Positions 1 through 64,000 of a stretch of DNA of 64,000 bases are shown in pieces. The notes under the pieces are model-generated. The model was given only the letters and a program-made list of their open reading frames with translations, was not told the DNA's origin and did not search any database. The translations under genes and the position numbers were made by a program. This stretch comes from Lysinibacillus sp. B2A1 (GTDB lineage Bacteria; Bacillota; Bacilli; Bacillales_A; Planococcaceae): NCBI GenBank assembly GCA_002973635.1, contig CP027224.1:2986501-3050500 (forward strand), read 5' to 3'. Each line of letters starts with the position of its first letter. Positions within the stretch are counted from its first letter, which is position 1.

Positions 1-57
1 TGATTTTTTTTAGATTATCACTTGCTTAGTCAAGTGAAAACGAGGAGGAAATGAATC

Positions 58-999
58 ATGAACAAATTAAGTGGACACCACCATATATCCATGCTAACGA
101 AAAATGGCAAAAGCAATAATAATTTCTATACAAAAATTCTAGGTTTACGTCGAGTGAAAAAGACAGTGAATCAGGATTCGCCATCGATGTATCACTTATT
201 TTATGGAGATTTAACAGGAGCAGCAGGTACTGAATTAACATTTTTTGAGATGCCTGTCGCAGGACGTACAGTTCGAGGCACAAATGCCATTACTCGCATT
301 GGCCTACTTGTGCCAAGCTATGCTAGTTTGCAATATTGGCAAGAACGTTTTCAACAGTTAGAGGTCAAACACAGTGATATTGCAACCTATGCAGGAAAAG
401 ATGCATTGTTTTTTGAAGATCATGAAGGCTTACGGATGGTGCTTTTAAACCATCATGGTCACGAAACACCAGCCCATTGGCAGACTTGGGATGGCACTGA
501 AATTCCTGAAGAGCATCGTATTCTAGGAATGGGTACGGTTGAAATAACAGTTCGTTACTTACAAAGAACGGTGAATTTATTAAAGAATTTATTTGGTTAT
601 ACAGTTATTACAGATGATGAAAAAGAGGTAGTGCTGCAATCCATTGCAGGTGAAGTACTAGGTGAATTTATTGTCAAGGAATTAGAAGGACCAAGTGAAA
701 AACCAGGACGAGGTAGCATTCATCACCTTGCATTACGTGTGGAGACAGTCGAAGAATTACAGGAATGGGATGTCAAAATTAAGGAGCAAGGCTTTGATAG
801 TACGGGTGTTGTGGATCGTTATTATTTCCAAAGTCTTTACTTTAGAGATCGCAATGGTATTTTATTTGAAATGGCTACAGACGGTCCAGGATTTACAGTT
901 GATTCAGCAGTAGAGGATCTTGGCAAGGAGCTTGATCTTCCACCATTTTTAGAAGAAAAACGCGCAGAAATAGAAGCTATTCTAGAACCATTAGAGTAA
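58..999 (+). CDS. VOC-family ring-cleaving dioxygenase (MhqA/MhqO type)
   Basis: A 313-residue protein with two glyoxalase/VOC halves. Metal-ligand-like residues are visible: the HHHIS motif near residue 8 and HHLALRV near residue 222, with a late acidic ligand in the FRDRNGILFEMATDG segment. The arrangement matches the Bacillus MhqA/MhqO/YkcA family, extradiol-type dioxygenases that open hydroquinone or catechol rings during quinone stress. The ATG is preceded by GAGGAGG at a good distance. An imperfect palindrome CACTTG-N6-CAAGTG lies 22 bases upstream of the start and could be an operator or the end of an upstream terminator. The substrate cannot be read from sequence. Confidence 0.85.
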   Translation: MNKLSGHHHISMLTKNGKSNNNFYTKILGLRRVKKTVNQDSPSMYHLFYGDLTGAAGTELTFFEMPVAGRTVRGTNAITRIGLLVPSYASLQYWQERFQQLEVKHSDIATYAGKDALFFEDHEGLRMVLLNHHGHETPAHWQTWDGTEIPEEHRILGMGTVEITVRYLQRTVNLLKNLFGYTVITDDEKEVVLQSIAGEVLGEFIVKELEGPSEKPGRGSIHHLALRVETVEELQEWDVKIKEQGFDSTGVVDRYYFQSLYFRDRNGILFEMATDGPGFTVDSAVEDLGKELDLPPFLEEKRAEIEAILEPLE

Positions 1000-1034
1000 T
1001 AATGTGTTTGATAATGCCTATATATAGCGGTTTG

Positions 1035-1070
1035 AGTGGGGGTTAGTTATGAACTAGCCCCACTTTTTTG
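1035..1070 (+). terminator. Rho-independent terminator after the dioxygenase
   Basis: The hairpin AGTGGGG...CCCCACT is followed by six T residues. It ends the transcript of the dioxygenase gene. Confidence 0.8.
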
Positions 1071-1598
1071 TTATAACCTTTCTATTTAGTTTAACTATTG
1101 AATGTTCCAAACAATTAAGTGTATGATGGGGTGGTGTATATTCTAGAAATTTTGACCTGTGACTGATTTGATCTTAATACAATTGGAGGATAATAGGTTA
1201 TTTTCATTATTTTAAGACCAACTTTTTACAAAGTATTAGATGACTGATTTTTAAAAATTTGAGTTTTCGAAATTAAAATTTAAATTTGATAGATAAGAAT
1301 CCGCTTTGAACAAATTTTTTTCAAAATGGATTCTTTTTCTTTATTGTATGAAACTAGTTTAAGAAGGTGCTTTTTATCAAACTTTATTTTAAAGCTACTG
1401 TGTACTGAAAGCAGATTTAATAGCTGTAGTTTTGATCAAATTACAATGGATAGTTTACCAGAAGAATAAAACTTTAAATTCGAAGCCTAATAAGAAAATG
1501 GTCATTATTAAGCAATTAAGGTTTACATAATAACTGAAAAAAAAGCATTAACCGAAAGGATAAATCCTTATCGTTAATGCCTTTTATTTTCACTTAGC
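1071..1598. other. Gene-free AT-rich stretch with a hairpin and dispersed repeat
   Basis: No credible gene is seen. An imperfect hairpin with arms AAGAATCC and GGATTCTT followed by a T-rich run lies at 1295-1341. A copy of the ATCAAACTTTATT repeat (see the repeat entries) lies at 1375-1400, with a partial inverted copy at 1423-1445. A second T-rich hairpin (arms around 1545-1590) faces the convergent gene. Confidence 0.5.
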
Positions 1599-1940
1599 TT
1601 AAATGGATCTTTTATAAGCATGCATTGTCGAAGTATATTGGAATACTTTAGGGTTGATTAGTCCCTCACGTAAATCCATCATCCCTAATTGTCCCATTCT
1701 ATTCAGTAAAGGAATCAACCAACTACCACTTGGTGCACTTTGTAACACTTTAATTTGATTGGTTGATAATTCTGAAACTTTATTAACGTCAATTGGTTCT
1801 TTGGCATTTTCTATCGTTTCTTGAAAAGCTTTCGTATCAACTTTATACATATTTTTGCCAACTTGTTCAGTAAAACCTTTGTATCCGTAAGCTCCTCGAA
1901 GTATAAATAGCCTTATACTCATATCTTCCATAGAAACCAT
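1599..1940 (-). CDS. Hypothetical protein
   Basis: A 113-residue soluble protein that I do not recognise. The start chosen is the ATG giving MVSMEDMS, because AGAGGTG lies nine bases upstream; a GTG four codons earlier overlaps that site. No signal peptide or membrane segment is seen. It sits 34 bases downstream of a secreted protein on the same strand, so the two are probably cotranscribed and may work together, for instance as a secreted factor with its partner. That pairing is inference from distance only. Confidence 0.5.
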   Translation of the reverse strand: MVSMEDMSIRLFILRGAYGYKGFTEQVGKNMYKVDTKAFQETIENAKEPIDVNKVSELSTNQIKVLQSAPSGSWLIPLLNRMGQLGMMDLREGLINPKVFQYTSTMHAYKRSI

Positions 1941-1974
1941 TTTTAAATACACCTCTCTTCAATGGATTCTTATA

Positions 1975-2577
1975 TTATAAATGTGGAATATTTAAAGTTC
2001 TTTCAATGGTGTTCCAAGGGTAACTACTTGAAGTACAATTAAACTTATATAATGCAGAAGTTCCACTTGAGATTTTTAAGTCTGAATTAAAAGTTACTGT
2101 ATAATAAAACCCATCTACAATTCTGTCATTATTAGAATCTATGGAAGCAACATTAATTTTATAATCACGATTTTGATAAGTAATACGCTCATCATCTAAC
2201 CATTGATTTTCACTTCCATAACCAACTTGCATCACTCCTATGGAAACTTTGCCTGAAACTGCATGAGAAGTTTGTGTGCGAAGATCCTCAGTATATTCAT
2301 TGCTTGTTCCGACTTGTGATGCTATTTGATCAATATAGAGAGCTGTTAATGGTGGCGCTGGACCTCTTAGAACTGGACTATTTTTTACTTCTTCTTTAAT
2401 TTTAGTAGCCTCATCTGAAGTTACTAATGTAATTGTCCAATCAGGATGTTCTGTTTTTAGATTTTCAATTAATGGATCTACTTCAAGCTTATCTTTTTCT
2501 ACTTCTGAAGCTTCAGCTGTATTTAGCCCCAAAAAGCCACTTGTTAAAATTCCAACAGCTAGTAAATATTTCTTCAT
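1975..2577 (-). CDS. Secreted hypothetical protein
   Basis: A 200-residue protein with a clear signal peptide: MKKY, a hydrophobic stretch and a likely cleavage after the AEA-S segment near residue 24. The mature part is polar and rich in beta-prone stretches with no cysteine pair obvious beyond one late Cys. No family is recognised with confidence. ATG at the start has AAGGAG nine bases upstream; a TTG two codons earlier is less well placed. It probably forms an operon with the small hypothetical gene that follows. It could be a secreted effector or a spore-associated protein; the sequence does not decide this. Confidence 0.6.
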   Translation of the reverse strand: MKKYLLAVGILTSGFLGLNTAEASEVEKDKLEVDPLIENLKTEHPDWTITLVTSDEATKIKEEVKNSPVLRGPAPPLTALYIDQIASQVGTSNEYTEDLRTQTSHAVSGKVSIGVMQVGYGSENQWLDDERITYQNRDYKINVASIDSNNDRIVDGFYYTVTFNSDLKISSGTSALYKFNCTSSSYPWNTIERTLNIPHL

Positions 2578-2919
2578 ATACAACTTCTCCTTTTACATTA
2601 TTTGTAACACATTATAATCATCGGATAAAAAATAGAATACTTAACAATATTTAACAAAATTAACAATTGATTATTTAAATAAACTTATTATCACTTCAGA
2701 AAATGTTCATTTTAAGTAGATCCTAGCTGAACAATATAGCGTGTGTTTTGTTCCAAAACTCTCCCTTTTCTGAACATCTGTGTTTTTGATTAGAAAGGGG
2801 GATTTTTTATTGCTTTAAATGTAATAAAACCCTGTTCATTATTCTATGTTCAATAACCAACACGTTCTCATCTTATGTTACAATGGAATCAAAGCAAAAA
2901 TGAGAAAGAGTGATACTTG

Positions 2920-3513
2920 ATGTTAATTGGATATGCATGTGTGTCGACAGGATTACAAAATTTAGATTTACAAACAGATGCGTTAACACAATATGGTTGT
3001 ACAAAAATTTTTCACGATAAAATGAGTGGGGCAAAAAAACAACGTCCAGGTTTAGAGGAAGTACTTCAGTATGCACGTGAAGGTGACACCATTGTCGTTT
3101 GGCGATTGGACCGACTAGGACGTAACATACAAGATTTGATTCAAATTGTGAACAGCTTAAATGAATGTGGTGTTGGCTTTCATAGTCTTCAAGAAAATCT
3201 AACAATGGACAAAAGTAATGCAACCGGGCAATTAATGTTTCACTTGTTCGCAGCATTTGCGGAATTTGAACATAATCTAATCGAAGAACGCTCTGCTGCA
3301 GGTCGAGCAGCTGCAAAGGCACGTGGACGTCTAGGTGGACGTCCGGAGAAGTATGGACCAAAAGATATTGAAATGATGAAGGCTTTAATTGAAAGTGGTA
3401 CACCAATTAAAGATGTTGCAGAAAAGTGGGGCGTATCTCGGACGACGATTTATCGCTATTTAGAAAGAGAGAAGCCAGGTACCTCTACAACACACAATCC
3501 AGCCGATTCCTGA
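2920..3513 (+). CDS. Serine recombinase (Tn3-type resolvase/invertase)
   Basis: A 197-residue small serine recombinase. The N-terminal catalytic domain keeps IGYACVST with the nucleophile Ser in the VST motif (usually RVST; here the Arg is replaced by Cys, ACVST), the DRLGRN helix and the FAEFEHNLIEER segment; the C-terminal HTH contains VAEKWGVSRTTIYRYL. The loss of the usual Arg before Val-Ser in the active-site strand is notable. The last residues run into a dispersed repeat, so the natural stop was probably lost. It may be the tnpR of a decayed Tn3-like transposon whose tnpA debris is seen near 53.5 kb. ATG is used; a TTG directly before it is also possible. Confidence 0.8.
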   Translation: MLIGYACVSTGLQNLDLQTDALTQYGCTKIFHDKMSGAKKQRPGLEEVLQYAREGDTIVVWRLDRLGRNIQDLIQIVNSLNECGVGFHSLQENLTMDKSNATGQLMFHLFAAFAEFEHNLIEERSAAGRAAAKARGRLGGRPEKYGPKDIEMMKALIESGTPIKDVAEKWGVSRTTIYRYLEREKPGTSTTHNPADS

Positions 3514-3660
3514 ACCCTGCTTATGGATCACCGAAAACACCAGGTACGCAGCTGGTAGATTTGTTTCTTATGAACTGCATCGATCAAGCCAGGAATCTCT
3601 GCATGTGGTAATTATTTTGATGTCTTATTCATTAGTGTGGGTTTGAAATAAAGTTGAACT
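3478..3660 (+). repeat. Dispersed repeat copy A (core plus one terminal repeat)
   Basis: The core contains the words AAGCCAGGTACCTCT, CCTGAACCCTGCTTATGGA, AAAACACCAGGTACGCAGCTG and GATCAAGCCAGGAATCTCTG. Closely similar words in the same order occur at 7600-7800 and 46655-46765. The right end at 3640-3657 (GGTTTGAAATAAAGTT) is a version of the terminal repeat of the copy at 46641-46793. The 3' end of the recombinase gene reads into this copy. Confidence 0.6.
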
Positions 3661-3729
3661 GTTTATAAAAAAGTCGCACCGTTTTGAAAAAAGTTTAACC
3701 GTTTAGGTTTGGATCAGGGCAGATTAATT

Positions 3730-3759
3730 TTGCACGCTTTTTCTCATACATGCTATACT
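3730..3759 (+). promoter_or_regulatory. Promoter of the erm leader transcript
   Basis: TTGCAC at 3730-3735 and TATACT at 3754-3759 are separated by 18 bases and lie just upstream of the first leader peptide. Confidence 0.6.
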
Positions 3760-3787
3760 TATTGTAAGTATGCAAGGAGGGGTTCTA

Positions 3788-3844
3788 GTGGGTATATGTT
3801 GTATATTTGTAATTAATATCCTTATTTATGATTTTAAAAATTAA
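3788..3844 (+). CDS. erm leader peptide 1 (18 aa)
   Basis: A GTG-started reading frame preceded by a strong AAGGAGG seven bases upstream encodes MGICCIFVINILIYDFKN. It shares MGI and the uninterrupted core IFVIN with the second leader peptide behind it. The IFVI core is the known macrolide-dependent ribosome arrest motif of the ErmC leader. Known two-leader erm genes (ermA, ermG) have a first peptide of different sequence as far as I recall, so an arrest core in both is unusual. Translation is inferred from the ribosome site and the motif. Confidence 0.65.
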   Translation: MGICCIFVINILIYDFKN

Positions 3845-3870
3845 AATTCATAATAAAGGAGAATTAATAC

Positions 3871-3904
3871 ATGGGCATTTTTAGCATTTTTGTAATAAAT
3901 ACAG

Positions 3905-3930
<26 letters not shown>
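3871..3930 (+). CDS. ermCL: erm leader peptide 2 (ErmCL-type, 19 aa)
   Basis: The encoded peptide MGIFSIFVINTVHYQPNEK is nearly the classical ErmC leader peptide, differing at three positions by memory (Ser to Asn in the arrest core flank, and near the C-terminus). AAAGGAG lies nine bases before the ATG. With a macrolide bound, the ribosome is known to stall on the IFVI core, which frees the downstream erm start site. Confidence 0.92.
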
Positions 3931-4728
<798 letters not shown>

Positions 4729-4825
4729 TAGAAATCTAATATTCGAAAAATGGGTGCTTTAATGGAGAAAATATCATAGAAATAGTCAAAATTTTTTATA
4801 AAAGAATGATTCAATAAAATATATT

Positions 4826-4872
4826 AAGAGGGTTTTTTGATTAATCTTTTTTCAAAAAACGCTCTTTCTTTT
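4826..4872 (+). terminator. Terminator-like hairpin after erm
   Basis: Arms AAGAGGGTTTTTTGA and TTCAAAAAACGCTCTT form a long hairpin followed by a T-rich run, about 100 bases after the erm stop. A short sequence resembling the erm start region (around 4762-4798) lies between; it could be debris of a second copy. Confidence 0.55.
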
Positions 4873-5215
4873 TGCATGTTTATCAAGGTTATTAGTATTA
4901 ACTTGATCAATCTTTATTCTAAAGCTACAGATGAAAAAGTTGATTTATGTGATTCTTGAAAAATTTTAATCAAACTTTTTTATAAAAATTAACTTCATAC
5001 GTAAACAAAGTCTACTTATTTTGATTAAACTTTAATTTAAACTGAGTGGATTTCTTCCATATAGAATCAATGTTCATGACTTGCTTTTAATCAAACTTTA
5101 TTCCAAACCAACAATTAAAAAGAAATTTTATACTTTCTAACAAAATTAACTGAAAAGTGTGTTATTATAACAATATGTTATTTATTACAAAATATAGTGT
5201 ATATTTCAATAAAAA
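4873..5215. repeat. Irregular array of ATCAAACTTTATT repeats
   Basis: Four related copies occur in the same direction at about 4907-4931, 4968-4990, 5020-5044 and 5086-5111, each starting near ATCAAWCTTT and ending near AAACYRAC or AAAGCTAC. The same word is the terminal repeat of the element at 46641-46793 and occurs inverted at 8910-8936. No gene is seen here. Confidence 0.5.
5208..5215 (+). repeat. 8-bp target-site duplication, left copy
   Basis: AATAAAAA directly abuts the left inverted repeat of the ISL3 element; the same eight bases follow its right end at 6532-6539. Eight-base duplications are characteristic of the ISL3 family. Confidence 0.85.
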
Positions 5216-5282
5216 GGTTCTTCACCATAACTTGTGGTTGATTTTCTATTAATTCAATAATTTTACATTTCCTTATAGAAGA

Positions 5283-5344
5283 AAAGCGAAAACTCACGTA
5301 TCGTAATTGTTGTCGAGACAAACCACGAGAGGAGTTTTCGCTTT
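5283..5344 (+). promoter_or_regulatory. Start-masking hairpin of the ISL3 transposase
   Basis: AAAGCGAAAACTC (5283-5295) is perfectly complementary to GAGTTTTCGCTTT (5332-5344). The right arm contains the end of the ribosome site and the start of the TTG codon. In other IS families such hairpins block translation from read-through transcripts; that role here is inference. Confidence 0.6.
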
Positions 5345-6500
5345 GTACTCCAAGTTTATCAAAATGCTATTACCGTTACCATCTTTTTTCGAAGTTTCTT
5401 TTCCATCTGATGAAGAACCAAATGTATTTCCTATTACAGTAGGTGCTTATTCAGTGCCATGTCCAATTTGCCAAGAAAAAACAATTCGTCATGCACAAAC
5501 ATTACGTCGTTTTCGTCATGGCTATGCTTGGCACCTTGGATTTATTTGGATTGAGATGGCGATTCCACGTCATCGTTGTGTTGCTTGCGACCTCACATTT
5601 ACCTATGACTTCGGTTTAGGGATTGTACAAGCGTCTTCGGCTCTGTTTCGTAGAGAACTTGTGAGGCGTTGCCACGGTCGTTCCATTGCTGATGTAGCAC
5701 GTGAATATGAACTGCCCTACACGACTGTTGAGCGTTGGTATTACTTGCTGGCAGCTGATGAATTAACCGAAGAAATTGCCACAACTATCTGTATAGACGA
5801 GTTCGCTTTGCGCAAAGGACATCATTATGCGACCAGTGTTTTAAATGCCGACACAGGTCGTATTTTGGCGATTGTTCCTCACCGAAATCAAGACGCAATT
5901 ACTGCTGTTTTACAGAAAGTAACAGGTCCTATTCGTGCGGTGGTCAGTGATTTTGCTCCAGCGATGGCGAACGCAATTCAAGCCGTTTATCCAACTGCGA
6001 TTCATGTGCTGGATCGCTTTCATCTCGTGCAATTTTTTACCGAAGCTCAGCAGCGAAGACGACGGTATTTAGGAGAAGCCAAAAAGCAACATAAATCGCG
6101 ATTCATTGACCGTTGTTTGGCACGAAAACCTGAACAATTAACGGAAGAAGAACGCGGATTTGTTGCACAGTGGCACAAGGAAGATTTGCCTACAAAACAT
6201 ATTTATCAAGCAATGAATCATATGCGTTATGTACTGAAAGCGACAACGATGACACAAGCAAAACGACGATTAACAGAATGGTTTAAAAGGTATCAATTTC
6301 ATCTTTGTGGTGCCGTTTCTAAAATCGCAAAAACATTGATAACACGTGAAAAAGCATTGCTGGATACCATTATTTCACCGCTATCAAATGGCATGATGGA
6401 AGGCACAAATAATAAAATTAAACTCATCAAAAGACGTGGTTTTGGCTATCGAAATGAAGACCGTTTATTTCTTCGTTTACGTTTAGAAACAGGTCGCTGA
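5343..6500 (+). CDS. ISL3-family transposase
   Basis: A 385-residue DDE transposase with an N-terminal zinc-finger pair (CPICQEK and CVAC), an HTH segment (SIADVAREYELPYTTVERW), catalytic Asp residues in CIDEFALRKG and VVSDFAP, and the late Glu in NGMMEGTNNKIK. The start is TTG at 5343, eight bases after GAGAGGAG; an ATG lies seven codons later. The ribosome site and first two bases of the TTG are inside the right arm of a 13-bp perfect inverted repeat whose left arm is 5283-5295, so transcripts entering from outside the element would fold and hide the start. Confidence 0.9.
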   Translation: MYSKFIKMLLPLPSFFEVSFPSDEEPNVFPITVGAYSVPCPICQEKTIRHAQTLRRFRHGYAWHLGFIWIEMAIPRHRCVACDLTFTYDFGLGIVQASSALFRRELVRRCHGRSIADVAREYELPYTTVERWYYLLAADELTEEIATTICIDEFALRKGHHYATSVLNADTGRILAIVPHRNQDAITAVLQKVTGPIRAVVSDFAPAMANAIQAVYPTAIHVLDRFHLVQFFTEAQQRRRRYLGEAKKQHKSRFIDRCLARKPEQLTEEERGFVAQWHKEDLPTKHIYQAMNHMRYVLKATTMTQAKRRLTEWFKRYQFHLCGAVSKIAKTLITREKALLDTIISPLSNGMMEGTNNKIKLIKRRGFGYRNEDRLFLRLRLETGR

Positions 6501-6634
6501 TTTTGTCACCCACGACTTTTGGTGAAGAACCAATAAAAAGGAATTTTGGTTTTACCTAACGAGATTTATGCATAACCTCTCTCTATAACAAAAATATAGA
6601 TGGTTCAAAAAACATAAAAAAAGGTGGAAAATTT

Positions 6635-7594
6635 ATGACAATCGTTGATATTGAGCAAAAAGCTTATGAAGAATTGAAATGGTATGCTATTAGAGAATTA
6701 AACGCACAACCTAATTCATTTACAAACCCTAGTTTATATAGTTATAACATTAATAATGCAGATGCTGTGCCATATATAGTAAATTTTAAATCTAATCCTC
6801 AAATATTATTAACATCTGTTCAAGTTTTAACAAATGATACAAGTATACAGCAATCCCAAACGCTTAAATTTTCACAAAAGTGTACAGAGACTACTACAAC
6901 AAGTACCACAACTGGATATAAGATTGGCACAAGTATTAAATCTACTACTAAAGGTAAAATAAAAGTAGGATTTTTAATGGCTGGAGAGATCGAACAAACT
7001 GTAGAAGTATCTTTAACAGGGGAATATAATCATAGTACTACTCAAACTACAACAAGTAGTCATGAAGAATTGTGGGAATATACTCAACCTGTACTAGTTC
7101 CTGCTAGAAGTAAAGTTATAGCGACAATGTATATTATGGGAGGCCCTGTTACAGTTCCTATGACCTTATCTGCCAATATTGCTGGAACTGGAGTCTCCCC
7201 AAAAGGGAGTCCTTATTCTTTTTCAAAAATATATTTTAAAAAACAAAATTCTTCAGCTAATTCTTCGTTATCAGCTAGGGCATCGGTCCTTTATAATCCA
7301 AAATGGCCTGGGTATTCTCCTGTGTTTACAGGAGTAGGAGAAAATTATTCATTAAATGTAGAAGGCGCATCTATTAGTTCAAATACAGTTAGCTTATATT
7401 CTTATGTAGAATTCAAAGAATATCCATTATCTACTGATACTGCTAATCTTGTTGCCGTTCCAATGAGAGAATATTATTCTACGCCAATTCTTAGAGATGG
7501 TACGCCTGCGCTTATTCCAGCGGATTCATTTAACCCATATTCAAGATTTGCCTCTGTAGATCATAATGCACATTCAATGAGTGAAGAGGAGTGA
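6635..7594 (+). CDS. ETX/MTX2-type aerolysin-like pore-forming toxin
   Basis: A 319-residue protein. The central part (about residues 66-165) shows the pattern of ETX/MTX2 toxins: NDTSIQQSQTLKFS, long Ser/Thr-rich strands alternating with hydrophobics, a putative membrane-inserting hairpin around KVGFLMAGEIEQTVEVS, then VLVPARSKV before a further beta-rich half. There is no signal peptide, unlike Mtx2/Mtx3 but like parasporal Mpp proteins, so it may be released on lysis or packed in spores. GGTGG-type ribosome site precedes the ATG. It lies 103 bases behind the ISL3 element, which may separate it from its old promoter. Target host cannot be predicted; it could be insecticidal by family resemblance. 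Confidence 0.75.
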   Translation: MTIVDIEQKAYEELKWYAIRELNAQPNSFTNPSLYSYNINNADAVPYIVNFKSNPQILLTSVQVLTNDTSIQQSQTLKFSQKCTETTTTSTTTGYKIGTSIKSTTKGKIKVGFLMAGEIEQTVEVSLTGEYNHSTTQTTTSSHEELWEYTQPVLVPARSKVIATMYIMGGPVTVPMTLSANIAGTGVSPKGSPYSFSKIYFKKQNSSANSSLSARASVLYNPKWPGYSPVFTGVGENYSLNVEGASISSNTVSLYSYVEFKEYPLSTDTANLVAVPMREYYSTPILRDGTPALIPADSFNPYSRFASVDHNAHSMSEEE

Positions 7595-7599
7595 ATAAA

Positions 7600-7800
7600 T
7601 CGTATTGATCAAGCCAGTTACCTCCTACAGCATCCGATCCTGCCAATTCTTGAAGCCTGTTTACGGACCATCAAAAACACCAGGTACTTAGCTGATAAAC
7701 TTGTTCCTTCTGAACGCATCAATTAAGCTGGTATCTCTGCAGCACCTGATCTGGCTAATATCTGAAGTTTGCTTTGGACCAAAGAAAATTCCTTGCTTTT
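7600..7800 (+). repeat. Dispersed repeat copy B (about 1.6 tandem units)
   Basis: The core word order of copy A recurs: GATCAAGCCAGTTACCTCC, TTCTTGAAGCCTGTTTACGGA, AAAACACCAGGTACTTAGCTG, then a second, partial unit (TAAGCTGGTATCTCTGCAGC, ATCTGAAGTTTGCTTTGGACC). The two units are offset by roughly 115-118 bases. It begins immediately after the toxin stop codon. Confidence 0.6.
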
Positions 7801-7894
7801 ACGGTGCTTCTTTGATTACATTAGGCCATGGAATTAAATGAACTTTTAGCAGCATTGGAAATAGACTTTACAGTAGAGAATTAAGGTGAAGTCG

Positions 7895-8486
7895 ATGCAT
7901 AGTATTTATCAAGTCAAAGTAAAGAAGAACTATAACAATAAGTGAGGAATGAAGATCCATCTGTCCAATCTTTAACTGATTTCATTTCTTATGTAAAAAG
8001 TAATAACATATTACAGATAAATAAAGGTTTATTAAGTCCAGAGGCTATAACTGAGTATATTCATAAGATTCAATTGCCAAAAACAGATGAAATGATTGTT
8101 GTTTTTACGAATGTGAAATATCGTCCACTACACATATGTAGAATGAATCCTACAATGACAGACGATATCCGTCATACTTTGACGGAAGGCTTTATGGTTG
8201 GAAGTATGAATGTATGTTTAGTACCAGGAATGATGGTAATGGATTTGTAATTTTCTATAATCATCCAAGTAGCCTGGAAGAAATAAGTGAACAAGATTTG
8301 GAAATAACTGAAGATATTAATCTAATAAGCAAAATATTAGCGTTAGAATATTTTGAACATTTTGTTATAGGTAAAGATGGTGTATTTTCATTTGCTGAAG
8401 AAATGGATTTTACTCGGAGTGCTCATGCAGGGTATCAAGCTTATATAAAATCAAAGTTTTCTAAAAGGGAAAATTTAGCAAATTAA
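7895..8486 (+). pseudogene. RadC-like JAB-domain protein, frameshifted
   Basis: Three consecutive frames read as one protein: a short start (MHSIYQVKVKK at 7895), a middle (7942-8210, ending near SMNVCLV) and an end (8214-8486) with FVIFYNHPSSLEEISEQD, ALEYFEHFVIGKDGVFSF. The pattern is that of RadC/YeeS JAB-MPN proteins (NHPSG, S-x-x-D, DHxIIG). One metal-ligand His of the family HxH is Tyr here and two frameshifts break the gene, so it is almost certainly dead. Confidence 0.6.
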
Positions 8487-8559
8487 CTAGGTAGGTAATA
8501 GTTATATCATACAGGGCATTCGGTTATGCCGTACAGTACAATACCTGAAATTAGGTACA

Positions 8560-8625
8560 AATTATAATTGTATCAATCAAGTCAGGTACCTCTGCAGCAT
8601 TGATCTGAAAAAATTGAAAACCTAC
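8560..8625 (+). repeat. Dispersed repeat copy C (fragment)
   Basis: Contains ATCAAGTCAGGTACCTCTGCAGCATTGATCTG, the junction word of copies A and B, without the rest of the core. Written in parts: AATCAAGTCAGG, TACCTCTGCAGC, ATTGATCTG. Confidence 0.5.
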
Positions 8626-8638
8626 TATTGTTGTGTCT

Positions 8639-8674
8639 AGCCAAACCATTTTTGAATGGTTTGGCTATTTTTTA
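8639..8674 (+). terminator. Strong bidirectional terminator
   Basis: The perfect 12-bp stem AGCCAAACCATT / AATGGTTTGGCT with loop TTTG is followed by ATTTTTT. Confidence 0.8.
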
Positions 8675-8687
8675 GACATAGCATAAA

Positions 8688-8905
8688 TTAATGATTGTCC
8701 AAGTCTTCTTTACGTTCCTCGAATCTTTCAATGTGCGGTTTATGATGTAGATCCTCTAACTTTTTTCAGCCTCTATAGCGTCTCCTAAGTTATCATACAA
8801 TCCACCATATATACGTTGATTGTTAATATCGATTGTAACTTTATATTTTTGACCATTTGCTCTTTTTACAACTGTAACACCTGTTTTACTATTGTAATCA
8901 GGTTT
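8688..8905 (-). pseudogene. Fragment resembling an AP2-like DNA-binding domain
   Basis: On the minus strand the remains read KTGVTVVKRANGQKYKV, TIDINNQRIYGGLYDNLGDA, then after a one-base frameshift KKLEDLHHKPHIERFEER and a stop. The pattern (basic strands, GGLYDN, A-x-x-A) recalls AP2-type domains of phage or homing-endonuclease proteins. No intact start is present. Confidence 0.35.
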
Positions 8906-8909
8906 ACGT

Positions 8910-9000
8910 GTAGTTTTATAAAAAAGTTTGATTATAATTCCTGTGTTGATATGTAGGCTTTATTCTTATTCCACAAACGGGCCTGATTGTGGAGTAACTC
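8910..9000. repeat. Inverted ATCAAACTTTATT repeat and TCCACAA hairpin
   Basis: GTAGTTTTATAAAAAAGTTTG followed by ATTATAATTCCTGTGTTGAT repeats almost exactly at 46774-46810. It is followed by the hairpin TTATTCCACAAACGGGCC / TGATTGTGGAGTAA at about 8966-8999, a member of the CAACAATCGGGC palindrome family. Confidence 0.5.
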
Positions 9001-9168
9001 AATCTCAATATAATTGGATATTTACAAAAAAAAATTAGAAGAGGAAATATAAATATCCCTAAATATAGATGTGATGTTTGCACTCGAAAAAATTTGTTAA
9101 TAATAAGTGTTTTCAAATAGGAAAAGAGTTTTTTTACTAATGGGTGTTTTATCATCTTCTCCAACTAA

Positions 9169-9432
9169 TATGGACCATTACATTGAACTGTGTATTAAAT
9201 GTGCAAAGAACTTGTGAGGAATGTACTAAATGATTGTACAGAGATTTGTTTACAAGCGGTGGCGTTAATGGTCTCGTAATAGTGCTATTACTAAGCAAAT
9301 TTGCAACATATGTACAGAAATTTGTGAATCATATGCATCGCATTGTGAAAAATTTCAAGATGCATATAGCCAAGAATTGCAAAAATTCGTCGTGAATGGC
9401 GGAAATGTGTAGAAAAATGGCTCAATAATTGA
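9169..9432 (+). pseudogene. Cys-rich copper-binding four-helix protein (DUF326) remnant
   Basis: Across frameshifts the frame reads HYIELCIKCAKN, CEECTKN, CTEICLQAVALM, ICNICTEICESYASHCEKF and CRKCVEKWLNN-like pieces. Regular CxxxC spacing is the hallmark of the DUF326/Csp family that stores copper. At least three frameshifts or stops disrupt it. It lies next to the ferritin-like/DUF1541 gene, a neighbourhood expected for metal handling. Confidence 0.5.
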
Positions 9433-9464
9433 TTAAAGCCCTTCTTTTTGAGGAGGGTTTTTAT
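9433..9464 (+). terminator. Terminator after the DUF326 remnant
   Basis: GCCCTTC and GAGGAGGG arms followed by TTTTTATC. Confidence 0.55.
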
Positions 9465-9506
9465 CAATTATTAAGTCTTCTGCACAATCAGTAGAGTATT
9501 ACCGAA

Positions 9507-10211
9507 TTATTTTGGTGATAGTTCACTTTCTACTAACCACTTATGATTTTTAACTTTTTCTCCTGCAGTAGAAATATAATCTACCATATACACAGTTGTA
9601 TCATAAGCACCTACAATTGTAGCTTCAGCACCCTTCATGTTAGGCATATGATCAGCATTTATAATAGCTTTACTTCCTATTGGGAAAGCGGGATTTTCAG
9701 CTACCTTTAAACCTTCTGGAATTTCTCCTGAACTTGAATGATTCATTTTCATATTGTCCATCATCAATATATTTTGTAACCAAGTAGCATGTCGTTGTTC
9801 ATCATGTGAGGCATGCATAAAGTGCATTTGAACATGATGAGTTGTTGCTCTTGATGCAATATCCTGATAATAAGCAGAAGCCTCTAATTCATTTTGAATT
9901 GCTTTTTGGACACCTTCTTTAAAATCTCTTGGTATTTCCCCAAATGTAATTTGAGGTTGTTGTCCACCCATCATCCTTAAAATCATTGTGAACCAATGAT
10001 AATGCTTCATTTCATCGTGCTGTATTCTTAAAATAATCTGTCTGAACTGTTCATTGGGAGTTAATTTAATTAATCTTTGATAAAAATTATAGGCATGAAC
10101 TTCTAAATTAATTGCTCTTGAAACGTCTTCTATTAGATGAGAGTCACTAGTTAAATTCATTCCCATTCCCATCGGACCGCTACCAAAACCATTTTGCATA
10201 TTTGAAGTCAA
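9507..10211 (-). CDS. Ferritin-like protein fused to a DUF1541 domain
   Basis: A 234-residue protein. Residues about 25-155 form a four-helix ferritin-like domain with two E-x-x-H sites (E67-MKH and E138-QRH) and paired Glu at about 37 and 110, enough for a di-metal centre. Residues about 165-232 match the DUF1541 (YdhK-type) domain: KAIINADHMPNMKGAEATIV, TTVYMVDY, VKNHKWLVESE. The start is TTG with GGAGG seven bases upstream; a later ATG is poorly spaced. Domain pairing suggests binding of a metal or redox role under metal stress. See the separate operator entry for its promoter. Confidence 0.75.
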   Translation of the reverse strand: MTSNMQNGFGSGPMGMGMNLTSDSHLIEDVSRAINLEVHAYNFYQRLIKLTPNEQFRQIILRIQHDEMKHYHWFTMILRMMGGQQPQITFGEIPRDFKEGVQKAIQNELEASAYYQDIASRATTHHVQMHFMHASHDEQRHATWLQNILMMDNMKMNHSSSGEIPEGLKVAENPAFPIGSKAIINADHMPNMKGAEATIVGAYDTTVYMVDYISTAGEKVKNHKWLVESELSPK

Positions 10212-10229
10212 AAGATCGCCTCCATTCCA

Positions 10230-10261
10230 ATTTCTAAGCTAGTATACGGTTAGCTAGTCAA
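10230..10261 (-). promoter_or_regulatory. Possible MerR-type promoter/operator
   Basis: Read on the minus strand, TTGACT is followed by a 19-base spacer and TAGAAA. The spacer holds the dyad AGCTA-N9-TAGCT. A long 19-base spacer with a central dyad is the hallmark of MerR-family promoters such as CueR. The -10 match is weak. Confidence 0.35.
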
Positions 10262-10542
10262 TATGTTTGTTTTTTAGCCTAACACTTATAAAAAACATTC
10301 CTACATAATGAGGGCTTAGAAGGCTATTCTAATTTCTTCAACAAAGCAAAAATACATTGAAAATTTAATAGATATAGCTAATAGATGCATGGGGAAATTT
10401 TCTATTCTCATTAAGGTAGGAAGGGAGTTGTTTTAGTAATGAAAGTAAATGTTCATTTAAGTAAAGGTTCTTCCTAAACAATTGATCCAGGTGAAGTGCC
10501 ATATGTGATTTGGAATGATAATCAAGCAATGTTTGAATTTAT

Positions 10543-11001
10543 GTGGGGTGCTTCTTAGGGCATGGAATTAACGTACATGAAATTTTAATCAAGGAGTACG
10601 ATGCACAAAATTTTTTCATCCAAAAAGAATGGGATGTTTTATCGTCAGTTAGCCACAATCCTAATAGAAGTTATAGTGTACGTGAATTAACTTCTGAAAA
10701 ACTTTTGGAACGGTACAGAAAAGCGGTTAAACATATGGCTTATATTCTTTCCACCGTAAATACAAAACATAAAAATGGCTCTTTCATACTAAGCAATCTT
10801 TATAAAAAAGTAGAGTAACATTTCGAAGCGGACTTTCAAAGTAGGGAAGGCAAGAACACTTTACATAAATTGAACCTTGAAGAACTTGAGTTCATTATGT
10901 TTGAACTTTATCCAAGATATTATTACAAAAGATTGGATACATTGAGAACTGAATATAAAAATATTGAACTTCCAAAAACGCTTTTTGACTTTAAAGAATG
11001 A
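10543..11001 (+). pseudogene. Hypothetical protein interrupted by an in-frame stop
   Basis: The frame from 10543 (GTG) runs 91 codons to a TAA at 10816 and then stays open in the same frame to 11001 (HFEADFQSREGKNTLHKL...TLFDFKE). The two parts look like one protein split by a stop codon. Upstream, 10440-10540 has another broken frame starting MKVNVHLSKGSS with a stop. I do not recognise the family. Confidence 0.45.
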
Positions 11002-11084
11002 GGTGTTTTGGAAGTTTTTTATTACTGTCGAGTGTAACACAATTAGTTAAAGCTAATGGCGATTCATCTTGAGGACACGGAATT

Positions 11085-11200
11085 TTCAACAATCGGGCGC
11101 AATTCTTGATTTGGAATTGTGCCATTTTCAGTAATAGGGTCAGATTATTGAAGACCTGAAAATGAGAATATTTGAGATGATTGGTATTAAACAAACTGTC
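11085..11200 (+). repeat. Palindromic dispersed repeat, copy 1 (TTCAACAATCGGGC type)
   Basis: Outer arms TTCAACAATCGGGC (11087) and the matching TCAGATTATTGAA (11139) enclose an inner hairpin GGCGCAATTC / GAATTGTGCC. The downstream part CTGAAAATGAGAATATTTG and GGTATTAAACAAAC recurs at 61609-61646 behind copy 2. The layout resembles the bcr-type repeats of the Bacillus cereus group as I remember them. Confidence 0.6.
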
Positions 11201-11241
11201 AGAATAGTGAAGCAAGGGGATAAAAGCGAGAGGGGATATTC

Positions 11242-11689
11242 ATGACTTATAGGTTTGAGATTATGACTCAGGAACAAGCTGAGGATAATGCACATAATTG
11301 GCACTATGTTGGAGAATATTCTTTTTATGATATAAAAGCTGATGAAGAAGATTTAGTTGAATTTTTAGACCCAGAAAAAAGAGGTAACTCAATGTTTGCA
11401 GTTTTGAAAGAAGATGAATTTATTGGTTTCTTCAGTGTTAACAAAGTAACTGCTAATATTTTTGATATAGGGTTAGGAATGAGACCAGTTTTGATTGGAG
11501 ATGGTAGAGGGTTAGAATTTCTAAATGCAGGTATTGATTTTTGTACAATCAAGATTTACGCCAGATAAAATTACATTATCAGTGGCAACTTTTAATCAAA
11601 GAGCGATAAAAGTATATAGAAAAGTTGGGTTTAAAGATATTGATACATTTATGCAAGATACAATTGGAAGCACATATGAAAATTTCTAA
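11242..11689 (+). pseudogene. GNAT N-acetyltransferase, frameshifted
   Basis: The first frame (11242-11568) gives MTYRFEIMTQEQAED through LGMRPVLIGDGRGLEFLNAG, with the acetyl-CoA-binding R/Q-x-x-G-x-G/A-like loop (GDGRG). After a frameshift near 11540 the second frame continues FVQSRFTPDKITLSVATFNQ, AIKVYRKVGFKD and ends at 11689. AGAGGGG-type ribosome site precedes the ATG. The joined protein has the expected GNAT length of about 148 residues. Confidence 0.7.
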
Positions 11690-11709
11690 GAATGGCTTAT
11701 GAATGCTAA

Positions 11710-13167
11710 TTTAAAGGTTCCTTTATTCAATTAAAGGGCGCGATTGTTGACCAACATAGGAAGAAAATAATCAATCTTAGTATTCAAATCAATGAACTTA
11801 TTGATTTTTCATTCATTTTAGAGGAGTTAAAAACAAAATATAGTTTAGACAATGGACTTAATGCCATTCCCCCAATTCGCATGTTTAAGTACTTATTATT
11901 AAAAGCGATTTATGATGTATCAGATGTCGATCTAGTAGAGCGCTCAAAGTATGATATGTCATTCAAATATTTCTTGGATATGGCGCCAGAAGATCCGGTC
12001 ATTGATCCAAGTTCGCTGACAAAATTTCGTCGGCTTCGTCTCCAAGACGTAAGCTTATTAGACATGCTCATTGGAAAAACAGTTGAGATTGCATTGGAGA
12101 AAAAAATTATTAACAGTCAAACGATTATTGTGGATGCCACACATACAAAAGCACGTTACAACCAAAAATCACCGAAAGAATTTTTACAAGAGAAATCAAT
12201 AAACGTTCGAAAAGCTGTCTATAAAATAGACGCATTAATGAAAGGTAAATTCCCAGCCAAGACCACTTCTAACGAGGTAAAGGATGAATTGGCTTACTGT
12301 AAGGAAGTCATTTCAGTCATTGAAAAGGAACCACAAATTGCACAAATACCAGCTGTCAAAGAAAGGCTGAATGTCTTAAAAGAAGTCGTAGAAGATTTCC
12401 AAGAACATCTAAATTACTCTTCTGATCCAGAGGCACGAAAAGGGCATAAGACGGCAGAATCATCTTTCTTCGGGTACAAGACACATATCGCATTGAGTGA
12501 TGAACGTATTATTACAGGGGCTGTCATTACAACAGGTGAAAAAAGCGATGGAAAATATCTTCAAGAATTAATTGAAAAAAGCACACAAGCAGGGATGAAC
12601 ATTCATACAGTTATTGGAGACACAGCTTACTCTGAAAAGGCAAATATCGAATATACCAAAGAAGAGAAAATCGCACTTGTGGCAAAGTTGAATCCAATTC
12701 TTACACAAGGACCACGAAAAGAAGAAGATAAGTTTGAGTTTAATAAAGATGCTGGAATGTTTATTTGGAAGGCCGGTCATCTTGCGACAAGAAAAGCACG
12801 TACAGGTAAAAAAGGAACGAGTAAGAGTCAAAGTCAAAGTCAGACATATTATTTTAATATTGAAAAATGCAAAGTATGTCTCATGAGGGAGGGCTGTTAT
12901 AAAGAAGGCGCAAAAAGTAAAACGTATTCTGTCACAATTAAGTCGGAGACACATGTCGAACAAGAAGCATTTCAAAATACGGAAGCATTTAAGCAATTAG
13001 CCGCAAATCGCTACAAAGTAGAAGCGAAGAACAGTGAATTAAAAAACGGACACGGATACGATCCAGCATCGACTGCGGGTCTATTTGGCATGGGAATTCA
13101 AGGTGCCACAACGATATTCGCTGTCAATTTGAAACGGATAGTAAAGCTACTAAACGAAAATGAATAA
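11710..13167 (+). pseudogene. IS1182-family transposase, 5'-truncated
   Basis: From the ATG at 11881 a 428-residue reading frame covers most of an IS1182-family transposase: RMFKYLLLKAIYDVSDVDLV, DPVIDPSSLTKFR, the catalytic Asp in IIVDATHTKA, GYKTHIALSDE and VIGDTAYS, and a late YKVEAKNSELKNGHG with the Glu. The frame stays open upstream to 11710 without an ATG/GTG/TTG, and its first residues are replaced by a fragment of the CAACAATCGGGC repeat (11736-11750). The normal N-terminus and left inverted repeat are therefore missing. Activity of a protein starting at 11881 is doubtful. Confidence 0.75.
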
Positions 13168-13183
13168 GGAATGGAGACAGAAA

Positions 13184-13226
13184 TAAGGCACTTCCTGTTC
13201 AAGATTGACCAAGAAGTGCCTTATTT
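13184..13226 (+). terminator. Terminator of the IS1182-like element
   Basis: AATAAGGCACTTC and GAAGTGCCTTATT arms are followed by a T run. The loop word CTGTTCA also occurs in the similar hairpin at 27735-27786. Confidence 0.7.
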
Positions 13227-13317
13227 TTAACTGAAAAAGGTTCGCTATTATAAAAAACTTATATTTTTCAGTGCCCACGTGTAAAATTGGGGAGACTGTT
13301 TGCCAGGCGAAATATTG

Positions 13318-13622
13318 TTATTTTTTTGGATAGTCCACATGCATTGGCGGTGGAACTAACCAACCTTTAGTTTTATTAAGGCGTAAAAATTTAGCTCCAA
13401 GTTGTGCTTTTGCAGTATGGAATTGACCATACATTAGTCCAATATCTTCTCTAATTGACATACCAATGACTTGGCTACATGTAACTAATCCAACTGCAAG
13501 GTCACCAGTTAGAGCAACACTAATCTCTGGATTATTAAATTTTGCACCTGAAGGGATATCCTCAATTCGTGGTATGCAACTGGTCTCTCCAGTGGTGCAA
13601 GTGGGAATGCCACAACGTTAGT
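13318..13622 (-). pseudogene. DUF3231-family protein, C-terminal remnant
   Basis: The minus strand reads PSGAKFNNPEISVALTGDLA, VGLVTCSQVIGMSIREDIGL, MYGQFHTAKAQLGAKFLRLN, KGWLVPPPMHVDYPKK and a stop. This is the C-terminal half of the DUF3231 family, which is common in spore-forming Bacillales. A frameshift near 13575 breaks the upstream part and no start is present. Confidence 0.6.
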
Positions 13623-13897
13623 TTTTAATATTTTTCTTAATCTTCATCACCTGTATGATTGTAGAATGTTTGATAACCTGCGATAAAGTCGTAATTTACA
13701 GTGAGATGTGTCCAGTACTAAACACTTCTCTGTAGTGTAGAGGTTCATCTTAAGGGTTGTCGATAAGTATTCTAATAATTACATTTCCTCCATTATTTGA
13801 ACATTTTCAAACATGGATAGTATGGTTAAAATGGAAAAATAATTTGATTTTTAGAAATTAAAAAGGCCACTTGTTCTGGTGGTTATGATATAGAATT

Positions 13898-14509
13898 TTA
13901 TTTTTTAGTTACTATATTAATGCCTGCACTTGCAGTGCCTATTACATTAACAGGAAAATTCACTGATATTGATGGAACATAAATAACCATTAATAAACAA
14001 TCACCTACTGATATAGATAAGGGTGAAATATTACCTGATGCGAAAGTTATTTGTCCTAAGGTTACTATCGGTAATGTTATAGGGGGAGTTAAATCAACAA
14101 AGGCACTTGTACCAGTGAAAATGTTACTTCCGACCGGGGCATGAAAAATTTGAGCCCGGATTGTAACAGATCCTTCTACTAAAGGTAATGATCCTAATGG
14201 AGAAAATGACGCTGAGATAGCTGTAATGTTACCATCACAAGGTACTGTGAAGGCTTCACTTGTGTTTCCATTTAAGTTTATTACATTATTTATAATAGAA
14301 ACGGTATTAGCAGTACCGAACCCTATGCTACTTGCAAGTCCAACTAGAGCTTGAATATGTGATGTTGAATTTCCGGTTGAGAATGCAATAATAGTGCTAT
14401 CAGTAGGAGAAGAAGGGTTTATACAGTTGGTTTTTGTAGCCACAAATGGTCCGGATTTATCGCATGCTCTAAATGATGACAATCTACTATTACATCGACA
14501 ATTATCCAT
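13898..14509 (-). CDS. Exosporium BclB-like protein (C-terminal domain type)
   Basis: A 203-residue protein of low complexity in charge, dominated by beta strands: TIIAFSTGNSTSHIQALVGL, EAFTVPCDGNITAISASFSP, PLVEGSVTIRAQIFHAPVGS, FASGNISPLSISVGDCLLMV and GTASAGINIV. This is the pattern of the BclB-related exosporium domain. The N-terminus has a Cys-rich MDNCRCNSRLSSFRAC segment in place of collagen-like repeats. AAAGGGG precedes the ATG. It likely sits on the spore surface, by family. Confidence 0.7.
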   Translation of the reverse strand: MDNCRCNSRLSSFRACDKSGPFVATKTNCINPSSPTDSTIIAFSTGNSTSHIQALVGLASSIGFGTANTVSIINNVINLNGNTSEAFTVPCDGNITAISASFSPLGSLPLVEGSVTIRAQIFHAPVGSNIFTGTSAFVDLTPPITLPIVTLGQITFASGNISPLSISVGDCLLMVIYVPSISVNFPVNVIGTASAGINIVTKK

Positions 14510-14657
14510 ACAAGAAATTATCCCCTTTCTCTTTATAATAATAGTAAATAGATAGATAAGAAAGACCGCTTTGCGACAAGTGATTTTTCTTTTTTATACG
14601 TCCAATTAAGTTTCTTTAGTCCTGAAAATAATTTATGGTTTATAAGGAATACAGGTA

Positions 14658-15290
14658 TTAGTCATCACATGTATATTTAAATTCCGGATTAGTCTGAATA
14701 AAATATCCACTTCTAACTTGCCCTGCCCAATTCTGTAATGCTTCTTTCCACGCTACACTTTCAAAAAATTCATCTACTGTTGTTGTTTCAGAAAACCATA
14801 TTAATGGAGTGAAAGGAGCAAGTGGTCCCGCATCACCCCAAATCCCCCCAGCTTTAATCGTACTTTGTTTCACAAGAAGCAAAGGGAGCCCGCGTTGAAA
14901 AGACATGGAAGGTTCTATTTGCATGAAAGGTGAATAGGGTTCTAATTGATCCGTACGACGTGTTGGTTTTAAAAGGACAGCTACAGTTCCATAACTAGAG
15001 TTTACAATTCTACGGACATTTTCTAAAGTAGTGTTAGGATACTGGTCTGTATTGGGTAGTGTTCTAGGGAAAAGAAGAACCTCTTTTATTTCATTAAACA
15101 TACGAATAATGAATCGCTGCTCTTGTGATAATGGAGGTTGCGATGGTCCCAGAGTAAATAGGTTTTGATGGCTAAAAAAAATGGGTATACGGAAAAAAGC
15201 ACTCGCTGCTTCATTTAAATCATCTACAGCTTTATAAAACTGATTTATTTCATTACTGGTAGCATTATTTTTAGTTTTGTTCTCACTCAT
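14658..15290 (-). CDS. Hypothetical protein with a possible TIR/nucleotide-binding-like fold
   Basis: A 210-residue soluble protein; GGAGGTG precedes the ATG. No family is recognised firmly. The order of elements RRIVNSSYGTVAVLLKPT, SPFMQIEPSMSFQRGLPLLL and WKEALQNWAGQVRSGYFIQT resembles predicted TIR-like or deoxyribosyltransferase-like sensor domains, where a hydrophobic strand is followed by an E-x-x-M-A-x-x-x-G-L-P helix and strand. The gene lies between two spore-surface-like genes and 148 bases upstream of the BclB-like gene on the same strand. Role unknown. Confidence 0.5.
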   Translation of the reverse strand: MSENKTKNNATSNEINQFYKAVDDLNEAASAFFRIPIFFSHQNLFTLGPSQPPLSQEQRFIIRMFNEIKEVLLFPRTLPNTDQYPNTTLENVRRIVNSSYGTVAVLLKPTRRTDQLEPYSPFMQIEPSMSFQRGLPLLLVKQSTIKAGGIWGDAGPLAPFTPLIWFSETTTVDEFFESVAWKEALQNWAGQVRSGYFIQTNPEFKYTCDD

Positions 15291-15541
15291 TTTTTTATCA
15301 CCTCCTCACGGTAACTTATTCAAAAGTTGGAAGGAAGGTTTGTGTTTACATACAAAGTGCACTATTCATGTTTGTTTTTCGAATCATATTAAGTAGATAT
15401 TTATTTCTAGGAATATATAAACAGAAAGCTAGCTGTTCGACAATTACAATCCTTATATTGAACATTTTTGTTTCAGATTAAATTTTGTCTACACATTTTT
15501 AAATAATCTACATAAATTGTAGAAAGGAGTGATGTATACTT

Positions 15542-16090
15542 ATGAAAAATAATGACCGATTTATTAAAACTGTTAATATACCCAACCCATTATTTCAATC
15601 ATTACAGGGGAGATATTTTGTTGGACAAACTGAACCGATTTGTTTAGGACACGGAAAAAATGCCTGGGGAAGCTTAAGTAACCCTCACCATTCAAATGTA
15701 GATTTATTTGTAAATGCGTTTACCATTACGAATCATTCGAATCAACCTTTTGTTGCTGAAATCTGGTTCAATGCAATACCTCCTGGAGAACCAATGATTT
15801 CGAAAAATGTGACACCTACAAACACTGCGCTTTCTCCACTTCCAAAACCAAAAGTAAAAATCGAATTTGCCGAACTTGTTGATGGATTTCCCAAGAATGG
15901 GATAAATGCATTTAAGCGAATAGTACCCCCACAAAGTACTTTAGTTAGTGATGAAGATGGGAAGTATATTTTTCCATCAGGGGAATCATTTGTCATTTTT
16001 TTAGTTTCACCAGATAATGAATATATTGAGGCAGAAGTTGCATTTGGATGGTTTGAAAAATCTGTTAAGAATAAGAATATAAATAACTAA
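15542..16090 (+). CDS. DUF6143-like hypothetical protein
   Basis: A 182-residue protein with SLQGRYFVGQTEPICLGHGK, NAWGSLSNPHHSNVDLFVNA and GKYIFPSGESFVIFLVSP. It resembles the DUF6143 family of Bacillales as I recall it, whose function is unknown. AAAGGAGTG is well placed before the ATG. It is divergently transcribed from the hypothetical protein at 14658-15290, and the cluster context suggests a spore-coat or exosporium role. Confidence 0.6.
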   Translation: MKNNDRFIKTVNIPNPLFQSLQGRYFVGQTEPICLGHGKNAWGSLSNPHHSNVDLFVNAFTITNHSNQPFVAEIWFNAIPPGEPMISKNVTPTNTALSPLPKPKVKIEFAELVDGFPKNGINAFKRIVPPQSTLVSDEDGKYIFPSGESFVIFLVSPDNEYIEAEVAFGWFEKSVKNKNINN

Positions 16091-16111
16091 AATTCGAAGA
16101 TTAATTAAAAT

Positions 16112-16555
16112 TGAACTGCTCCCTGTCAAGTAGACAGTGGAAATTATAAAAAAGCGTTAAACGGCATGAGCCCTGAATTCTAAAGGGTACATGCCGTTTA
16201 AACGTTTTTGATAACGATGATGATTATAAAAATTAATATAGTCATCAATCGCTTCGTTAACGTCTCATATGAATTGTACTTATGTAAATAATACTTCTGG
16301 CACTTCAATGTGCTCCAGAATGCTTCAATCGGTCCGTTATCAATACATCGTCCCACACGTGACATACTTTGTGTTAGTTTTGCTTTATCTATGATTCACT
16401 TGAATCCGTGTGAGGTATATTGAAAACATCAATCGCTATGAATTAATGGTTGCTCGCCTTCTTTTAAAGAACGAATAGCTAATCTAATGGTGTTGAATGG
16501 ATTTTTGTTTGATGTCCTAATACGTAGCTCACAATGGGCACTTTTAGGTCCATTT
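16112..16555 (-). pseudogene. IS3-family (IS150-type) transposase remnant
   Basis: On the minus strand broken frames read QYTSHGFK, IIDKAKLTQSMSRVGRCIDN, GPIEAFWSTLKCQKYYLHKY, then, after a frameshift, a YQKRLNGMYPLEFRAH-like end. This is the conserved DDE C-terminal part of IS3 orfB with its final Glu in PIEAFW. TGCTCCCTGTCAAGTAGACAG near 16114-16135 looks like the IS end. Confidence 0.7.
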
Positions 16556-16733
16556 AGAAAATATCTACATTACATGCGAAAATAAAAGACAACGAGTTTT
16601 AGTTAATGGTTAATATTATTTCGAAATAACTTCAAAACTTATTATTTCTAATGCCTTACAAATTGTTTCTCTAACTTTGGTAGGTTTTTTTAACTAAGGA
16701 TCGTCAAAAACCGAAGAAGTGAGATGCGCTAAT

Positions 16734-16906
16734 GGTTGGCAGTAAGGAACAAATCATTGAAAAATTACTCTATCAAGCTGTATGGTATGCAGCGATTTAT
16801 GGCACAAATAGACTTTGGTGGGGTACCTTTCGAAAAATTAATGAAAAACATTGAAATCATTGGTAATGATATAATACCTGCAATCAAGAAATATACAGCA
16901 AAATAA
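16734..16906 (+). pseudogene. Luciferase-like (LLM) monooxygenase C-terminal remnant
   Basis: VGSKEQIIEKLLYQ and, after a one-base shift, YGMQRFMAQIDFGGVPFEKL, MKNIEIIGNDIIPAIKKY and a stop match the C-terminus of LLM-class flavin monooxygenases. The stop codon overlaps the ribosome site of the flavin reductase gene, so the two once formed a two-component monooxygenase operon. Confidence 0.6.
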
Positions 16907-16919
16907 GGAGATGTCCAAC

Positions 16920-17486
16920 ATGAAAATCGTCGCATTGGCTGGTTCAATTGTCGGCTCAAAAACGAAAACAGCCATTAGTAAAGTTGTTGACATTTTACAA
17001 GAAAAATATCCAGCGTATGAGGTTACTTTACTTGATCTTGCTGAATACAATATGGCGTTTAGTGATGGGCGTAATTATTTGGAGTATGATGGAGATACAA
17101 AATATGTCACAGAAACAATTATGGCTGCGGATGCCTTAATAATTGGAACACCTACATTTCAAGCATCTATTCCAGCAACATTAAAAAATATTTTTGATCT
17201 GCTTCCTGTGAATGCCTTTCGTGATAAGGTGGTGAGTATGGTTGTTACAGCAGGTACAGCTAAGCATTATCTCATGGTTGAGCAGCAATTAAAGCCGATT
17301 CTAGCCTATATGAAGGCACATATCGTACCAACCTATGTATTTATAGAGGAAAAGGATTTTTTACGCAAGGAAATCGTTAATGATGATGTCCTTTTCCGTC
17401 TAGAACGTTTAACAGAGGATACAGTTATGGTAACAGATGCATTTGCCGAAATTCGTGCTAAAAAAGATGCGGAATATGATTTCTAA
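16920..17486 (+). CDS. NAD(P)H-dependent FMN reductase
   Basis: A 188-residue flavodoxin-fold reductase: ALAGSIVGSKTKT binds the FMN phosphate, and GTPTFQASIPATLKNIFDLL is the conserved second loop. The start is the ATG at 16920 with AAGGAG eight bases upstream; an ATG three codons earlier directly abuts that site. It supplies reduced FMN to a partner monooxygenase, of which only a C-terminal fragment remains just upstream. The reductase itself looks intact. Confidence 0.85.
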   Translation: MKIVALAGSIVGSKTKTAISKVVDILQEKYPAYEVTLLDLAEYNMAFSDGRNYLEYDGDTKYVTETIMAADALIIGTPTFQASIPATLKNIFDLLPVNAFRDKVVSMVVTAGTAKHYLMVEQQLKPILAYMKAHIVPTYVFIEEKDFLRKEIVNDDVLFRLERLTEDTVMVTDAFAEIRAKKDAEYDF

Positions 17487-17500
17487 TTTTTTATAAAGAG

Positions 17501-17534
17501 GGGCGTTGCCTGAGAGGAATCTTAGGCAACGTCC
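17501..17534 (+). terminator. Hairpin after the FMN reductase
   Basis: GGGCGTTGCCT and AGGCAACGTCC pair; the following T run is poor, so termination may be weak. Confidence 0.5.
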
Positions 17535-17569
17535 TGTTGTAATGTCATAAAATGTTTTGTGGAAAACCA

Positions 17570-17697
17570 TTATATTAAGTACTAATAGCCTCCTATCTAG
17601 TACAAATGCTTGTCAATCGCGCATTTATTCCCATCAATTCAGCAATCCCCCTCTCAAAATGGAAATTTCCATATGTAATCGACAATACAAAAGGTCT
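17570..17697 (-). repeat. Dispersed repeat (GATTGCTGAATTGATG type), copy 1
   Basis: Read on the minus strand, CGATTACATATGGAAATTTCC, GGGGGATTGCTGAATTGATG, GCGCGATTGACAAGCATTTG and GAGGCTATTAGTACTTAATA match, in order, the plus-strand segment 25653-25765. No gene is seen in 17535-17897 apart from this repeat and the promoter region of the next gene. Confidence 0.55.
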
Positions 17698-17897
17698 CGC
17701 ATAACATTAAGGAATTAAGATATCTAATATAATAGAATGGTAATCATCTTCACAATGTCACAACTTCACCACGAATGCAGACAGTAATTGTATAGTCATG
17801 TCTCTTTGGCCAGCTTTACCTTTGTATCAAAAAAATAGTATGATAGAATATTTTTTAACAGCTATTTTTACAATATATAAAAATTGGAGGGGAAAAT

Positions 17898-19216
17898 ATG
17901 AAGAAATATTTAATGGTACTGCTGGCCGTTCTGGCTTTTTTACTAACCCCCACAACCTCTAAGGCAGCAGAGGTAAAGTGGGATGGGGCACAGGTTGTTA
18001 AAGGACAAGCAGGTAAGATGACCTTTACTAAAGATGTAAAAGTATATAAAAAAATAAGGATGGTAGCTTTAGTTCGTTAACAGTGAAACGTAACAACTAC
18101 TTCCGTGTTTACGATATTGAAAAATACGACAATAAAACATTTTACTGGATGAGTTCAGGATACCGTGTACAGGCAACCGATTTAGTTGTTTTTAAGGAGG
18201 TACCACTCGATATTCGAGCTGCTTTTTATGATAATCCAGGTTTAATTTATATCAATCGTCAGAACGGAAAGCCTCTAGGATATGGGGATTATCTGTTAAG
18301 CAAAAATATACCTGGTAGCGCCGACTATAAACCCTACAATGATGTTGTACAATTTAAAATTGGGGAAAAATTATATTACTATTTCTACGCTGCTCCCTTT
18401 GAAGGTAATCCATTGGAGGTTGATATTGATAGCTCAGATATTCGCATTGTAGAAGCAATACCCCATGTTAAAGATTATTATACGTTAAATACTGATGCAC
18501 AGCTGCTCAGTGGTCCAATGATGGGGGCAAGAGTGCTAGAACAAGCATCAAAAGGAGCAGCTTTTGAATTGCTAGGAAGCGAAATAAATGGCTATCTCAT
18601 GGTGAAATCGCCAACAACCTTGAGATATGGCTATATCCCTGTTAAAGCACTTCAGCCTGTACAAAAACAAGGTAAACGATTTATTCGTTATGGTGTTTAT
18701 GTTGGAGGGAAGCACGAGGAATTAAAACGTTTTGATGAAGTCTCATTTTTATCAGAAGATACTACGACAGCTTTAATTGAATTCAAGGGAGAAAAATATA
18801 CTGTACCTAAAAAAGCTCTAGCTACAATACGACCAAATGAATCGCCTGTCATTACATCTGGTTTTTTACCAAGTGATACGCTTCAGCAATTAACCTATAA
18901 TACGGTATATACGAGAACTGGTAATCAACGCTTTGACACTGATTACGACTTCCAATATATTACCTATCACGAAACAGATCAAGCCTTTTATTATGAGAGG
19001 GATGGTACACAATATATATTTGAAAAACCAATTACAGAGGGGTCGAAAGTTAAGATAAGGGATAGTAATGAGTTTGTTCGTGCCATTCATTATACGCTTA
19101 CAACACCAGCTGGCACATTTACCAATGTTGTCGAAACATCCACTAGTATATTATATGCACCAGGCTACGGTGAGCTCGGTTCAGCCTATGACCTTCAGCT
19201 AAGGTCGTTTAAATAA
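17898..19216 (+). pseudogene. Secreted protein with SH3-like repeats, frameshifted in an A7 tract
   Basis: The first frame (17898-18080) has a clear signal peptide (MKKYLMVLLAVLAFLLTP, cleavage after SKAA) and AEVKWDGAQVVKGQAGKMTF. At the A7 run 18048-18054 the frame shifts; the continuation SFSSLTVKRNNYFRVYDI runs openly to 19216. Restoring one base gives a protein of about 438 residues whose repeated VKGQAGK, LNTDAQLLSG and TVYTRTG segments look like surface or SH3-type modules. GGAGG precedes the ATG. It could be a true pseudogene, slippage-controlled, or a sequencing indel. Confidence 0.7.
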
Positions 19217-19226
19217 TCATTACTAC

Positions 19227-19260
19227 GCTGCATAAGAGTAATTCTTGTGCAGCATTTTTT
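19227..19260 (+). terminator. Terminator
   Basis: GCTGCATAAGA and TCTTGTGCAGC arms followed by six T residues. Confidence 0.75.
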
Positions 19261-19472
19261 GTGGTAAACGTTTAGTTTTGATTGGACCACTAGAACTACA
19301 ATGCATGACCATCCTTCTAAAAAAATAAATTTTCCAAGTGTCCCTATCCCAGAAGAATTACTTAAATTTTTCCACTAGAGATTATCTGTGAAAATTGATA
19401 GATATTCAACCATTCCGAAACCATTTATGGAAATAATCGTAGAGATAGTGATGGGACAATCGGAGGTTTGCG

Positions 19473-20279
19473 ATGAAATTATATTCTTATAAAACGTTTT
19501 GGATGGGGCTTTTATTACTGGGGATATCTTGTATAGTACTGCTGTTGCAAATCAATAAACAGGAGCGGCTTGTTGAGGCAGATTTCTCTATTCAAATTGA
19601 ACAAGCATGGACATTTCATGATGCTCATCGTAAAGATGAAAGATTTTACGATTTATCATCTATTTTTTTGATTAATCGTATTCAATTACAGGATATTGAG
19701 ATACTGCAATCCATTATAAATAATTCCAAAGAGGCCTTCATACCAAATCAAAAGCTTCGCCAAGCTCAAGATGTATGGCTCTATTTACAAAATGGGGAAA
19801 AAGCATATGTAAAATTCGGCTATATTACCGACGAATATGTGATGCTAGATATGAAAACGAATCATACATATTACATTTCACTCGAAAACCAGATAACTTT
19901 ATGGGAATTGTTTGATGGATCAAAACATAATATTGCTTTTTGGAAAAGTGCTCTTTTTTTTATTGTTTATTTGTCAATTTGTGTGGCTATCATCATCTCT
20001 ATTAATCGATTAAAAGTGGTAAGCGTTGATTCGCCAAAAATGGAAGAACCACAAGAGAAAGGTCAAAGTTTTTTCAGTTTTTCTACCCTTTTAGCCATTA
20101 TCATTTTACCTAATTTATATGGTGCAAATCATTCTTTATTCATGTCCACATCGCTTATGCTATTATATGGGATAAGTGAAATTATTTATAAACAACATCA
20201 GGCTTATAAAAATGTGATTTTTGGTATACTCATCATTCTTTATTATTATCTCTACCATTTTTATGCACAGTTTGTTTAA
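19473..20279 (+). CDS. Membrane protein of unknown function
   Basis: A 268-residue protein with an N-terminal membrane segment (residues about 10-28), an extracytoplasmic domain of about 125 residues, then three or four further membrane segments from about residue 155 on. GGAGG precedes the ATG. I do not recognise the family. It lies 18 bases before the DUF1450 gene, so both are probably cotranscribed. A short decayed frame (19281-19379) precedes it. Confidence 0.6.
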   Translation: MKLYSYKTFWMGLLLLGISCIVLLLQINKQERLVEADFSIQIEQAWTFHDAHRKDERFYDLSSIFLINRIQLQDIEILQSIINNSKEAFIPNQKLRQAQDVWLYLQNGEKAYVKFGYITDEYVMLDMKTNHTYYISLENQITLWELFDGSKHNIAFWKSALFFIVYLSICVAIIISINRLKVVSVDSPKMEEPQEKGQSFFSFSTLLAIIILPNLYGANHSLFMSTSLMLLYGISEIIYKQHQAYKNVIFGILIILYYYLYHFYAQFV

Positions 20280-20297
20280 AAGAGGGGGGTTACAAAG

Positions 20298-20576
20298 ATG
20301 GTATTTTCTATCTTTAAGAAGAAGAAAGAGCCACAGCATTTAAAAAATAGAGTAGAATTTTGCATAACAAATCTATCACTTGGAGCAGCAGATGCCTATG
20401 ATGTATTGGCTGAACGATCTAATATTGAAATTGAAGAATCTGGCTGTACCTCTCATTGTGAAATTTGTGAACAGGGAATATTTGCAATTGTTAATGGAGA
20501 AATCATAACGGCAGAGGATGCAGACGCATTAGTGCAAGCAATTGATGAGGAAATTAAACAAAATCCTCTGTATTAA
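20298..20576 (+). CDS. DUF1450 (YuzB-like) protein
   Basis: A 92-residue protein with VEFCITNLSLGAADAYDVLA, the conserved GCTSHCEICEQGIFAIVNGE with a C-x3-C-x2-C cluster, and a C-terminal helix. This matches the DUF1450/YuzB family, whose cysteines may bind metal; function is unknown. An N-terminal KKKKE extension of about 18 residues is longer than in YuzB. GGGGGG-rich ribosome site precedes the ATG. Confidence 0.75.
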   Translation: MVFSIFKKKKEPQHLKNRVEFCITNLSLGAADAYDVLAERSNIEIEESGCTSHCEICEQGIFAIVNGEIITAEDADALVQAIDEEIKQNPLY

Positions 20577-20589
20577 TCAAAGAACTATG

Positions 20590-20640
20590 GGATGAGAAAA
20601 GGATGATTCTCTTTCATTATGAATCCTTTTTCTCTATGAG
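20590..20640 (+). terminator. Terminator of the DUF1450 gene
   Basis: GAGAAAAGGAT and ATCCTTTTTCTC form the stem. Confidence 0.65.
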
Positions 20641-20696
20641 CTGGTTTCAATTAACAATAGTTTATCAGTGCGATAGAAAAATACTATAAAAATAAA

Positions 20697-20738
20697 AAAA
20701 ACAGCTAGTTGGTTAATGATCAACTAGCTGTTTTTTAT
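20697..20738 (-). terminator. Terminator of namA
   Basis: AACAGCTAGTTG and CAACTAGCTGTT form a perfect stem with A and T runs on the two sides, so it can act in both directions. Confidence 0.8.
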
Positions 20739-20742
20739 GGAT

Positions 20743-21753
20743 TTACCAACCACGTATATACTGGGTCGGAGGTTTGACTTCTTCTCCTAAATCCATTGCA
20801 GCATTTAGTGGCCAGTACGGATCACGCAATAGCACACGTCCTAGAAAAACTAAGTCAGCACGATTATTTTGTAAGATTTCCTCTGCCTGAATAGCTGTTG
20901 TAATAAGACCAACCACACCTGTTGGAATATCCGCCCCATGCTTAATTGCCTCTGCGTGAGGTACCTGATAGCCTGGGAAAACGTTAATATGAGCCTGCAC
21001 AACACCACCAGTAGAAACATCAATTAAATCGACACCTTGTGATTTCATCCAGCGGCTAAAGACGATAAAGTCTTCCATTGTCGTGCCATCTGCGGCATAA
21101 TCTTCTGCAGAAACACGTACAAGTAGAGGACCCTCCCATACACTACGAATGGCATCTATTACTTGGCGTAGTATGCGGTAGCGATTTTCCTGCGAACCTC
21201 CATACAAATCATTGCGCTTATTAGTTGCTGGTGATAAAAATTCACTAATAAGATAGCCGTGTGCCCCATGAATTTCAAGAACATCAAAGCCAGCTTTAGC
21301 AGCACGAACAGCTGCTTTCTTAAATGCTTCTACAACATATTCAATGTCTTCTATAGTCATCTCAGTTGGTGTTTGGTAGTCATTACTAAAAGCAATAGCT
21401 GAAGGGGCAAATATTTCTCCCTCTACAGTTGCTTTTCGTCCAGCGTGTGCTAGCTGGATGCCCGTTTTTGCTCCATATGCTTTCATTCCATCCACTAATT
21501 GACGTAGGCCTTCGATATGGGCATCGTCCCAAATACCAAGATCTTTATTGGATATACGGCCTTCGGGTACAATACCTGTTGCTTCAAGAATGATTAAACC
21601 TACTTGGCCAGCAGCCCGTGTTGCATAATGAACTTGATGAAAAGGCGTGACAAGTCCGTCATCCTGTGCAGAGTACATGCACATTGGTGCCATCACAATA
21701 CGGTTTTTTAAAGAGATAGACTGTAGTATATAAGGTTCGAATAATTTAGTCAA
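20743..21753 (-). CDS. namA: NADPH dehydrogenase NamA (old yellow enzyme)
   Basis: A 336-residue FMN-dependent ene-reductase of the YqjM type. It keeps the thermophilic-like OYE active-site Cys in APMCMYSA (residue 25/26), the substrate-binding [14 protein letters not shown], and the FMN phosphate loop [10 protein letters not shown]. Length is that of Bacillus subtilis YqjM. The start is TTG with AGGGGGC upstream. It reduces activated C=C bonds of quinones and electrophiles. The neighbours proI, yqjP and yqjQ are in the same order as in B. subtilis. Confidence 0.92.
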
Positions 21754-21798
21754 AATAAAGCCCCCTAATTCCTAGTGATAAACTCTATTTTGCACATT

Positions 21799-22605
21799 TT
21801 ACTTACTATTTGCAAGTGAGCGAGATCGAGCCTCTGCTTCTTTAATACATGCTTCAATCGCTTCATTAAATTGATATTGTTCAAGTGCTTTAATCCCAGC
21901 TTCCGTCGTGCCACCTGGACTCGTCACCTTTCTGCGTAGTACATCTGGCTCATCAACAGATTGCTTCAGCATTTCAGCAGTTCCGGCCAGTGTTTGTGTC
22001 ATTAATTGACGTACAGTATCCTTTGAAAGACCAACCTTTGTACCAACTCTTTCAAATGCCTCCATTAAATAATAGATATACGCTGGACCACTTCCTGAAA
22101 GAGCTGTTACCGCATGTAATTGATCCTCATCCACCTCAATGACCGAACCAACTGCCTCTAGCAATTGTAAGAAAATCGTACGCTGTTCAGTAGACACTTC
22201 GTTATTAAAGGCAATGCCACTAGCGGACATCCCAATTGTCGCTGAAGTATTAGGCATAACACGAGCAACTGGACGTGTGCCTAAATGCTCTATAATGGTT
22301 TGAATGGCTATTCCCGCTAAAATAGAGAGGACGGCTGAGTGCTCTGTAATCTTCGCTCTCAACTCATTCATCGCTGCAATAGCATCCTTTGGTTTCATAG
22401 CTAAAATAATTAAATCTGCTTGTTTAAAAATTTCTGCATCAACTAAGCAATTGACACCATATGTTTCGTGTAAAAATTGTAAGCGTTCTTTGTCTGAGCG
22501 ATTGGTGACGTAAATTTCTTGTGCTGTAAATACCTTTTGGTTAATCCAGCCCTGAATCAATGCCTCTGCCATTGAGCCTGCACCAATAAATAGTATTTTC
22601 TTCAT
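21799..22605 (-). CDS. proI: Pyrroline-5-carboxylate reductase (ProI)
   Basis: A 268-residue enzyme that makes proline from pyrroline-5-carboxylate. It shows the Rossmann loop FIGAGSMAEALIQG, MPNTSATIGMSASGIAF and the signature SGSGPAYIYYLMEA plus KVTSPGGTTEAG. The start is the ATG at 22605 (MKKILFIG) preceded by GGAGG; longer readings run into the T-box leader. The symbol proI is chosen because of the yqjM-yqjO-yqjP-yqjQ gene order. It is controlled by the T-box upstream. Confidence 0.92.
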   Translation of the reverse strand: MKKILFIGAGSMAEALIQGWINQKVFTAQEIYVTNRSDKERLQFLHETYGVNCLVDAEIFKQADLIILAMKPKDAIAAMNELRAKITEHSAVLSILAGIAIQTIIEHLGTRPVARVMPNTSATIGMSASGIAFNNEVSTEQRTIFLQLLEAVGSVIEVDEDQLHAVTALSGSGPAYIYYLMEAFERVGTKVGLSKDTVRQLMTQTLAGTAEMLKQSVDEPDVLRRKVTSPGGTTEAGIKALEQYQFNEAIEACIKEAEARSRSLANSK

Positions 22606-22621
22606 GAACAAAACCTCCAGT

Positions 22622-22870
22622 TCAAAATAAAAAGCGCTCCCGTCCTTATCAAGAAGGACGAAAACGCTGTTGTTTCCGCGGTACCACCTTTGTTTGCCAA
22701 TTGGCACAACTCTTAGCCCTTTTATCGCAAGGGAAACGGTTATGTTTGCATAACTGCTCAGAAGTAGGTTCAGTAATGGGAGCGGGTGATGTTACTTGCA
22801 GCAAATGTAACACTCTCTGAGACACCTTCACCAAATACGTACTTGGCTTCATCAACGCACATGAATAATT
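22622..22870 (-). ncRNA. T-box riboswitch upstream of proI
   Basis: On the minus strand the leader holds a stem I with AGAGAGTG, the T-box core GGTGGTACCGCG and, after it, a terminator with arms GCGTTTTCGTCCTT and AAGGACGGGAGCGC plus T run. Such leaders sense uncharged tRNA, here most likely tRNA-Pro by gene context. I could not fix the specifier codon by eye. Confidence 0.9.
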
Positions 22871-22992
22871 AGATTATTCAAAATTATATTGATAATATGT
22901 CAACCTGTCAACAGGAGGATGACGAAAAGAAGAAAAACTTGTAAAATAGAATGAATTGTTATTCACTAGTAGTACAAAAGGGGGAAACAACT

Positions 22993-23940
22993 TTGTCTAT
23001 ATACAAAATAGAAATACCAACACCCTATGAAGTAGGAGATGTCAATGCATTTGTTGTTAAGGGCGATGCACTAACACTCTTTGATGTTGGACCAAAAACA
23101 ATGGAAGCCTATGATGCATTGAAATGGGGGATTCGAGCAGCAGGCTACGAATTAAGAGATATTGAACAGGTAGTACTCACTCACCACCATCCTGACCATG
23201 CAGGTTGGGTAGATGCCTTTCCACACGCAGAAATTTTGGGGCATGCCTATAATGATAAGTGGCTTCGCCATGATGAGGAGTTTTTACGATATCATGAACG
23301 GTTTTATAGTGAACGCTTATTTGAGCATGGCGTTCCTCAGGAATACATCCAGCCAAGTGTTCATGTACGTCGTGAATTAGAGCTTGTTGGTGAGCGACCA
23401 TTAACACAAATTCTAGGTGATGGGGATGAAGTGCCTGGTCATCCAGGATTAAAGGCGATTGAAACATTAGGTCATGCACAAAGCCACTTGATTTTCTGGG
23501 ATGAAAAAACGCATCATGTGATTGGTGGGGATTTATTGCTCGAGAAAATTACACCGAATCCATTAATTGAACCGCCATTGGATCGCACATTAGGTCGTAC
23601 GAAGTCATTACTGCAATATAATGAATCACTTGAAATTTTAAGACAATTGCCCGTGAAAATAATGCATACTGGACATGGTGGAGAATTAGAGGATATTCCT
23701 TTATTAATCGATAAACGTCTAGAACGTCAGCATCTGCAATCGATGAAGGTATTAGAGTTATTAGGTGAAGATCAACTAACGGTTGTTCAAGTCACAATGC
23801 GTCTATATCCAGCCATTTTTCAGCGTAAACTTGGTTTAACCCTGTCTAAAACACTTGGACATTTAGACTATTTAGAAGCCAATCAGTATATTACATCTAC
23901 GAAAACTGAAGAAGGCATTTATGTATTTAAAAGAAAGTAG
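22993..23940 (+). CDS. yqjP: MBL-fold metallo-hydrolase (YqjP-like)
   Basis: A 315-residue metallo-beta-lactamase-fold hydrolase. Metal ligands are visible in LTHHHPDHAGW, the later LGHAQSHL and GGDLLLEK, and MHTGHGGE; a winged-helix-like C-terminus follows. The start is TTG at 22993 with AAAGGGGG eight bases upstream; the ATG at 22951 has no ribosome site. Position beside yqjQ supports YqjP. Substrate is unknown. Confidence 0.8.
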   Translation: MSIYKIEIPTPYEVGDVNAFVVKGDALTLFDVGPKTMEAYDALKWGIRAAGYELRDIEQVVLTHHHPDHAGWVDAFPHAEILGHAYNDKWLRHDEEFLRYHERFYSERLFEHGVPQEYIQPSVHVRRELELVGERPLTQILGDGDEVPGHPGLKAIETLGHAQSHLIFWDEKTHHVIGGDLLLEKITPNPLIEPPLDRTLGRTKSLLQYNESLEILRQLPVKIMHTGHGGELEDIPLLIDKRLERQHLQSMKVLELLGEDQLTVVQVTMRLYPAIFQRKLGLTLSKTLGHLDYLEANQYITSTKTEEGIYVFKRK

Positions 23941-23948
23941 GTGTTTGC

Positions 23949-24701
23949 ATGACCGATAAAAAGACGATCTTCGTTACGGGTGCCACAAGTGGAGTAGGGT
24001 TGAAAATTACAGAATTATTAGTAGCACAGGATCATACAGTATATGCAACAGGACGAAATACAGTTGCATTAAAAGCACTAGAACGCCTAGGTGCGAATGT
24101 GATTCAAGCTGATTTAACCAATTTAACCACGATTGATGAAGTTTGCGCCCAGCTACCAACACTTGATGTAGCGATACTCTCAGCAGGGATAGGTAAATTT
24201 GGTATCGCTCCTGTATTACCTGATGAGGCTATTTCCCAAATGGTGAACTTGAATGTTAGTGTACCAATGTATTTGGCCAAGCGATTAGCATTGCCAATGA
24301 TACAGCGCCAGCAAGGTCACCTTATCTTCATTGGCTCACAGGCAGGGAAGGTAGCGACACCAAAAGCTAGTGTTTATGCTGCAACCAAGCATGCTATAGT
24401 CGGTTTTACCAATGGGCTTCGTATGGAATTAGCGCCTTATCATATTAAAGTGACAGCGATACATCCTGGCCCAATTGATACACCATTTTTAGATAAGGCG
24501 AGTGACGAAAGCGGCTATCGGGCTTCGGTAGGAAGATTTTTATTAACAGCAGAAGAAGTAGCTCAGGCTACGATTAAAACGATTGAACGCCCTGTTCGAG
24601 AGGTGAATTTACCAAAAATCATGGGGTTATCCAGCAAGCTGTATGCAATCGCTCCTGCAACCATTGAATTTTTTGGCAAATCATTTTTTAATAAAAAATA
24701 A
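23949..24701 (+). CDS. yqjQ: Short-chain dehydrogenase (YqjQ-like)
   Basis: A 250-residue classical SDR: cofactor loop TGATSGVG, LSAGIG, catalytic Ser in FIGSQAG and Tyr-Lys in YAATK. It starts eight bases after yqjP and is cotranscribed with it. The C-terminal HPGPIDTPF is the usual SDR signature. The substrate cannot be predicted. A convincing hairpin terminator follows. Confidence 0.85.
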   Translation: MTDKKTIFVTGATSGVGLKITELLVAQDHTVYATGRNTVALKALERLGANVIQADLTNLTTIDEVCAQLPTLDVAILSAGIGKFGIAPVLPDEAISQMVNLNVSVPMYLAKRLALPMIQRQQGHLIFIGSQAGKVATPKASVYAATKHAIVGFTNGLRMELAPYHIKVTAIHPGPIDTPFLDKASDESGYRASVGRFLLTAEEVAQATIKTIERPVREVNLPKIMGLSSKLYAIAPATIEFFGKSFFNKK

Positions 24702-24707
24702 TAGGGA

Positions 24708-24760
24708 TTAAACTGTAACCATTCTCAAAAAAGTAGGAGAGAGTGTTTACAGTTTTTTAT
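24708..24760 (+). terminator. Terminator of yqjPQ
   Basis: AAACTGTAACCATTCTC pairs with GAGAGTGTTTACAGTTT, followed by TTTAT. Confidence 0.65.
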
Positions 24761-24795
24761 GTAAATCTTCTTATAGAATAGGAAAGGAGAGCATA

Positions 24796-25590
24796 ATGTA
24801 TACAATTGGACAGGTAGCGAAATTTTTAGGCGTTTCAAGAGATACCTTAAAGTTTTATGAGGAAAAGGAATTAGTAAAGCCAAAACAAAATAGTGAGAAC
24901 GGATATAGGGAATATAATCGTTTTGATATATATGATATAACAACAGTTAATTTCTATCGTGATATGGATATTGAAATTAAAAAAATTCAGGAATTAAGAA
25001 AAGGTAAGAACATAGAGGGCATACAATCATTATTTGAGGAGAAAATGCAGGAGGTTATGGAGGAAATAGAGTATAAAAAGTTGCTAGTAAAAAAGCTTCA
25101 AACGGTTCAGGAAGATTGCGAAAAAGTTAAAAAATTTCTAGGCACATATACCATCAAAGAAATGAAGCCGATAGAGGTAAAGGGAGAAATTGAGCATCAT
25201 ACTGCATATGATAAATATGAAATAATAAAGGACAACTTAGAAAATTTAAAACAAGCAGTGACACTTACCTCTTTAAGAAGAGTCATTCAATTCAATGAAA
25301 AAGGTATGCAAGAAGATAAGTTTATTATCGTAAGAAAAGTAGAGGACTTTGATACAGAGTCAGCAGGTAAAATACTATATCATCCAAAATGTCTGTATAC
25401 AGTTGTTGAAGATGGAAGGTGGTCAACTGGTGGAAAAAATACGGACCATAAAGTCGAGGCTAGTATAAAAAAAGCAGCAAAAGATAAAGGCTACGAACTT
25501 CTGGGACTAGTGTATATAAATCAATTACTTACTACTTATGAAGCTGGCTTAGAACGTGTCTTTTTAGAAATTTATATACCTATTAAGTGA
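24796..25590 (+). CDS. MerR-family regulator with effector-binding domain
   Basis: A 264-residue protein. Residues 1-70 are the winged helix (MYTIGQVAKFLGVSRDTLKF, NGYREYNRFDIYD), residues about 75-115 a coiled coil, and the rest a GyrI-like effector domain ending EIYIPIK as in BmrR-type drug sensors. GGAAAGGAG precedes the ATG. No target gene is adjacent, so it may regulate a distant transporter or itself. Confidence 0.85.
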   Translation: MYTIGQVAKFLGVSRDTLKFYEEKELVKPKQNSENGYREYNRFDIYDITTVNFYRDMDIEIKKIQELRKGKNIEGIQSLFEEKMQEVMEEIEYKKLLVKKLQTVQEDCEKVKKFLGTYTIKEMKPIEVKGEIEHHTAYDKYEIIKDNLENLKQAVTLTSLRRVIQFNEKGMQEDKFIIVRKVEDFDTESAGKILYHPKCLYTVVEDGRWSTGGKNTDHKVEASIKKAAKDKGYELLGLVYINQLLTTYEAGLERVFLEIYIPIK

Positions 25591-25946
25591 AGGTGATTGC
25601 CGTTCCAGACTACTAGAAATATCGATACTAAGTTAGGCGAGAGATTTTTTTGTCGATTACATAATGAAATCTTTGTTTTGAATCGGGGATTGCTGAATAG
25701 ATGAGAATAAGTGCATGATTGACTAGTATTTATGCTGAATAGAAGGCTTTTTTTACTTAATAGAATGTCCCAATACAGGTTGGTCAATTCTTTGTGGCAA
25801 GAGATATCTGTCTAAAAGTGTAGGGAAAGCATCAACGCCCTTGAGATCACTGCTGATGCACTTAATTGCTTCTGCCACAGAGCAATAATTATGTAAAAAC
25901 ATGAACCATCCACCAACGATAATGGTAGATGGTTTTTTGGTAGCTT
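25591..25946. other. Gene-free stretch with repeat copy and a coding remnant
   Basis: The interval holds copy 2 of the GATTGCTGAATTGATG repeat (25653-25765), then on the minus strand an open remnant (about 25757-25893) reading HNYCSVAEAIKCISSDLKG, VDAFPTLLDRYLLPQRID, a stop after GHSIK. The remnant has no start and I do not recognise it. A hairpin with arms ACCATC / GATGGT (25904-25936) likely terminates the HAD gene. Confidence 0.45.
25653..25765 (+). repeat. Dispersed repeat (GATTGCTGAATTGATG type), copy 2
   Basis: CGATTACATAATGAAATC, GGGGATTGCTGAATAGATG, GCATGATTGACTAGTATTTA and GAAGGCTTTTTTTACTTAAT follow the same order as copy 1, which is inverted at 17570-17697. Confidence 0.55.
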
Positions 25947-26624
25947 TTAAGAATTAGTAAAGCTATTTAAACATTTAATAATTGAAGGTAATTCAGACAA
26001 ATCATGAACAATGGCATCTGCTTCGACACTGTTCCAATGTATATCCTTTTTCCAAATGCCCTTCATCCCTACATTTTGAGCACCTTTGACATCATACTCG
26101 GGATGATCTCCCATAAAAATGCATTCATGAGGGGAAACATCAAGCTTTTCTAAGGCTCTGTTGAATATTTGAGGATTTGGCTTTTTAATGCCTTCCCACT
26201 CAGATATTATTATCACATCAAAATATTGCTCAATCTCTAAAGCCCTCACATTATCCATCTGAAATTGTCCATAACCATTCGTAATTATCCCTAAAACAAG
26301 ATTGTCACCTTTCAATGCTTCTAACATGCTAATAAGATTAGGAAAAGCAACACAGCTATTTTTGAATTCATTGATATAATCTTGGAGAAGTTCTTCCCAG
26401 GTTATAGTGATAATAGAAAATTCATCAACTAATTGCTGGTATACTTGATCTTTCCAAACGTATCCTCGGTTATCTAATTGGATAAAACGTGATATATACC
26501 TTTCTTTTGAAATAGCATTTAATCGATTATGCAATCGGTCATATTGCTTATCAATAAATTTTTTGACAGATTCCTCTCTATTTAACAAAGTTCCATCTAA
26601 ATCAAATAATGCAGCTTTAATCAC
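25947..26624 (-). CDS. HAD-superfamily hydrolase
   Basis: A 225-residue HAD phosphatase with motif I DLDGTLL, motif II ITNG, motif III Lys in IKKPNPQIF and motif IV GDHPEYDV. The cap between residues 20 and 90 is helical, as in subfamily IA enzymes such as YjjG/PhnX relatives. The start is GTG with GGAGAGG upstream. The substrate is not predictable. Confidence 0.85.
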   Translation of the reverse strand: MIKAALFDLDGTLLNREESVKKFIDKQYDRLHNRLNAISKERYISRFIQLDNRGYVWKDQVYQQLVDEFSIITITWEELLQDYINEFKNSCVAFPNLISMLEALKGDNLVLGIITNGYGQFQMDNVRALEIEQYFDVIIISEWEGIKKPNPQIFNRALEKLDVSPHECIFMGDHPEYDVKGAQNVGMKGIWKKDIHWNSVEADAIVHDLSELPSIIKCLNSFTNS

Positions 26625-26817
26625 CTATGACCTCTCCTAACGATAGTTGTTCTTAATACTATTAATACATAAAAATACAGATTTTAGCATCCTTTTTAAG
26701 TAACTATTTTATTTTTTAGACCTTTTCTATGTATTGACCTGTGGGTAACTCCTAGGTTTAAGCTGAAGGTATTCGTAATTTGATGCACGAAATACTTAGT
26801 TTGAAAGGAGAATATGC

Positions 26818-27651
26818 TTGAATAAAGAAAAGAAATTAAAAAAACCAATAGCAAGTTTTATCCTACTAACCAACCTCATCTTTTTGCCACTTTTTTGTCT
26901 TGTAGGAGTCATTAAGATATTCCATTTGCCTACATGGTTATTTGTTGTAGTACATTGTATTTCATCATGGGCCTCAACCTTTGCATTTGCTATACTTTTT
27001 AAGAAAATCTATCCTGGTCGGAGTTTTATACAATTTGTAAAAAATAAATTCAAACCTAAAATTAAAGTTTCTGTGTTGCTTTCTGTAAGTACAATTCAAG
27101 CTCTTATCTTTTTGATGATAGTACTGATCGTCGTAAGCAAGGGTGAAGTAGACTCAATTTTCACTTTATCCTCATGGGGTATGCTGCTCTATTACTTTTT
27201 GAAAACATTACTGTCAGGACCATTGGGTGAAGAATTAGGATGGAGAGGCTTCGCGCTAATCGAGCTCCAAAAGAAGCATACACCATTAAAAGCGTCAATT
27301 ATCATAGGATTCTGGTGGGGGCTGTGGCATTTACCCATATGGTTTACTACAGGGTTTATAGGTATTGATTTAATCAAGTATATTCTATTCTTTATGATTT
27401 CAATCATGTCCACAACAATCCTCATGGCAGCATTTTATAATTTAAATCAGAATTTACTTATTCCGATTACCATTCATCATAACTTTAATTTTTTTATTGG
27501 CATCATAAACGGACAGCTAAGTGATTTAATTCTGTATAACGCCATTTTTTATGGAATAGCAGCAGTTTTAATCATCATTATCAATCCAAAGAAGGTGTTG
27601 TATGGCAGGAATGAGAAAAACTTTCTTGGAGGAAAGCATACTGTTATCTAG
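26818..27651 (+). CDS. CPBP-family intramembrane protease (CAAX/Abi type)
   Basis: A 277-residue membrane protein with about seven segments and the three glutamic-protease motifs: GEELGWRGF (E-E-x-x-x-R), WWGLWHLPIW (F/W-x-x-x-H) and IHHNFNFF (H-x-x-x-N). Such proteins are linked to membrane proteolysis and often to bacteriocin self-immunity in Gram-positives. The start is TTG with AAAGGAG ahead. It stands alone here. Confidence 0.88.
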   Translation: MNKEKKLKKPIASFILLTNLIFLPLFCLVGVIKIFHLPTWLFVVVHCISSWASTFAFAILFKKIYPGRSFIQFVKNKFKPKIKVSVLLSVSTIQALIFLMIVLIVVSKGEVDSIFTLSSWGMLLYYFLKTLLSGPLGEELGWRGFALIELQKKHTPLKASIIIGFWWGLWHLPIWFTTGFIGIDLIKYILFFMISIMSTTILMAAFYNLNQNLLIPITIHHNFNFFIGIINGQLSDLILYNAIFYGIAAVLIIIINPKKVLYGRNEKNFLGGKHTVI

Positions 27652-27734
27652 ATTAGAGGCTGTAGGTTATATGTGAGCGCTGAAAAAGTTTATTAAGGTA
27701 CGGTTAAATCTGACATTTAACTGTTAGTAAAGGA

Positions 27735-27786
27735 GAAAGAAAAAGACAACTTCCTGTTCATATCGAATGAGAAGTTGTCTTTTTCT
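27735..27786 (+). terminator. Terminator-like hairpin
   Basis: AGAAAAAGACAACTTC and GAAGTTGTCTTTTTCT form a long stem; the loop begins CTGTTCA as in the hairpin at 13184. TGCTCCCTGTTAAGGTGG at 27813 resembles the IS3 end at 16114. Confidence 0.65.
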
Positions 27787-27855
27787 AAGTTTCATAAAAG
27801 CTTTAAGTTTCAATGCTCCCTGTTAAGGTGGTGAACCTTTTAGAATTCCTCCTTA

Positions 27856-27899
27856 TTGACAAAACATTTTAGTTAATTTAATATTTAAGTTAACTAAAA
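27856..27899 (+). promoter_or_regulatory. MarR-type promoter and operator
   Basis: TTGACA (27856-27861) and TAATAT (27879-27884) are 17 bases apart. A perfect 10-bp inverted repeat TTTTAGTTAA (27867-27876) / TTAACTAAAA (27890-27899) straddles the -10. It is the likely autoregulatory site of the MarR gene that follows. Confidence 0.75.
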
Positions 27900-27916
27900 T
27901 ATTAAGGCTGATAAAG

Positions 27917-28372
27917 ATGAATAAAAAAATTAAGCAAATTGTTGGTGACATTCATCATTATACTTATGAAATGAATGTAAAATTAGCGAAAGCACAAGAA
28001 GCTCTGTTTACAGATGATTTATCAATGAAGCAAACGATGGTACTTGATTTTGTACAGAAGCATGAAAAGTGTACAATGGGCGAAATCGCTCACTATATGG
28101 AAATTACTCCGAGTGCAATCAGTCAAATTGTGACTCGACTTGAAAAAGAAAACTATCTTAAACGTGACATTAATCCAAATAATCGTCGGGAAGTGGTGGT
28201 AATGTTGGATGAATTCGGACATGCGTATTATCAACGTGATGAACAAATTAACGAGCTTATTATTAAGAAGATTTATAGCAAAATGCCTGTGGAAGATTTA
28301 GAACAACTACGTAACTTAATTCAGCGGTTGTATCAAATTACTGAGGAGGAAATATCAAATGGATTGGAATAA
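27917..28372 (+). CDS. MarR-family transcriptional regulator
   Basis: A 151-residue winged-helix protein with CTMGEIAHYMEITPSAISQI as the recognition region and the wing DINPNNRREVVVML. It overlaps the next gene by 14 bases, so the two are translationally coupled. A strong operator candidate lies in its own promoter. Confidence 0.88.
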   Translation: MNKKIKQIVGDIHHYTYEMNVKLAKAQEALFTDDLSMKQTMVLDFVQKHEKCTMGEIAHYMEITPSAISQIVTRLEKENYLKRDINPNNRREVVVMLDEFGHAYYQRDEQINELIIKKIYSKMPVEDLEQLRNLIQRLYQITEEEISNGLE

Positions 28373-29714
28373 AGTAAAAGTACAACTTGAAAATACGTTT
28401 AATGGTACCGTGTTACTTGCACAAGACGAGAAAATTTTATTACAAGGTGCCTATGGCGAAGCTTCGATTCAAACACATGCACCTATGCATCTCCATCAAC
28501 GTTTTAACTTAGCTTCTGTATCAAAGCCTATGACAGCATTAGGGATCTTACTTTTAATTCAAGAAAAGAAAATAACATTCGATGATGATATTACCAAATG
28601 GTTCGATAATTTGCCTTACACAAATATAACAGTACGCCACTTATTGCAACATACATCAGGTTTGCCTGATTATATGGAATTATTTTCGAATTGGGATGAA
28701 ACAACGGTTGCCACAAATGAAGACGTGCTGCAACTATTAACTCAATATGCGCCGCCTCGACTTTTTGAAGCTGGTGAACGAATGGAATACAGCAATACAG
28801 GTTATGTCTTATTGGCTCTTTTAATCGAGCGTGTAACTAATAAAAGTTATACTGAATATATGGATGAAGCTATTTTTAAACCGTTAAATATGAAAAACAC
28901 AACTGTAACATCAACTACTTTTACCAAGCAATATACGAATGAAATTGCATATGGCTATGTATTTGATGTGTATGCTGGGCAATATGTGGCCCCTTCAGAA
29001 TTTGAAGAAACGAAAGGCACTACTTGTTTGAATTATATTACTGGTGATGGTGGGATCTATTCAACAGTAGAGGATTTATGGAAATTAGGGCGTGCGGTTA
29101 TTCAGGCACGGCTTTGGGATGAAGCTTTACTTGAGCAAGCCTTTACTCCTTCATCTCTTACAGCAGAACAAACTTTTTCTTACGGTATGGGCTGGATTAT
29201 ATATGAGGATGAACAACTTGGGAAATGTGTATGGCACAACGGTGGGTGGCCAGGGTATGCAACTACATTTAAAATTTATCCACAATCTAAGACAATCTTT
29301 GTATTTTTACGCAGTAAAGAGCAAGATTTGGATTATGAAATAGCAATCGGAGAAGCGATTGAAAAAGCATTATCGATACAGGAATTCCATTTGCCCAAAA
29401 AGCCTGAGCAATATAAAGCTGTGCATTTATCAGTCGAAATTTTACAGGGCTATGAAGGTAAATATCAACTTCAAGAACATCCTGAACATACAGTGGAAAT
29501 AGCCTTACAAGAGGATAATCGGTTATACATTTTTCTACCATCTACAATGCCACTTGAGCTACATGCGATAAAAGAAGATGAATTTTTCTTACGTGGTATA
29601 GGCGTTCTAGTCACGATAAAGCAAAACAAACTAACGGTTATCAGTGAAGGTCAATCAACAATCGCTAATAAAATAAACGCCCCAGAACTTAAGGAAAATA
29701 ACATATCTTTGTAG
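28359..29714 (+). CDS. Serine hydrolase of the beta-lactamase/penicillin-binding (class C-like) family
   Basis: A 451-residue protein. Residues about 1-340 are the serine hydrolase: SVSK (S-x-x-K nucleophile motif), YSNTGY (Y-x-N) and HNGGWPG (H/K-x-G). The last 100 residues resemble the beta-barrel domain found in related esterases/peptidases. No signal peptide is present, suggesting a cytosolic role such as an esterase or amidase. GAGGAGG inside the end of the MarR gene provides its ribosome site; it is probably repressed by that regulator. Confidence 0.82.
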   Translation: MDWNKVKVQLENTFNGTVLLAQDEKILLQGAYGEASIQTHAPMHLHQRFNLASVSKPMTALGILLLIQEKKITFDDDITKWFDNLPYTNITVRHLLQHTSGLPDYMELFSNWDETTVATNEDVLQLLTQYAPPRLFEAGERMEYSNTGYVLLALLIERVTNKSYTEYMDEAIFKPLNMKNTTVTSTTFTKQYTNEIAYGYVFDVYAGQYVAPSEFEETKGTTCLNYITGDGGIYSTVEDLWKLGRAVIQARLWDEALLEQAFTPSSLTAEQTFSYGMGWIIYEDEQLGKCVWHNGGWPGYATTFKIYPQSKTIFVFLRSKEQDLDYEIAIGEAIEKALSIQEFHLPKKPEQYKAVHLSVEILQGYEGKYQLQEHPEHTVEIALQEDNRLYIFLPSTMPLELHAIKEDEFFLRGIGVLVTIKQNKLTVISEGQSTIANKINAPELKENNISL

Positions 29715-29736
29715 TTTTACATTTTGACAACTGTCT

Positions 29737-29771
29737 GAAAGAATTCATTTTACACAATGGGTTCTTTTTTA
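29737..29771 (+). terminator. Terminator of the serine-hydrolase operon
   Basis: AAAGAATTCATT and AATGGGTTCTTT arms followed by a T run. Confidence 0.6.
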
Positions 29772-29923
29772 TTCCCTAAAATTAATAATGTATACATCCA
29801 TGTAGAAAGTAAAAAATCGTTTTTCCGAGTTAAAATATTCATAGTTAGTATAACGACTATAAGTATTGAAATGACTTACTTTTTACAATAAACATAAATG
29901 TCTACAAATTTATAAAAATACAC

Positions 29924-29952
29924 TTGTATTTATTTTTATAACGTGATACTAT
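29924..29952 (+). promoter_or_regulatory. argG promoter
   Basis: TTGTAT and TACTAT are 17 bases apart. Downstream, two similar words (GTGTATAAAC at 29955 and ATGTATAAAC at 29976) might be degenerate ARG-box halves for ArgR/AhrC; the match is weak. Confidence 0.4.
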
Positions 29953-30021
29953 TCGTGTATAAACTTTTATATGAATGTATAAACATACATATCTCATAGA
30001 TTAATTGGAGGCGCATTTTTA

Positions 30022-31215
30022 ATGGCAAATAAAAAAGTAGTACTAGCATACTCAGGCGGTCTTGATACTTCTGTAGCAATTCCGTGGTTAAAAGAACAAG
30101 GTTGGGATGTTATTGCAGTTTGTCTTGACGTTGGTGAAGGGAAAGATCTTGAGTTTGTTAAAAATAAAGCTCTTCAAGTAGGGGCAATTGAATCTTATAT
30201 GGTAGATGCAAAGGATGAATTCGCTGAAGGTTATGCACTGATTTCATTACAAGCACATACTTGGTATGAACAAAAATATCCATTAGTATCAGCGCTTTCT
30301 CGTCCATTAATTTCGAAAAAATTAGTAGAAATTGCCAACCAAGTGGGCGCGGACGCAGTAGCTCATGGTTGTACAGGAAAAGGGAATGACCAAGTTCGTT
30401 TTGAGGTTTCTATTAAAGCATTAAATCCAGATTTAGAGGTATTAGCACCTGTACGTGAGTGGGGCTGGAGCCGAGATGAGGAAATCGAATATGCTATGAA
30501 ACATAATGTACCAATTCCTGCAACATTAGATTCACCATTCTCTATTGACCAAAACTTATGGGGTCGTGCCAACGAAGCGGGAATCATGGAAGATCCATGG
30601 GTTTCACCACCAGAAGAAGCTTATGGTTTAACTGTTTCTGTTGAAAATGCACCAGATGAAGCAGAGTATGTAGAAATCGAATTTGTGGCTGGTAAACCAG
30701 TTGCATTAAACGGAAAAGAAATGAAGCTTGCTGATTTAATTCAAGAACTAAACGCAGTAGCTGGTGCCCATGGTGTTGGTCGTATTGACCATGTGGAAAA
30801 CCGTTTAGTGGGTATTAAATCTCGTGAAGTATATGAAATTCCTGGAGCGAAAGTGCTGTTAACGGCTCATAAAGAGCTTGAAGATTTAACACTTGTAAAA
30901 GAATTAGCGCACTTCAAGCCTGTTATTGAGAAAAAGCTTTCTGAATTGATTTATGATGGTTTATGGTTCTCGCCATTACGTGATGCACTTGAAGCATTCC
31001 TTGCACAATCACAGCAATATGTAAATGGTACAGTTCGTGTGAAACTATTCAAAGGTCATGCGATTGTAGAAGGACGTAAATCACCAAATTCATTATACAG
31101 TGAAAAGCTAGCAACATACTCAAAAGAAGATCAATTCAACCACGCTTCAGCAGTAGGCTTTATCGAGTTATGGGGTCTACCAACAGTAGTGAACTCTTCT
31201 GTCAATAAAAAATAA
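30022..31215 (+). CDS. argG: Argininosuccinate synthase
   Basis: A 397-residue enzyme joining citrulline and aspartate with ATP. It has the PP-loop [26 protein letters not shown] and the conserved [12 protein letters not shown]. Length is standard. TTGGAGG precedes the ATG. It forms the last arginine steps with argH 116 bases downstream; the gap contains a possible hairpin (AAGGTG...CACCTT). Confidence 0.97.
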
Positions 31216-31331
31216 TTTTGACAAGTAAGGTGTAGTGTGGCAATGCGCTGTGCTGCACCTTTTAACCTTCTATCAGCAATATATCCAAATAGAAGCATAA
31301 TTGATAAAGATAAACGAAAGGGTGAGCTGTT

Positions 31332-32705
31332 ATGACAAAACTTTGGGGCGGACGTTTCCAAAAATCAGCCGAAGCATGGGTGGATGAATTCGGCGCATCG
31401 ATTGGCTTTGACCAACAGCTTGTTCTAGAAGACCTAGAAGGTAGCGTTGCACATGTTACGATGCTTGGTGCAACAGGTATTTTACCAGCAGCTGACGTTG
31501 AGTCTATTCTTGGCGGTCTTGCACAGCTAAAGGAAAAGGCAATTGCAGATGAGCTTGAATTTACGGTTGCTAATGAAGATATCCATTTAAATCTTGAAAA
31601 AATGCTGATTGACTTAATTGGTCCTGTAGGCGGGAAGCTTCACACAGGTCGTAGCCGAAATGATCAAGTAGCTACTGATATGCATATTTTCTTAAAGAAA
31701 CGTGTAAATGAAGCCATTGGATTAATTGAAACTTTCCAAAAAACATTACTTGAAAAAGCTGAGGAGCATGTAGAAACAATTGCTCCAGGCTATACACATC
31801 TACAGCGTGCGCAGCCAATTTCGTTTGCACATCATTTAATGGCATATTTCTGGATGCTAGAGCGTGACAAACAACGTTTTACAGAATCCATTAAGCGCAT
31901 TGATATCCTACCTTTAGGGGCAGGTGCCATGGCTGGGACAACTTTCCCAATTGATCGATTAAAATCCGCAGAGCTTTTAGGCTTTAGTGAGGTTTATGCA
32001 AACTCCATGGATGCGGTAAGTGATCGTGATTTTATCGTTGAATTTTTAAGCAATTCATCATTATTAATGGCGCATTTATCACGCTTTGCAGAGGAAATTA
32101 TTTTATGGTCAACAGATGAATTTAAATTTATCGAGTTGGATGATGCCTTCTCAACAGGCTCTTCCATTATGCCACAGAAGAAAAATCCTGATATGGCTGA
32201 GTTAATTCGTGGAAAAACAGGACGTGTTTATGGAAACCTAATGGGCCTACTAACGGTTCTAAAGGGCACACCATTAACATACAACAAAGATATGCAGGAG
32301 GATAAAGAAGGTATGTTTGATACAGTTCATACCATTCTTGGATCTCTAAAAATCTTTGAAGGTATGATTCGCACGATGACTGTTAAGACAGAGCGCTTGC
32401 ATCAGGCAGTACACGCTGACTTCTCCAATGCGACGGAGCTAGCAGATTACCTTGCAACAAAGGGTATGCCTTTCCGTGAGGCGCATGAAGTGACAGGAAA
32501 GCTTGTGTTCACTTGTATTCAAAAGGGTATCTATTTATTAGATTTACCACTTGAAGACATGAAACAAGAAAGTGAACTAATTGAAGCAGATATTTATGAT
32601 GTGCTAGCACCAGAAGCGGCAGTTCGGCGTCGTCATTCGTTAGGTGGTACTGGCTTTGATCAGGTGAAAATCCAAATTGACAAAGCAAAGGCTTGCCTTG
32701 CTTAA
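31332..32705 (+). CDS. argH: Argininosuccinate lyase
   Basis: A 457-residue lyase that releases arginine and fumarate. It shows [12 protein letters not shown], the catalytic TYTHLQ-type segment ([10 protein letters not shown]) and the fumarase-superfamily signature [22 protein letters not shown] precedes the ATG. Length is standard for the family. Confidence 0.97.
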
Positions 32706-32920
32706 CTTCGGACACAATTATGCCGAGGCATAATTGATATTAAATTTTGCGTGCATGTCCCTGTGACTTTTGCATAGATATTCATTAAAGCTGTCCAGTG
32801 AGGCACTATGAAAAAACAATTTCCTTTTTCAACGGAGCCAGAGGGTGAAATGAAAAAGAGACCCTTACATATGTGAAGGACAATCCCCAATTCTGGAGAC
32901 GCGGAATTGGGGTTTTTGTA
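32706..32920 (+). promoter_or_regulatory. Structured leader with PyrR-loop-like motif and terminator
   Basis: Three structures follow argH: a palindrome CAATTATGCC / GGCATAATTG (32710-32731), a TCCAGTGAGGC motif at 32794-32804 that matches the PyrR-binding consensus core (UCCNGNGAGGY), and a terminator with arms CCCCAATTC / GAATTGGGG plus T run (32885-32917). This order suggests an attenuator before the CMD gene. No pyr gene is adjacent. Confidence 0.4.
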
Positions 32921-32958
32921 TAAGGAAATACAATGATTATCTTTTGGGGGGATTGAAA

Positions 32959-33336
32959 ATGAACGATCGTTTTAAAAAGGGGTTAGAAACAATTAAGCAA
33001 TATGTTACAGAGCAAGAAGCAGACCGAATGATTGAATCAGATGCACTGGCTGACGTAGCACCAGATTTACGTAAAATGATTATTGAATTTGCCTATGGTG
33101 ATGTCTATTCGCGTTCAGGACTAGATGCTAAAAGTCGTGCTCTTGTTGTTATTACCGCAGTGGTAACACAAGGCGCTGCACCACAAACAAAAACACATAT
33201 AAAACGTGGCTTACATGCTGGCTTAACACAGACAGAAATTGTGGAAGCCTTATTACAGCTAGTGCCTTATATTGGCTTCCCACGTGTTCAAAATGCATTG
33301 ACTATTGCACAGCAGGTTTTTAATGAAGAGGCTTAA
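32959..33336 (+). CDS. Carboxymuconolactone decarboxylase-family protein
   Basis: A 125-residue AhpD/CMD-fold protein with RSGLDAKSRALVVITAVVTQ and the helix LTQTEIVEALLQLVPYIGFP. The usual C-x-x-C of AhpD is absent, so it is not a peroxidase-type member; it resembles YurZ-type or gamma-CMD proteins. The ATG at 32959 follows GGGGGG. Function is unknown; the attenuator-like leader suggests conditional expression. Confidence 0.85.
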   Translation: MNDRFKKGLETIKQYVTEQEADRMIESDALADVAPDLRKMIIEFAYGDVYSRSGLDAKSRALVVITAVVTQGAAPQTKTHIKRGLHAGLTQTEIVEALLQLVPYIGFPRVQNALTIAQQVFNEEA

Positions 33337-33447
33337 AGCAACTTTTATCTACATAAATAATGTAGATTTCATGAATAAATAGTTGGTATATGGCTCATAT
33401 TAAGAACGGAAACACTTATTAATCTAATCTGATTAGGAGGATGTAGA

Positions 33448-33519
33448 ATGAGTAGTCAAACACCCAAAGACCAGGAATCTCAGGAAAGTCCGCCACAACT
33501 GTATCAGGTGAGCTTCTAA
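33448..33519 (+). CDS. Possible small peptide gene (23 aa)
   Basis: TAGGAGG lies at good distance before an ATG that encodes a hydrophilic peptide starting MSSQTPKDQESQESPPQLYQ and ending QVSF. It is followed by a hairpin with the core CCAGAATTATTCTGG (33609-33640). The same layout, small hydrophilic ORF plus CCAGAAT...ATTCTGG hairpin, occurs at 56493-56698. No family is recognised. Confidence 0.35.
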   Translation: MSSQTPKDQESQESPPQLYQVSF

Positions 33520-33608
33520 AACTTAAGTAAAAGGTGAGGCAGAAAATTCTGTTTTGCTGTAGCTTAAGATGAAGCAAAAAACAATACAGATAAAAATCAA
33601 ATAGAAGC

Positions 33609-33645
33609 CATAAGTGTCCAAGGATCCAGAATTATTCTGGGTCCT
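33609..33645 (+). terminator. Terminator
   Basis: GGATCCAGAA and TTCTGGGTCC arms followed by six T residues. Confidence 0.75.
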
Positions 33646-33768
33646 TTTTTAGATTCTAAGGAAACCAGCTCAAAAAGGGTTAGAAAGAAACTGCGCTGAA
33701 AAAATAATGTTAAAATGATATAGAAAAGACAAATACCTTCATTTGACATTTCGAGAAATCTGTATTAC

Positions 33769-33810
33769 TCTGTACACGACAGAAATCTGTTATGTTATAA
33801 GTGGTACAGA
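33769..33810 (+). promoter_or_regulatory. Candidate GntR operator
   Basis: TCTGTAC (33769-33775) and GTACAGA (33804-33810) are perfect inverted repeats. Between them lies ACAGA-AA-TCTGT (33779-33790). The cluster sits directly before the GntR gene and probably serves autoregulation. Confidence 0.5.
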
Positions 33811-33823
33811 TTGGAGGTGTGAT

Positions 33824-34201
33824 ATGCAAATACGTTTAGATCCAAGTGATGAATTACAGCTCTACAAACAATTAGCCAATCAATTAATTGAATTAATTGC
33901 TAAAGGAGAGCTCAAAAACGGTGATACATTACCATCAGTGCGTACTATGGCTACAGATTTAGGTATCAATGTCAGTACAGTGAGTAAGAGTTATCATGAA
34001 CTTGTAGAAAAAGGCTTAATCGAATTAAAGCCGAAAGCGAAAGCTGTCATTATAGGTGGTCAAAAGAGGGAGCTTGAAGAAATAGAGGTTGAAAAAGTAG
34101 AAAATGCCTTAAAGCCTATAATGGCAGAAGCTTTTGCACGTGGTCTAGAAAAAGAGCAAATGACAAGTTTGTTCCAGCGAATTTTAAAACAATGGAAGTA
34201 G
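33824..34201 (+). CDS. GntR-family regulator (YtrA/YhcF type)
   Basis: A 125-residue protein consisting of the GntR winged helix (LYKQLANQLIELIAKGEL, LPSVRTMATDLGINVSTVSK, ELVEKGLIELKPK) and a short helical tail, as in the YtrA subfamily that controls membrane-protein and ABC-transporter operons. The ATG at 33824 follows TGGAGGTG; longer readings overlap the operator. It is followed after seven bases by the membrane gene. Confidence 0.9.
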   Translation: MQIRLDPSDELQLYKQLANQLIELIAKGELKNGDTLPSVRTMATDLGINVSTVSKSYHELVEKGLIELKPKAKAVIIGGQKRELEEIEVEKVENALKPIMAEAFARGLEKEQMTSLFQRILKQWK

Positions 34202-34208
34202 GGGAAAT

Positions 34209-35291
34209 ATGCTTATAACAGTAGGCATTTTTATCATTGTCGGGGTTTTGGAAGCGATGACACCACATTTGGCAAGAAAAACAAACGTTTTTGGCGTCTC
34301 TATACCAGAACCCTACATCAAACATTCGCAATTAATTCAGTGGAAAAAACGTTATAGCCAATGGATAGGCGGCACTGCTGGCTTATGTTTACTAGTACAA
34401 ATTGGGTTGCATCTTTTGACTGCAATGCAGGGGGAGAAGGTGACATTATTATCCTTTATTCTGCTTTATATTATGCTTCTTCTATCATCTAGTCTTTACA
34501 TGTTTTATCATGTCAAAACAAAAAAATTAAAAGGGCAAGAGCAGTGGGAGACACAGGCAAAAACGGTGTATGTTACAGATTTGTCAGTGCGCCAAAAGGA
34601 TGAAACGCTGTCACCGATTTTTTTTAGCATACCCATAATTATGACAATCGCGTTGATGACTTTCACGTACATGAATTATGATTCGATTCCAGATGTTTTT
34701 GCAACACATTGGAATTCGGCAGGCAAGGCTGACGGCTGGACAGAAAAATCTCGTTTCTCTGTCATCAGTATGCCGCTTATATTATTGGCTATACAAATTA
34801 GCTTTTTCATCATGGGGCGAGGCATGAAGGAAGCCAAATTACAGCTGAGTGCACAGGCCAAAGAGGCGTCGATTCATCGAGAGCTGGCACAACGCAAATA
34901 TGGTAGCTGGTATTTAGTGGCGATTAATTTTAGTATGACTATTCTTTTAGTAGTCTTACACTACACCACTGTTATTTTAAAGAACCAAACAGCACCATAC
35001 TTTTTCCCTCTTTTTATTGTCTTTAATGTGGTCACATTAGGAGGCTTATTAGTATTAATTTGGAAGCTTAGTAAAAGCAATGAACGATTTGATGATTTAC
35101 ATACAAATGAAACAGCTGCAACAGATGATCGATATTGGAGATGGGGTATTTTTTATTACAACAAGAATGATCCCTCAATAGTAGTACAGAAGAAATTTGG
35201 GATTGGTTGGACTGTGAATTTTGCAAATAAGTGGTGCTATATCATTATCTGTCTTACATTAGGACCCATTTTATTGCTTATCTTTATATAG
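34209..35291 (+). CDS. DUF1648-domain membrane protein
   Basis: A 360-residue membrane protein with about seven segments. A DUF1648-like motif, PDVFATHWNSAGKADGW, lies near residue 160. The C-terminal DDRYWRWGIFYYNKNDPS is typical of the Bacillus proteins that pair with YtrA-type GntR regulators. Its role is unknown, possibly cell-envelope stress or bacteriocin defence by association with the GntR gene. Confidence 0.8.
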   Translation: MLITVGIFIIVGVLEAMTPHLARKTNVFGVSIPEPYIKHSQLIQWKKRYSQWIGGTAGLCLLVQIGLHLLTAMQGEKVTLLSFILLYIMLLLSSSLYMFYHVKTKKLKGQEQWETQAKTVYVTDLSVRQKDETLSPIFFSIPIIMTIALMTFTYMNYDSIPDVFATHWNSAGKADGWTEKSRFSVISMPLILLAIQISFFIMGRGMKEAKLQLSAQAKEASIHRELAQRKYGSWYLVAINFSMTILLVVLHYTTVILKNQTAPYFFPLFIVFNVVTLGGLLVLIWKLSKSNERFDDLHTNETAATDDRYWRWGIFYYNKNDPSIVVQKKFGIGWTVNFANKWCYIIICLTLGPILLLIFI

Positions 35292-35304
35292 AAAGGGAGA
35301 TTAT

Positions 35305-36588
35305 ATGAAAAAGTTATTTGTGCTTTGCTGTGCTTTTTTACTGTTAGTAGCCTGTGGGCAAAAAGAGGCGGTTGCGGAAAGTAAATTGACAAAGGAGAAA
35401 CGTTCAATGAGTGAACAATTTATCGGAAAATGGGAAGGGAATATCGAGATACCAAATGGCGCTCTACCTATTATTGTTGAGCTAAAACAGGATAGTGGGA
35501 CATTATCAGTACCTGCACAAGGCTTATCGAATTTACCATTTAAAAAAGTTACGTATTCAGGTAATAAAGTGAGTGTTTCCATTAACTTAAATGGCTCTAT
35601 GATTGCTATTAATGGAACTTTCAAAGATGATCAAATAGAAGCAACGTTTCAACAAAATGGCGGTACATTCCCACTTATCTTAAAATCTTATAAAGAACAG
35701 CCAATTACGTATGAGACAATGAAGATACCGGTTCAAAATGGTGAATTAACTGTAGCACTTCAAAAGGCTAGCAAGATACCATCTCCCGTAGCACTCATCA
35801 TTGCTGGCTCTGGACCAACTGATAAAGATGGCAATTCCACTTTAGCTGGCAAAAATAATAGCTTAAAAATGATTGCGGAAGGTTTGGCAGATGAAGGAAT
35901 CGCAACTGTTCGCTATGATAAACGAGGATTAGGGGATAATCAAGCTCTTTTAACAAAGGAAGAGGATGGAACATTTGATCAATATGTAGATGATGCTGTT
36001 CAAGTGATAAATACGCTACTAGCTGATAAATCCTATTCAAGTGTGCATATTATTGGACATAGTGAAGGAGCACTTATTGGTTTACTCGCAGCACAAAAAA
36101 CAAATGTAGCGTCCTTTGTTTCAATTGCAGGTGTTGGAAGACCATTAGATGAGGTGTTATTAGAGCAATTAAATGGTCAATTGACACCAAAACTGTATAA
36201 AGAATCAAAGACTATTCTGACATCTCTCAAACAAGGTAAGCAAGTGAAAAACATTTCTCCTAAATTACAAGCAATTTTCCGTCCTGCTGTACAGCCTTAT
36301 TTGATTTCCATGTTAAAATATAATCCAGCAGATGAGCTTTCCAAAGTAGAAAGTCGTGTATTACTTGTACAAGGTACCAATGATTTACAGGTAAAGGAAG
36401 CAGATGCAGAAGCCTTAAAGAAAGGGAAACAAGAGGCCAAACTGCATTATATGAAAGACATGAACCATGTGTTGAAAAATGCCCCAACAGATCGCGCTGG
36501 GAATTTAGCAACCTATGCTGATCCTACATTACCGCTACATGAAGAATTGCTACCAGCACTTCAGCAATTTATGATAAATGAGAAATAG
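35305..36588 (+). CDS. Alpha/beta-hydrolase lipoprotein
   Basis: A 427-residue lipoprotein: signal peptide with lipobox LVAC (Cys17), a beta-barrel-like N-terminal domain (residues about 35-135), then an alpha/beta-hydrolase with GSGPTDKDGN (oxyanion region), nucleophile GHSEG, and DMNHVLKN with the catalytic His. It resembles B. subtilis-type esterases anchored outside the membrane. It is 13 bases behind the membrane gene, forming a GntR-membrane-hydrolase operon. Confidence 0.82.
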   Translation: MKKLFVLCCAFLLLVACGQKEAVAESKLTKEKRSMSEQFIGKWEGNIEIPNGALPIIVELKQDSGTLSVPAQGLSNLPFKKVTYSGNKVSVSINLNGSMIAINGTFKDDQIEATFQQNGGTFPLILKSYKEQPITYETMKIPVQNGELTVALQKASKIPSPVALIIAGSGPTDKDGNSTLAGKNNSLKMIAEGLADEGIATVRYDKRGLGDNQALLTKEEDGTFDQYVDDAVQVINTLLADKSYSSVHIIGHSEGALIGLLAAQKTNVASFVSIAGVGRPLDEVLLEQLNGQLTPKLYKESKTILTSLKQGKQVKNISPKLQAIFRPAVQPYLISMLKYNPADELSKVESRVLLVQGTNDLQVKEADAEALKKGKQEAKLHYMKDMNHVLKNAPTDRAGNLATYADPTLPLHEELLPALQQFMINEK

Positions 36589-36598
36589 GAAATTTTAG

Positions 36599-36642
36599 CT
36601 AGATGAAGTTGTACGATAACTTCATCTAGTTTTATTTTTTCT
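36599..36642 (+). terminator. Terminator
   Basis: CTAGATGAAGTT and AACTTCATCTAG form a perfect stem followed by TTTTATTTTTT. Confidence 0.85.
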
Positions 36643-36643
36643 A

Positions 36644-36658
36644 TGAGAATCGTTATCA
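36644..36658 (+). promoter_or_regulatory. Fur box
   Basis: TGAGAATCGTTATCA matches the 7-1-7 Fur consensus TGATAATNATTATCA at all but two positions, just upstream of the siderophore-type gene. Confidence 0.7.
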
Positions 36659-36725
36659 ATTAGTTGAATTTCTGTTAAACTAGATAATTGACAATGGTTC
36701 AAGATAGAAGGAGTGCGTTAGCTCG

Positions 36726-38699
36726 ATGAAATTAAGCGATCATATAAATTTGTGGAATCACGCATACATCAAAATAATGGATGTACGCTTTATTATAATG
36801 GAGCAAGGGGAGGGTTTTGGTCCTTACCGATTGCCTTCCAGTGCCTTTCTCTATACAAAAAGAGGAAGTGCACAAATTTGGATGGATAAAAATAGGCATA
36901 TGGTACATCCATTTCATGTCCTTCATTCAGGAAAAGGGGTAAATATAGAGATTGTTGCAGAAAAAAATTTTGAATACTTTATGATTTTCTATAAAGCGAC
37001 AATCCCATTACCTAAACGACAAGATATTGTAGCCTTATTGGAAAAAAGTAATCCATTCCAATATCAGTATACTTTTGCACCCTATAATCCACTTGCTCTT
37101 TTTGACAAAGTAGAACAGATGAATAGTATTTGGTTACAATCATCTGAAAAAGAGCTAAAAAATTTACATATTAAATCATTATTTTATCAATTTGTCTATG
37201 AACTTATACGACAAATGCATACACAGGAAATTCGTCCATTAAACCCAGATATAGTGGAAGAGGCAGTTCGTTATATAGAAGAGAATTATCATAAACCCCT
37301 TACGCTTGAATTGTTAGCGCAGGAGTTAGCCTGTAGTGTAGGCTATTTATCAAAACTATTTAAAGAAAAAATGCAAACGAGTCCTATTCATTATTTGGGT
37401 GAAATGCGGGTAAATAAAGCGGCGAAAATACTTTTAGAAACAGATACGACGTTACAGGAAATTGCTGAGCATGTTGGGTATCTTGATGGACATTCATTGA
37501 GTCGCAGCTTTAAACGACATAAGGGCATATCACCAGCCAAATATAAAGTAGAATGGAGACAAAAACGGCAAGGTGAAGATTTGCCACTTTGGAAAAGAAG
37601 ATATGCTATTCTCCCAGATCCATTCGAGTGGTATATTGATGATGAAATTGAAAATCATTATCAACGAAAGGGAGCAATGGAAATGTCGAAGTACAAAAAC
37701 ATGAAATTAAAGGCCATGACCTTGTTTATGTGCCTCTCATTGTTGCTAGCAGCATGCTCAAATGCAACAAATACAAATACTTCACAATCAGTATCAAATC
37801 AAGTGGAAACACAAGCCAATAGCGGACAAGAGGCAGTGCAGGAAGGTAAAACAAGAATTGTTTCTACACCAAGAGGTGATGTAGAAGTGCCAGCGCAACC
37901 ACAACGAGTAGCCTCAGATCAGTATATGGGACAACTATTAAAGCTAGGTATTATTCCAGTTGGTGTGCGAGAAGGAATGTTACAGGAAGCTTGGATTGAA
38001 AAATCAGATATTTCTAAAGAGACATTAGCTAAAATAGAGAATTTGGGTAATTTTCCAATGAACCCTGAAAAGCTGATTATGTTGGAGCCAGATTTAATTA
38101 TTGGATCGATAGAAGAAAATATTGAACAGTATGAAAAGATTGGTACAACAGTCTTTATTCCCTATTGGGAGGAGCTGTCGACTGCAGGCCCATTAGAAAA
38201 ATTCAAAAGAATTGCTGAGGTATTTGGAAAGGAACAAGAAGCAGATCAGTGGATAAAAGAATATAAGAACAAGGTTGAGGAAGCTCGTAAACAAATAGAT
38301 GGTATTATTAAAGAAGGAGAAACCGTTTCAGTCGTTCAATTAAGCCCAACAGGTTTGTATGTGCTAGCTGCTGAAGGTGGAAATTATGGTAGTAATACGA
38401 TTTATCAGATGTTGCAATTACCTCCTACTGAACAAGCTTTAAATATGAAAGAAGGGTTTGAAAATATTTCTTTAGAGGTATTGCCACAGTATTTAGGTGA
38501 TCATGTATTTGTTTATGTAAATTCACAAGAAGATGCAAAAGAGGTTTTAAATAGCCCAATTTGGCAGGGAGCTCCTGCTGTTAAAAATGGCAAAGTATAT
38601 ATGTATGGTGAATTTGACGATGAATTTGTGATGGAAGATCCTTACTCATTAGAAATGCAGCTTGATAAGATTGTTAAAGTTTTATTGGAAAAAAAGTAA
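36726..38699 (+). CDS. AraC-family regulator fused to a siderophore-binding lipoprotein
   Basis: A single 657-codon frame. Residues about 1-160 are a cupin-like sensor, 175-275 the AraC double HTH (LAQELACSVGYLSKLFKEKM, EIAEHVGYLDGHSLSRSFKR), 320-345 a full lipoprotein signal peptide (MSKYKNM..., lipobox LAAC, Cys344), and 375-657 an iron-siderophore binding domain (PQRVASDQYMGQLLKLGIIP, LEPDLIIGS, NSPIWQGAPAVKNGKVY). AAAGGGAG ends eight bases before the in-frame ATG at 37683, so a free lipoprotein may also be made. B. subtilis Btr joins similar domains without an internal signal peptide. A Fur box lies upstream; iron-repressed siderophore uptake is the likely role. Confidence 0.85.
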   Translation: MKLSDHINLWNHAYIKIMDVRFIIMEQGEGFGPYRLPSSAFLYTKRGSAQIWMDKNRHMVHPFHVLHSGKGVNIEIVAEKNFEYFMIFYKATIPLPKRQDIVALLEKSNPFQYQYTFAPYNPLALFDKVEQMNSIWLQSSEKELKNLHIKSLFYQFVYELIRQMHTQEIRPLNPDIVEEAVRYIEENYHKPLTLELLAQELACSVGYLSKLFKEKMQTSPIHYLGEMRVNKAAKILLETDTTLQEIAEHVGYLDGHSLSRSFKRHKGISPAKYKVEWRQKRQGEDLPLWKRRYAILPDPFEWYIDDEIENHYQRKGAMEMSKYKNMKLKAMTLFMCLSLLLAACSNATNTNTSQSVSNQVETQANSGQEAVQEGKTRIVSTPRGDVEVPAQPQRVASDQYMGQLLKLGIIPVGVREGMLQEAWIEKSDISKETLAKIENLGNFPMNPEKLIMLEPDLIIGSIEENIEQYEKIGTTVFIPYWEELSTAGPLEKFKRIAEVFGKEQEADQWIKEYKNKVEEARKQIDGIIKEGETVSVVQLSPTGLYVLAAEGGNYGSNTIYQMLQLPPTEQALNMKEGFENISLEVLPQYLGDHVFVYVNSQEDAKEVLNSPIWQGAPAVKNGKVYMYGEFDDEFVMEDPYSLEMQLDKIVKVLLEKK

Positions 38700-38720
38700 G
38701 ACCATTTAAATAATCGTTAA

Positions 38721-38757
38721 AAATAGACTTGCTAAGCTAAGAGGCAAGTCTATTTTT
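38721..38757 (+). terminator. Bidirectional terminator
   Basis: AAATAGACTTGC and GCAAGTCTATTTTT pair. It separates the convergent lipoprotein-fusion and coiled-coil genes. Confidence 0.8.
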
Positions 38758-38775
38758 GTACACATAAATCCTGAA

Positions 38776-39264
38776 TTAGCGCATATTGCCGATAATGGAT
38801 GATCGGCTGTCCTGCATTTTCTTCACAAAATTTGTCATTGCATCAAAAGCTTCATTTCGTTTACTATTCATACTTTGCAGGCGCAGCATATCCATTTGCT
38901 GTGAGTTGTTTAGGGAATTGATTTGACCCTGTACTGTTTGTAGCTGCCCATCAATTTCTGTTTGCCTTGCTGTATCCGTTGTAGCTGCTTTTTCTGCATT
39001 CAATTGGTTAAGCTGATCATTTAAGCTAGCGAGTTGTTCATTTCTTCCTTGAACTTCTGTCAATTGTGTTTGTAATTGACTATCTAATAGATTAGTTCTT
39101 TGCTGTTGAACCATTATTAAAGCTGTTTCTAAATCGACAGAAGATAAATCAATGGGAGCCATCCCCTGATAGCCTATTCCTTGAATGGAAGCTGCAGATG
39201 ATTGGTCTGCTCCTGCAAATAATAAACCAACAGCTAATGTGCTACCAATAACTAATTTTTTCAT
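38776..39264 (-). CDS. Secreted coiled-coil protein
   Basis: A 162-residue protein with a signal peptide (cleavage after SSA-A near residue 24) and a long, Gln-rich coiled coil from residue 50 to 140 (QQQRTNLLDSQLQTQL, EVQGRNEQLASLNDQLNQLN). GGAGG precedes the ATG. No family is recognised. It may be a cell-wall or spore-associated structural protein. Confidence 0.65.
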   Translation of the reverse strand: MKKLVIGSTLAVGLLFAGADQSSAASIQGIGYQGMAPIDLSSVDLETALIMVQQQRTNLLDSQLQTQLTEVQGRNEQLASLNDQLNQLNAEKAATTDTARQTEIDGQLQTVQGQINSLNNSQQMDMLRLQSMNSKRNEAFDAMTNFVKKMQDSRSSIIGNMR

Positions 39265-39441
39265 ACGAATATCCTCCTAAAAAATGATAAGGGAAGAATT
39301 AAACACTATTTCTACATTCCCTAAAAAAATAGTTTAGCGTACCAAGGTTAAATTTAGTTTAAAAAAATTTAGGACTTTAGAAGGGAAATTATGAAAAAAT
39401 GTTGATTTCGCTTATGACTACTCCCTCTACATCAAATTTTA

Positions 39442-39488
39442 TTGACAAAGATAGTAAGCGTACTTATTATTATTAATAAGTGCACTTA
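39442..39488 (+). promoter_or_regulatory. Promoter with long palindromic operator
   Basis: TTGACA (39442-39447) and TATTAT (39465-39470) are 17 bases apart. TAAGCGTACTTATT (39455-39468) and AATAAGTGCACTTA (39475-39488) are inverted repeats matching at 12 of 14 positions. This is the probable site of the MarR protein encoded at the end of the operon. Confidence 0.75.
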
Positions 39489-39513
39489 CTAATTTAAGAA
39501 TGGGTGAGTAATT

Positions 39514-39942
39514 ATGTGGAAATATGAGAATTCGATTATTACTGAAGCTACACCAGAAGCTATTTGGAAGCTATATAACAATGTTGATAAATGGAAAAAA
39601 TGGGACAGTAGTATAATGGAAGTAATAATTGATGGGCCATTTGAAGAAGGTATCACAGGGTATTTAACACTTCTAGGACAGGAGCCTTTGCAATTTACGC
39701 TTACAGAAGTGAAAGAAAATAAACTTTTCACCAATACAACAATTCTCGAACAGTTAAGCATTAAGATGGATTTTCGTCATGAAATAGAAGTTCTTGGTTT
39801 GCAGACAAAGGTGACACATAGTGTAATCCTATCAGGACCGAATGCGGAATTGATTGGCAATAAAATTGGTCCTATGATTACACAAGGAATTCCGAGTAGT
39901 ATGTCCAATTTAAACCAGCTTGCTAGAGGTGACCTCTCATGA
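39514..39942 (+). CDS. SRPBCC-family protein
   Basis: A 142-residue START/polyketide-cyclase-like protein: SIITEATPEAIWKLYNNVDK and WDSSIMEVIIDGPFEEG are the usual opening strands, and the C-terminal helix VIPSSMSNLNQLA-like closes the cavity. It likely binds a small hydrophobic ligand. It overlaps the next gene by four bases (ATGA). The ribosome site is weak. Confidence 0.8.
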   Translation: MWKYENSIITEATPEAIWKLYNNVDKWKKWDSSIMEVIIDGPFEEGITGYLTLLGQEPLQFTLTEVKENKLFTNTTILEQLSIKMDFRHEIEVLGLQTKVTHSVILSGPNAELIGNKIGPMITQGIPSSMSNLNQLARGDLS

Positions 39943-40385
39943 AGCAAAGATATTGGATAGGGGTTGTATCCGAAGAACATGTTAAAATAGGTGAAAAAGC
40001 TGGGTTTGCACAACTATGTCATGGAAAATATGCACCTTTAAAGAGAATGAATGCAGGAGATTGGTTAATATACTATTCGCCAAAAACCAAATATCCAGAC
40101 GGAAATCCTCTTCAAGCTTTTACTGCTATTGGAACGGTTAAGTCAGGAAATATTTATCGAGTGGAAATGGCTCCTCAATTTATTCCCTACAGGTTGGACA
40201 TATTGTATCAGCCTTGCCAAAGTGTCAGTTTTGCACATATCAAATCAAAGCTAACATTTGTATCTGAAAACGCCAATGTAGGTTTATTATTTCGTAGAGG
40301 ACATTTTGAAGTAACTAAACAAGATTTTATAACAATTGCAAATGCAATGGGGGTGGATTTTAGTGGAATGGAAATCAAAGTTTAA
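39939..40385 (+). CDS. EVE-domain protein
   Basis: A 148-residue PUA-like EVE domain: RYWIGVVSEEHVKIGEKAGF, MNAGDWLIYYSPKTKYPDG, QAFTAIGTVKSGNIYRVEMA and NVGLLFRRGHFEVTKQDF. EVE domains read modified bases in nucleic acids and often accompany restriction or defence genes. Here it lies between SRPBCC and MarR genes in one operon with overlaps, so a regulatory or stress role is as likely. Confidence 0.88.
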   Translation: MKQRYWIGVVSEEHVKIGEKAGFAQLCHGKYAPLKRMNAGDWLIYYSPKTKYPDGNPLQAFTAIGTVKSGNIYRVEMAPQFIPYRLDILYQPCQSVSFAHIKSKLTFVSENANVGLLFRRGHFEVTKQDFITIANAMGVDFSGMEIKV

Positions 40386-40824
40386 TGATCCAAAAGAAAG
40401 CTCAGGTTTTTTATTATGGCAAGTTACACAAGCTTGGCAAAGGATGATTACAAAGGAACTGAGCAGGATAGATCTGACGCATGTCCAGTTTGTGCTATTA
40501 ACTGCGTGTGATTATCTACATGTAAATGGTGAAACGGTTACTCAAAAAAGACTCGCAGATTTTACAAAATTAAATAGTATGATGGTTTCAGATGTTGTCA
40601 GAACACTTGAGGCTAAAGGATTTATTTGTAGAAACAAAAACCCTTTAGATAAGCGTGAAATACTACTTTCACCAACAGAGGAAGGTTCTAATAAAATTAA
40701 AATAGCGTTACCAATTGTTGAAAATACGGATGCCCAATTTTTCATGCCTATTCAGGATAAACAACATAGTTTTAACAAGGAGCTACTCTCACTGCTATCT
40801 CTAAAAGCAGAAGTGGATGAGTGA
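40363..40824 (+). CDS. MarR-family regulator
   Basis: A 153-residue winged-helix protein with VTQKRLADFTKLNSMMVSDV as recognition region and the wing RNKNPLDKREILLSPT. The GTG at 40363 is chosen because GGGGGTGG lies six bases upstream; it overlaps the end of the EVE gene by 23 bases. Probably represses its own operon through the palindrome at 39455-39488. Confidence 0.85.
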   Translation: MEWKSKFNDPKESSGFLLWQVTQAWQRMITKELSRIDLTHVQFVLLTACDYLHVNGETVTQKRLADFTKLNSMMVSDVVRTLEAKGFICRNKNPLDKREILLSPTEEGSNKIKIALPIVENTDAQFFMPIQDKQHSFNKELLSLLSLKAEVDE

Positions 40825-40871
40825 GAGTTTTAATGTAGAGAAAAATCATTTATGTAAAACCTAATTTGTGT

Positions 40872-40915
40872 GAGAAATCAATTTGGGAGACGTTGATTTC
40901 TCGCGCTTTTTATTT
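40872..40915 (+). terminator. Terminator of the SRPBCC-EVE-MarR operon
   Basis: GAGAAATCAA and TTGATTTCTC arms; a T-rich run follows eight bases later. Confidence 0.65.
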
Positions 40916-40999
40916 AACAGAAATATACATATTCCAACCTCTTTTATGATACGCTAAACCAACATATTAAAATACAATAAATGGCGGAGGTGAACATAG

Positions 41000-41348
41000 A
41001 TGAAAATGAGAAATAAATATACTTGTCCGTTAGAATTAACACATGATATAACACGAGGAAAATGGAAGCCTATCATTCTATGGCAACTTGCCAAAGGACC
41101 TACTTCACTTTCACAACTTGTTAGAGATATTCAAGGAATTACTCTTAGAGCATCTAAACGATTTAATGGAATTCAACATTGTAGAAAAAACCTCTTTTGA
41201 AGGATATCCATTAAAAGTAGAGTATCGTTTAAGCGAGAGAGGTAAAAAACTCTACGAAGCAGTAGAAATTATGCAAAATGTGGGCATTCAATTGATGCAG
41301 GAGCATGGAATGGAAGATTTTCTAAGAATGAGGGGATTCATTGAATAA
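41000..41348 (+). pseudogene. HxlR-family regulator, frameshifted
   Basis: The first frame gives MKMRNKYTCPLELTHDITRG, KWKPIILWQLAKGPTSLSQL, VRDIQGIT; a small deletion near 41145 shifts the frame, and the second frame gives LLEHLNDLMEFNIVEKTSFE, YPLKVEYRLSERGKKLYEAV. Together they make a standard HxlR protein minus about four residues (normally ITQKML). GGCGGAGG precedes the ATG. Confidence 0.8.
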
Positions 41349-41445
41349 AAAAGATACTTACGAAAAAGTGGGTACTGTTCTATAGTTTTAAAGCTCCGTA
41401 TACTATTTCTAGACAGCATTGAATCAGAAAGGAGTATATACTTAA

Positions 41446-41860
41446 ATGAACAATTTACAGAATTCGGTTAACAGGCTGCTAGAACAGCAAAATACGGTTC
41501 GTGGGCTCCATCGATCATGAGGGGTTTCCTCAAGTGAAGGCCATGCTTGCACCACGCGTAAGGGAGGGCTTTCATGCTTTTTATTTTACAACGAATACGT
41601 CCTCTATGCGGGTAGCCCAATTCCGGAATGAACAAAGGGCAAGCGTTTACTTTTGCGATCAAAAGCGTTTTGAAGGGGTAATGTTCAAGGGAACTATGGA
41701 AGTGTTAGAGGATCTGGCATCTAAGGAGTTAATCTGGCAAGATGGCGATACACTGTATTATCCACTTGGTGTAACGGATCCTGATTACTGTGTATTAAAA
41801 TTTACCTGCTTGTCTGGAAGATACTATAACAATTTTTCTTCTAAAACCTTTGAAGTGTAA
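41446..41860 (+). pseudogene. Pyridoxamine 5'-phosphate oxidase-family protein, frameshifted
   Basis: The frame starts at the ATG 41446 (MNNLQNSVNRLLEQQNTV; AAAGGAG upstream) and shifts near 41497; the continuation from 41501 (GSIDHEGFPQVKAMLAPR, ASVYFCDQKRFEGVMFKGTM) is the body of a split-barrel flavin protein of the general stress type. A GTG at 41501 could start a shortened protein. It lies behind the broken HxlR gene, which probably regulated it. Confidence 0.75.
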
Positions 41861-41904
41861 TAGAGTAGAAAATTCTTGGTTTCATAATATGTTAGAAGCT
41901 ATGA

Positions 41905-41932
41905 AGTCTGCACAAGCTTGTGGGCTTTTTTT
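41905..41932 (+). terminator. Terminator
   Basis: CTGCACAAG and CTTGTGGG around the HindIII-like centre AAGCTT are followed by a T7 run. Confidence 0.6.
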
Positions 41933-42013
41933 AATGCTTCTTCCTATTGAACGTGAAGGATTGAGTGCGTAATGGTGATAGTAAAAACTTTTTTTGTTTT
42001 TTTAAAAATAAAA

Positions 42014-42042
42014 TGAACTTTTCATGATCCCTGTTTGTATAG
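42014..42042 (+). promoter_or_regulatory. Candidate ECF-type promoter of the ABC/sigma operon
   Basis: TGAACTTTTCAT is followed by GTATAG with about 18 bases between the GAAC and GTATAG cores. The GAAC-TTT word is typical of ECF sigma -35 elements. A related word, TGAAACCTTTTCAT, precedes the sigma gene at 63910. The site fits autoregulation by the sigma factor in the same operon. Confidence 0.4.
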
Positions 42043-42073
42043 TAAGTGAAATACAAAATAGGGAGGTTATATT

Positions 42074-42796
42074 TTGGAACTTATTGTTAAGGATATTGTG
42101 AAAAAATTTAATGGTGTAAACGTATTGGACGGTGTATCAACTACATTTAAATGGGGCTATTGCTATTTATTGCTAGGCCAAAATGGTGCCGGGAAATCTA
42201 CATTATCAAAGTGTATGGCAGGCGATCTAAAATCAGATAATGGTTCTATGCAAATTCAGGGTTCGTCCGTTAATGTACACGAGCAGGTAGCGCTGCAATA
42301 TCAATTTTTTTCAAGCTATCAGCATCTTAAAATTCGCGAAGTGATTGCTCTTTTTGCTACATTGACGAACAACAGGATTGATTTGGGTGAGCTATATGAA
42401 ATATTAGGGTTACCAACGTATGATCATATTTTGATGAAAAATGCGTCAGGCGGTCAGCGAAAAGCAGTATCTATCTTCCTTTCTTTTTTATTAAATAAAC
42501 CAATCATCATATTAGATGAGCCATTTGCTGATTTAGATTTAACAAAGAAAAAGCAATTGATGTTTTACCTACAAAAGGAAATTAGTCAGCGTAATAAATT
42601 GCTCATTATTATTAGTCATGATGTGGCAGGATTAGAGCCATTATTTGATTATGTTGTCATCCTAAAAGAGGGTAAAATCATTGAAAATGCTACGCAAGAT
42701 GAGCTTTATCATAAATATACAGATGCAAGATTACCGGGAATTGAAGGTCTTTATTACGAAGCGACAGGTCAAATTTTAGGAGGAAAAGCAGGATGA
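42074..42796 (+). CDS. ABC transporter ATP-binding protein
   Basis: A 240-residue ATPase with Walker A LGQNGAGKST, signature NASGGQRK (the usual LSGGQ is SGGQ here), Walker B IIILDEPFADLDL and the switch His in ISHDV. The start is TTG with GGGAGG upstream. It shares a four-base overlap (ATGA) with the permease gene. Two-component exporters of this kind commonly give immunity to bacteriocins or export lipids; the substrate is unknown. Confidence 0.92.
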   Translation: MELIVKDIVKKFNGVNVLDGVSTTFKWGYCYLLLGQNGAGKSTLSKCMAGDLKSDNGSMQIQGSSVNVHEQVALQYQFFSSYQHLKIREVIALFATLTNNRIDLGELYEILGLPTYDHILMKNASGGQRKAVSIFLSFLLNKPIIILDEPFADLDLTKKKQLMFYLQKEISQRNKLLIIISHDVAGLEPLFDYVVILKEGKIIENATQDELYHKYTDARLPGIEGLYYEATGQILGGKAG

Positions 42797-43542
42797 TTAA
42801 GAAAATTGCACGTATGTATATGTTGGAAAGTATTCGTAACCCAGGAATGGCTATTGGAAATTTGTTACCAGGATTTATGTTTATGACCGTATCATTTTTT
42901 GCTAAAAGCGTGATGACTGAAGAATCATTTAATTTTTTGATTAAAGGTCAGTTTTTACCGATTTCTATAATTATGCTAATCTTCTTCTTTTCTTTTTCTA
43001 GTGCTACAATCTATTTAGCTGATATGAAAGCCAATAAAACCCTCCAATGGGTGCAACGAACAGGCATTAAGCCACACACTTACTATATAGGGATGGGAAT
43101 TGGCGTCTTTACCTTATTAAATCTATTTTTAGTGTTACTACTCACTGGTTACTCATTTATTATTGATATTTCATTATCATCATTTTTACTAATTATTTTA
43201 ATAAGTAATTTTGTATTACTAGCACTTTATCCATTGAGCTTTATATTGGCAGGTCTATTTAAAAATGAAAAAGTGGCAACAAGTATGCTTGTACCGATTA
43301 TGTTGTTATTTATGTTTTCCATACAAATGACATCGATGTTTTTAACATTAGCGGAGAAAAATCCCCAAGATTATTTTATTTTCTTAATTTGGAATCCGAT
43401 GCTATATTTATATGATAGCTTGCAAGTATCTTTAAATTTAATGGGCGAAACATGGCTTCCGCAATATCAGTATTTTATGATATTAACAATTCTTAGCTTG
43501 GTGTTAGCAGCTATTGCTAAAAAAGTATATACCAGTAAGTAG
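42793..43542 (+). CDS. ABC transporter permease
   Basis: A 249-residue ABC-2-type membrane protein with six predicted segments (for example FLPISIIMLIFFFSFSSAT, VFTLLNLFLVLLLTGYSF, MLVPIMLLFMFSIQM). It pairs with the ATPase through the overlapping start. The following gene begins eight bases after its stop. Confidence 0.88.
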   Translation: MIKKIARMYMLESIRNPGMAIGNLLPGFMFMTVSFFAKSVMTEESFNFLIKGQFLPISIIMLIFFFSFSSATIYLADMKANKTLQWVQRTGIKPHTYYIGMGIGVFTLLNLFLVLLLTGYSFIIDISLSSFLLIILISNFVLLALYPLSFILAGLFKNEKVATSMLVPIMLLFMFSIQMTSMFLTLAEKNPQDYFIFLIWNPMLYLYDSLQVSLNLMGETWLPQYQYFMILTILSLVLAAIAKKVYTSK

Positions 43543-43550
43543 GTGATTTT

Positions 43551-43931
43551 ATGGGAATTGGATGGATTGTGTCTCTTATTTTTGGAGGCATCATGATGGT
43601 AGTAATCATAGTGATTGCTATTTCACTAGAACGAAAATATATTGTACGTGAGAATGGGAGAATTAACTATAAAAAAACAACTATTTTTTTACGCTGGAAT
43701 GTGCTTGATACATTAACGCTTGTCTTATCTATTTATACAATACTTTGTGTGCAGGCACTAAACATGCTCGTATCTTCTGGTCAAACAGTCGAAAATCCAT
43801 ATGTGCAATTTTTTACAAATCAATCACAGGTATGGGTTACTGTTGACATCCTTTATTTGGTAACTCGCGTTTCAAATACGATGAAGGCCATTAAGGCTCA
43901 TTGGGGGGATGAGCTAGATGATGAGCAATGA
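43551..43931 (+). CDS. Small membrane protein of the ABC/sigma operon
   Basis: A 126-residue protein with an N-terminal membrane segment (residues about 3-24) and a second hydrophobic region near residues 48-70. No family is recognised. It sits between the permease and sigma genes and overlaps the sigma gene by 14 bases, so it is part of the same unit; an accessory membrane subunit or sensor is possible. Confidence 0.65.
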   Translation: MGIGWIVSLIFGGIMMVVIIVIAISLERKYIVRENGRINYKKTTIFLRWNVLDTLTLVLSIYTILCVQALNMLVSSGQTVENPYVQFFTNQSQVWVTVDILYLVTRVSNTMKAIKAHWGDELDDEQ

Positions 43932-44442
43932 GGAGTGGATGGAGGTCTATAAAAGTGGCGGTATTGAGGGCTTTGAACAGCTCTATAGTCGTTTGTATGA
44001 GCCTCTGTACTGCTTTTTATTTCGCTATACTCGTGAGGAGCAGCTAAGCATTGATATTGTACAAGATGCCTTTGAGCGTTTACAATATATAAAGCAGGAT
44101 TTTGATCAACAAAAGGGAACGGTGAAGGCATTTTTATTTCAAATCGCGTATCGTTTAATGATCAATAAATTAAATCGACGTAAAAAGTGGCGCACACTCT
44201 TTCCGTTTTTAGTACCAACAGAGAGCCGTCGTCTATCAACTGATGAAAAATTAACGATTCAAGAAGCCATACTTCAATTACCTGAAAAGCAACGAGCTGT
44301 TATTCTGCTTGTGTATTATCATGATTTGCCACAGGAGGAAATTGCACAAATCTTGTCCATCCCACTTGGTACCGTTAAATCCAGATTACATAATGCGATA
44401 AAGACTTTAAAGGAAGAGCTAAAGGAGGATTTCGATGCTTAA
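43918..44442 (+). CDS. ECF-type RNA polymerase sigma factor
   Basis: A 174-residue sigma-70-family protein: region 2 shows QLSIDIVQDAFERLQYIKQD, region 4 shows LPEKQRAVILLVYYHDLPQE and SIPLGTVKSRLHNAIKTL. It overlaps both neighbours (14 and 8 bases). The short downstream gene is a candidate anti-sigma factor. It probably controls the transporter operon in which it lies. Confidence 0.9.
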   Translation: MMSNEEWMEVYKSGGIEGFEQLYSRLYEPLYCFLFRYTREEQLSIDIVQDAFERLQYIKQDFDQQKGTVKAFLFQIAYRLMINKLNRRKKWRTLFPFLVPTESRRLSTDEKLTIQEAILQLPEKQRAVILLVYYHDLPQEEIAQILSIPLGTVKSRLHNAIKTLKEELKEDFDA

Positions 44443-44683
44443 AAATGAATTTCACAAGGAGCAATGGCTAAAAGACAGCTTAGATCATGATAAAGTAGAG
44501 ATTCCTAAGCAGCTAATAACACATAAGAAAAGTCGCTGGCAACGTTTTATCCAGTATTTAGCCTCTCCTACAAAAGATCCATTAGAGCCTATTTGTTCAT
44601 CCTCAGTCGGCTACAACTCTTTGAAACTATTGCCCATCGTCACTGCTGTATTTATTACAATTATTCAAATTTTGTTACAATAA
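44435..44683 (+). CDS. Small single-pass membrane protein, candidate anti-sigma factor
   Basis: An 82-residue protein with a hydrophilic N-terminus and one C-terminal membrane segment (LLPIVTAVFITIIQILL). Position directly behind and overlapping the sigma gene, an AAGGAGG ribosome site and topology fit an anti-sigma factor, but no zinc-type or other anti-sigma motif is seen. Confidence 0.6.
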   Translation: MLKNEFHKEQWLKDSLDHDKVEIPKQLITHKKSRWQRFIQYLASPTKDPLEPICSSSVGYNSLKLLPIVTAVFITIIQILLQ

Positions 44684-44708
44684 AATGAATAACTCTTAAA
44701 TATTTCAC

Positions 44709-44737
44709 TGCCACAGTCATTAGATTGTGGTATTTTT
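44709..44737 (+). terminator. Terminator of the ABC/sigma operon
   Basis: TGCCACA and TTGTGGTA arms followed by a T run. Confidence 0.6.
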
Positions 44738-44804
44738 AATGAATAGAGTACTATTTATTGTATAAATTAAGGGAATATATGGATTTATCTTGGGGGTGAA
44801 TACT

Positions 44805-46451
44805 TTGAAGGTTTTTAGAAACATACCACAGCCAAACAAGATAAGAGGTCAGCTTCATAGAGCACTTATACTCATTACTTTTATCATTGGACTTTGTATA
44901 TTTATTCCAACGCTTTTCATTGAATTTCGGCAAACCATTCATCATCAAAATGAAGAGATGGTGAATTATTTAAATACTCAAACATATTTTTTTGAAAGCT
45001 GGTTAACAGAACGTTCCGGCGATATACATACTATTGCTAATTTAGACTTTGTAAAAGGCTATGATTATAAAAAGGCTCAACCTTTTTTTCAAGATTTTAA
45101 AGATAAAACCGATTTTGCTGACTTAATCTTCGTCAATAAAGATGGCATCGTGCAATTTGATACCGTTACTGAATTTACAACAAATGGGACGGGTGTAAAT
45201 GTACAAGATCGAGAGTATTTTCAGATTGCTAAAGAAACTCAACAACCCTACAACACAGATATTTTAATCAGTAAGGTTACCAATCAGCCTATTGTTGCAT
45301 TTGCCTCACCTATGTTAAATGAGCAGCAACAATTTAATGGAGTAGTTTTTGGAACCGTGAATGTCCAGACAATCAATCAACTACTACATGAATCAAGAGT
45401 CGGCTTTCTTGGACATGCCTATATTATGAATCAGGATGGCATGATGCTAACTGAATTAAATGTCAAAAAAAATGATAACTCATCTGAACATTTCAAAGTG
45501 GATGAGCATATTCTTAATTTTGCTGTCAATAATACTGCAAATGACCTTCATATTTATAAAGACATGAACAGGAAATGGGTGTTTGCGAAAAGTAAGCCGA
45601 TCAATCAAGGGAAATGGTTTATTATTTCAGAAATTGGTTTATTCGATGCATTAAAGCCACTCATTATTAGATTTCTCCTTATAGCCTTATGCATTGTCAT
45701 AGGCTCATTCTTTACCATTAGAGTTATGCTTCAGCTTTCAAAAAAAATTGAAGAACCTATTCAACAGCTTCTTACAGGTGTTGGAAAGGTACAGCAAGGA
45801 AATTATGAATATCAAATAAATGAACAGCAGCTGGCGCCTTATGCACAGGAATTTCAAGAGCTTTGTTCATCCTTTAATGACATGAGCACCAAGGTCAGAC
45901 AGGATACAATTTTATTGAAGGAATTATCAGTAACCTGTCAGCTGACAAAGCTCTATAACCGCCGTTATTTGATTGAGCAGGGAGAACTTGTTTTTGAGAA
46001 ATGTTTAGAAGATGAAGATGCATGTTCATGTATAGCCATTGATATTGATTTTTTCAAAAAGGTTAATGATACTTATGGACATTTAATTGGTGATGAAGTG
46101 TTAAAGCATGTGGCCAACATCATTTCTAATTCCGTGCGAAGAGTTGATCTGATTACAAGGTATGGGGGAGAGGAGTTTGTTATTTTATCACCAGATACAA
46201 CAATAGAAAGTGCCATAAAAATAGCAGAAAGAGTTCGTGAAAATGTAGAAGCAAATCCATTTACGAATGACCAGTTAAAGATCAATGTAACAGTGAGTAT
46301 CGGCATTGCAGAATACGGTCAATCCAGCGATGTTTCAACATTTTATGAGCTGCTTGATAAGGCTGATCAAGCTCTTTACATTGCCAAGGAAAGTGGTAGA
46401 AATCAACTTAGAGTGTATGATAGTACTAATCAAGTAGACACGAACATTTAA
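44805..46451 (+). CDS. Diguanylate cyclase with dCache sensor domain
   Basis: A 548-residue membrane protein. An N-terminal membrane segment (IGLCIFIPTLFIEF) and a second at about residues 285-305 bracket an extracellular Cache domain (FVNKDGIVQFDT, VQDREYFQIAKETQQP). A HAMP-like linker and a GGDEF domain follow: active site RYGGEEFVIL and an RxxD inhibitory site (RRVD) five residues before it, so it should make c-di-GMP and be product-inhibited. TTG at 44805 follows GGGGGTG. An earlier TTG is less well placed. Confidence 0.9.
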   Translation: MKVFRNIPQPNKIRGQLHRALILITFIIGLCIFIPTLFIEFRQTIHHQNEEMVNYLNTQTYFFESWLTERSGDIHTIANLDFVKGYDYKKAQPFFQDFKDKTDFADLIFVNKDGIVQFDTVTEFTTNGTGVNVQDREYFQIAKETQQPYNTDILISKVTNQPIVAFASPMLNEQQQFNGVVFGTVNVQTINQLLHESRVGFLGHAYIMNQDGMMLTELNVKKNDNSSEHFKVDEHILNFAVNNTANDLHIYKDMNRKWVFAKSKPINQGKWFIISEIGLFDALKPLIIRFLLIALCIVIGSFFTIRVMLQLSKKIEEPIQQLLTGVGKVQQGNYEYQINEQQLAPYAQEFQELCSSFNDMSTKVRQDTILLKELSVTCQLTKLYNRRYLIEQGELVFEKCLEDEDACSCIAIDIDFFKKVNDTYGHLIGDEVLKHVANIISNSVRRVDLITRYGGEEFVILSPDTTIESAIKIAERVRENVEANPFTNDQLKINVTVSIGIAEYGQSSDVSTFYELLDKADQALYIAKESGRNQLRVYDSTNQVDTNI

Positions 46452-46572
46452 ATAGCTAAGAAGGTGTTTTAGATCAAGGAGAAAAGATTGATGATTTATA
46501 TTAAAATTCGATTATTTATAATAAAGATCGATAATTTGTAGTATAGTTTGATAAAAATAACTTAACATTTAA

Positions 46573-46622
46573 AAAAAACCATTCATTTTGATAAACTATT
46601 TTCAAAATGCATGGGTTTCTTC
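46573..46622 (+). terminator. Terminator-like hairpin
   Basis: AAACCATTCATTTTG and CAAAATGCATGGGTTT pair, followed by CTTCT. Confidence 0.6.
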
Positions 46623-46640
46623 TATTATAAATTCACCATT

Positions 46641-46793
46641 TGCAACAAACTTTATTCCAAACCAACAGGTCAACCAGCTCCATTCAATTCCTGAAGCCTG
46701 CTTTGGATTACTAAAAACACCAGGTACTCAGCTATTAAATTTGTTCCTTATGAGCGCTTGCCGTTGTAGTTTTATAATAAAGTTTGATTAAAA
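46641..46793. repeat. MITE-like element (dispersed repeat copy D, with terminal inverted repeats)
   Basis: The left end CAAACTTTATTCCAAACCAAC and the right end GTAGTTTTATAATAAAGTTTG are inverted repeats of about 21 bases with several mismatches. The core (TTCCTGAAGCCTGCTTTGGA, AAAACACCAGGTACTCAGCT, TTTGTTCCTTATGAGCGC) matches copies A and B. No protein is encoded. This copy defines the element boundaries. Confidence 0.6.
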
Positions 46794-47020
46794 TCCTGTG
46801 TTGATAATAGGCTTTTTTGTTATTCCACAATCGGGCCATTGCCACTTAATAAAATTAAGTACGCAGCTATTTACGGGACTTAGAATATGTTTAATGATAA
46901 TTTAAGCATTTAACACATGTAGCACCGTCTATTTTTATGACGGTGCTAGAAATTAAGCTATTTAATAATTGTTTGAGAAGTAGGATAATTTGCTTGTTAG
47001 AAACATCCTTATTCTTTCTC
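46794..47020. other. Gene-free stretch with repeat pieces and a hairpin
   Basis: TTATTCCACAATCGGGCC at 46823-46842 is another member of the CACAATCGGGC family. A perfect hairpin TAGCACCGTC / GACGGTGCTA lies at 46919-46948. No gene is seen. Confidence 0.45.
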
Positions 47021-47206
47021 TCAATCTATATAATTCGTTTGTACGATTTTTATCGTAGTAAAATGCATACCTTCATGATATAAATAAAAACTGAGTATTT
47101 CTGCTACTGTTGATATAGTAAGACCTGTTGACGTAGTAAAAGGCTTCTTGTTAACTTCTTTTAAGCCACGCTGCCGAAGCAGGCAATCGGCGCTACAATC
47201 ACGCAT
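47021..47206 (-). pseudogene. Possible DinB-like C-terminal remnant
   Basis: The minus strand reads LLRQRGLKEVNKKPFTTSTG, LTISTVAEILSFYLYHEGMH, FTTIKIVQTNYID. The pattern GLTIxTxxExLxFxxxHEGxH resembles the C-terminal helix of DinB-family proteins. No N-terminus is present. Confidence 0.35.
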
Positions 47207-47239
47207 ACATCACGTGTGGCTAGAAAACGACGTGATTAA

Positions 47240-47651
47240 TTGAAGAATGATGAAAAAAATAGCCTACACCGACTGTTTCAATACACCGAAATCCTGCATC
47301 AAGTCTACAGTTGGAAAGAAGCCTTTATCGAATGGTACGACTGTAGCTCCACCTATGAAGTGGCGAAAAAGGCTTCGGACGTTGGTTGGCGCAAGGTACT
47401 ACCATCAAGCATCCAGCCGTGGCATCCTGTCTGTTAACGATGCGCAATTGGCAAGAAGAAATCTGTAATTATCATCAATTACGCTTTACTAATGCGGCAG
47501 TAGAAGGGAAAAATAATCTCATTAAAGCGCTACAAAGACGCCATTTTTTCACGCGCAATCCGCAGCGCTATTAAGAGACAATTTTACTAGAAGGCAATGC
47601 AGAATGGATTCAATATGGCTCTTAGTCAAGCACATGTTTTGGTGAAGAGCC
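47240..47651 (+). pseudogene. ISL3-family transposase remnant with right end
   Basis: Broken frames read LHQVYSWKEAFIEWYDCSST, AQGTTIKHPAVASCLLTMRN, FTNAAVEGKNNLIKALQRRH, including the late DDE Glu (VEGKNN). The right end TTTTGGTGAAGAGCC at 47637-47651 resembles the right inverted repeat of the intact ISL3 element. The 5' part is missing. Confidence 0.75.
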
Positions 47652-47888
47652 ATAAAATAAAATGTGAATTTTATTTCTTGCACAACATATATATGTCCTA
47701 GATTCCATTTTATATGATTATTAAATCCTTCTGGAATAATCAGTGATGTATCATCATTCATTTCTGCCACAAAATTAAATTAATTGTATTTGTATTTTCT
47801 CGAACAAATCTTAATTGTTTAAAAATGTAGTTTTTCATCTTTTTTCCACCCTAGCAATCTTTAAATGATGGAATTGTTTTAGAAACAA

Positions 47889-48968
47889 TTAAATATATAA
47901 ATTTATTTTTTTAACTTCTTCTACAATATTTTTAATTAATGATTCAACGGTTTGACTTTTGGCTAATCTTGGACTTTGACCAGACCAAAGTGACATGAAA
48001 TCTGGATTATTCTGTGTACTAGAAGTCTTTCTAATATCCTGGGTTAGTGTATTTTGAATAGGGAAATCTGGTAAAAGTGCTTCATGATTTTGCATTTCTA
48101 AAATAAATTTATTTTTAATTCCTCTTGCCCATTTACCAGAAAATGAACGAGTTAAAACACTCTGGTCTTCGTTAGCATTGAGAATTGCTTCTTTATATAC
48201 CTTATGTGCTCCACTTTCAATGCAAGTCAAGAAAGCTGTACCCATTTGTACTCCCTTCGCTCCTAAGCAAATCGAAGCTATTAGCCCTCTTCCATCCATG
48301 ATTCCTCCAGCAGCAATAACAGGAATGTTTATTGTATCAACAACCTGTGGAATTAGTGACATTAAACCAACTAAGCTCTCCTGTTTCCCATCGATAAAGC
48401 TTCCCCGATGCCCACCAGCTTCACTACCTTGAACAACGACAATATCCATTCCTGCTCTTTCGTTTTCAACTGATTCTCTAACAGTTGTAGCAGTTCCCAT
48501 CAGAGTAATGTTAGATTGTTTTAATTCAGCAATCACTTCTTTAGAAGGAATACCAAATGTAAAAGAACAAATAGGAACCTTTTCTTCAATTACAACCTTA
48601 ATTTGTTCAATAAATGTTTCAAAAACATCATTAAAATTGGGAATATCAAAGTTATCTTTTGGTTGTAAATTCAATTGCTGTCGAATGGAGTTTAAGACAT
48701 GGTTAGCTGATTTGATTTCATTCTCTTTCACTTTAAATGCGCTAGGAACAAATAGATTAATACCAAAAGGGTTTGAAGTTAACTGCTTTATTTCTTTAAT
48801 TTGTTCTCGCATTTGAATAGGTGTCATATAACCTCCACCAATCATTCCTAGACCACCAGAATTTGAAACCTCCGCCACTAATTTAGAAGTGGTTATTCCG
48901 CCAGCCATTGGAGCTTGTATAATCGGATACTCAACTTTCAAAAGTTCTGTTATTTTCTTATTTAACAT
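47889..48968 (-). CDS. Nitronate monooxygenase / NAD(P)H-dependent flavin oxidoreductase
   Basis: A 359-residue FMN enzyme of the 2-nitropropane dioxygenase family: YPIIQAPMAGGITTSKLVAE, GLGMIGGGY, VVQGSEAGGHRG and IPVIAAGGIMDGRGL. It oxidises nitronates such as propionate 3-nitronate. The ATG at 48968 follows GAGGTG; a longer reading has no support. It lies downstream of a broken MFS gene and a tautomerase on the same strand, a detoxification-type cluster. Confidence 0.88.
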   Translation of the reverse strand: MLNKKITELLKVEYPIIQAPMAGGITTSKLVAEVSNSGGLGMIGGGYMTPIQMREQIKEIKQLTSNPFGINLFVPSAFKVKENEIKSANHVLNSIRQQLNLQPKDNFDIPNFNDVFETFIEQIKVVIEEKVPICSFTFGIPSKEVIAELKQSNITLMGTATTVRESVENERAGMDIVVVQGSEAGGHRGSFIDGKQESLVGLMSLIPQVVDTINIPVIAAGGIMDGRGLIASICLGAKGVQMGTAFLTCIESGAHKVYKEAILNANEDQSVLTRSFSGKWARGIKNKFILEMQNHEALLPDFPIQNTLTQDIRKTSSTQNNPDFMSLWSGQSPRLAKSQTVESLIKNIVEEVKKINLYI

Positions 48969-49006
48969 AATTTTACACCTCGTAATTATTTTCACTTAAT
49001 ATTTTT

Positions 49007-49804
49007 TTAAGATTTCCTATCAAGTTTCATTCCATTTAAAAGTTTTCCCGCCCCAATTAAAACGACACAAGATGTTCCTATCAAAGCAGTATTAAAATTA
49101 TGAGTGAATGATGATAAGACTCCAGCAAGGATTGGTCCTATCAACTATTCTATAGCAAAAAAGCGGTTAGAATTCCAAGCATTCGACTGCTATTAGATGG
49201 ATTCATTTGTTGTCCCATTGTTGTTATGCCCATAAACATAGCTCCAAATAATAAGGCATATATGATAAAATACTTTTTTTAGATCTCCAAAATGCTGGGA
49301 TCACCTGATTGTTCTTCGTCTGAAGGTTATCATCTAGCTCTTTGGAACGACTGACATGATGAGGATTCACCATACTAAACGGAATTCCATGTGCACAAAG
49401 ATAGACAGCTAGATTTATCCAGTAATGACCAGTAGGTTTAAAACCAACTAACACATCACTTTTTTCATGGGTAGCACGTAAAGCCAGTAATCTTTCATAA
49501 AAAGTATCGAAACCTTCTCTTGTTTGTAAGGGAACGATTTTGAGCATGCATCCTCTGTCTTCAACCGCGCATGCATTATGTGTACGCTTGGCAATATCGA
49601 TACCGATGACGAGTGTTTTCTCAGAGACTTGATTAATCTTTTGTTTCGTTTTAGAATTCATAAATGGAGTTCTCCTATGTGATGATGGGCCAATTTACCG
49701 TTGACACTCATGCATCATACAAGAGAGCTTTTTCTTTTTTTAGCCCCTGAGAATTCTTCTAACAGGAATGCTCCTATTAAAATAAGATAAGTTTGCTTCT
49801 TCAA
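49007..49804 (-). pseudogene. MFS transporter, destroyed by an IS110-family fragment
   Basis: On the minus strand the 5' end starts at TTG 49804 after GGAGG (MKKQTYLILIGAFLLEEFSG) and stops matching near 49738. The 3' end, about 49260-49007, reads FGAMFMGITTMGQQMNPSNS, SFTHNFNTALIGTSCVVLIG, and has a stop and a frameshift. An IS110 transposase fragment lies between. Most of the transporter is deleted. Confidence 0.6.
49296..49661 (-). pseudogene. IS110-family transposase, N-terminal fragment
   Basis: MNSKTKQKINQVSEKTLVIG, IDIAKRTHNACAVEDRG, TREGFDTFYERLLAL and HGIPFSMVNPHHVSRSKELD are the DEDD N-terminal domain of IS110-family transposases. The match stops after DDNLQTKN, where RKDA normally follows; the remaining codons (to 49224) read into MFS debris. 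Only about a third of the gene is left. Confidence 0.8.
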
Positions 49805-49840
49805 ATAAAAACCTCCAAATATCAAGCATATCTTTATAAG

Positions 49841-50230
49841 CTATAATGAACTAGTTAGAAATTGTGCTTCTCCTAGTCCGAAACTCCAGTCGGCATCGCT
49901 GTTTTCTGTTATAGAAACTATCAAATCTTGTGGAGAAATCCCACAATCAGATTCAAGTTTATGGGCTAGAAGTGAGTATAAGGTTTCTTTCTGTTTGACG
50001 GTTCTTTTTTTACTTACAATACTTAAAATTACAAGATTGCTGCTTCTTTTAAAACCTAGTCCTGTATCCTCAATTATTAGTTCATCTGGCGGGTGTTGAT
50101 GAACTATTTGATACCGGTCACTTTCAGGCACTTGGAAAGCTTCTACCACAGCACTGTGAGCCGAATTTAATAATTTTTTTAGCGATTCTTCGTTTCTACC
50201 TTTTATTAAATCAAAGCGTAATAATGGCAT
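49841..50230 (-). CDS. Tautomerase-family protein
   Basis: A 129-residue protein beginning [12 protein letters not shown], with the catalytic N-terminal Pro exposed after Met removal. [20 protein letters not shown] and [16 protein letters not shown] fit the larger tautomerase_2 group (YusQ-like). AAGGGAG precedes the ATG. It is divergent from the LysR gene, which probably regulates it, as in the Bacillus yusQ-yusT neighbourhood. Confidence 0.82.
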
Positions 50231-50420
50231 TTTATGTGTCTCCCTTCAATTTCCAATAATGTATTTAGAGTTTTCCTTTTTTACAAATATTAACCTCTGG
50301 TTAAAATGTAGGATATTTAAATCATATTGCAGTTTTGTTATATGGTAAAATACTTAAAAACGATATCTGGTATCACTCTAATTGATAGCTAAAGGATATT
50401 TAAATTAAGGAGAGATTGTT

Positions 50421-51305
50421 TTGGATTTGCATACATTGAAAATTTTCAAGACTGTAGCAAAGTTGGGGAGTATTTCGCAAGCAGCAAGAGAGCTTCAATA
50501 TGCACAGTCTAATATCACGATTAAAATTCAACAGTTGGAATCGGATCTTCAAACAACCCTTTTTCATAGACATAATCGTGGTACTGCACTAACTGCTAAA
50601 GGAAGCATGTTATTAACATATACAGAAAAAATATTCAATCTTATAGAAGAAACAAAAAACGTGATGAATGATGATCCAACACCAAAAGGTCCATTAATTA
50701 TTGGTTCTATGGAAACAACTGCTGCTGTTCGTTTACCAGCCCTATTTTCAAAATACCTTAAAGACAATCCGGAAGTTGACTTAACCTTAAAAACAGGGCC
50801 CACGAAAGAAAATATTGAAGGAGTTCTTCAGTATGACCTTGATGGAGCATTTGTGTCTGGACCTATTGAACACCCAGATATCATTCAAAAGGATGTAATA
50901 AAAGAAGAATTGGTACTTATAACAGATACAATTCACGCTCCTTTATCCTCTATCAGGGATATTCAAACAAAGACACTACTTGTATTCCGTACTGGATGTT
51001 CTTATCGAGAAAAGCTTGAACAATGGTTACATCAAGAGGGGGTGATTCCTAAAAAAATAATGGAATTCGGAACCCTAGATGGAATAGTCGGGTGTGTATC
51101 TGCTGGTTTAGGTGTAAGTGTGGTTCCACAAAGTGTTGTTGCGAAACAAATACAAGAAGGAACTCTTAGAAAGCATACGCTTCCGAATTTATACGGAAAA
51201 GTTAAAACAGTATTCATTTATAGAAAAGATAAGTATGTATCTACGACTTTATTAAAATTTATAGCTACGATAAGTGAGTGGGTGAGCTTGGATAGGCTAC
51301 ACTAA
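50421..51305 (+). CDS. LysR-family transcriptional regulator
   Basis: A 294-residue LysR protein with the N-terminal HTH (MDLHTLKIFKTVAKLGSISQ, AARELQYAQSNITIKIQQLE) and a two-lobed effector domain (GPLIIGSMETTAAVRLPALF, GLGVSVVPQSVV). TTG start with AAGGAG. It is divergently transcribed from the tautomerase gene; the 190-base gap holds the shared control region. Confidence 0.9.
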   Translation: MDLHTLKIFKTVAKLGSISQAARELQYAQSNITIKIQQLESDLQTTLFHRHNRGTALTAKGSMLLTYTEKIFNLIEETKNVMNDDPTPKGPLIIGSMETTAAVRLPALFSKYLKDNPEVDLTLKTGPTKENIEGVLQYDLDGAFVSGPIEHPDIIQKDVIKEELVLITDTIHAPLSSIRDIQTKTLLVFRTGCSYREKLEQWLHQEGVIPKKIMEFGTLDGIVGCVSAGLGVSVVPQSVVAKQIQEGTLRKHTLPNLYGKVKTVFIYRKDKYVSTTLLKFIATISEWVSLDRLH

Positions 51306-51366
51306 GTTGGACAGATAAAATAAGGGGTTGTAAACTTAGACTGTTAAAAAATGGGAGCGAACTACT

Positions 51367-51438
51367 ATGTATAAGGGGAAAATTATCTTAGTGCGAAATG
51401 GTCATTTATTGAGTTGTGCATCCGGAATTAACCTGTGA
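51367..51438 (+). CDS. Possible short peptide ORF (23 aa)
   Basis: A 23-codon frame MYKGKIILVRNGHLLSCASG... lies between the LysR gene and the serS leader. The ribosome site (GGGAGCG) is fair. It may be a degraded gene; no family is recognised. Confidence 0.2.
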   Translation: MYKGKIILVRNGHLLSCASGINL

Positions 51439-51477
51439 TTCAAGAATTCTAGAATATTTTGTATCCTATGGTATGAC

Positions 51478-51506
51478 TTGCGAGATCTGTTTTCATATAG
51501 TACAGT
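51478..51506 (+). promoter_or_regulatory. serS promoter
   Basis: TTGCGA and TACAGT are 17 bases apart, just upstream of the T-box leader. Confidence 0.5.
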
Positions 51507-51529
51507 ATGGTTAAAATGTAAATAACTGA

Positions 51530-51772
51530 ACACGATGATGGGAAGTAGTAGCAAGCACGTTTTTTTTAGAGAGTCAGCGGTTGGTGGAAGCTGATAGAAG
51601 CACTTGTGAATCCGTCCTGGAGTTGCACAGTCGAAGTAAATGTAAGTAGGCTGTAGCCGGCTGAAATGCCGTTATGAAATAAGTGGATTAGGTATATGCC
51701 TAATCAATTAGGGTGGCAACGCGGGTAGCTCTCGTCCCTTTTTAGGGAAGGGGGCTTTTTTGTGTTTATTTT
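51530..51772 (+). ncRNA. T-box riboswitch upstream of serS
   Basis: The leader holds AGAGAG in stem I, the T-box core GGGTGGCAACGCGGG (51711-51726) and a terminator (CTCGTCCCTTTTTAGGGAAGGGGGC plus T run; arms CCCTT / AAGGG). A TCC triplet in GAATCCGTCC (about 51609) is a candidate serine specifier. It senses uncharged tRNA-Ser. Confidence 0.92.
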
Positions 51773-51852
51773 GATTCAAAGCGGAGCTATTCGAATTTAG
51801 CTTGCAACGCAATTACACCAATGTCATTAAACTAACTACTGGAGGTATTACT

Positions 51853-53133
51853 ATGTTAGATATTAAACGCGTACGCGATAATTTCGCGGAAACTAAAGAA
51901 ATGCTATTAACACGTAATGAAGATTTAGGCAACTTAGATGACTTTGAGGATTTAGATGCAAAGCGTAGTGAGTTAATTGCTAAAACAGAAGAATTAGAAG
52001 CAGAACGAAATAAAGTATCTGAACAAATTTCAATAATGAAACGCAACAAGGAAAATGCAGATGAAGTTAATGCTCGTATGCGTCAAGTAGGCGATGAAAT
52101 AAAAGAGCTAGATGTTCAACTAAATGATGTTGAAGAGTGCTTTAAAGATATGATGATGCGCTTGCCAAACATTCCCCACGAATCTGTACCAGTAGGGACA
52201 ACAGAAGACGACAATGTAGAAGAATATACTTGGGGTGAAATGCCAACATTTGATTTTGACATTAAAGCACACTGGGATCTTGCTACAGATTTGAAGATTG
52301 TTGACTTTGAACGAGGTACAAAAGTAACAGGTAGCCGTTTCTTATTCTACCGCGGGCTTGGAGCTCGTTTAGAACGTGCATTAATGACATTTATGATGGA
52401 TTTACATGCAGAGGAGCATGGTTATGAGGAAATGCTACCACCTGTCATTGTGAATCGTGATAGCTTGACGGGTACTGGAAATCTTCCTAAATTTGAAGAA
52501 GATGTATTTAAATTAGAGGAAACAGATTATTTCATGATTCCAACGGCAGAGGTACCTGTAACAAACTTCTATCGTGATGAAATTTTACTGGCTGAGACTT
52601 TACCACAAGGCTTTGCTTCTTATAGTGCATGCTTCCGTTCAGAGGCAGGCTCTGCGGGTCGTGATACACGTGGTTTAATCCGTCAGCACCAATTCAACAA
52701 AGTAGAATTAGTACGCTTTGTAAAACCAGAGGAGTCCTATGAACAGCTAGAGTTGTTAACAGGTCATGCTGAAAAAGTACTGCAATTACTAGGCTTACCG
52801 TATCGTAAACTAAAAATGTGTACGGCTGATTTAGGATTTACTGCAGCGAAGAAATATGATTTAGAAGTTTGGATCCCAGCACAAAACATGTACCGTGAAA
52901 TTTCTTCTTGCTCTAACTTTGAGGATTTCCAAGCACGACGAGCGAATATTCGCTTCCGTCGTGAGCAAAATGCAAAACCAGAATTTGTTCATACATTAAA
53001 CGGTTCAGGTCTTGCCATTGGCCGTACAGTTGCCGCTATCCTAGAAAACTACCAACAAGCTGATGGAAGCGTAGCAATTCCTGAAATTTTAAGACCATAC
53101 ATGGGTGGTAAAGAAATAATTGCGCCAAAATAA
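51853..53133 (+). CDS. serS: Seryl-tRNA synthetase
   Basis: A 426-residue class II synthetase. The N-terminal coiled-coil arm covers residues about 30-105, motif 2 is [20 protein letters not shown], motif 3 is [18 protein letters not shown], and [13 protein letters not shown] binds serine. The ATG at 51853 follows GGAGG. Expression is set by the T-box. Confidence 0.97.
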
Positions 53134-53374
53134 ATAACGAGTAAAAGCAATTTTAGATATCCTTTAACAGGTATTTGTATTGCCTTTTTATCGATTGACA
53201 ATAGTATCGGGTGGTGTAAACGCCGTGGAATTGAAAAAATGCTTTATTTCTTAAAGGAATTTTAGCGAGACTAAAAAAGATGTTACTATAATCAAGGATG
53301 AGGTGCATTAGAAAAAATTTAGAAATGACATTTTGCAGCTCTTTCACATTTTCCACTATTCCACAATCGGGAAA

Positions 53375-53935
53375 CAAATACGGTCTCTATATCAAATGGC
53401 GCAAGATTGTTAACAGGATTAGGTGTTTCTAATGAAAGCATCAAATACTACGCTTCATCTGTAGGACATTACTCGGTCTACATGCATAAGCAATAGAATG
53501 AATGGGGAGGTTACGTGTATTTATTATGTTTTATACACTACCGCTTTCAACGGATGCATGACAATCTGGAAGAAGCTAAGTTGGCAGCTAGAGAAAAAGT
53601 ATATGAGTGTTATACAGAAGGTAACCTAATATGTAAAAAAGGTAAGTTATTAAGCTATTCATAGAAGACAGTATTCCTCCGCACACACCTTTTCAGGACA
53701 TAAGGGATAAGGTGTTTACTATTTTAGATCGTAATAACTTGGGGGTTCTTGCGAATCAGATTGTTACAAATACAAAATTTGATGAAACGGCATTCCAATG
53801 GGAACATATTGACAAATTAGTTCATCGGTTAAAACAGAATTTGCGGCCTATATTTCTTATGGTTGATTTTTCAGACCCTTCCATCATGATTCATTGATGG
53901 AGGCTATCCACTTTATGAAAGGCTGTTTTCTCAAA
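53375..53935 (+). pseudogene. Tn3-family transposase (TnpA) remnant
   Basis: Frames broken by stops read LLTGLGVSNESIKYYASSVG, YSVYMHKQ, HYRFQRMHDNLEEAKLAARE, KVYECYTEGNLICKKGKLLS, then IPPHTPFQDIRDKVFTILDR, FDETAFQWEHIDKLVHRLKQ and NLRPIFLMVDFS. The order matches the central part of Tn3-type TnpA as I remember it. Both ends are missing; the serine recombinase near 3 kb may derive from a similar transposon. Confidence 0.5.
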
Positions 53936-54039
53936 GATTGTTGCTTTTTGAATTAATTTATCATAAAGGAATTTCTTGTTAAAATAGTAATATAACTCAA
54001 TGGTCAGATTTCTCAATTAATATGAAGGAAGGAAATAAA

Positions 54040-54498
54040 ATGAAATTAAACTTGTTTATTTTGCTTATATGTTCATATCTACTTGCTTTTTCAACTAATT
54101 TAATCTCGTCATTGAAGCATCCAGATTCAACTATGAGTATTTTTAACTTATTCGCTACAGCTTTGTTTCTAATCGTTTTGCTAATACTATTAAAAAAAGC
54201 ATCTTATAGTGGTGAATTTAATAAAGGATTAAAGGCATTTTTAATATTTGGTTTTATATCAGGCTTAGTTGTTTATGTCATTAAAATGTTTGAAGGCACT
54301 ATGATGGATTATGCCATTTTGGATATGATAGCGTCAATTCAGTATCCATTTTATTTGATGTTCACGACACCGTTATTTGGATTGAATTACCTATTTGACA
54401 TAAGTTATGAGTCTTTTTCATTATTGATGTCAGTAGTGTATGTCATTGCATTCATATTAGTAATGAGTTTTAAAAAAGTAGATACCCAAAATGTTTAA
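54040..54498 (+). CDS. Small membrane protein
   Basis: A 152-residue protein with four predicted membrane segments (residues about 3-20, 33-52, 66-85, 125-145). The ATG at 54040 follows AAGGAAGG; an ATG six codons earlier overlaps that site. No family is recognised. It is flanked by transposon debris on both sides. Confidence 0.55.
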   Translation: MKLNLFILLICSYLLAFSTNLISSLKHPDSTMSIFNLFATALFLIVLLILLKKASYSGEFNKGLKAFLIFGFISGLVVYVIKMFEGTMMDYAILDMIASIQYPFYLMFTTPLFGLNYLFDISYESFSLLMSVVYVIAFILVMSFKKVDTQNV

Positions 54499-54499
54499 G

Positions 54500-54527
54500 T
54501 GACCTCTTTGTAGAGGTCTTTCTTTAT
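54500..54527 (+). terminator. Terminator
   Basis: GACCTCT and AGAGGTC with loop TTGT, followed by TTTCTTT. Confidence 0.75.
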
Positions 54528-55290
54528 GTACTATGGAACATCTCAACCGTTGTGTAATTGGATTTTTGACACGCTGAAATGAGCATTTGCTTTACTCGTT
54601 TATCAAATGCTAAATCCTTGCCCAATTCGAGCCAACGGAACCAATAGAGGTAGTTGTCCGAATAATGAGTTCCCACACCTTGAAAACGCTCCAACCAACC
54701 TTTTAAGAGATTGAGGAAGTTATTAACATGTTGTATATGGAATATCCCTTTCTTAACACGCCTTGTTCCCCACTTTTTGTGTTCCTATCATGTGCTACTA
54801 CAACAGCAATTTTAAGGTTAGAAATACCTCTTTTCTTATCCTTTTCTCCACGTTTATTGGCTTTAAATGGTACTCGTTTCTTCTGAAAGCTTTGTTCTCA
54901 AATATATTTTTTGTTGTTCCCATTTCTCTTTCACCATTAACTTACGATTATTTCCTTCTTCTGCTTTTGTACATAATGAACGGAAGGGGCATCCAGAACA
55001 GTCTTCACATTTGTATATCTTAAAATCATCCGAAGACTATCTTTCAAATGCGTTTCAATTTTGTGCCCTGAGAAGACAGATTGCGTGTAGGTATATAAGA
55101 TAATTTTAAGCATCATGCGTGGATGGTAGGCAGGACAGTCCTCATTTAGAAGGAATGGTTCAAACGCTTCTAGGGGATATTTTCGACTTAATGGTGGACA
55201 TGGAAAGCAATATCATTCTTTTGTAACTTCACTTCTATATCTAAAGGCAAAACTAATTGATTCATGTTATTAAACATAAGGATCCTTTCT
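54520..55290 (-). pseudogene. IS1182 and IS1595 transposase debris, nested
   Basis: On the minus strand, MFNNMNQLVLPLDIEVKLQK, EAFEPFLLNEDCPAYHPRMM and YTQSVFSGHKIET (55290-55030) are an IS1182 N-terminus; CEDCSGCPFRSLCTKAEEGN is its zinc cluster. KRGEKDKKRGISNLKIAVVV and IFHIQHVNNFLNLLKGWLER, DNYLYWFRWLELGKDLAFD (54850-54530) are IS1595-type pieces. The order implies one element inserted into or deleted against the other. Many stops are present. Confidence 0.6.
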
Positions 55291-55877
55291 GTATAATTTT
55301 GTTGTGGTGACTATTTTATAGATGGGTTTTGTCCCAGTCTCTCTGATTTTTGCTATTCCATACATAATGCGGTTGCCGTTGAAAGTGAAAAAATTAGCAC
55401 CGAACAAATATGTAGTTACTGACTATTAAATTGAAAACGGTGGAAATATTAATATACAGCAACAAACACAATAAATATTTAAGAGTAATAACGAAAAAGG
55501 ATTAGAGCCAATGTTAGCTCCAATCTTTCTTACTTTAACATTCCTATACACTCGCTCATCTATTTTAATTAGCCCCATTCAGCCCAAAAATAAAGCTATT
55601 ATATGCAATATTCTGCAAGTATAAAGTGAGGAGAGACTTCCTAAATCATTGACATATCAACGGTTAATTAGTCTTTCATGTTCACTTTGCACCCTGTATT
55701 ATATGCAGTAGAATCAGGTAGCCAGCATGGGGCTAACCCTCCAAGGATAGCGATTATGATGTTCGTTTTATTTATATTTATAAGTCTAACTGGTATCTTT
55801 CAATCGATCCCCTGGGAATAGGCAAGAGTGGGATGTGGTAGAGTTACCTCTTGATGATTTGCTAGAATCAGTGGTTG
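55291..55877. other. Gene-free stretch
   Basis: No credible coding frame is seen on either strand. A hairpin-like word pair GATTAGAGCC / GGAGC near 55510-55540 and scattered short frames are the only structures. It lies between insertion-sequence debris and a pseudogene. Confidence 0.45.
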
Positions 55878-56423
55878 GGAAATAACAAATGCATTAAGGC
55901 TATTTCATAAAAGTAAACCACCTCTTTTAAAATGATTAAGAAGCAATATAGTTTATTATCAAAAATTTTCTTTTATTGAAAAATTACGATTATTAGAAAA
56001 TGAAGTATTTTATCCGAATGCACCTATATCATTATTTAAATATGGCTAAAAACAATTATCAAACGTATTTACAAGATTCAGAAGTAAAAATAAAAAAATA
56101 TTTCTATGCGCTTAGACCAGTTTTAGCATGTAAATGGATAGAGAATAATCAAACGTTCCCACCGATTGATTTTCAGGAACTATTAAGAAATAATATCTAA
56201 TAGTACTTTAAAAATGGATATTCAGCAACTCTTAAAGAGTAAAATTGCAGGAGAAGAGCTAAATATAGAGCCATTAATTGAAAGTATTCATGAGTATTTA
56301 GATAAAGAAATAAAGCATATTGAAACTTACTGTAGAAACCTTACCGTAAAAGTGGATGATCCTACACATAAATTAGATGAATTATTTAGATGTACATTGC
56401 AAGAAGTGTGGGAAAAAGAATAA
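55878..56423 (+). pseudogene. Nucleotidyltransferase (RlaP/YcgL type) remnant
   Basis: Pieces in three frames read GWEITNALRLFHKSKPPLLK, SFIEKLRLLENEVFYPNAPI, LYHYLNMAKNNYQTYLQDSE, VKIKKYFYALRPVLACKWIE and, from 56214, IQQLLKSKIAGEELNIEPLI. This is the C-terminal two thirds of the PF10127-type predicted nucleotidyltransferases (B. subtilis YcgL). The catalytic GSxxxG part is missing. Confidence 0.65.
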
Positions 56424-56492
56424 TTTTTAATTTGCAGGTCATACTAAATAGGATTTCACTTATGAAATCTATAATGATGAGGAGGATGGAAA

Positions 56493-56645
56493 ATGAGTAG
56501 GTTTGAACAATTAGACCCAAAATCTCAAAAAATCCACCGCAACTGGTCAAGGATTAAGCATTCTAAATCTCAAGTAAATGGTGAAACGGAGATTACTCTC
56601 CACAACCGTATCTTGAGAAGTGAAGCAAAGGCCCGTCAGTTTTAA
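56493..56645 (+). CDS. Small hydrophilic protein (50 aa)
   Basis: GAGGAGG precedes an ATG that opens MSRFEQLDPKSQKIHRNWSR, a basic hydrophilic protein ending SEAKARQF. It is followed by a strong terminator. Its neighbourhood (ribosome site, short ORF, CCAGAAT...ATTCTGG hairpin) parallels the shorter ORF at 33448. No family is recognised. Confidence 0.5.
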   Translation: MSRFEQLDPKSQKIHRNWSRIKHSKSQVNGETEITLHNRILRSEAKARQF

Positions 56646-56668
56646 TCATACTAGAAAAGTAAGTGTCA

Positions 56669-56698
56669 TCAAGCCCAGAATTTATTCTGGGCTTTTTA
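56669..56698 (+). terminator. Terminator of the 50-aa gene
   Basis: AGCCCAGAAT and ATTCTGGGCT form a perfect stem, followed by TTTTT. Confidence 0.85.
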
Positions 56699-56987
56699 TG
56701 TGCAGTTATTAAATAAAAGAAAGCTGTCATTTGTGATGGACAACCCTGTCATGCTCGGTGAACGGAAATTGCCCTCATATGGAAGCACCTCCTTGTCTAA
56801 CATGTGGCGATAATCAAACACCATGTAAGGATTTAGCAGTAGGTTTTTCAGAGTTAGATAAGGAAATTACCACAAAGGCGATTGAAATAACAGGGCCATT
56901 ATGCGGAATAAAGATTGATAGTGTTAGACCTGTTTGTAATAATTTATTTATAAACAATAACAATGAAATATTTGAAAGGATAGTATT

Positions 56988-57827
56988 ATGTATACAATAG
57001 GGAAATTATCTAAAATATGTGATTTACCTGTAAAAACATTGCGATATTATGATGATATTGGTTTACTAAAACCCTCATACATAGATTCTGAAACTAATTA
57101 TCGCTATTATGACTATGACAAAATTGAAGCTATTAAAATAATACTGCTTTTAAAAAGTTTACATATTCCATTAGCCGATATTAAGCAAATTATTGAGAGT
57201 GCTGATCATGTACAGTGGAATAGCATAATCGAACAAAAAATTTCTGAACTTGCAAAGCAAAAACAACAAATCACCAAAAAAATAGAAGAAATGGAACAGT
57301 TGAAAATAAAAATAGCAGCCGGAGTTCCAATGATTCAGGGTCCGATTTTGTCTGATTGTTATTTTGAAAATCAGGAGGATACATTGGTATATACTCTCCG
57401 TAAAAAAGTTCAGTTAAAATTTATAGATATACTTGTGAAAAATTTATTCGACCAAGTTTATGCTTATAATCTTAAGGTTAATGGAAAACTCATGGCTATT
57501 TTCCATGATAGAGATTTGAAGGATAATGAGGTGGATGTTGAAGTGCTTATACCAGTAAAAAATTCGAATGATATAGATGGCTGCAAAATATTAGCCAATG
57601 GAAAATACGCCTGCATTACTGTTAAAGGACCTTACACAGACTTGGCTGCAGGATATGAAGTGCTGAAAATGTGGATCGCTCAAAAGAATCTGACTCAAAA
57701 TGGAGATATGATGGAGGTATATGAAAAGGGACTTATTCCTGCCAATTTGGATTTGAGGAATTTACGGCCAAATTTAAGTAGACATCCATCAGACTTTCTT
57801 ACCAAAATATGTGTACCTGTTATCTAG
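56988..57827 (+). CDS. MerR-family regulator with GyrI-like domain (BmrR type)
   Basis: A 279-residue protein: HTH MYTIGKLSKICDLPVKTLRY, YYDDIGLLKPSYID and TNYRYYDYDKIEAIKII, a coiled coil (residues 80-115), and an effector-binding domain ending EVYEKGLIPANLDL-like. It resembles BmrR/TipA drug sensors. It is followed by a terminator, then by the two C45 genes, which may be its targets. A Cys-rich frame just upstream (56758-57000) is too weak to call. Confidence 0.85.
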   Translation: MYTIGKLSKICDLPVKTLRYYDDIGLLKPSYIDSETNYRYYDYDKIEAIKIILLLKSLHIPLADIKQIIESADHVQWNSIIEQKISELAKQKQQITKKIEEMEQLKIKIAAGVPMIQGPILSDCYFENQEDTLVYTLRKKVQLKFIDILVKNLFDQVYAYNLKVNGKLMAIFHDRDLKDNEVDVEVLIPVKNSNDIDGCKILANGKYACITVKGPYTDLAAGYEVLKMWIAQKNLTQNGDMMEVYEKGLIPANLDLRNLRPNLSRHPSDFLTKICVPVI

Positions 57828-57860
57828 AATTGTTTTAAAAAATTTTTAATAAAATCCGGG

Positions 57861-57897
57861 TAAACTCTCCATCTACTGGAGGGTTTATTATTTTTAT
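57861..57897 (+). terminator. Terminator after the MerR gene
   Basis: AAACTCTCC and GGAGGGTTT arms with a T-rich tail. Confidence 0.7.
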
Positions 57898-57933
57898 ATA
57901 GAGAGATTTTGTTAACAAAGGAGGAAATGGAAT

Positions 57934-58931
57934 ATGTATCATCCGAGATTAAAAGGGGACCCATACGAAGCAGGGAAGCATTATGCAGAAATTATTTTTA
58001 AAAATGGCTTTCGTTTCCCAAAAGTTACAGAAGAAAAAATGAATTATGGTAAATTATGTATATCGTTTTTGGATGAGTTTGATTCGAAAATAAAAAAGGA
58101 AATACAAGGTTTTGCTGACGGATGTCATACCTCATTTGAGGAAGTAAGTGCCTTTCTGTTAAGTATAGGAGTTTTTGAACCAGCAGGCCAATGTAGTATT
58201 TTTGCTGCGTTTAATGGGAGTGAAGTCATTATTGGACGCAATTATGATATGCTCTTTAGTTTGAAGAAAATTACAGAGTCATTATTGGTTAGTTTTGATG
58301 GAAAAAATAAATATCTAGGTCACTCAGATTGTTTTATTGGAAAAGTAGATGGCATTAACGAACATGGTTTGTTTGTAGGTATTACAGCAGTCTCTCATGA
58401 AGGAATTAAACCGGGTTTAAATTTTTATTTTGCATGTAAACATACTTTGGAAAATTGTAGTAATGTTGAAGAAGGAATTAAGGTGTTAAAAAGTTTTTCA
58501 AGTTCGGTAGCAAATAACTATTTACTAGCTGATCCATCAGGTACTATGGCGGTTGTTGAAGTTACTCCAAACGGATGTCAAGTTCGTCTACCGAAAAATA
58601 ATTATATTCATTGCACGAACCATCATGTAGGTGTATCTGTTTCAGAAAGCTGGAATTGGAGCAAATCAAAAGATCGTTTTGAAACATTAGATATACGTCC
58701 TAAAGAAAACGTCAATAAAATGACGCTTTCCATTGCACAATCAATTATGTCAGAAACAAAGGGACATGTTTGTTTAAATTTAAAAGAACATGATTTTGGT
58801 ACGCTCTTCTCTGTTGTAGCAAACTAAATACATTAGATATAAACAGAGCCGAGGGACAACCAAACAGAGCAAAATATGTAACAGATAGACGATTGATAGA
58901 TGCCGTTTTAAAAGAGACACACCATGTATAA
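57934..58931 (+). pseudogene. C45-family acyltransferase/peptidase, C-terminal frameshift
   Basis: The main frame (57934-58827, 297 residues) resembles acyl-CoA:6-aminopenicillanate acyltransferase/C45 hydrolases: IQGFADGCHTSFEEVSAF, the likely processing nucleophile Cys87 in AGQCSIF, IGRNYDMLF and DGINEHGLFVGITA. The frame stops after SVVAN; restoring one base continues with LDINRAEGQPNRAKYVTDRR to a stop at 58931, the normal family end. The core may still fold, so function is uncertain. GGAGG precedes the ATG. Confidence 0.72.
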
Positions 58932-58970
58932 CCAAGATATAATCATTAATTTAGACTGGAGATAACAAAT

Positions 58971-60083
58971 ATGAAGGATTTAGTTCAAGCTTATTTTTCT
59001 TTTCTTGAAGGCAACAGCTACGAGATTGGTAAAAGGCAAGGAGAGGAAATAAAAAAGATTCCTAATGCAATGAATGTAATTTTATCATCTGAATCAATAG
59101 GTGAAACAAAGTTTAAGGATACGAAAAAACTAATTGACCAATACTGTCCTGGTTTAAACGAAGAGCTACAAGGATTTGCAGATTCATTAAATGTAAATCC
59201 GAGTTATCTAAACTTTTTTGATGAAACTTTGTTACAACCAGGTGGATGTAGTTTGGGTGCTATTTTACCGTCTAAAACAAATAATAGTAAAACCTATGTC
59301 CTTAGAAACTACGACTTGTCACCAGCAATATCTGATATGAGACTCTGTACAACAAAAGTAAAGGGTAAATACAGTCATACCGGATTCTCCGTTTCTTATT
59401 TTGGTCGAAGTGAAGGCTTAAATGAAAAGGGATTCTGTGTAGCTTTTGCCTCTTGCGGTATGCCAGTTGGAAAACATCTGGGAATGAAAAAGCCTAGCAT
59501 AAAAGGACTACAGTTTATGGTAATAGTCAGAGCTTTACTTGAAAATTGTAAAGACGTTGAGGAAGGAATTTCTTATTTAGAGGATATGCCTATTGGAACA
59601 AATATGAATTTGCTTCTGGCAGATGCAAATGGTAACGCAGCTTTAATAGAAACCTATGATGGGAAAAGAGCTGTAGAAAGAGTCAATAACAAATCAGAAT
59701 TCATTATTGCAACTAACCATGCGCTATTTCCCAATATTTCAAGAAAAGAGAATGGAATGTTGGAACAGTCCAGAGTACGTTATGACTTAATGGAAAACAA
59801 CTTAAAAAGCAATGATTTTATTTCGAAGAACCATCTACGAAGTTTAACATTAAAAGAGTATCCTGAGGGATTAACTGTACACAATTATAAACAAAATTTT
59901 GGAACCGTTCATTCTATATTGTTTGATTTAGATGCCAAACAATTAGAGTTCTCCTTTGGCTCTCCTATATACAACAAAATATGTAAGTTAACAGTTGGAG
60001 AAACCTTACCTTACTTGGATTTAAATGTTTTTATTGAGAATACTGATTATGGACCAAATTTTTGGAGGATTATTGGTGAATAA
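58971..60083 (+). CDS. C45-family acyltransferase/peptidase
   Basis: A 370-residue Ntn-hydrolase-like protein related to the gene before it: ELQGFADSLNVNPSYLNFFD, nucleophile Cys93 in QPGGCSLGA, LRNYDLSP, EGLNEKGFCVAFASCGM, and IATNHALFP. The C45 family cleaves or transfers acyl groups on amides such as penicillins, bile acids or peptides. Tandem placement behind a BmrR-like sensor suggests inducible detoxification or signal degradation. A 29-bp tandem duplication covers its last codons. Confidence 0.8.
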   Translation: MKDLVQAYFSFLEGNSYEIGKRQGEEIKKIPNAMNVILSSESIGETKFKDTKKLIDQYCPGLNEELQGFADSLNVNPSYLNFFDETLLQPGGCSLGAILPSKTNNSKTYVLRNYDLSPAISDMRLCTTKVKGKYSHTGFSVSYFGRSEGLNEKGFCVAFASCGMPVGKHLGMKKPSIKGLQFMVIVRALLENCKDVEEGISYLEDMPIGTNMNLLLADANGNAALIETYDGKRAVERVNNKSEFIIATNHALFPNISRKENGMLEQSRVRYDLMENNLKSNDFISKNHLRSLTLKEYPEGLTVHNYKQNFGTVHSILFDLDAKQLEFSFGSPIYNKICKLTVGETLPYLDLNVFIENTDYGPNFWRIIGE

Positions 60084-60132
60084 TAGGGTTTAGAAAGAAT
60101 AAAGGTGAATAATAGGGTTTAGAAAGAATAAA
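60075..60132 (+). repeat. 29-bp perfect tandem duplication
   Basis: GGTGAATAATAGGGTTTAGA... is present twice without a gap (60075-60103, 60104-60132). The first copy contains the stop codon of the C45 gene. This is a recent slippage-type duplication. Confidence 0.9.
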
Positions 60133-60414
60133 GATGAGAATGAAAAATTAGGGAAAAATTATGGTGAAGAATTAAACAATTTTAATGTTATTCGTTTTCA
60201 TGAAAAAAATAGTTCCTGCACACTATACTATTGATGCTCAGATTGAGGAATAAATATAAAAGCAATGGCTCCTGATGTTGCTAAACACACCGTCACTTCT
60301 TTTCATATTTAATATTAGTTTGTAAAGAATGGAAATCCATGATGGGGGAAATAATGTAGTTCTCTTTTGCAAATAACAATTCAAAATAAAACAAAATCAA
60401 TACGGAGGTAAAAA
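60133..60414. other. Gene-free stretch
   Basis: Only short broken frames are seen. AATACGGAGG just before 60415 is the ribosome site of the flavoprotein gene. Confidence 0.4.
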
Positions 60415-61320
60415 ATGAATGTCCTTGATTGTATCATTATAGGTGGAGGTCCTTCTGGGCTAAGTGCTAGCTTAACTTTGGGAAGGGCTAGGAGAAACAT
60501 TGCATTATTTGACAATAGAACGAATAGGAATAGAGTGACACAAGCGTCACATGGATTTATTACTCGAGATGGGATAAAACCACAAGCGTTTAAAGAAATA
60601 GCGTTAAAAGAGTTGGAGAATTACCCGTCCGTATCATATTTTACTGCAACAGTTACTGAAATCATAAAGGATATAGGTAATGAACGATTTACTGTCAAAA
60701 CATCTACTAGTGAGGAATTTGTTTCAGAAAGAATAATACTCGCCACCGGTATTCAAGAAATATTTACTATACCAAGTATAAGAAAGTTTTATGGGAAAAG
60801 TCTATTTAGTTGTCCGTATTGTGATGGCTGGGAGCAAAAAGATAAGCCATTAGTGGTTATTGCAGAAAAAGAAGAGCATGTACTGCATTTGACTAAGTTG
60901 ATTTATAATTGGTCGCAGGATTTGGTTGTCTTAACGAATGGAGTTCAATTATCTAAAGAAGGTAAAATAGAGTTACAAAAACACAATATCAAAATTATAT
61001 CCGAAAAGATAAAAGACTTAATAGGTAATGACGGTTACTTACAAAAAATAGAGTTTGAAACAGGAGCAACAATTATAAGATCGAGTGGATTTGTTGCCCC
61101 ATCTTATTATCGCCCAAATCAGTTTGCTGAGAAGCTTGGCTGTGAAATTCATGAAAATGGAAAAGTTATAACAGATGGTGTTGGTAGAACAACCCAAAAA
61201 AACATATATATCGCAGGGGAAACAGAAAAATCTAAACCATCCTCTTTAATGATTTCAGCTGCTAAAGGTAATAAAGCTGCGGTTTCAGTAAATACTGATC
61301 TAACGATGGAACGCTTTTGA
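60415..61320 (+). CDS. NAD(P)/FAD-dependent oxidoreductase (thioredoxin-reductase-like)
   Basis: A 301-residue flavoprotein: FAD loop IIIGGGPSGLSASLTLGRA, ATG motif LATGIQE, redox CPYC in SCPYCDGWE, and the late IYIAGE with the FAD-binding Asp/Glu. The NADPH motif is degenerate (VVIAEKEEH in place of GxGxxA), so the partner may differ from thioredoxin. AATACGGAGG precedes the ATG. It stands alone between repeats. Confidence 0.85.
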   Translation: MNVLDCIIIGGGPSGLSASLTLGRARRNIALFDNRTNRNRVTQASHGFITRDGIKPQAFKEIALKELENYPSVSYFTATVTEIIKDIGNERFTVKTSTSEEFVSERIILATGIQEIFTIPSIRKFYGKSLFSCPYCDGWEQKDKPLVVIAEKEEHVLHLTKLIYNWSQDLVVLTNGVQLSKEGKIELQKHNIKIISEKIKDLIGNDGYLQKIEFETGATIIRSSGFVAPSYYRPNQFAEKLGCEIHENGKVITDGVGRTTQKNIYIAGETEKSKPSSLMISAAKGNKAAVSVNTDLTMERF

Positions 61321-61528
61321 TTACGTCATAACACCTTCTGCTTCAACTAAATAGGAGCTTAGCTAATATAATTAAACACATCAGCGCCAATGTGTACTCC
61401 AAACATTGTTTTAGAGTTAGTATAAGAATTTACGAAGAACGGATTTTGCTTTTAGAATTCGTTTTTTCTTGTTGTTTAAAAGCATAAAAGTTATTGAACT
61501 AACGGCACAGCTTAGTTTATAGACTTAT

Positions 61529-61646
61529 TCAACAATCAGGCGCTTTCCTGGAGTAAGGAAAGCGCTTTTTTCATTAAAGGGCCAGATTATTGAAGATCAA
61601 CATCCCTGAAAATGAGAATATTTGAGATGAATGGTATTAAACAAAC
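61529..61646 (+). repeat. Palindromic dispersed repeat, copy 2 (TTCAACAATCGGGC type)
   Basis: TTCAACAATCAGGC and GGGCCAGATTATTGAA are outer arms; the inner hairpin is GCGCTTTCC / GGAAAGCGC followed by TTTTTT, so it also can act as a terminator. CTGAAAATGAGAATATTTG and GGTATTAAACAAAC follow as in copy 1 at 11085. Confidence 0.65.
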
Positions 61647-61778
61647 GGAGTAGGTTAGTTCAATAAGGAGTTTGTTATATCATTTAACAACAGAGATAGA
61701 TGGACGAAGAATAAGAATTAATACAGTTTAATATTAGTTTCGATGAGCCGTATCATAAGCAAGTGCGGTTTATGAGAA

Positions 61779-61823
61779 GAACCACCTAGAACATTGATGT
61801 AATAAAGTTTTAGGTGGTTTTAT
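61779..61823 (-). terminator. Terminator-like hairpin
   Basis: AACCACCTA and TAGGTGGTT arms with TTTT on one side. It lies in the 660-base gap before the sigma-fusion gene, which otherwise shows no gene. Confidence 0.5.
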
Positions 61824-61981
61824 CTATATAATGAATAGGAGAGTTTTTAGTTTGATAACATTAAGCTCAATATAAATTAGATTAAATTTGGTATGAAAAG
61901 ATAACTTGGTATGGGTCTCTTTGTTTCATTTGTAGGCTTTTAAAAGTTTTATATTCTCGGGGCTATTTTACTCTGCTTTAT

Positions 61982-63910
61982 TTAAAGTTTACTGACGATA
62001 AGTTGTCCTGTTGTTGCATCTATACCAACAATCCGTTGTTTTGTTTCCGATTGTCCCAATCGATATTGTAATACTTCATCGTTTTTATTTTCATCATACT
62101 GTCTTGACCATTGTAAAAAGGCATCGGCCTCTTTTAAGGCAGGTATTACGTTCTCTATAGGTTGAATAGTTGCAGAATCATAGGAGTAAAGAAGTTCTAG
62201 GTCAATACGAGGAGACCCTAATGTATCGATGAATCCCGTCGTTTTGTTTACGCCAACGTAAAAATGTTCCCCCTCTATTTGTAAGGCATTAGCTACGTGC
62301 AGCGGAAAAGTGAAAAATGCACGGTTCACCTCATTAAAGGATGGTTTCTTGATTTGCAATTGTAAATAAGGAACATACTCTTTAAAATATGTCGCAATAA
62401 ATGTACAAGCAATATCGCGACAAGCTTCGAACGAAAGATCCAGTTCACCTGTACGCTCTTTAAACCATATGAACTCCTTTAATTTCCTTGAATGCTTATC
62501 AACCTTCGCCTTCACCGTATCCTCCATACGTTCAAGCAGGAAATTTTCCATCGATTTATCTTTCGGAGCTTTCCAATCTTTTTTTCGCCATACAATGCCG
62601 AGTGTATTTTCATCCATTTCGACTTCCCGTAGCTTTTCCATACAATCTGTTACACCTATAATATTTTCAAGTGTCTTCTGCTTTTCGAGTGGTTGTACGT
62701 ATGGAAATTTGGTGAAGGAAGTTACATCTTCCTCAACTTCCTCTTCAAATAATGCTTTTCCATCAATTGCATTAAATGACTGGTATACAATTGGACTCTC
62801 GTAAATCGGGTACAGGCCAGACTGTGCAACAGAATAATTGTCACTAACTAAATACTTCATCGATAAAGTCCATGGGGCTGTAAATGCTTGTTGTAAAATC
62901 CTGTCGTTGCTAGCAAGCTGCGTTGGGAACTTTGGTGGAGCTTTCGTATAGCCATTGTACTTAAAATCAATGATTTCTCCGTACTTGGAAACGATTATTT
63001 TTGTGTAGTGGCTTGCAAGAGGATAGCCTCCCACAAATTGTTCATATAAAAATTTTGTTTCATCCTCTTTTTCAATGATAGTAGACACAGTTAAATAATC
63101 TAATGCTTCAGTGTATTGCTCTGTTAAAAATTGTTCTGCAATGGCTTGCTGCTGCTGCGTTGTGACAAGTGTACCTGTTGTCGAAGGAGGCCTAGTTAAA
63201 TCTAATAATTTTCCGTTCGGATCAAGCGACACTTCAATTCCTTCTTCTAAATCGTCTGTCGACCACATAAATGTAGCTTGTTCGTTTGAATAATCCTCTA
63301 CTAGTAATTGATAGTTATCAGGAATTGACACAAAGTTTAACGCTAATTTCGCTAGTTGTTCCTTTAGCATATGTATCACTTCTTTCTGTTTAATTGGCTT
63401 GTTCATGCGTTGTTCTAGTTGCTTTTTTAATTGGATACGACCACGATGTAAATACATTTTGATCGTATTGATTGGCTTATCTAGGAGATAGGCGATTTCT
63501 TGTACTTTAAAATCATAAAAATAAAATAATATAAATACGGTTTGATAATCTTTTCGAAGTAAAGACAATGCCTCATGGACAAATTCGTAGTTCATTGATT
63601 GTTCTTGTTCAATTAGCTGTTGCTGTATAAGCTCGGTTTCCACTACTAGTGTACGCTTTTTTTGTCGTAGAAAAGCAAAACATTGTCGTATTAATATCTT
63701 AAAGAGCCATGTAGAGAAATATTTTGCTTCTTTTAATTGATGCATTGATTTGAAAGCTTGCAGCAATGTTTCTTGTACAATATCTGATGCGTCTTCTCTG
63801 TTACCAACATAGGAGTAAGCTTTTGCGAGAAGCTTAGACTTTTCAGCTTCTACTAGCTGCTCAAATGCAGCTTGCTGACCGTCGATAGCTGCTCTTACTA
63901 ATTGTTCCAT
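61982..63910 (-). CDS. ECF-like sigma factor fused to a YcdB/YcdC-like domain
   Basis: A single 642-codon frame. Residues 1-170 are an ECF sigma factor: region 2 ASDIVQETLLQAFKSMHQLK, region 4 RKDYQTVFILFYFYDFKVQE and NTIKMYLHRGRIQLKKQLEQ. From Met181 on, about 460 residues resemble the repeated YcdB/YcdC-type domain (GYPLASHYTKIIVSKYGEII, ALQIEGEHFYVGVNKTTGFI). No membrane segment is seen. AGAAAGAAGTG precedes the codon of Met181, hinting at a former separate gene. AGGAGG precedes the true start. Function may be an autoregulated stress sigma factor. Confidence 0.8.
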   Translation of the reverse strand: MEQLVRAAIDGQQAAFEQLVEAEKSKLLAKAYSYVGNREDASDIVQETLLQAFKSMHQLKEAKYFSTWLFKILIRQCFAFLRQKKRTLVVETELIQQQLIEQEQSMNYEFVHEALSLLRKDYQTVFILFYFYDFKVQEIAYLLDKPINTIKMYLHRGRIQLKKQLEQRMNKPIKQKEVIHMLKEQLAKLALNFVSIPDNYQLLVEDYSNEQATFMWSTDDLEEGIEVSLDPNGKLLDLTRPPSTTGTLVTTQQQQAIAEQFLTEQYTEALDYLTVSTIIEKEDETKFLYEQFVGGYPLASHYTKIIVSKYGEIIDFKYNGYTKAPPKFPTQLASNDRILQQAFTAPWTLSMKYLVSDNYSVAQSGLYPIYESPIVYQSFNAIDGKALFEEEVEEDVTSFTKFPYVQPLEKQKTLENIIGVTDCMEKLREVEMDENTLGIVWRKKDWKAPKDKSMENFLLERMEDTVKAKVDKHSRKLKEFIWFKERTGELDLSFEACRDIACTFIATYFKEYVPYLQLQIKKPSFNEVNRAFFTFPLHVANALQIEGEHFYVGVNKTTGFIDTLGSPRIDLELLYSYDSATIQPIENVIPALKEADAFLQWSRQYDENKNDEVLQYRLGQSETKQRIVGIDATTGQLIVSKL

Positions 63911-63930
63911 TTAAATACCTCCTATTATTG

Positions 63931-63961
63931 TTAGAGTAACATTTTAGATGAAAAGGTTTCA
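63931..63961 (-). promoter_or_regulatory. Candidate ECF-type promoter of the sigma fusion gene
   Basis: Read on the minus strand, TGAAACCTTTTCAT is followed by CTCTAA 18 bases after the GAAACC core. The -35 word is typical of ECF sigma factors. The -10 match and spacing are imperfect. Confidence 0.35.
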
Positions 63962-64000
63962 CTAAATAATAAATTTTTTTGTTTTTTCTTATATTTTGTA

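Follow-up and report, generated by a model that had tools for sequence, protein, structure and literature searches.

Why should a single erm gene be preceded by two short open reading frames that carry the same IFVIN core, is the first of them a genuine leader, what would it do, and where did it come from? The question is raised by a 64-kb stretch of Lysinibacillus sp. B2A1 DNA (hereafter the window, meaning the whole stretch that was analysed), in which a sequence-only reading had placed tandem IFVIN leaders before an ErmC-like gene. Both peptides lie where that reading put them and read as it gave them (Table 1). The locus is a variant of the known two-leader attenuator of the ErmA type, here placed before an ErmC/T-like gene; the attenuator is real and probably functional.

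Table 1. Features of the erm locus and of the element that surrounds it, in window coordinates.
Feature	Position	Strand	Description
Element left end	3636-3705		starts TGTGGGTTTGAAATAAAGTT...; dispersed in same-genus genomes
Candidate -10 element	3754-3759	+	TATACT with TG upstream; by eye, by analogy with TGCTATAAT before L1 of L008
Shine-Dalgarno 1	3774-3780	+	AAGGAGG; spacing 7 to L1 start
Leader 1 (L1)	3788-3844 (stop included)	+	GTG start; peptide MGICCIFVINILIYDFKN
Predicted L1 stall site	3812-3814	+	codon 9 in the P site, by inference from ErmCL
Predicted hairpin	3809-3870	+	L1 tail arm 3809-3837 with 3841-3870; closes L2 Shine-Dalgarno
Shine-Dalgarno 2	3855-3861	+	AAAGGAG; spacing 9 to L2 start
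Leader 2 (L2)	3871-3930 (stop included)	+	ATG start; peptide MGIFSIFVINTVHYQPNEK; ErmCL-type
Inverted repeat	3932-3976	+	3932-3949 with 3959-3976; 94% complementary; ErmC-type attenuator core
erm Shine-Dalgarno	3981-3987	+	GGAGAGG; spacing 6 to erm start
erm	3994-4728	+	23S rRNA adenine methyltransferase, 244 amino acids; ATG start at 3994
Element right part	4740-5113		ends inverted ...AACTTTATTCCAAACCAACA

Two leaders and the gene that follows them

Leader 1 is 18 amino acids long with IFVI at residues 6-9, and the complete IFVIN motif occupies residues 6-10 in both leaders, the register known from ErmCL; 26 bases (3845-3870) separate the two reading frames. An in-frame ATG at 3770 would provide an alternative L1 of 24 amino acids. 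This codon is preceded by a Shine-Dalgarno match of only 4 bases, and the GTG at 3788 is therefore the likelier start. By analogy with the promoter stretch of the related Salibacterium locus, transcription might begin near 3766, downstream of the candidate TATACT; this -10 element was absent from the output of the promoter scan.

The possibility that L1 is a chance reading frame was considered and rejected. Positions 3666-3850 were dinucleotide-shuffled 20,000 times per motif for three motifs (IFVIN, a looser form and the loosest form), and the shuffles were searched for short reading frames with the motif inside the first 12 residues. Such frames appeared in 2, 9 and 36 of the 20,000 shuffles, respectively, and a frame that also had a Shine-Dalgarno appeared in none of the 20,000 for any motif (0, 0 and 0). 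When both strands of the 64-kb window were scanned with the loosest motif, four short reading frames were recovered, and only L1 and L2 had a Shine-Dalgarno.

The methyltransferase passed the broad NCBIfam Erm model (273.6 bits against a cut-off of 212) and stayed under the cut-off of every named class among the 25 of 32 NCBIfam families shown, which include Erm(C) (433.7 against 530 bits), Erm(G) (417.1 against 515), Erm(A) (326.9 against 475) and Erm(B) (263.2 against 525). The protein is 86.5% identical to that of Salibacterium salarium (L008), 78.3% to that of Virgibacillus (L011), 77.9% to Erm(T) (L003), 75.8% to Erm(C) (L005), 72.5% to Erm(G) (L006) and 57.2% to Erm(A) (L007). By the naming rule, identity below 80% defines a new Erm class, and the identities given here cover part of the named classes. 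The genome is one 5.5-Mb contig with a single erm of this kind. A second copy was sought and none was found at E 0.001, the only other match being a 26% relative that we take as a housekeeping RsmA-type enzyme. Matches to erm at E 1e-30 or better were present in one of 60 relatives (a member of another family) and in none of the 31 genomes of the same genus, so the gene was probably acquired.

The gene lies within a segment (3636-5113) whose left end starts with TGT and whose inverted right end finishes with ACA, with subterminal repeats. The two ends agree in 18 of their first 20 bases, and the flanking sequences ATTAG and ATTAA, a candidate 5-bp target duplication, are alike in four of five. 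Such TGT...ACA inverted ends with subterminal repeats mark Tn7-like elements, and this segment may be one; searches for TnsA and Mu-transpos_C gave no match in this genome, and 14 control genomes likewise gave none. The left end was matched in 19 of 32 genomes (own included) and in 17 of 20 within the genus, and 25 of the 60 left-end matches start at 3636 (query base 16). In another genome (G007, locus L074) the left end and the right-part repeat, the latter short of its last bases, enclose a MerR/TipAS-type gene within about 1.26 kb, so small mobile cassettes of one gene each may form a family. Upstream of the leader region lies a serine resolvase (2917-3513), which over most of its length matches plasmid resolvase DNA at 78-87% identity in the best 12 of 1783 records; the repeats and the resolvase are common to Lysinibacillus plasmids, among others. 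An ETX/MTX2-domain protein (6635-7594) is encoded 1.9 kb beyond erm, with an ISL3 transposase in between. At gathering thresholds Rfam matched the window only at a T-box leader (51526-51742) and gave nothing in the erm leader region.

First leaders at other erm loci

A scan of one genome per species, covering 84,980 species with six peptide patterns and reaching close relatives only, returned 36 loci, 35 of them erm and one (L043) a 21% relative. The sequence ahead of each erm was read over up to 420 bases with a Shine-Dalgarno or motif filter. An intact first leader was present in 9 of the 35 (L008, L009, L014, L016, L017, L038, L039, L040 and L042) and an L1-like frame without the usual start codon, recognised by eye, in one that kept its L2 (L036). 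Two loci have an RLR-type leader instead (L012 and L037), and seven have a lone L2-type leader (L011, L015, L018, L019, L020, L030 and L034). No leader was recognised in the remaining 16; L013 and L026 offered fewer than 100 readable bases, and L041 is without both leaders. Further two-leader loci came from class genomes with an erm match (10 of 398; L046), from viral contigs (L054 and L066) and from a search that matched 5 of 397 genomes (L063 and L064). L2 of L063 stops after ten residues, and that of L064 (MGMFSICVFKK) has lost the IFVI core and reads ICVF. L045 has L1 alone and L053 neither leader; no leader was found in L044 and L055, and L061 had 50 readable bases. Loci L047-L052 are ErmB-like, and all remaining matches are extra copies of loci already counted.

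Comparison of L1 and L2 with other erm leaders, which the sequence-only reading had proposed as a check, thus established that similar first leaders precede other erm genes. In the ErmC-like clade the core of the first leader is FVI(D/N): MGICCIFVIN in the window, MNNCCTFVID in L008 and MGNCSLFVID in L009, L014, L016, L017, L054 and L066. In the ErmA-like clade it is mostly AVV: MCTSIAVVE in Erm(A) (L007), MCTSIAVVD in L045, MGITSIAVVD in L038, MCISIAVTK in L039, MCSSIAVVD in L046, MCTCIAVVD in L063 and MCASMAVVD in L064. The same reading had taken the first leader of ermA and ermG to be of a different sequence, and L1 does differ from the first leader of Erm(A), MCTSIAVVEITLSHS (L007). Sharing of a core between both leaders, as in the window, is also seen in L038, with a different core (IAVV).

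Six peptide words from first leaders of this kind have no occurrence in the open-access literature, outside which subscription papers mostly lie, and among the papers listed by literature searches of the same mostly open scope none was seen with two IFVI leaders before erm. Among the best 40 of 317, 30 of 305 and 30 of 219 plasmid and phage records, and a further 1 of 1, no match spans a first leader of the FVI kind, a negative limited by the fact that blastn would overlook a 57-nt stretch at 60% identity. In those best 30 of the 305 plasmid records, the part that resembles the leader of the window starts at 3841 or later, in the last bases of L1 or beyond. By eye, Erm(T) has a promoter stretch like that of L008 that leads directly to the L2 Shine-Dalgarno. 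A leader-tail tandem repeat seen by eye in a Staphylococcus aureus erm(C) plasmid (L067) was rejected as a candidate, with no second leader that runs from start to stop.

Several of these loci are of interest in themselves. In two Amphibacillus species (L012 and L037) the RLR leader MTPSGRLRQQTLNNK takes the place of an IFVI leader 267-317 bases before an ErmC-like erm, and resembles the ErmD leader type. In L041 and L053 both leaders are gone as a single block, by eye, and the downstream inverted repeats remain; their upstream stretch is identical, and the two may be one sequence. Loci L014, L016 and L017, whose Erm is similar to theirs, have both leaders. The erm frame of L017 and L054 starts with ATC where relatives have ATG. 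L018, L019 and L020 are ErmC loci that resemble one another, each at 75% to the query, and sit on 3.7-3.8-kb contigs. Their assemblies belong to three genera that are unrelated (Streptomyces, Saccharibacter and Modicisalibacter), and these contigs look like a shared contaminant plasmid. Finally, positions 2440-2560 of Streptococcus phage YS771 (L059) contain the start of an ErmG-type leader with an IFVIE core, which leads into the beginning of an acetyltransferase-like CDS next to a Vat gene.

Folding of the leader region and order of events

The codons just past the L1 core are complementary to the Shine-Dalgarno of L2. In the window the predicted energy of the resulting hairpin is -21.2; shuffles gave -14.4 +/- 2.7, and 4 of 300 reached an equally low value. 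The hairpin leaves the L2 Shine-Dalgarno unpaired with a value of 0.19. Each locus was folded separately because a MAFFT alignment of the ten leaders shifted the Shine-Dalgarno columns. A short fold, from 22 bases before L1 through the L2 start with 300 shuffles per row, was applied to 11 rows, consisting of ten loci (L036, without an L1 start codon, included) and L017, which is nearly a copy of L016 and carries an insert. L009, L014, L040, L042, L054 and L066 were left out as near copies or broken, L016 being folded in place of L009, which has the same leader peptides and a broken erm. In all 11 rows the L2 Shine-Dalgarno was unpaired less than the mean of its 300 shuffles. Shuffles as low in accessibility and in energy numbered, respectively, 26 and 4 for the window, 7 and 7 for L008, 88 and 12 for Erm(A), 7 and 4 for L038, 0 and 34 for L039, 8 and 36 for L046, 7 and 17 for L063, 8 and 26 for L064, 30 and 62 for L016, 131 and 98 for L017 and 40 and 83 for L036. 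Energy is unremarkable in the last three of these, and accessibility in Erm(A) and L017. Since the loci share ancestry, the folding tests are not independent.

A stalled ribosome was modelled on the last codon of the L1 core, covering 14 bases before to 16 bases after the P-site base. In the short fold this stall made the L2 Shine-Dalgarno more accessible in every one of the 11 rows. It was again more open in all nine rows of a longer fold (the 11 rows without L017 and L036), rising from 0.19 to 0.84 in the window, and went only from 0.30 to 0.47 in a 275-nt fold of the window that extends further at the 3' end.

The second half of the proposed switch is less tidy. With L1 stalled, the erm ATG was still at 0.00 in 8 of 9 loci of the longer fold. 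With L2 stalled at codon 9, it rose from 0.00 to 0.54 in the window (0.62 in the 275-nt fold), and it opened by at least 0.1 in 6 of the 8 loci in which it had been closed (longer fold), reaching 0.93 in L007, 0.79 in L064, 0.72 in L038, 0.18 in L008 and 0.11 in L039. In L016 it stayed at 0.00 on the L2 stall and reached 0.37 with both stalls, in L063 it remained at 0.00 under either arrangement, and in L046 it was open at the outset (0.76) and dropped to 0.43. The erm Shine-Dalgarno is mostly unpaired without drug, at 0.62 or more in 8 of 9 loci and at 0.90 in the window (0.79 in the 275-nt fold). The L2 stall made it less accessible in six of nine loci (0.90 to 0.67 in the window), left it unchanged in one and made it more accessible in two (L007 and L046). 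An erm Shine-Dalgarno that these models leave open without drug, and that falls on the L2 stall, is unexplained by a simple masking picture, and the modelled opening of erm folds less clearly than the step from L1 to L2.

Three properties of the ErmC system bear on what such stalls would do. Induction of ermC requires only a stall with Ile9 in the P site (PMC13148051), ErmCL stalling requires the cladinose sugar (PMC10314930), and ErmCL is contrasted as macrolide-specific with ketolide-responsive leaders (PMC13410324). Ketolides are reported to act on ermC via frameshifting (PMC8274638).

We consider it likely, guided by the folding models, that the locus operates as a drug-gated cascade through a two-leader ErmA-type translational attenuator that controls an ErmC/T-like methyltransferase. 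The two reading frames, their cores and the complementarity in related loci are observed, and the opening and closing are computed. Given transcription and translation of both leaders, the events would run in the following order. Without drug, the L1 tail would be folded onto the L2 Shine-Dalgarno and the erm start codon would be buried in a second structure. A cladinose macrolide, the drug range that ErmCL suggests, would stall a ribosome on L1 with Ile9 in the P site, covering about 3798-3828. This stall would prevent the first hairpin and leave the L2 start open, and a second drug-bound ribosome that stalls at Ile9 of L2 would then open the erm start. A second drug-sensing step is the role of L1 that we favour, from the modelled pairing of its tail with the L2 Shine-Dalgarno. 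We count the ErmCL-register core of both leaders and the occurrence of two leaders in both Erm clades for the cascade, and the GTG start of L1 and the L2 of L064 without an IFVI core against it.

The main rival of the cascade is control of mRNA stability. Here a ribosome stalled on L1 near the 5' end would chiefly shield the transcript, and L2 alone would set translation. L1 is close to the expected 5' end (by eye), and the literature gives this role for ermAL1 alongside the cascade (PMC8274638) and reports drug-induced stabilisation for ermCL-ermC (PMC5118997). By itself, however, stabilisation does not predict that post-core codons of L1 should pair with the L2 Shine-Dalgarno in relatives, and we regard it as unlikely to be the chief role. 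We give still less credit to a decayed or little used L1 with the gene acting as a plain single-leader ErmC-type system. The GTG start, the three residues by which L1 exceeds the 15-residue first leaders, and locus L036, in which the L1-like frame lacks the usual start codon and L2 is retained, speak for decay, but the strong Shine-Dalgarno at good spacing, the intact core and the hairpin to the L2 Shine-Dalgarno speak against it. The cascade is also favoured by the two-leader loci as a group, whose first leaders differ in sequence and are able to pair with the second Shine-Dalgarno, and these natural loci are ready material for its test.

Origin of the first leader and comparison with known systems

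The sequence-only reading had derived L1 from a duplication of L2. Identities over 66 core-aligned nucleotides in ten loci lend no support to a recent copy. L1 has 53% identity with its own L2, less than with the L1s of L016 (62%) and L008 (61%), and it is therefore unlikely to be a recent duplicate. Its identity to the other seven L1s is 35-41%, and to the L2s of six other loci 55-61% (61% for L007 and L063). A recent tandem duplicate, functional or otherwise, would fit the shared IFVIN core and register, the codons of that core (three of five identical, the remaining two differing in the third base only) and a within-locus identity that, together with L008 (53% each), tops the range of 27-53% over the ten loci, but it is highly improbable given that L1 is closer to L1s with LFVID and TFVID cores (L016 and L008) and to the L2s of six other loci than to its own L2, and that L1-type leaders also occur in the distant ErmA-like clade. 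A very old duplication that gave rise to both leaders is possible, as their sequences go. The kinship of L1 with ErmA-like first leaders resides in position and layout more than in sequence.

A tree was built from 38 translated erm genes, of which 13 near copies or broken genes were removed to leave 25 rows. The ErmA-like clade of seven rows (support 98/94) comprises six two-leader loci and one that has just L1. On the ErmC-like side, with 17 rows (support only 86/71), there are four two-leader loci (L016 and L017 are near copies), one startless L1, seven single IFVI leaders, one RLR leader and four rows in which no leader was found. A single ErmB row falls outside both groups. The two-leader label requires five changes on the tree, and 15 of 500 shuffles required equally few. 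The two-leader layout is thus present in both main clades. We read this distribution as suggesting that the two-leader form is old, with later losses; independent gain is possible. L1 was most likely inherited from a two-leader ancestor, and the single-leader Erm(C) and Erm(T) systems have probably lost it.

We advance one broader proposal tentatively, with the odds somewhat against it. The two leaders may form a serial two-key gate, in which both sense the same cladinose macrolides by the same IFVIN core, giving less leak and a steeper dose response. This gate would have been ancestral to the Erm(A), Erm(C) and Erm(T) group, and the single-leader ErmC switch would derive from it by deletion. 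The two-leader loci do suggest that the ErmC switch of the textbooks arose by shortening of such a form.

Among known systems, Erm(C) and Erm(T) resemble the window in L2, in the sequence downstream and in an enzyme 75.8-77.9% identical to that of the window. L2 differs by one residue from the Erm(T) leader and by two from that of Erm(C). Unlike the window, the Erm(C) and Erm(T) copies examined (L003, L004 and L005) have no L1. Erm(T) is likewise described with a single IFVI leader, as is erm(A) in the isolates of that study (PMC11836684), and a survey of erm uORFs reports uORF families and, in the parts covered, does not name a leader of the window type (PMC11264731).

The loci of Salibacterium (L008), Siminovitchia (L016), Ornithinibacillus (L017), Aliibacillus (L014) and Globicatella (L009) resemble the window in having two leaders, with an FVID core at residues 7-10 of the first and, in the three that were folded (L008, L016 and L017), a hairpin to the second Shine-Dalgarno. 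Their first leaders have 15 amino acids and read TFVID or LFVID, whereas that of the window reads IFVIN. L2 starts with TTG in L016, L017, L014 and L009, unlike the ATG of the window, and erm is broken in L009.

For Erm(A), the literature states stalling for both leaders, calls their interplay not clearly understood and gives both the cascade and the mRNA-stability models (PMC8274638), and describes inverted repeats IR1-IR6 (PMC12698558). The ErmAL1/ErmAL2 arrangement is like that of the window in its two short reading frames with Shine-Dalgarno sites before erm, in the IFVIN core of the second leader and in a first-leader tail that can pair with the second Shine-Dalgarno. It differs in a first leader of 15 amino acids with IAVV at residues 5-8, where the window has 18 amino acids, IFVI at residues 6-9 and a GTG start, and in an enzyme only 57.2% identical to the Erm of the window.
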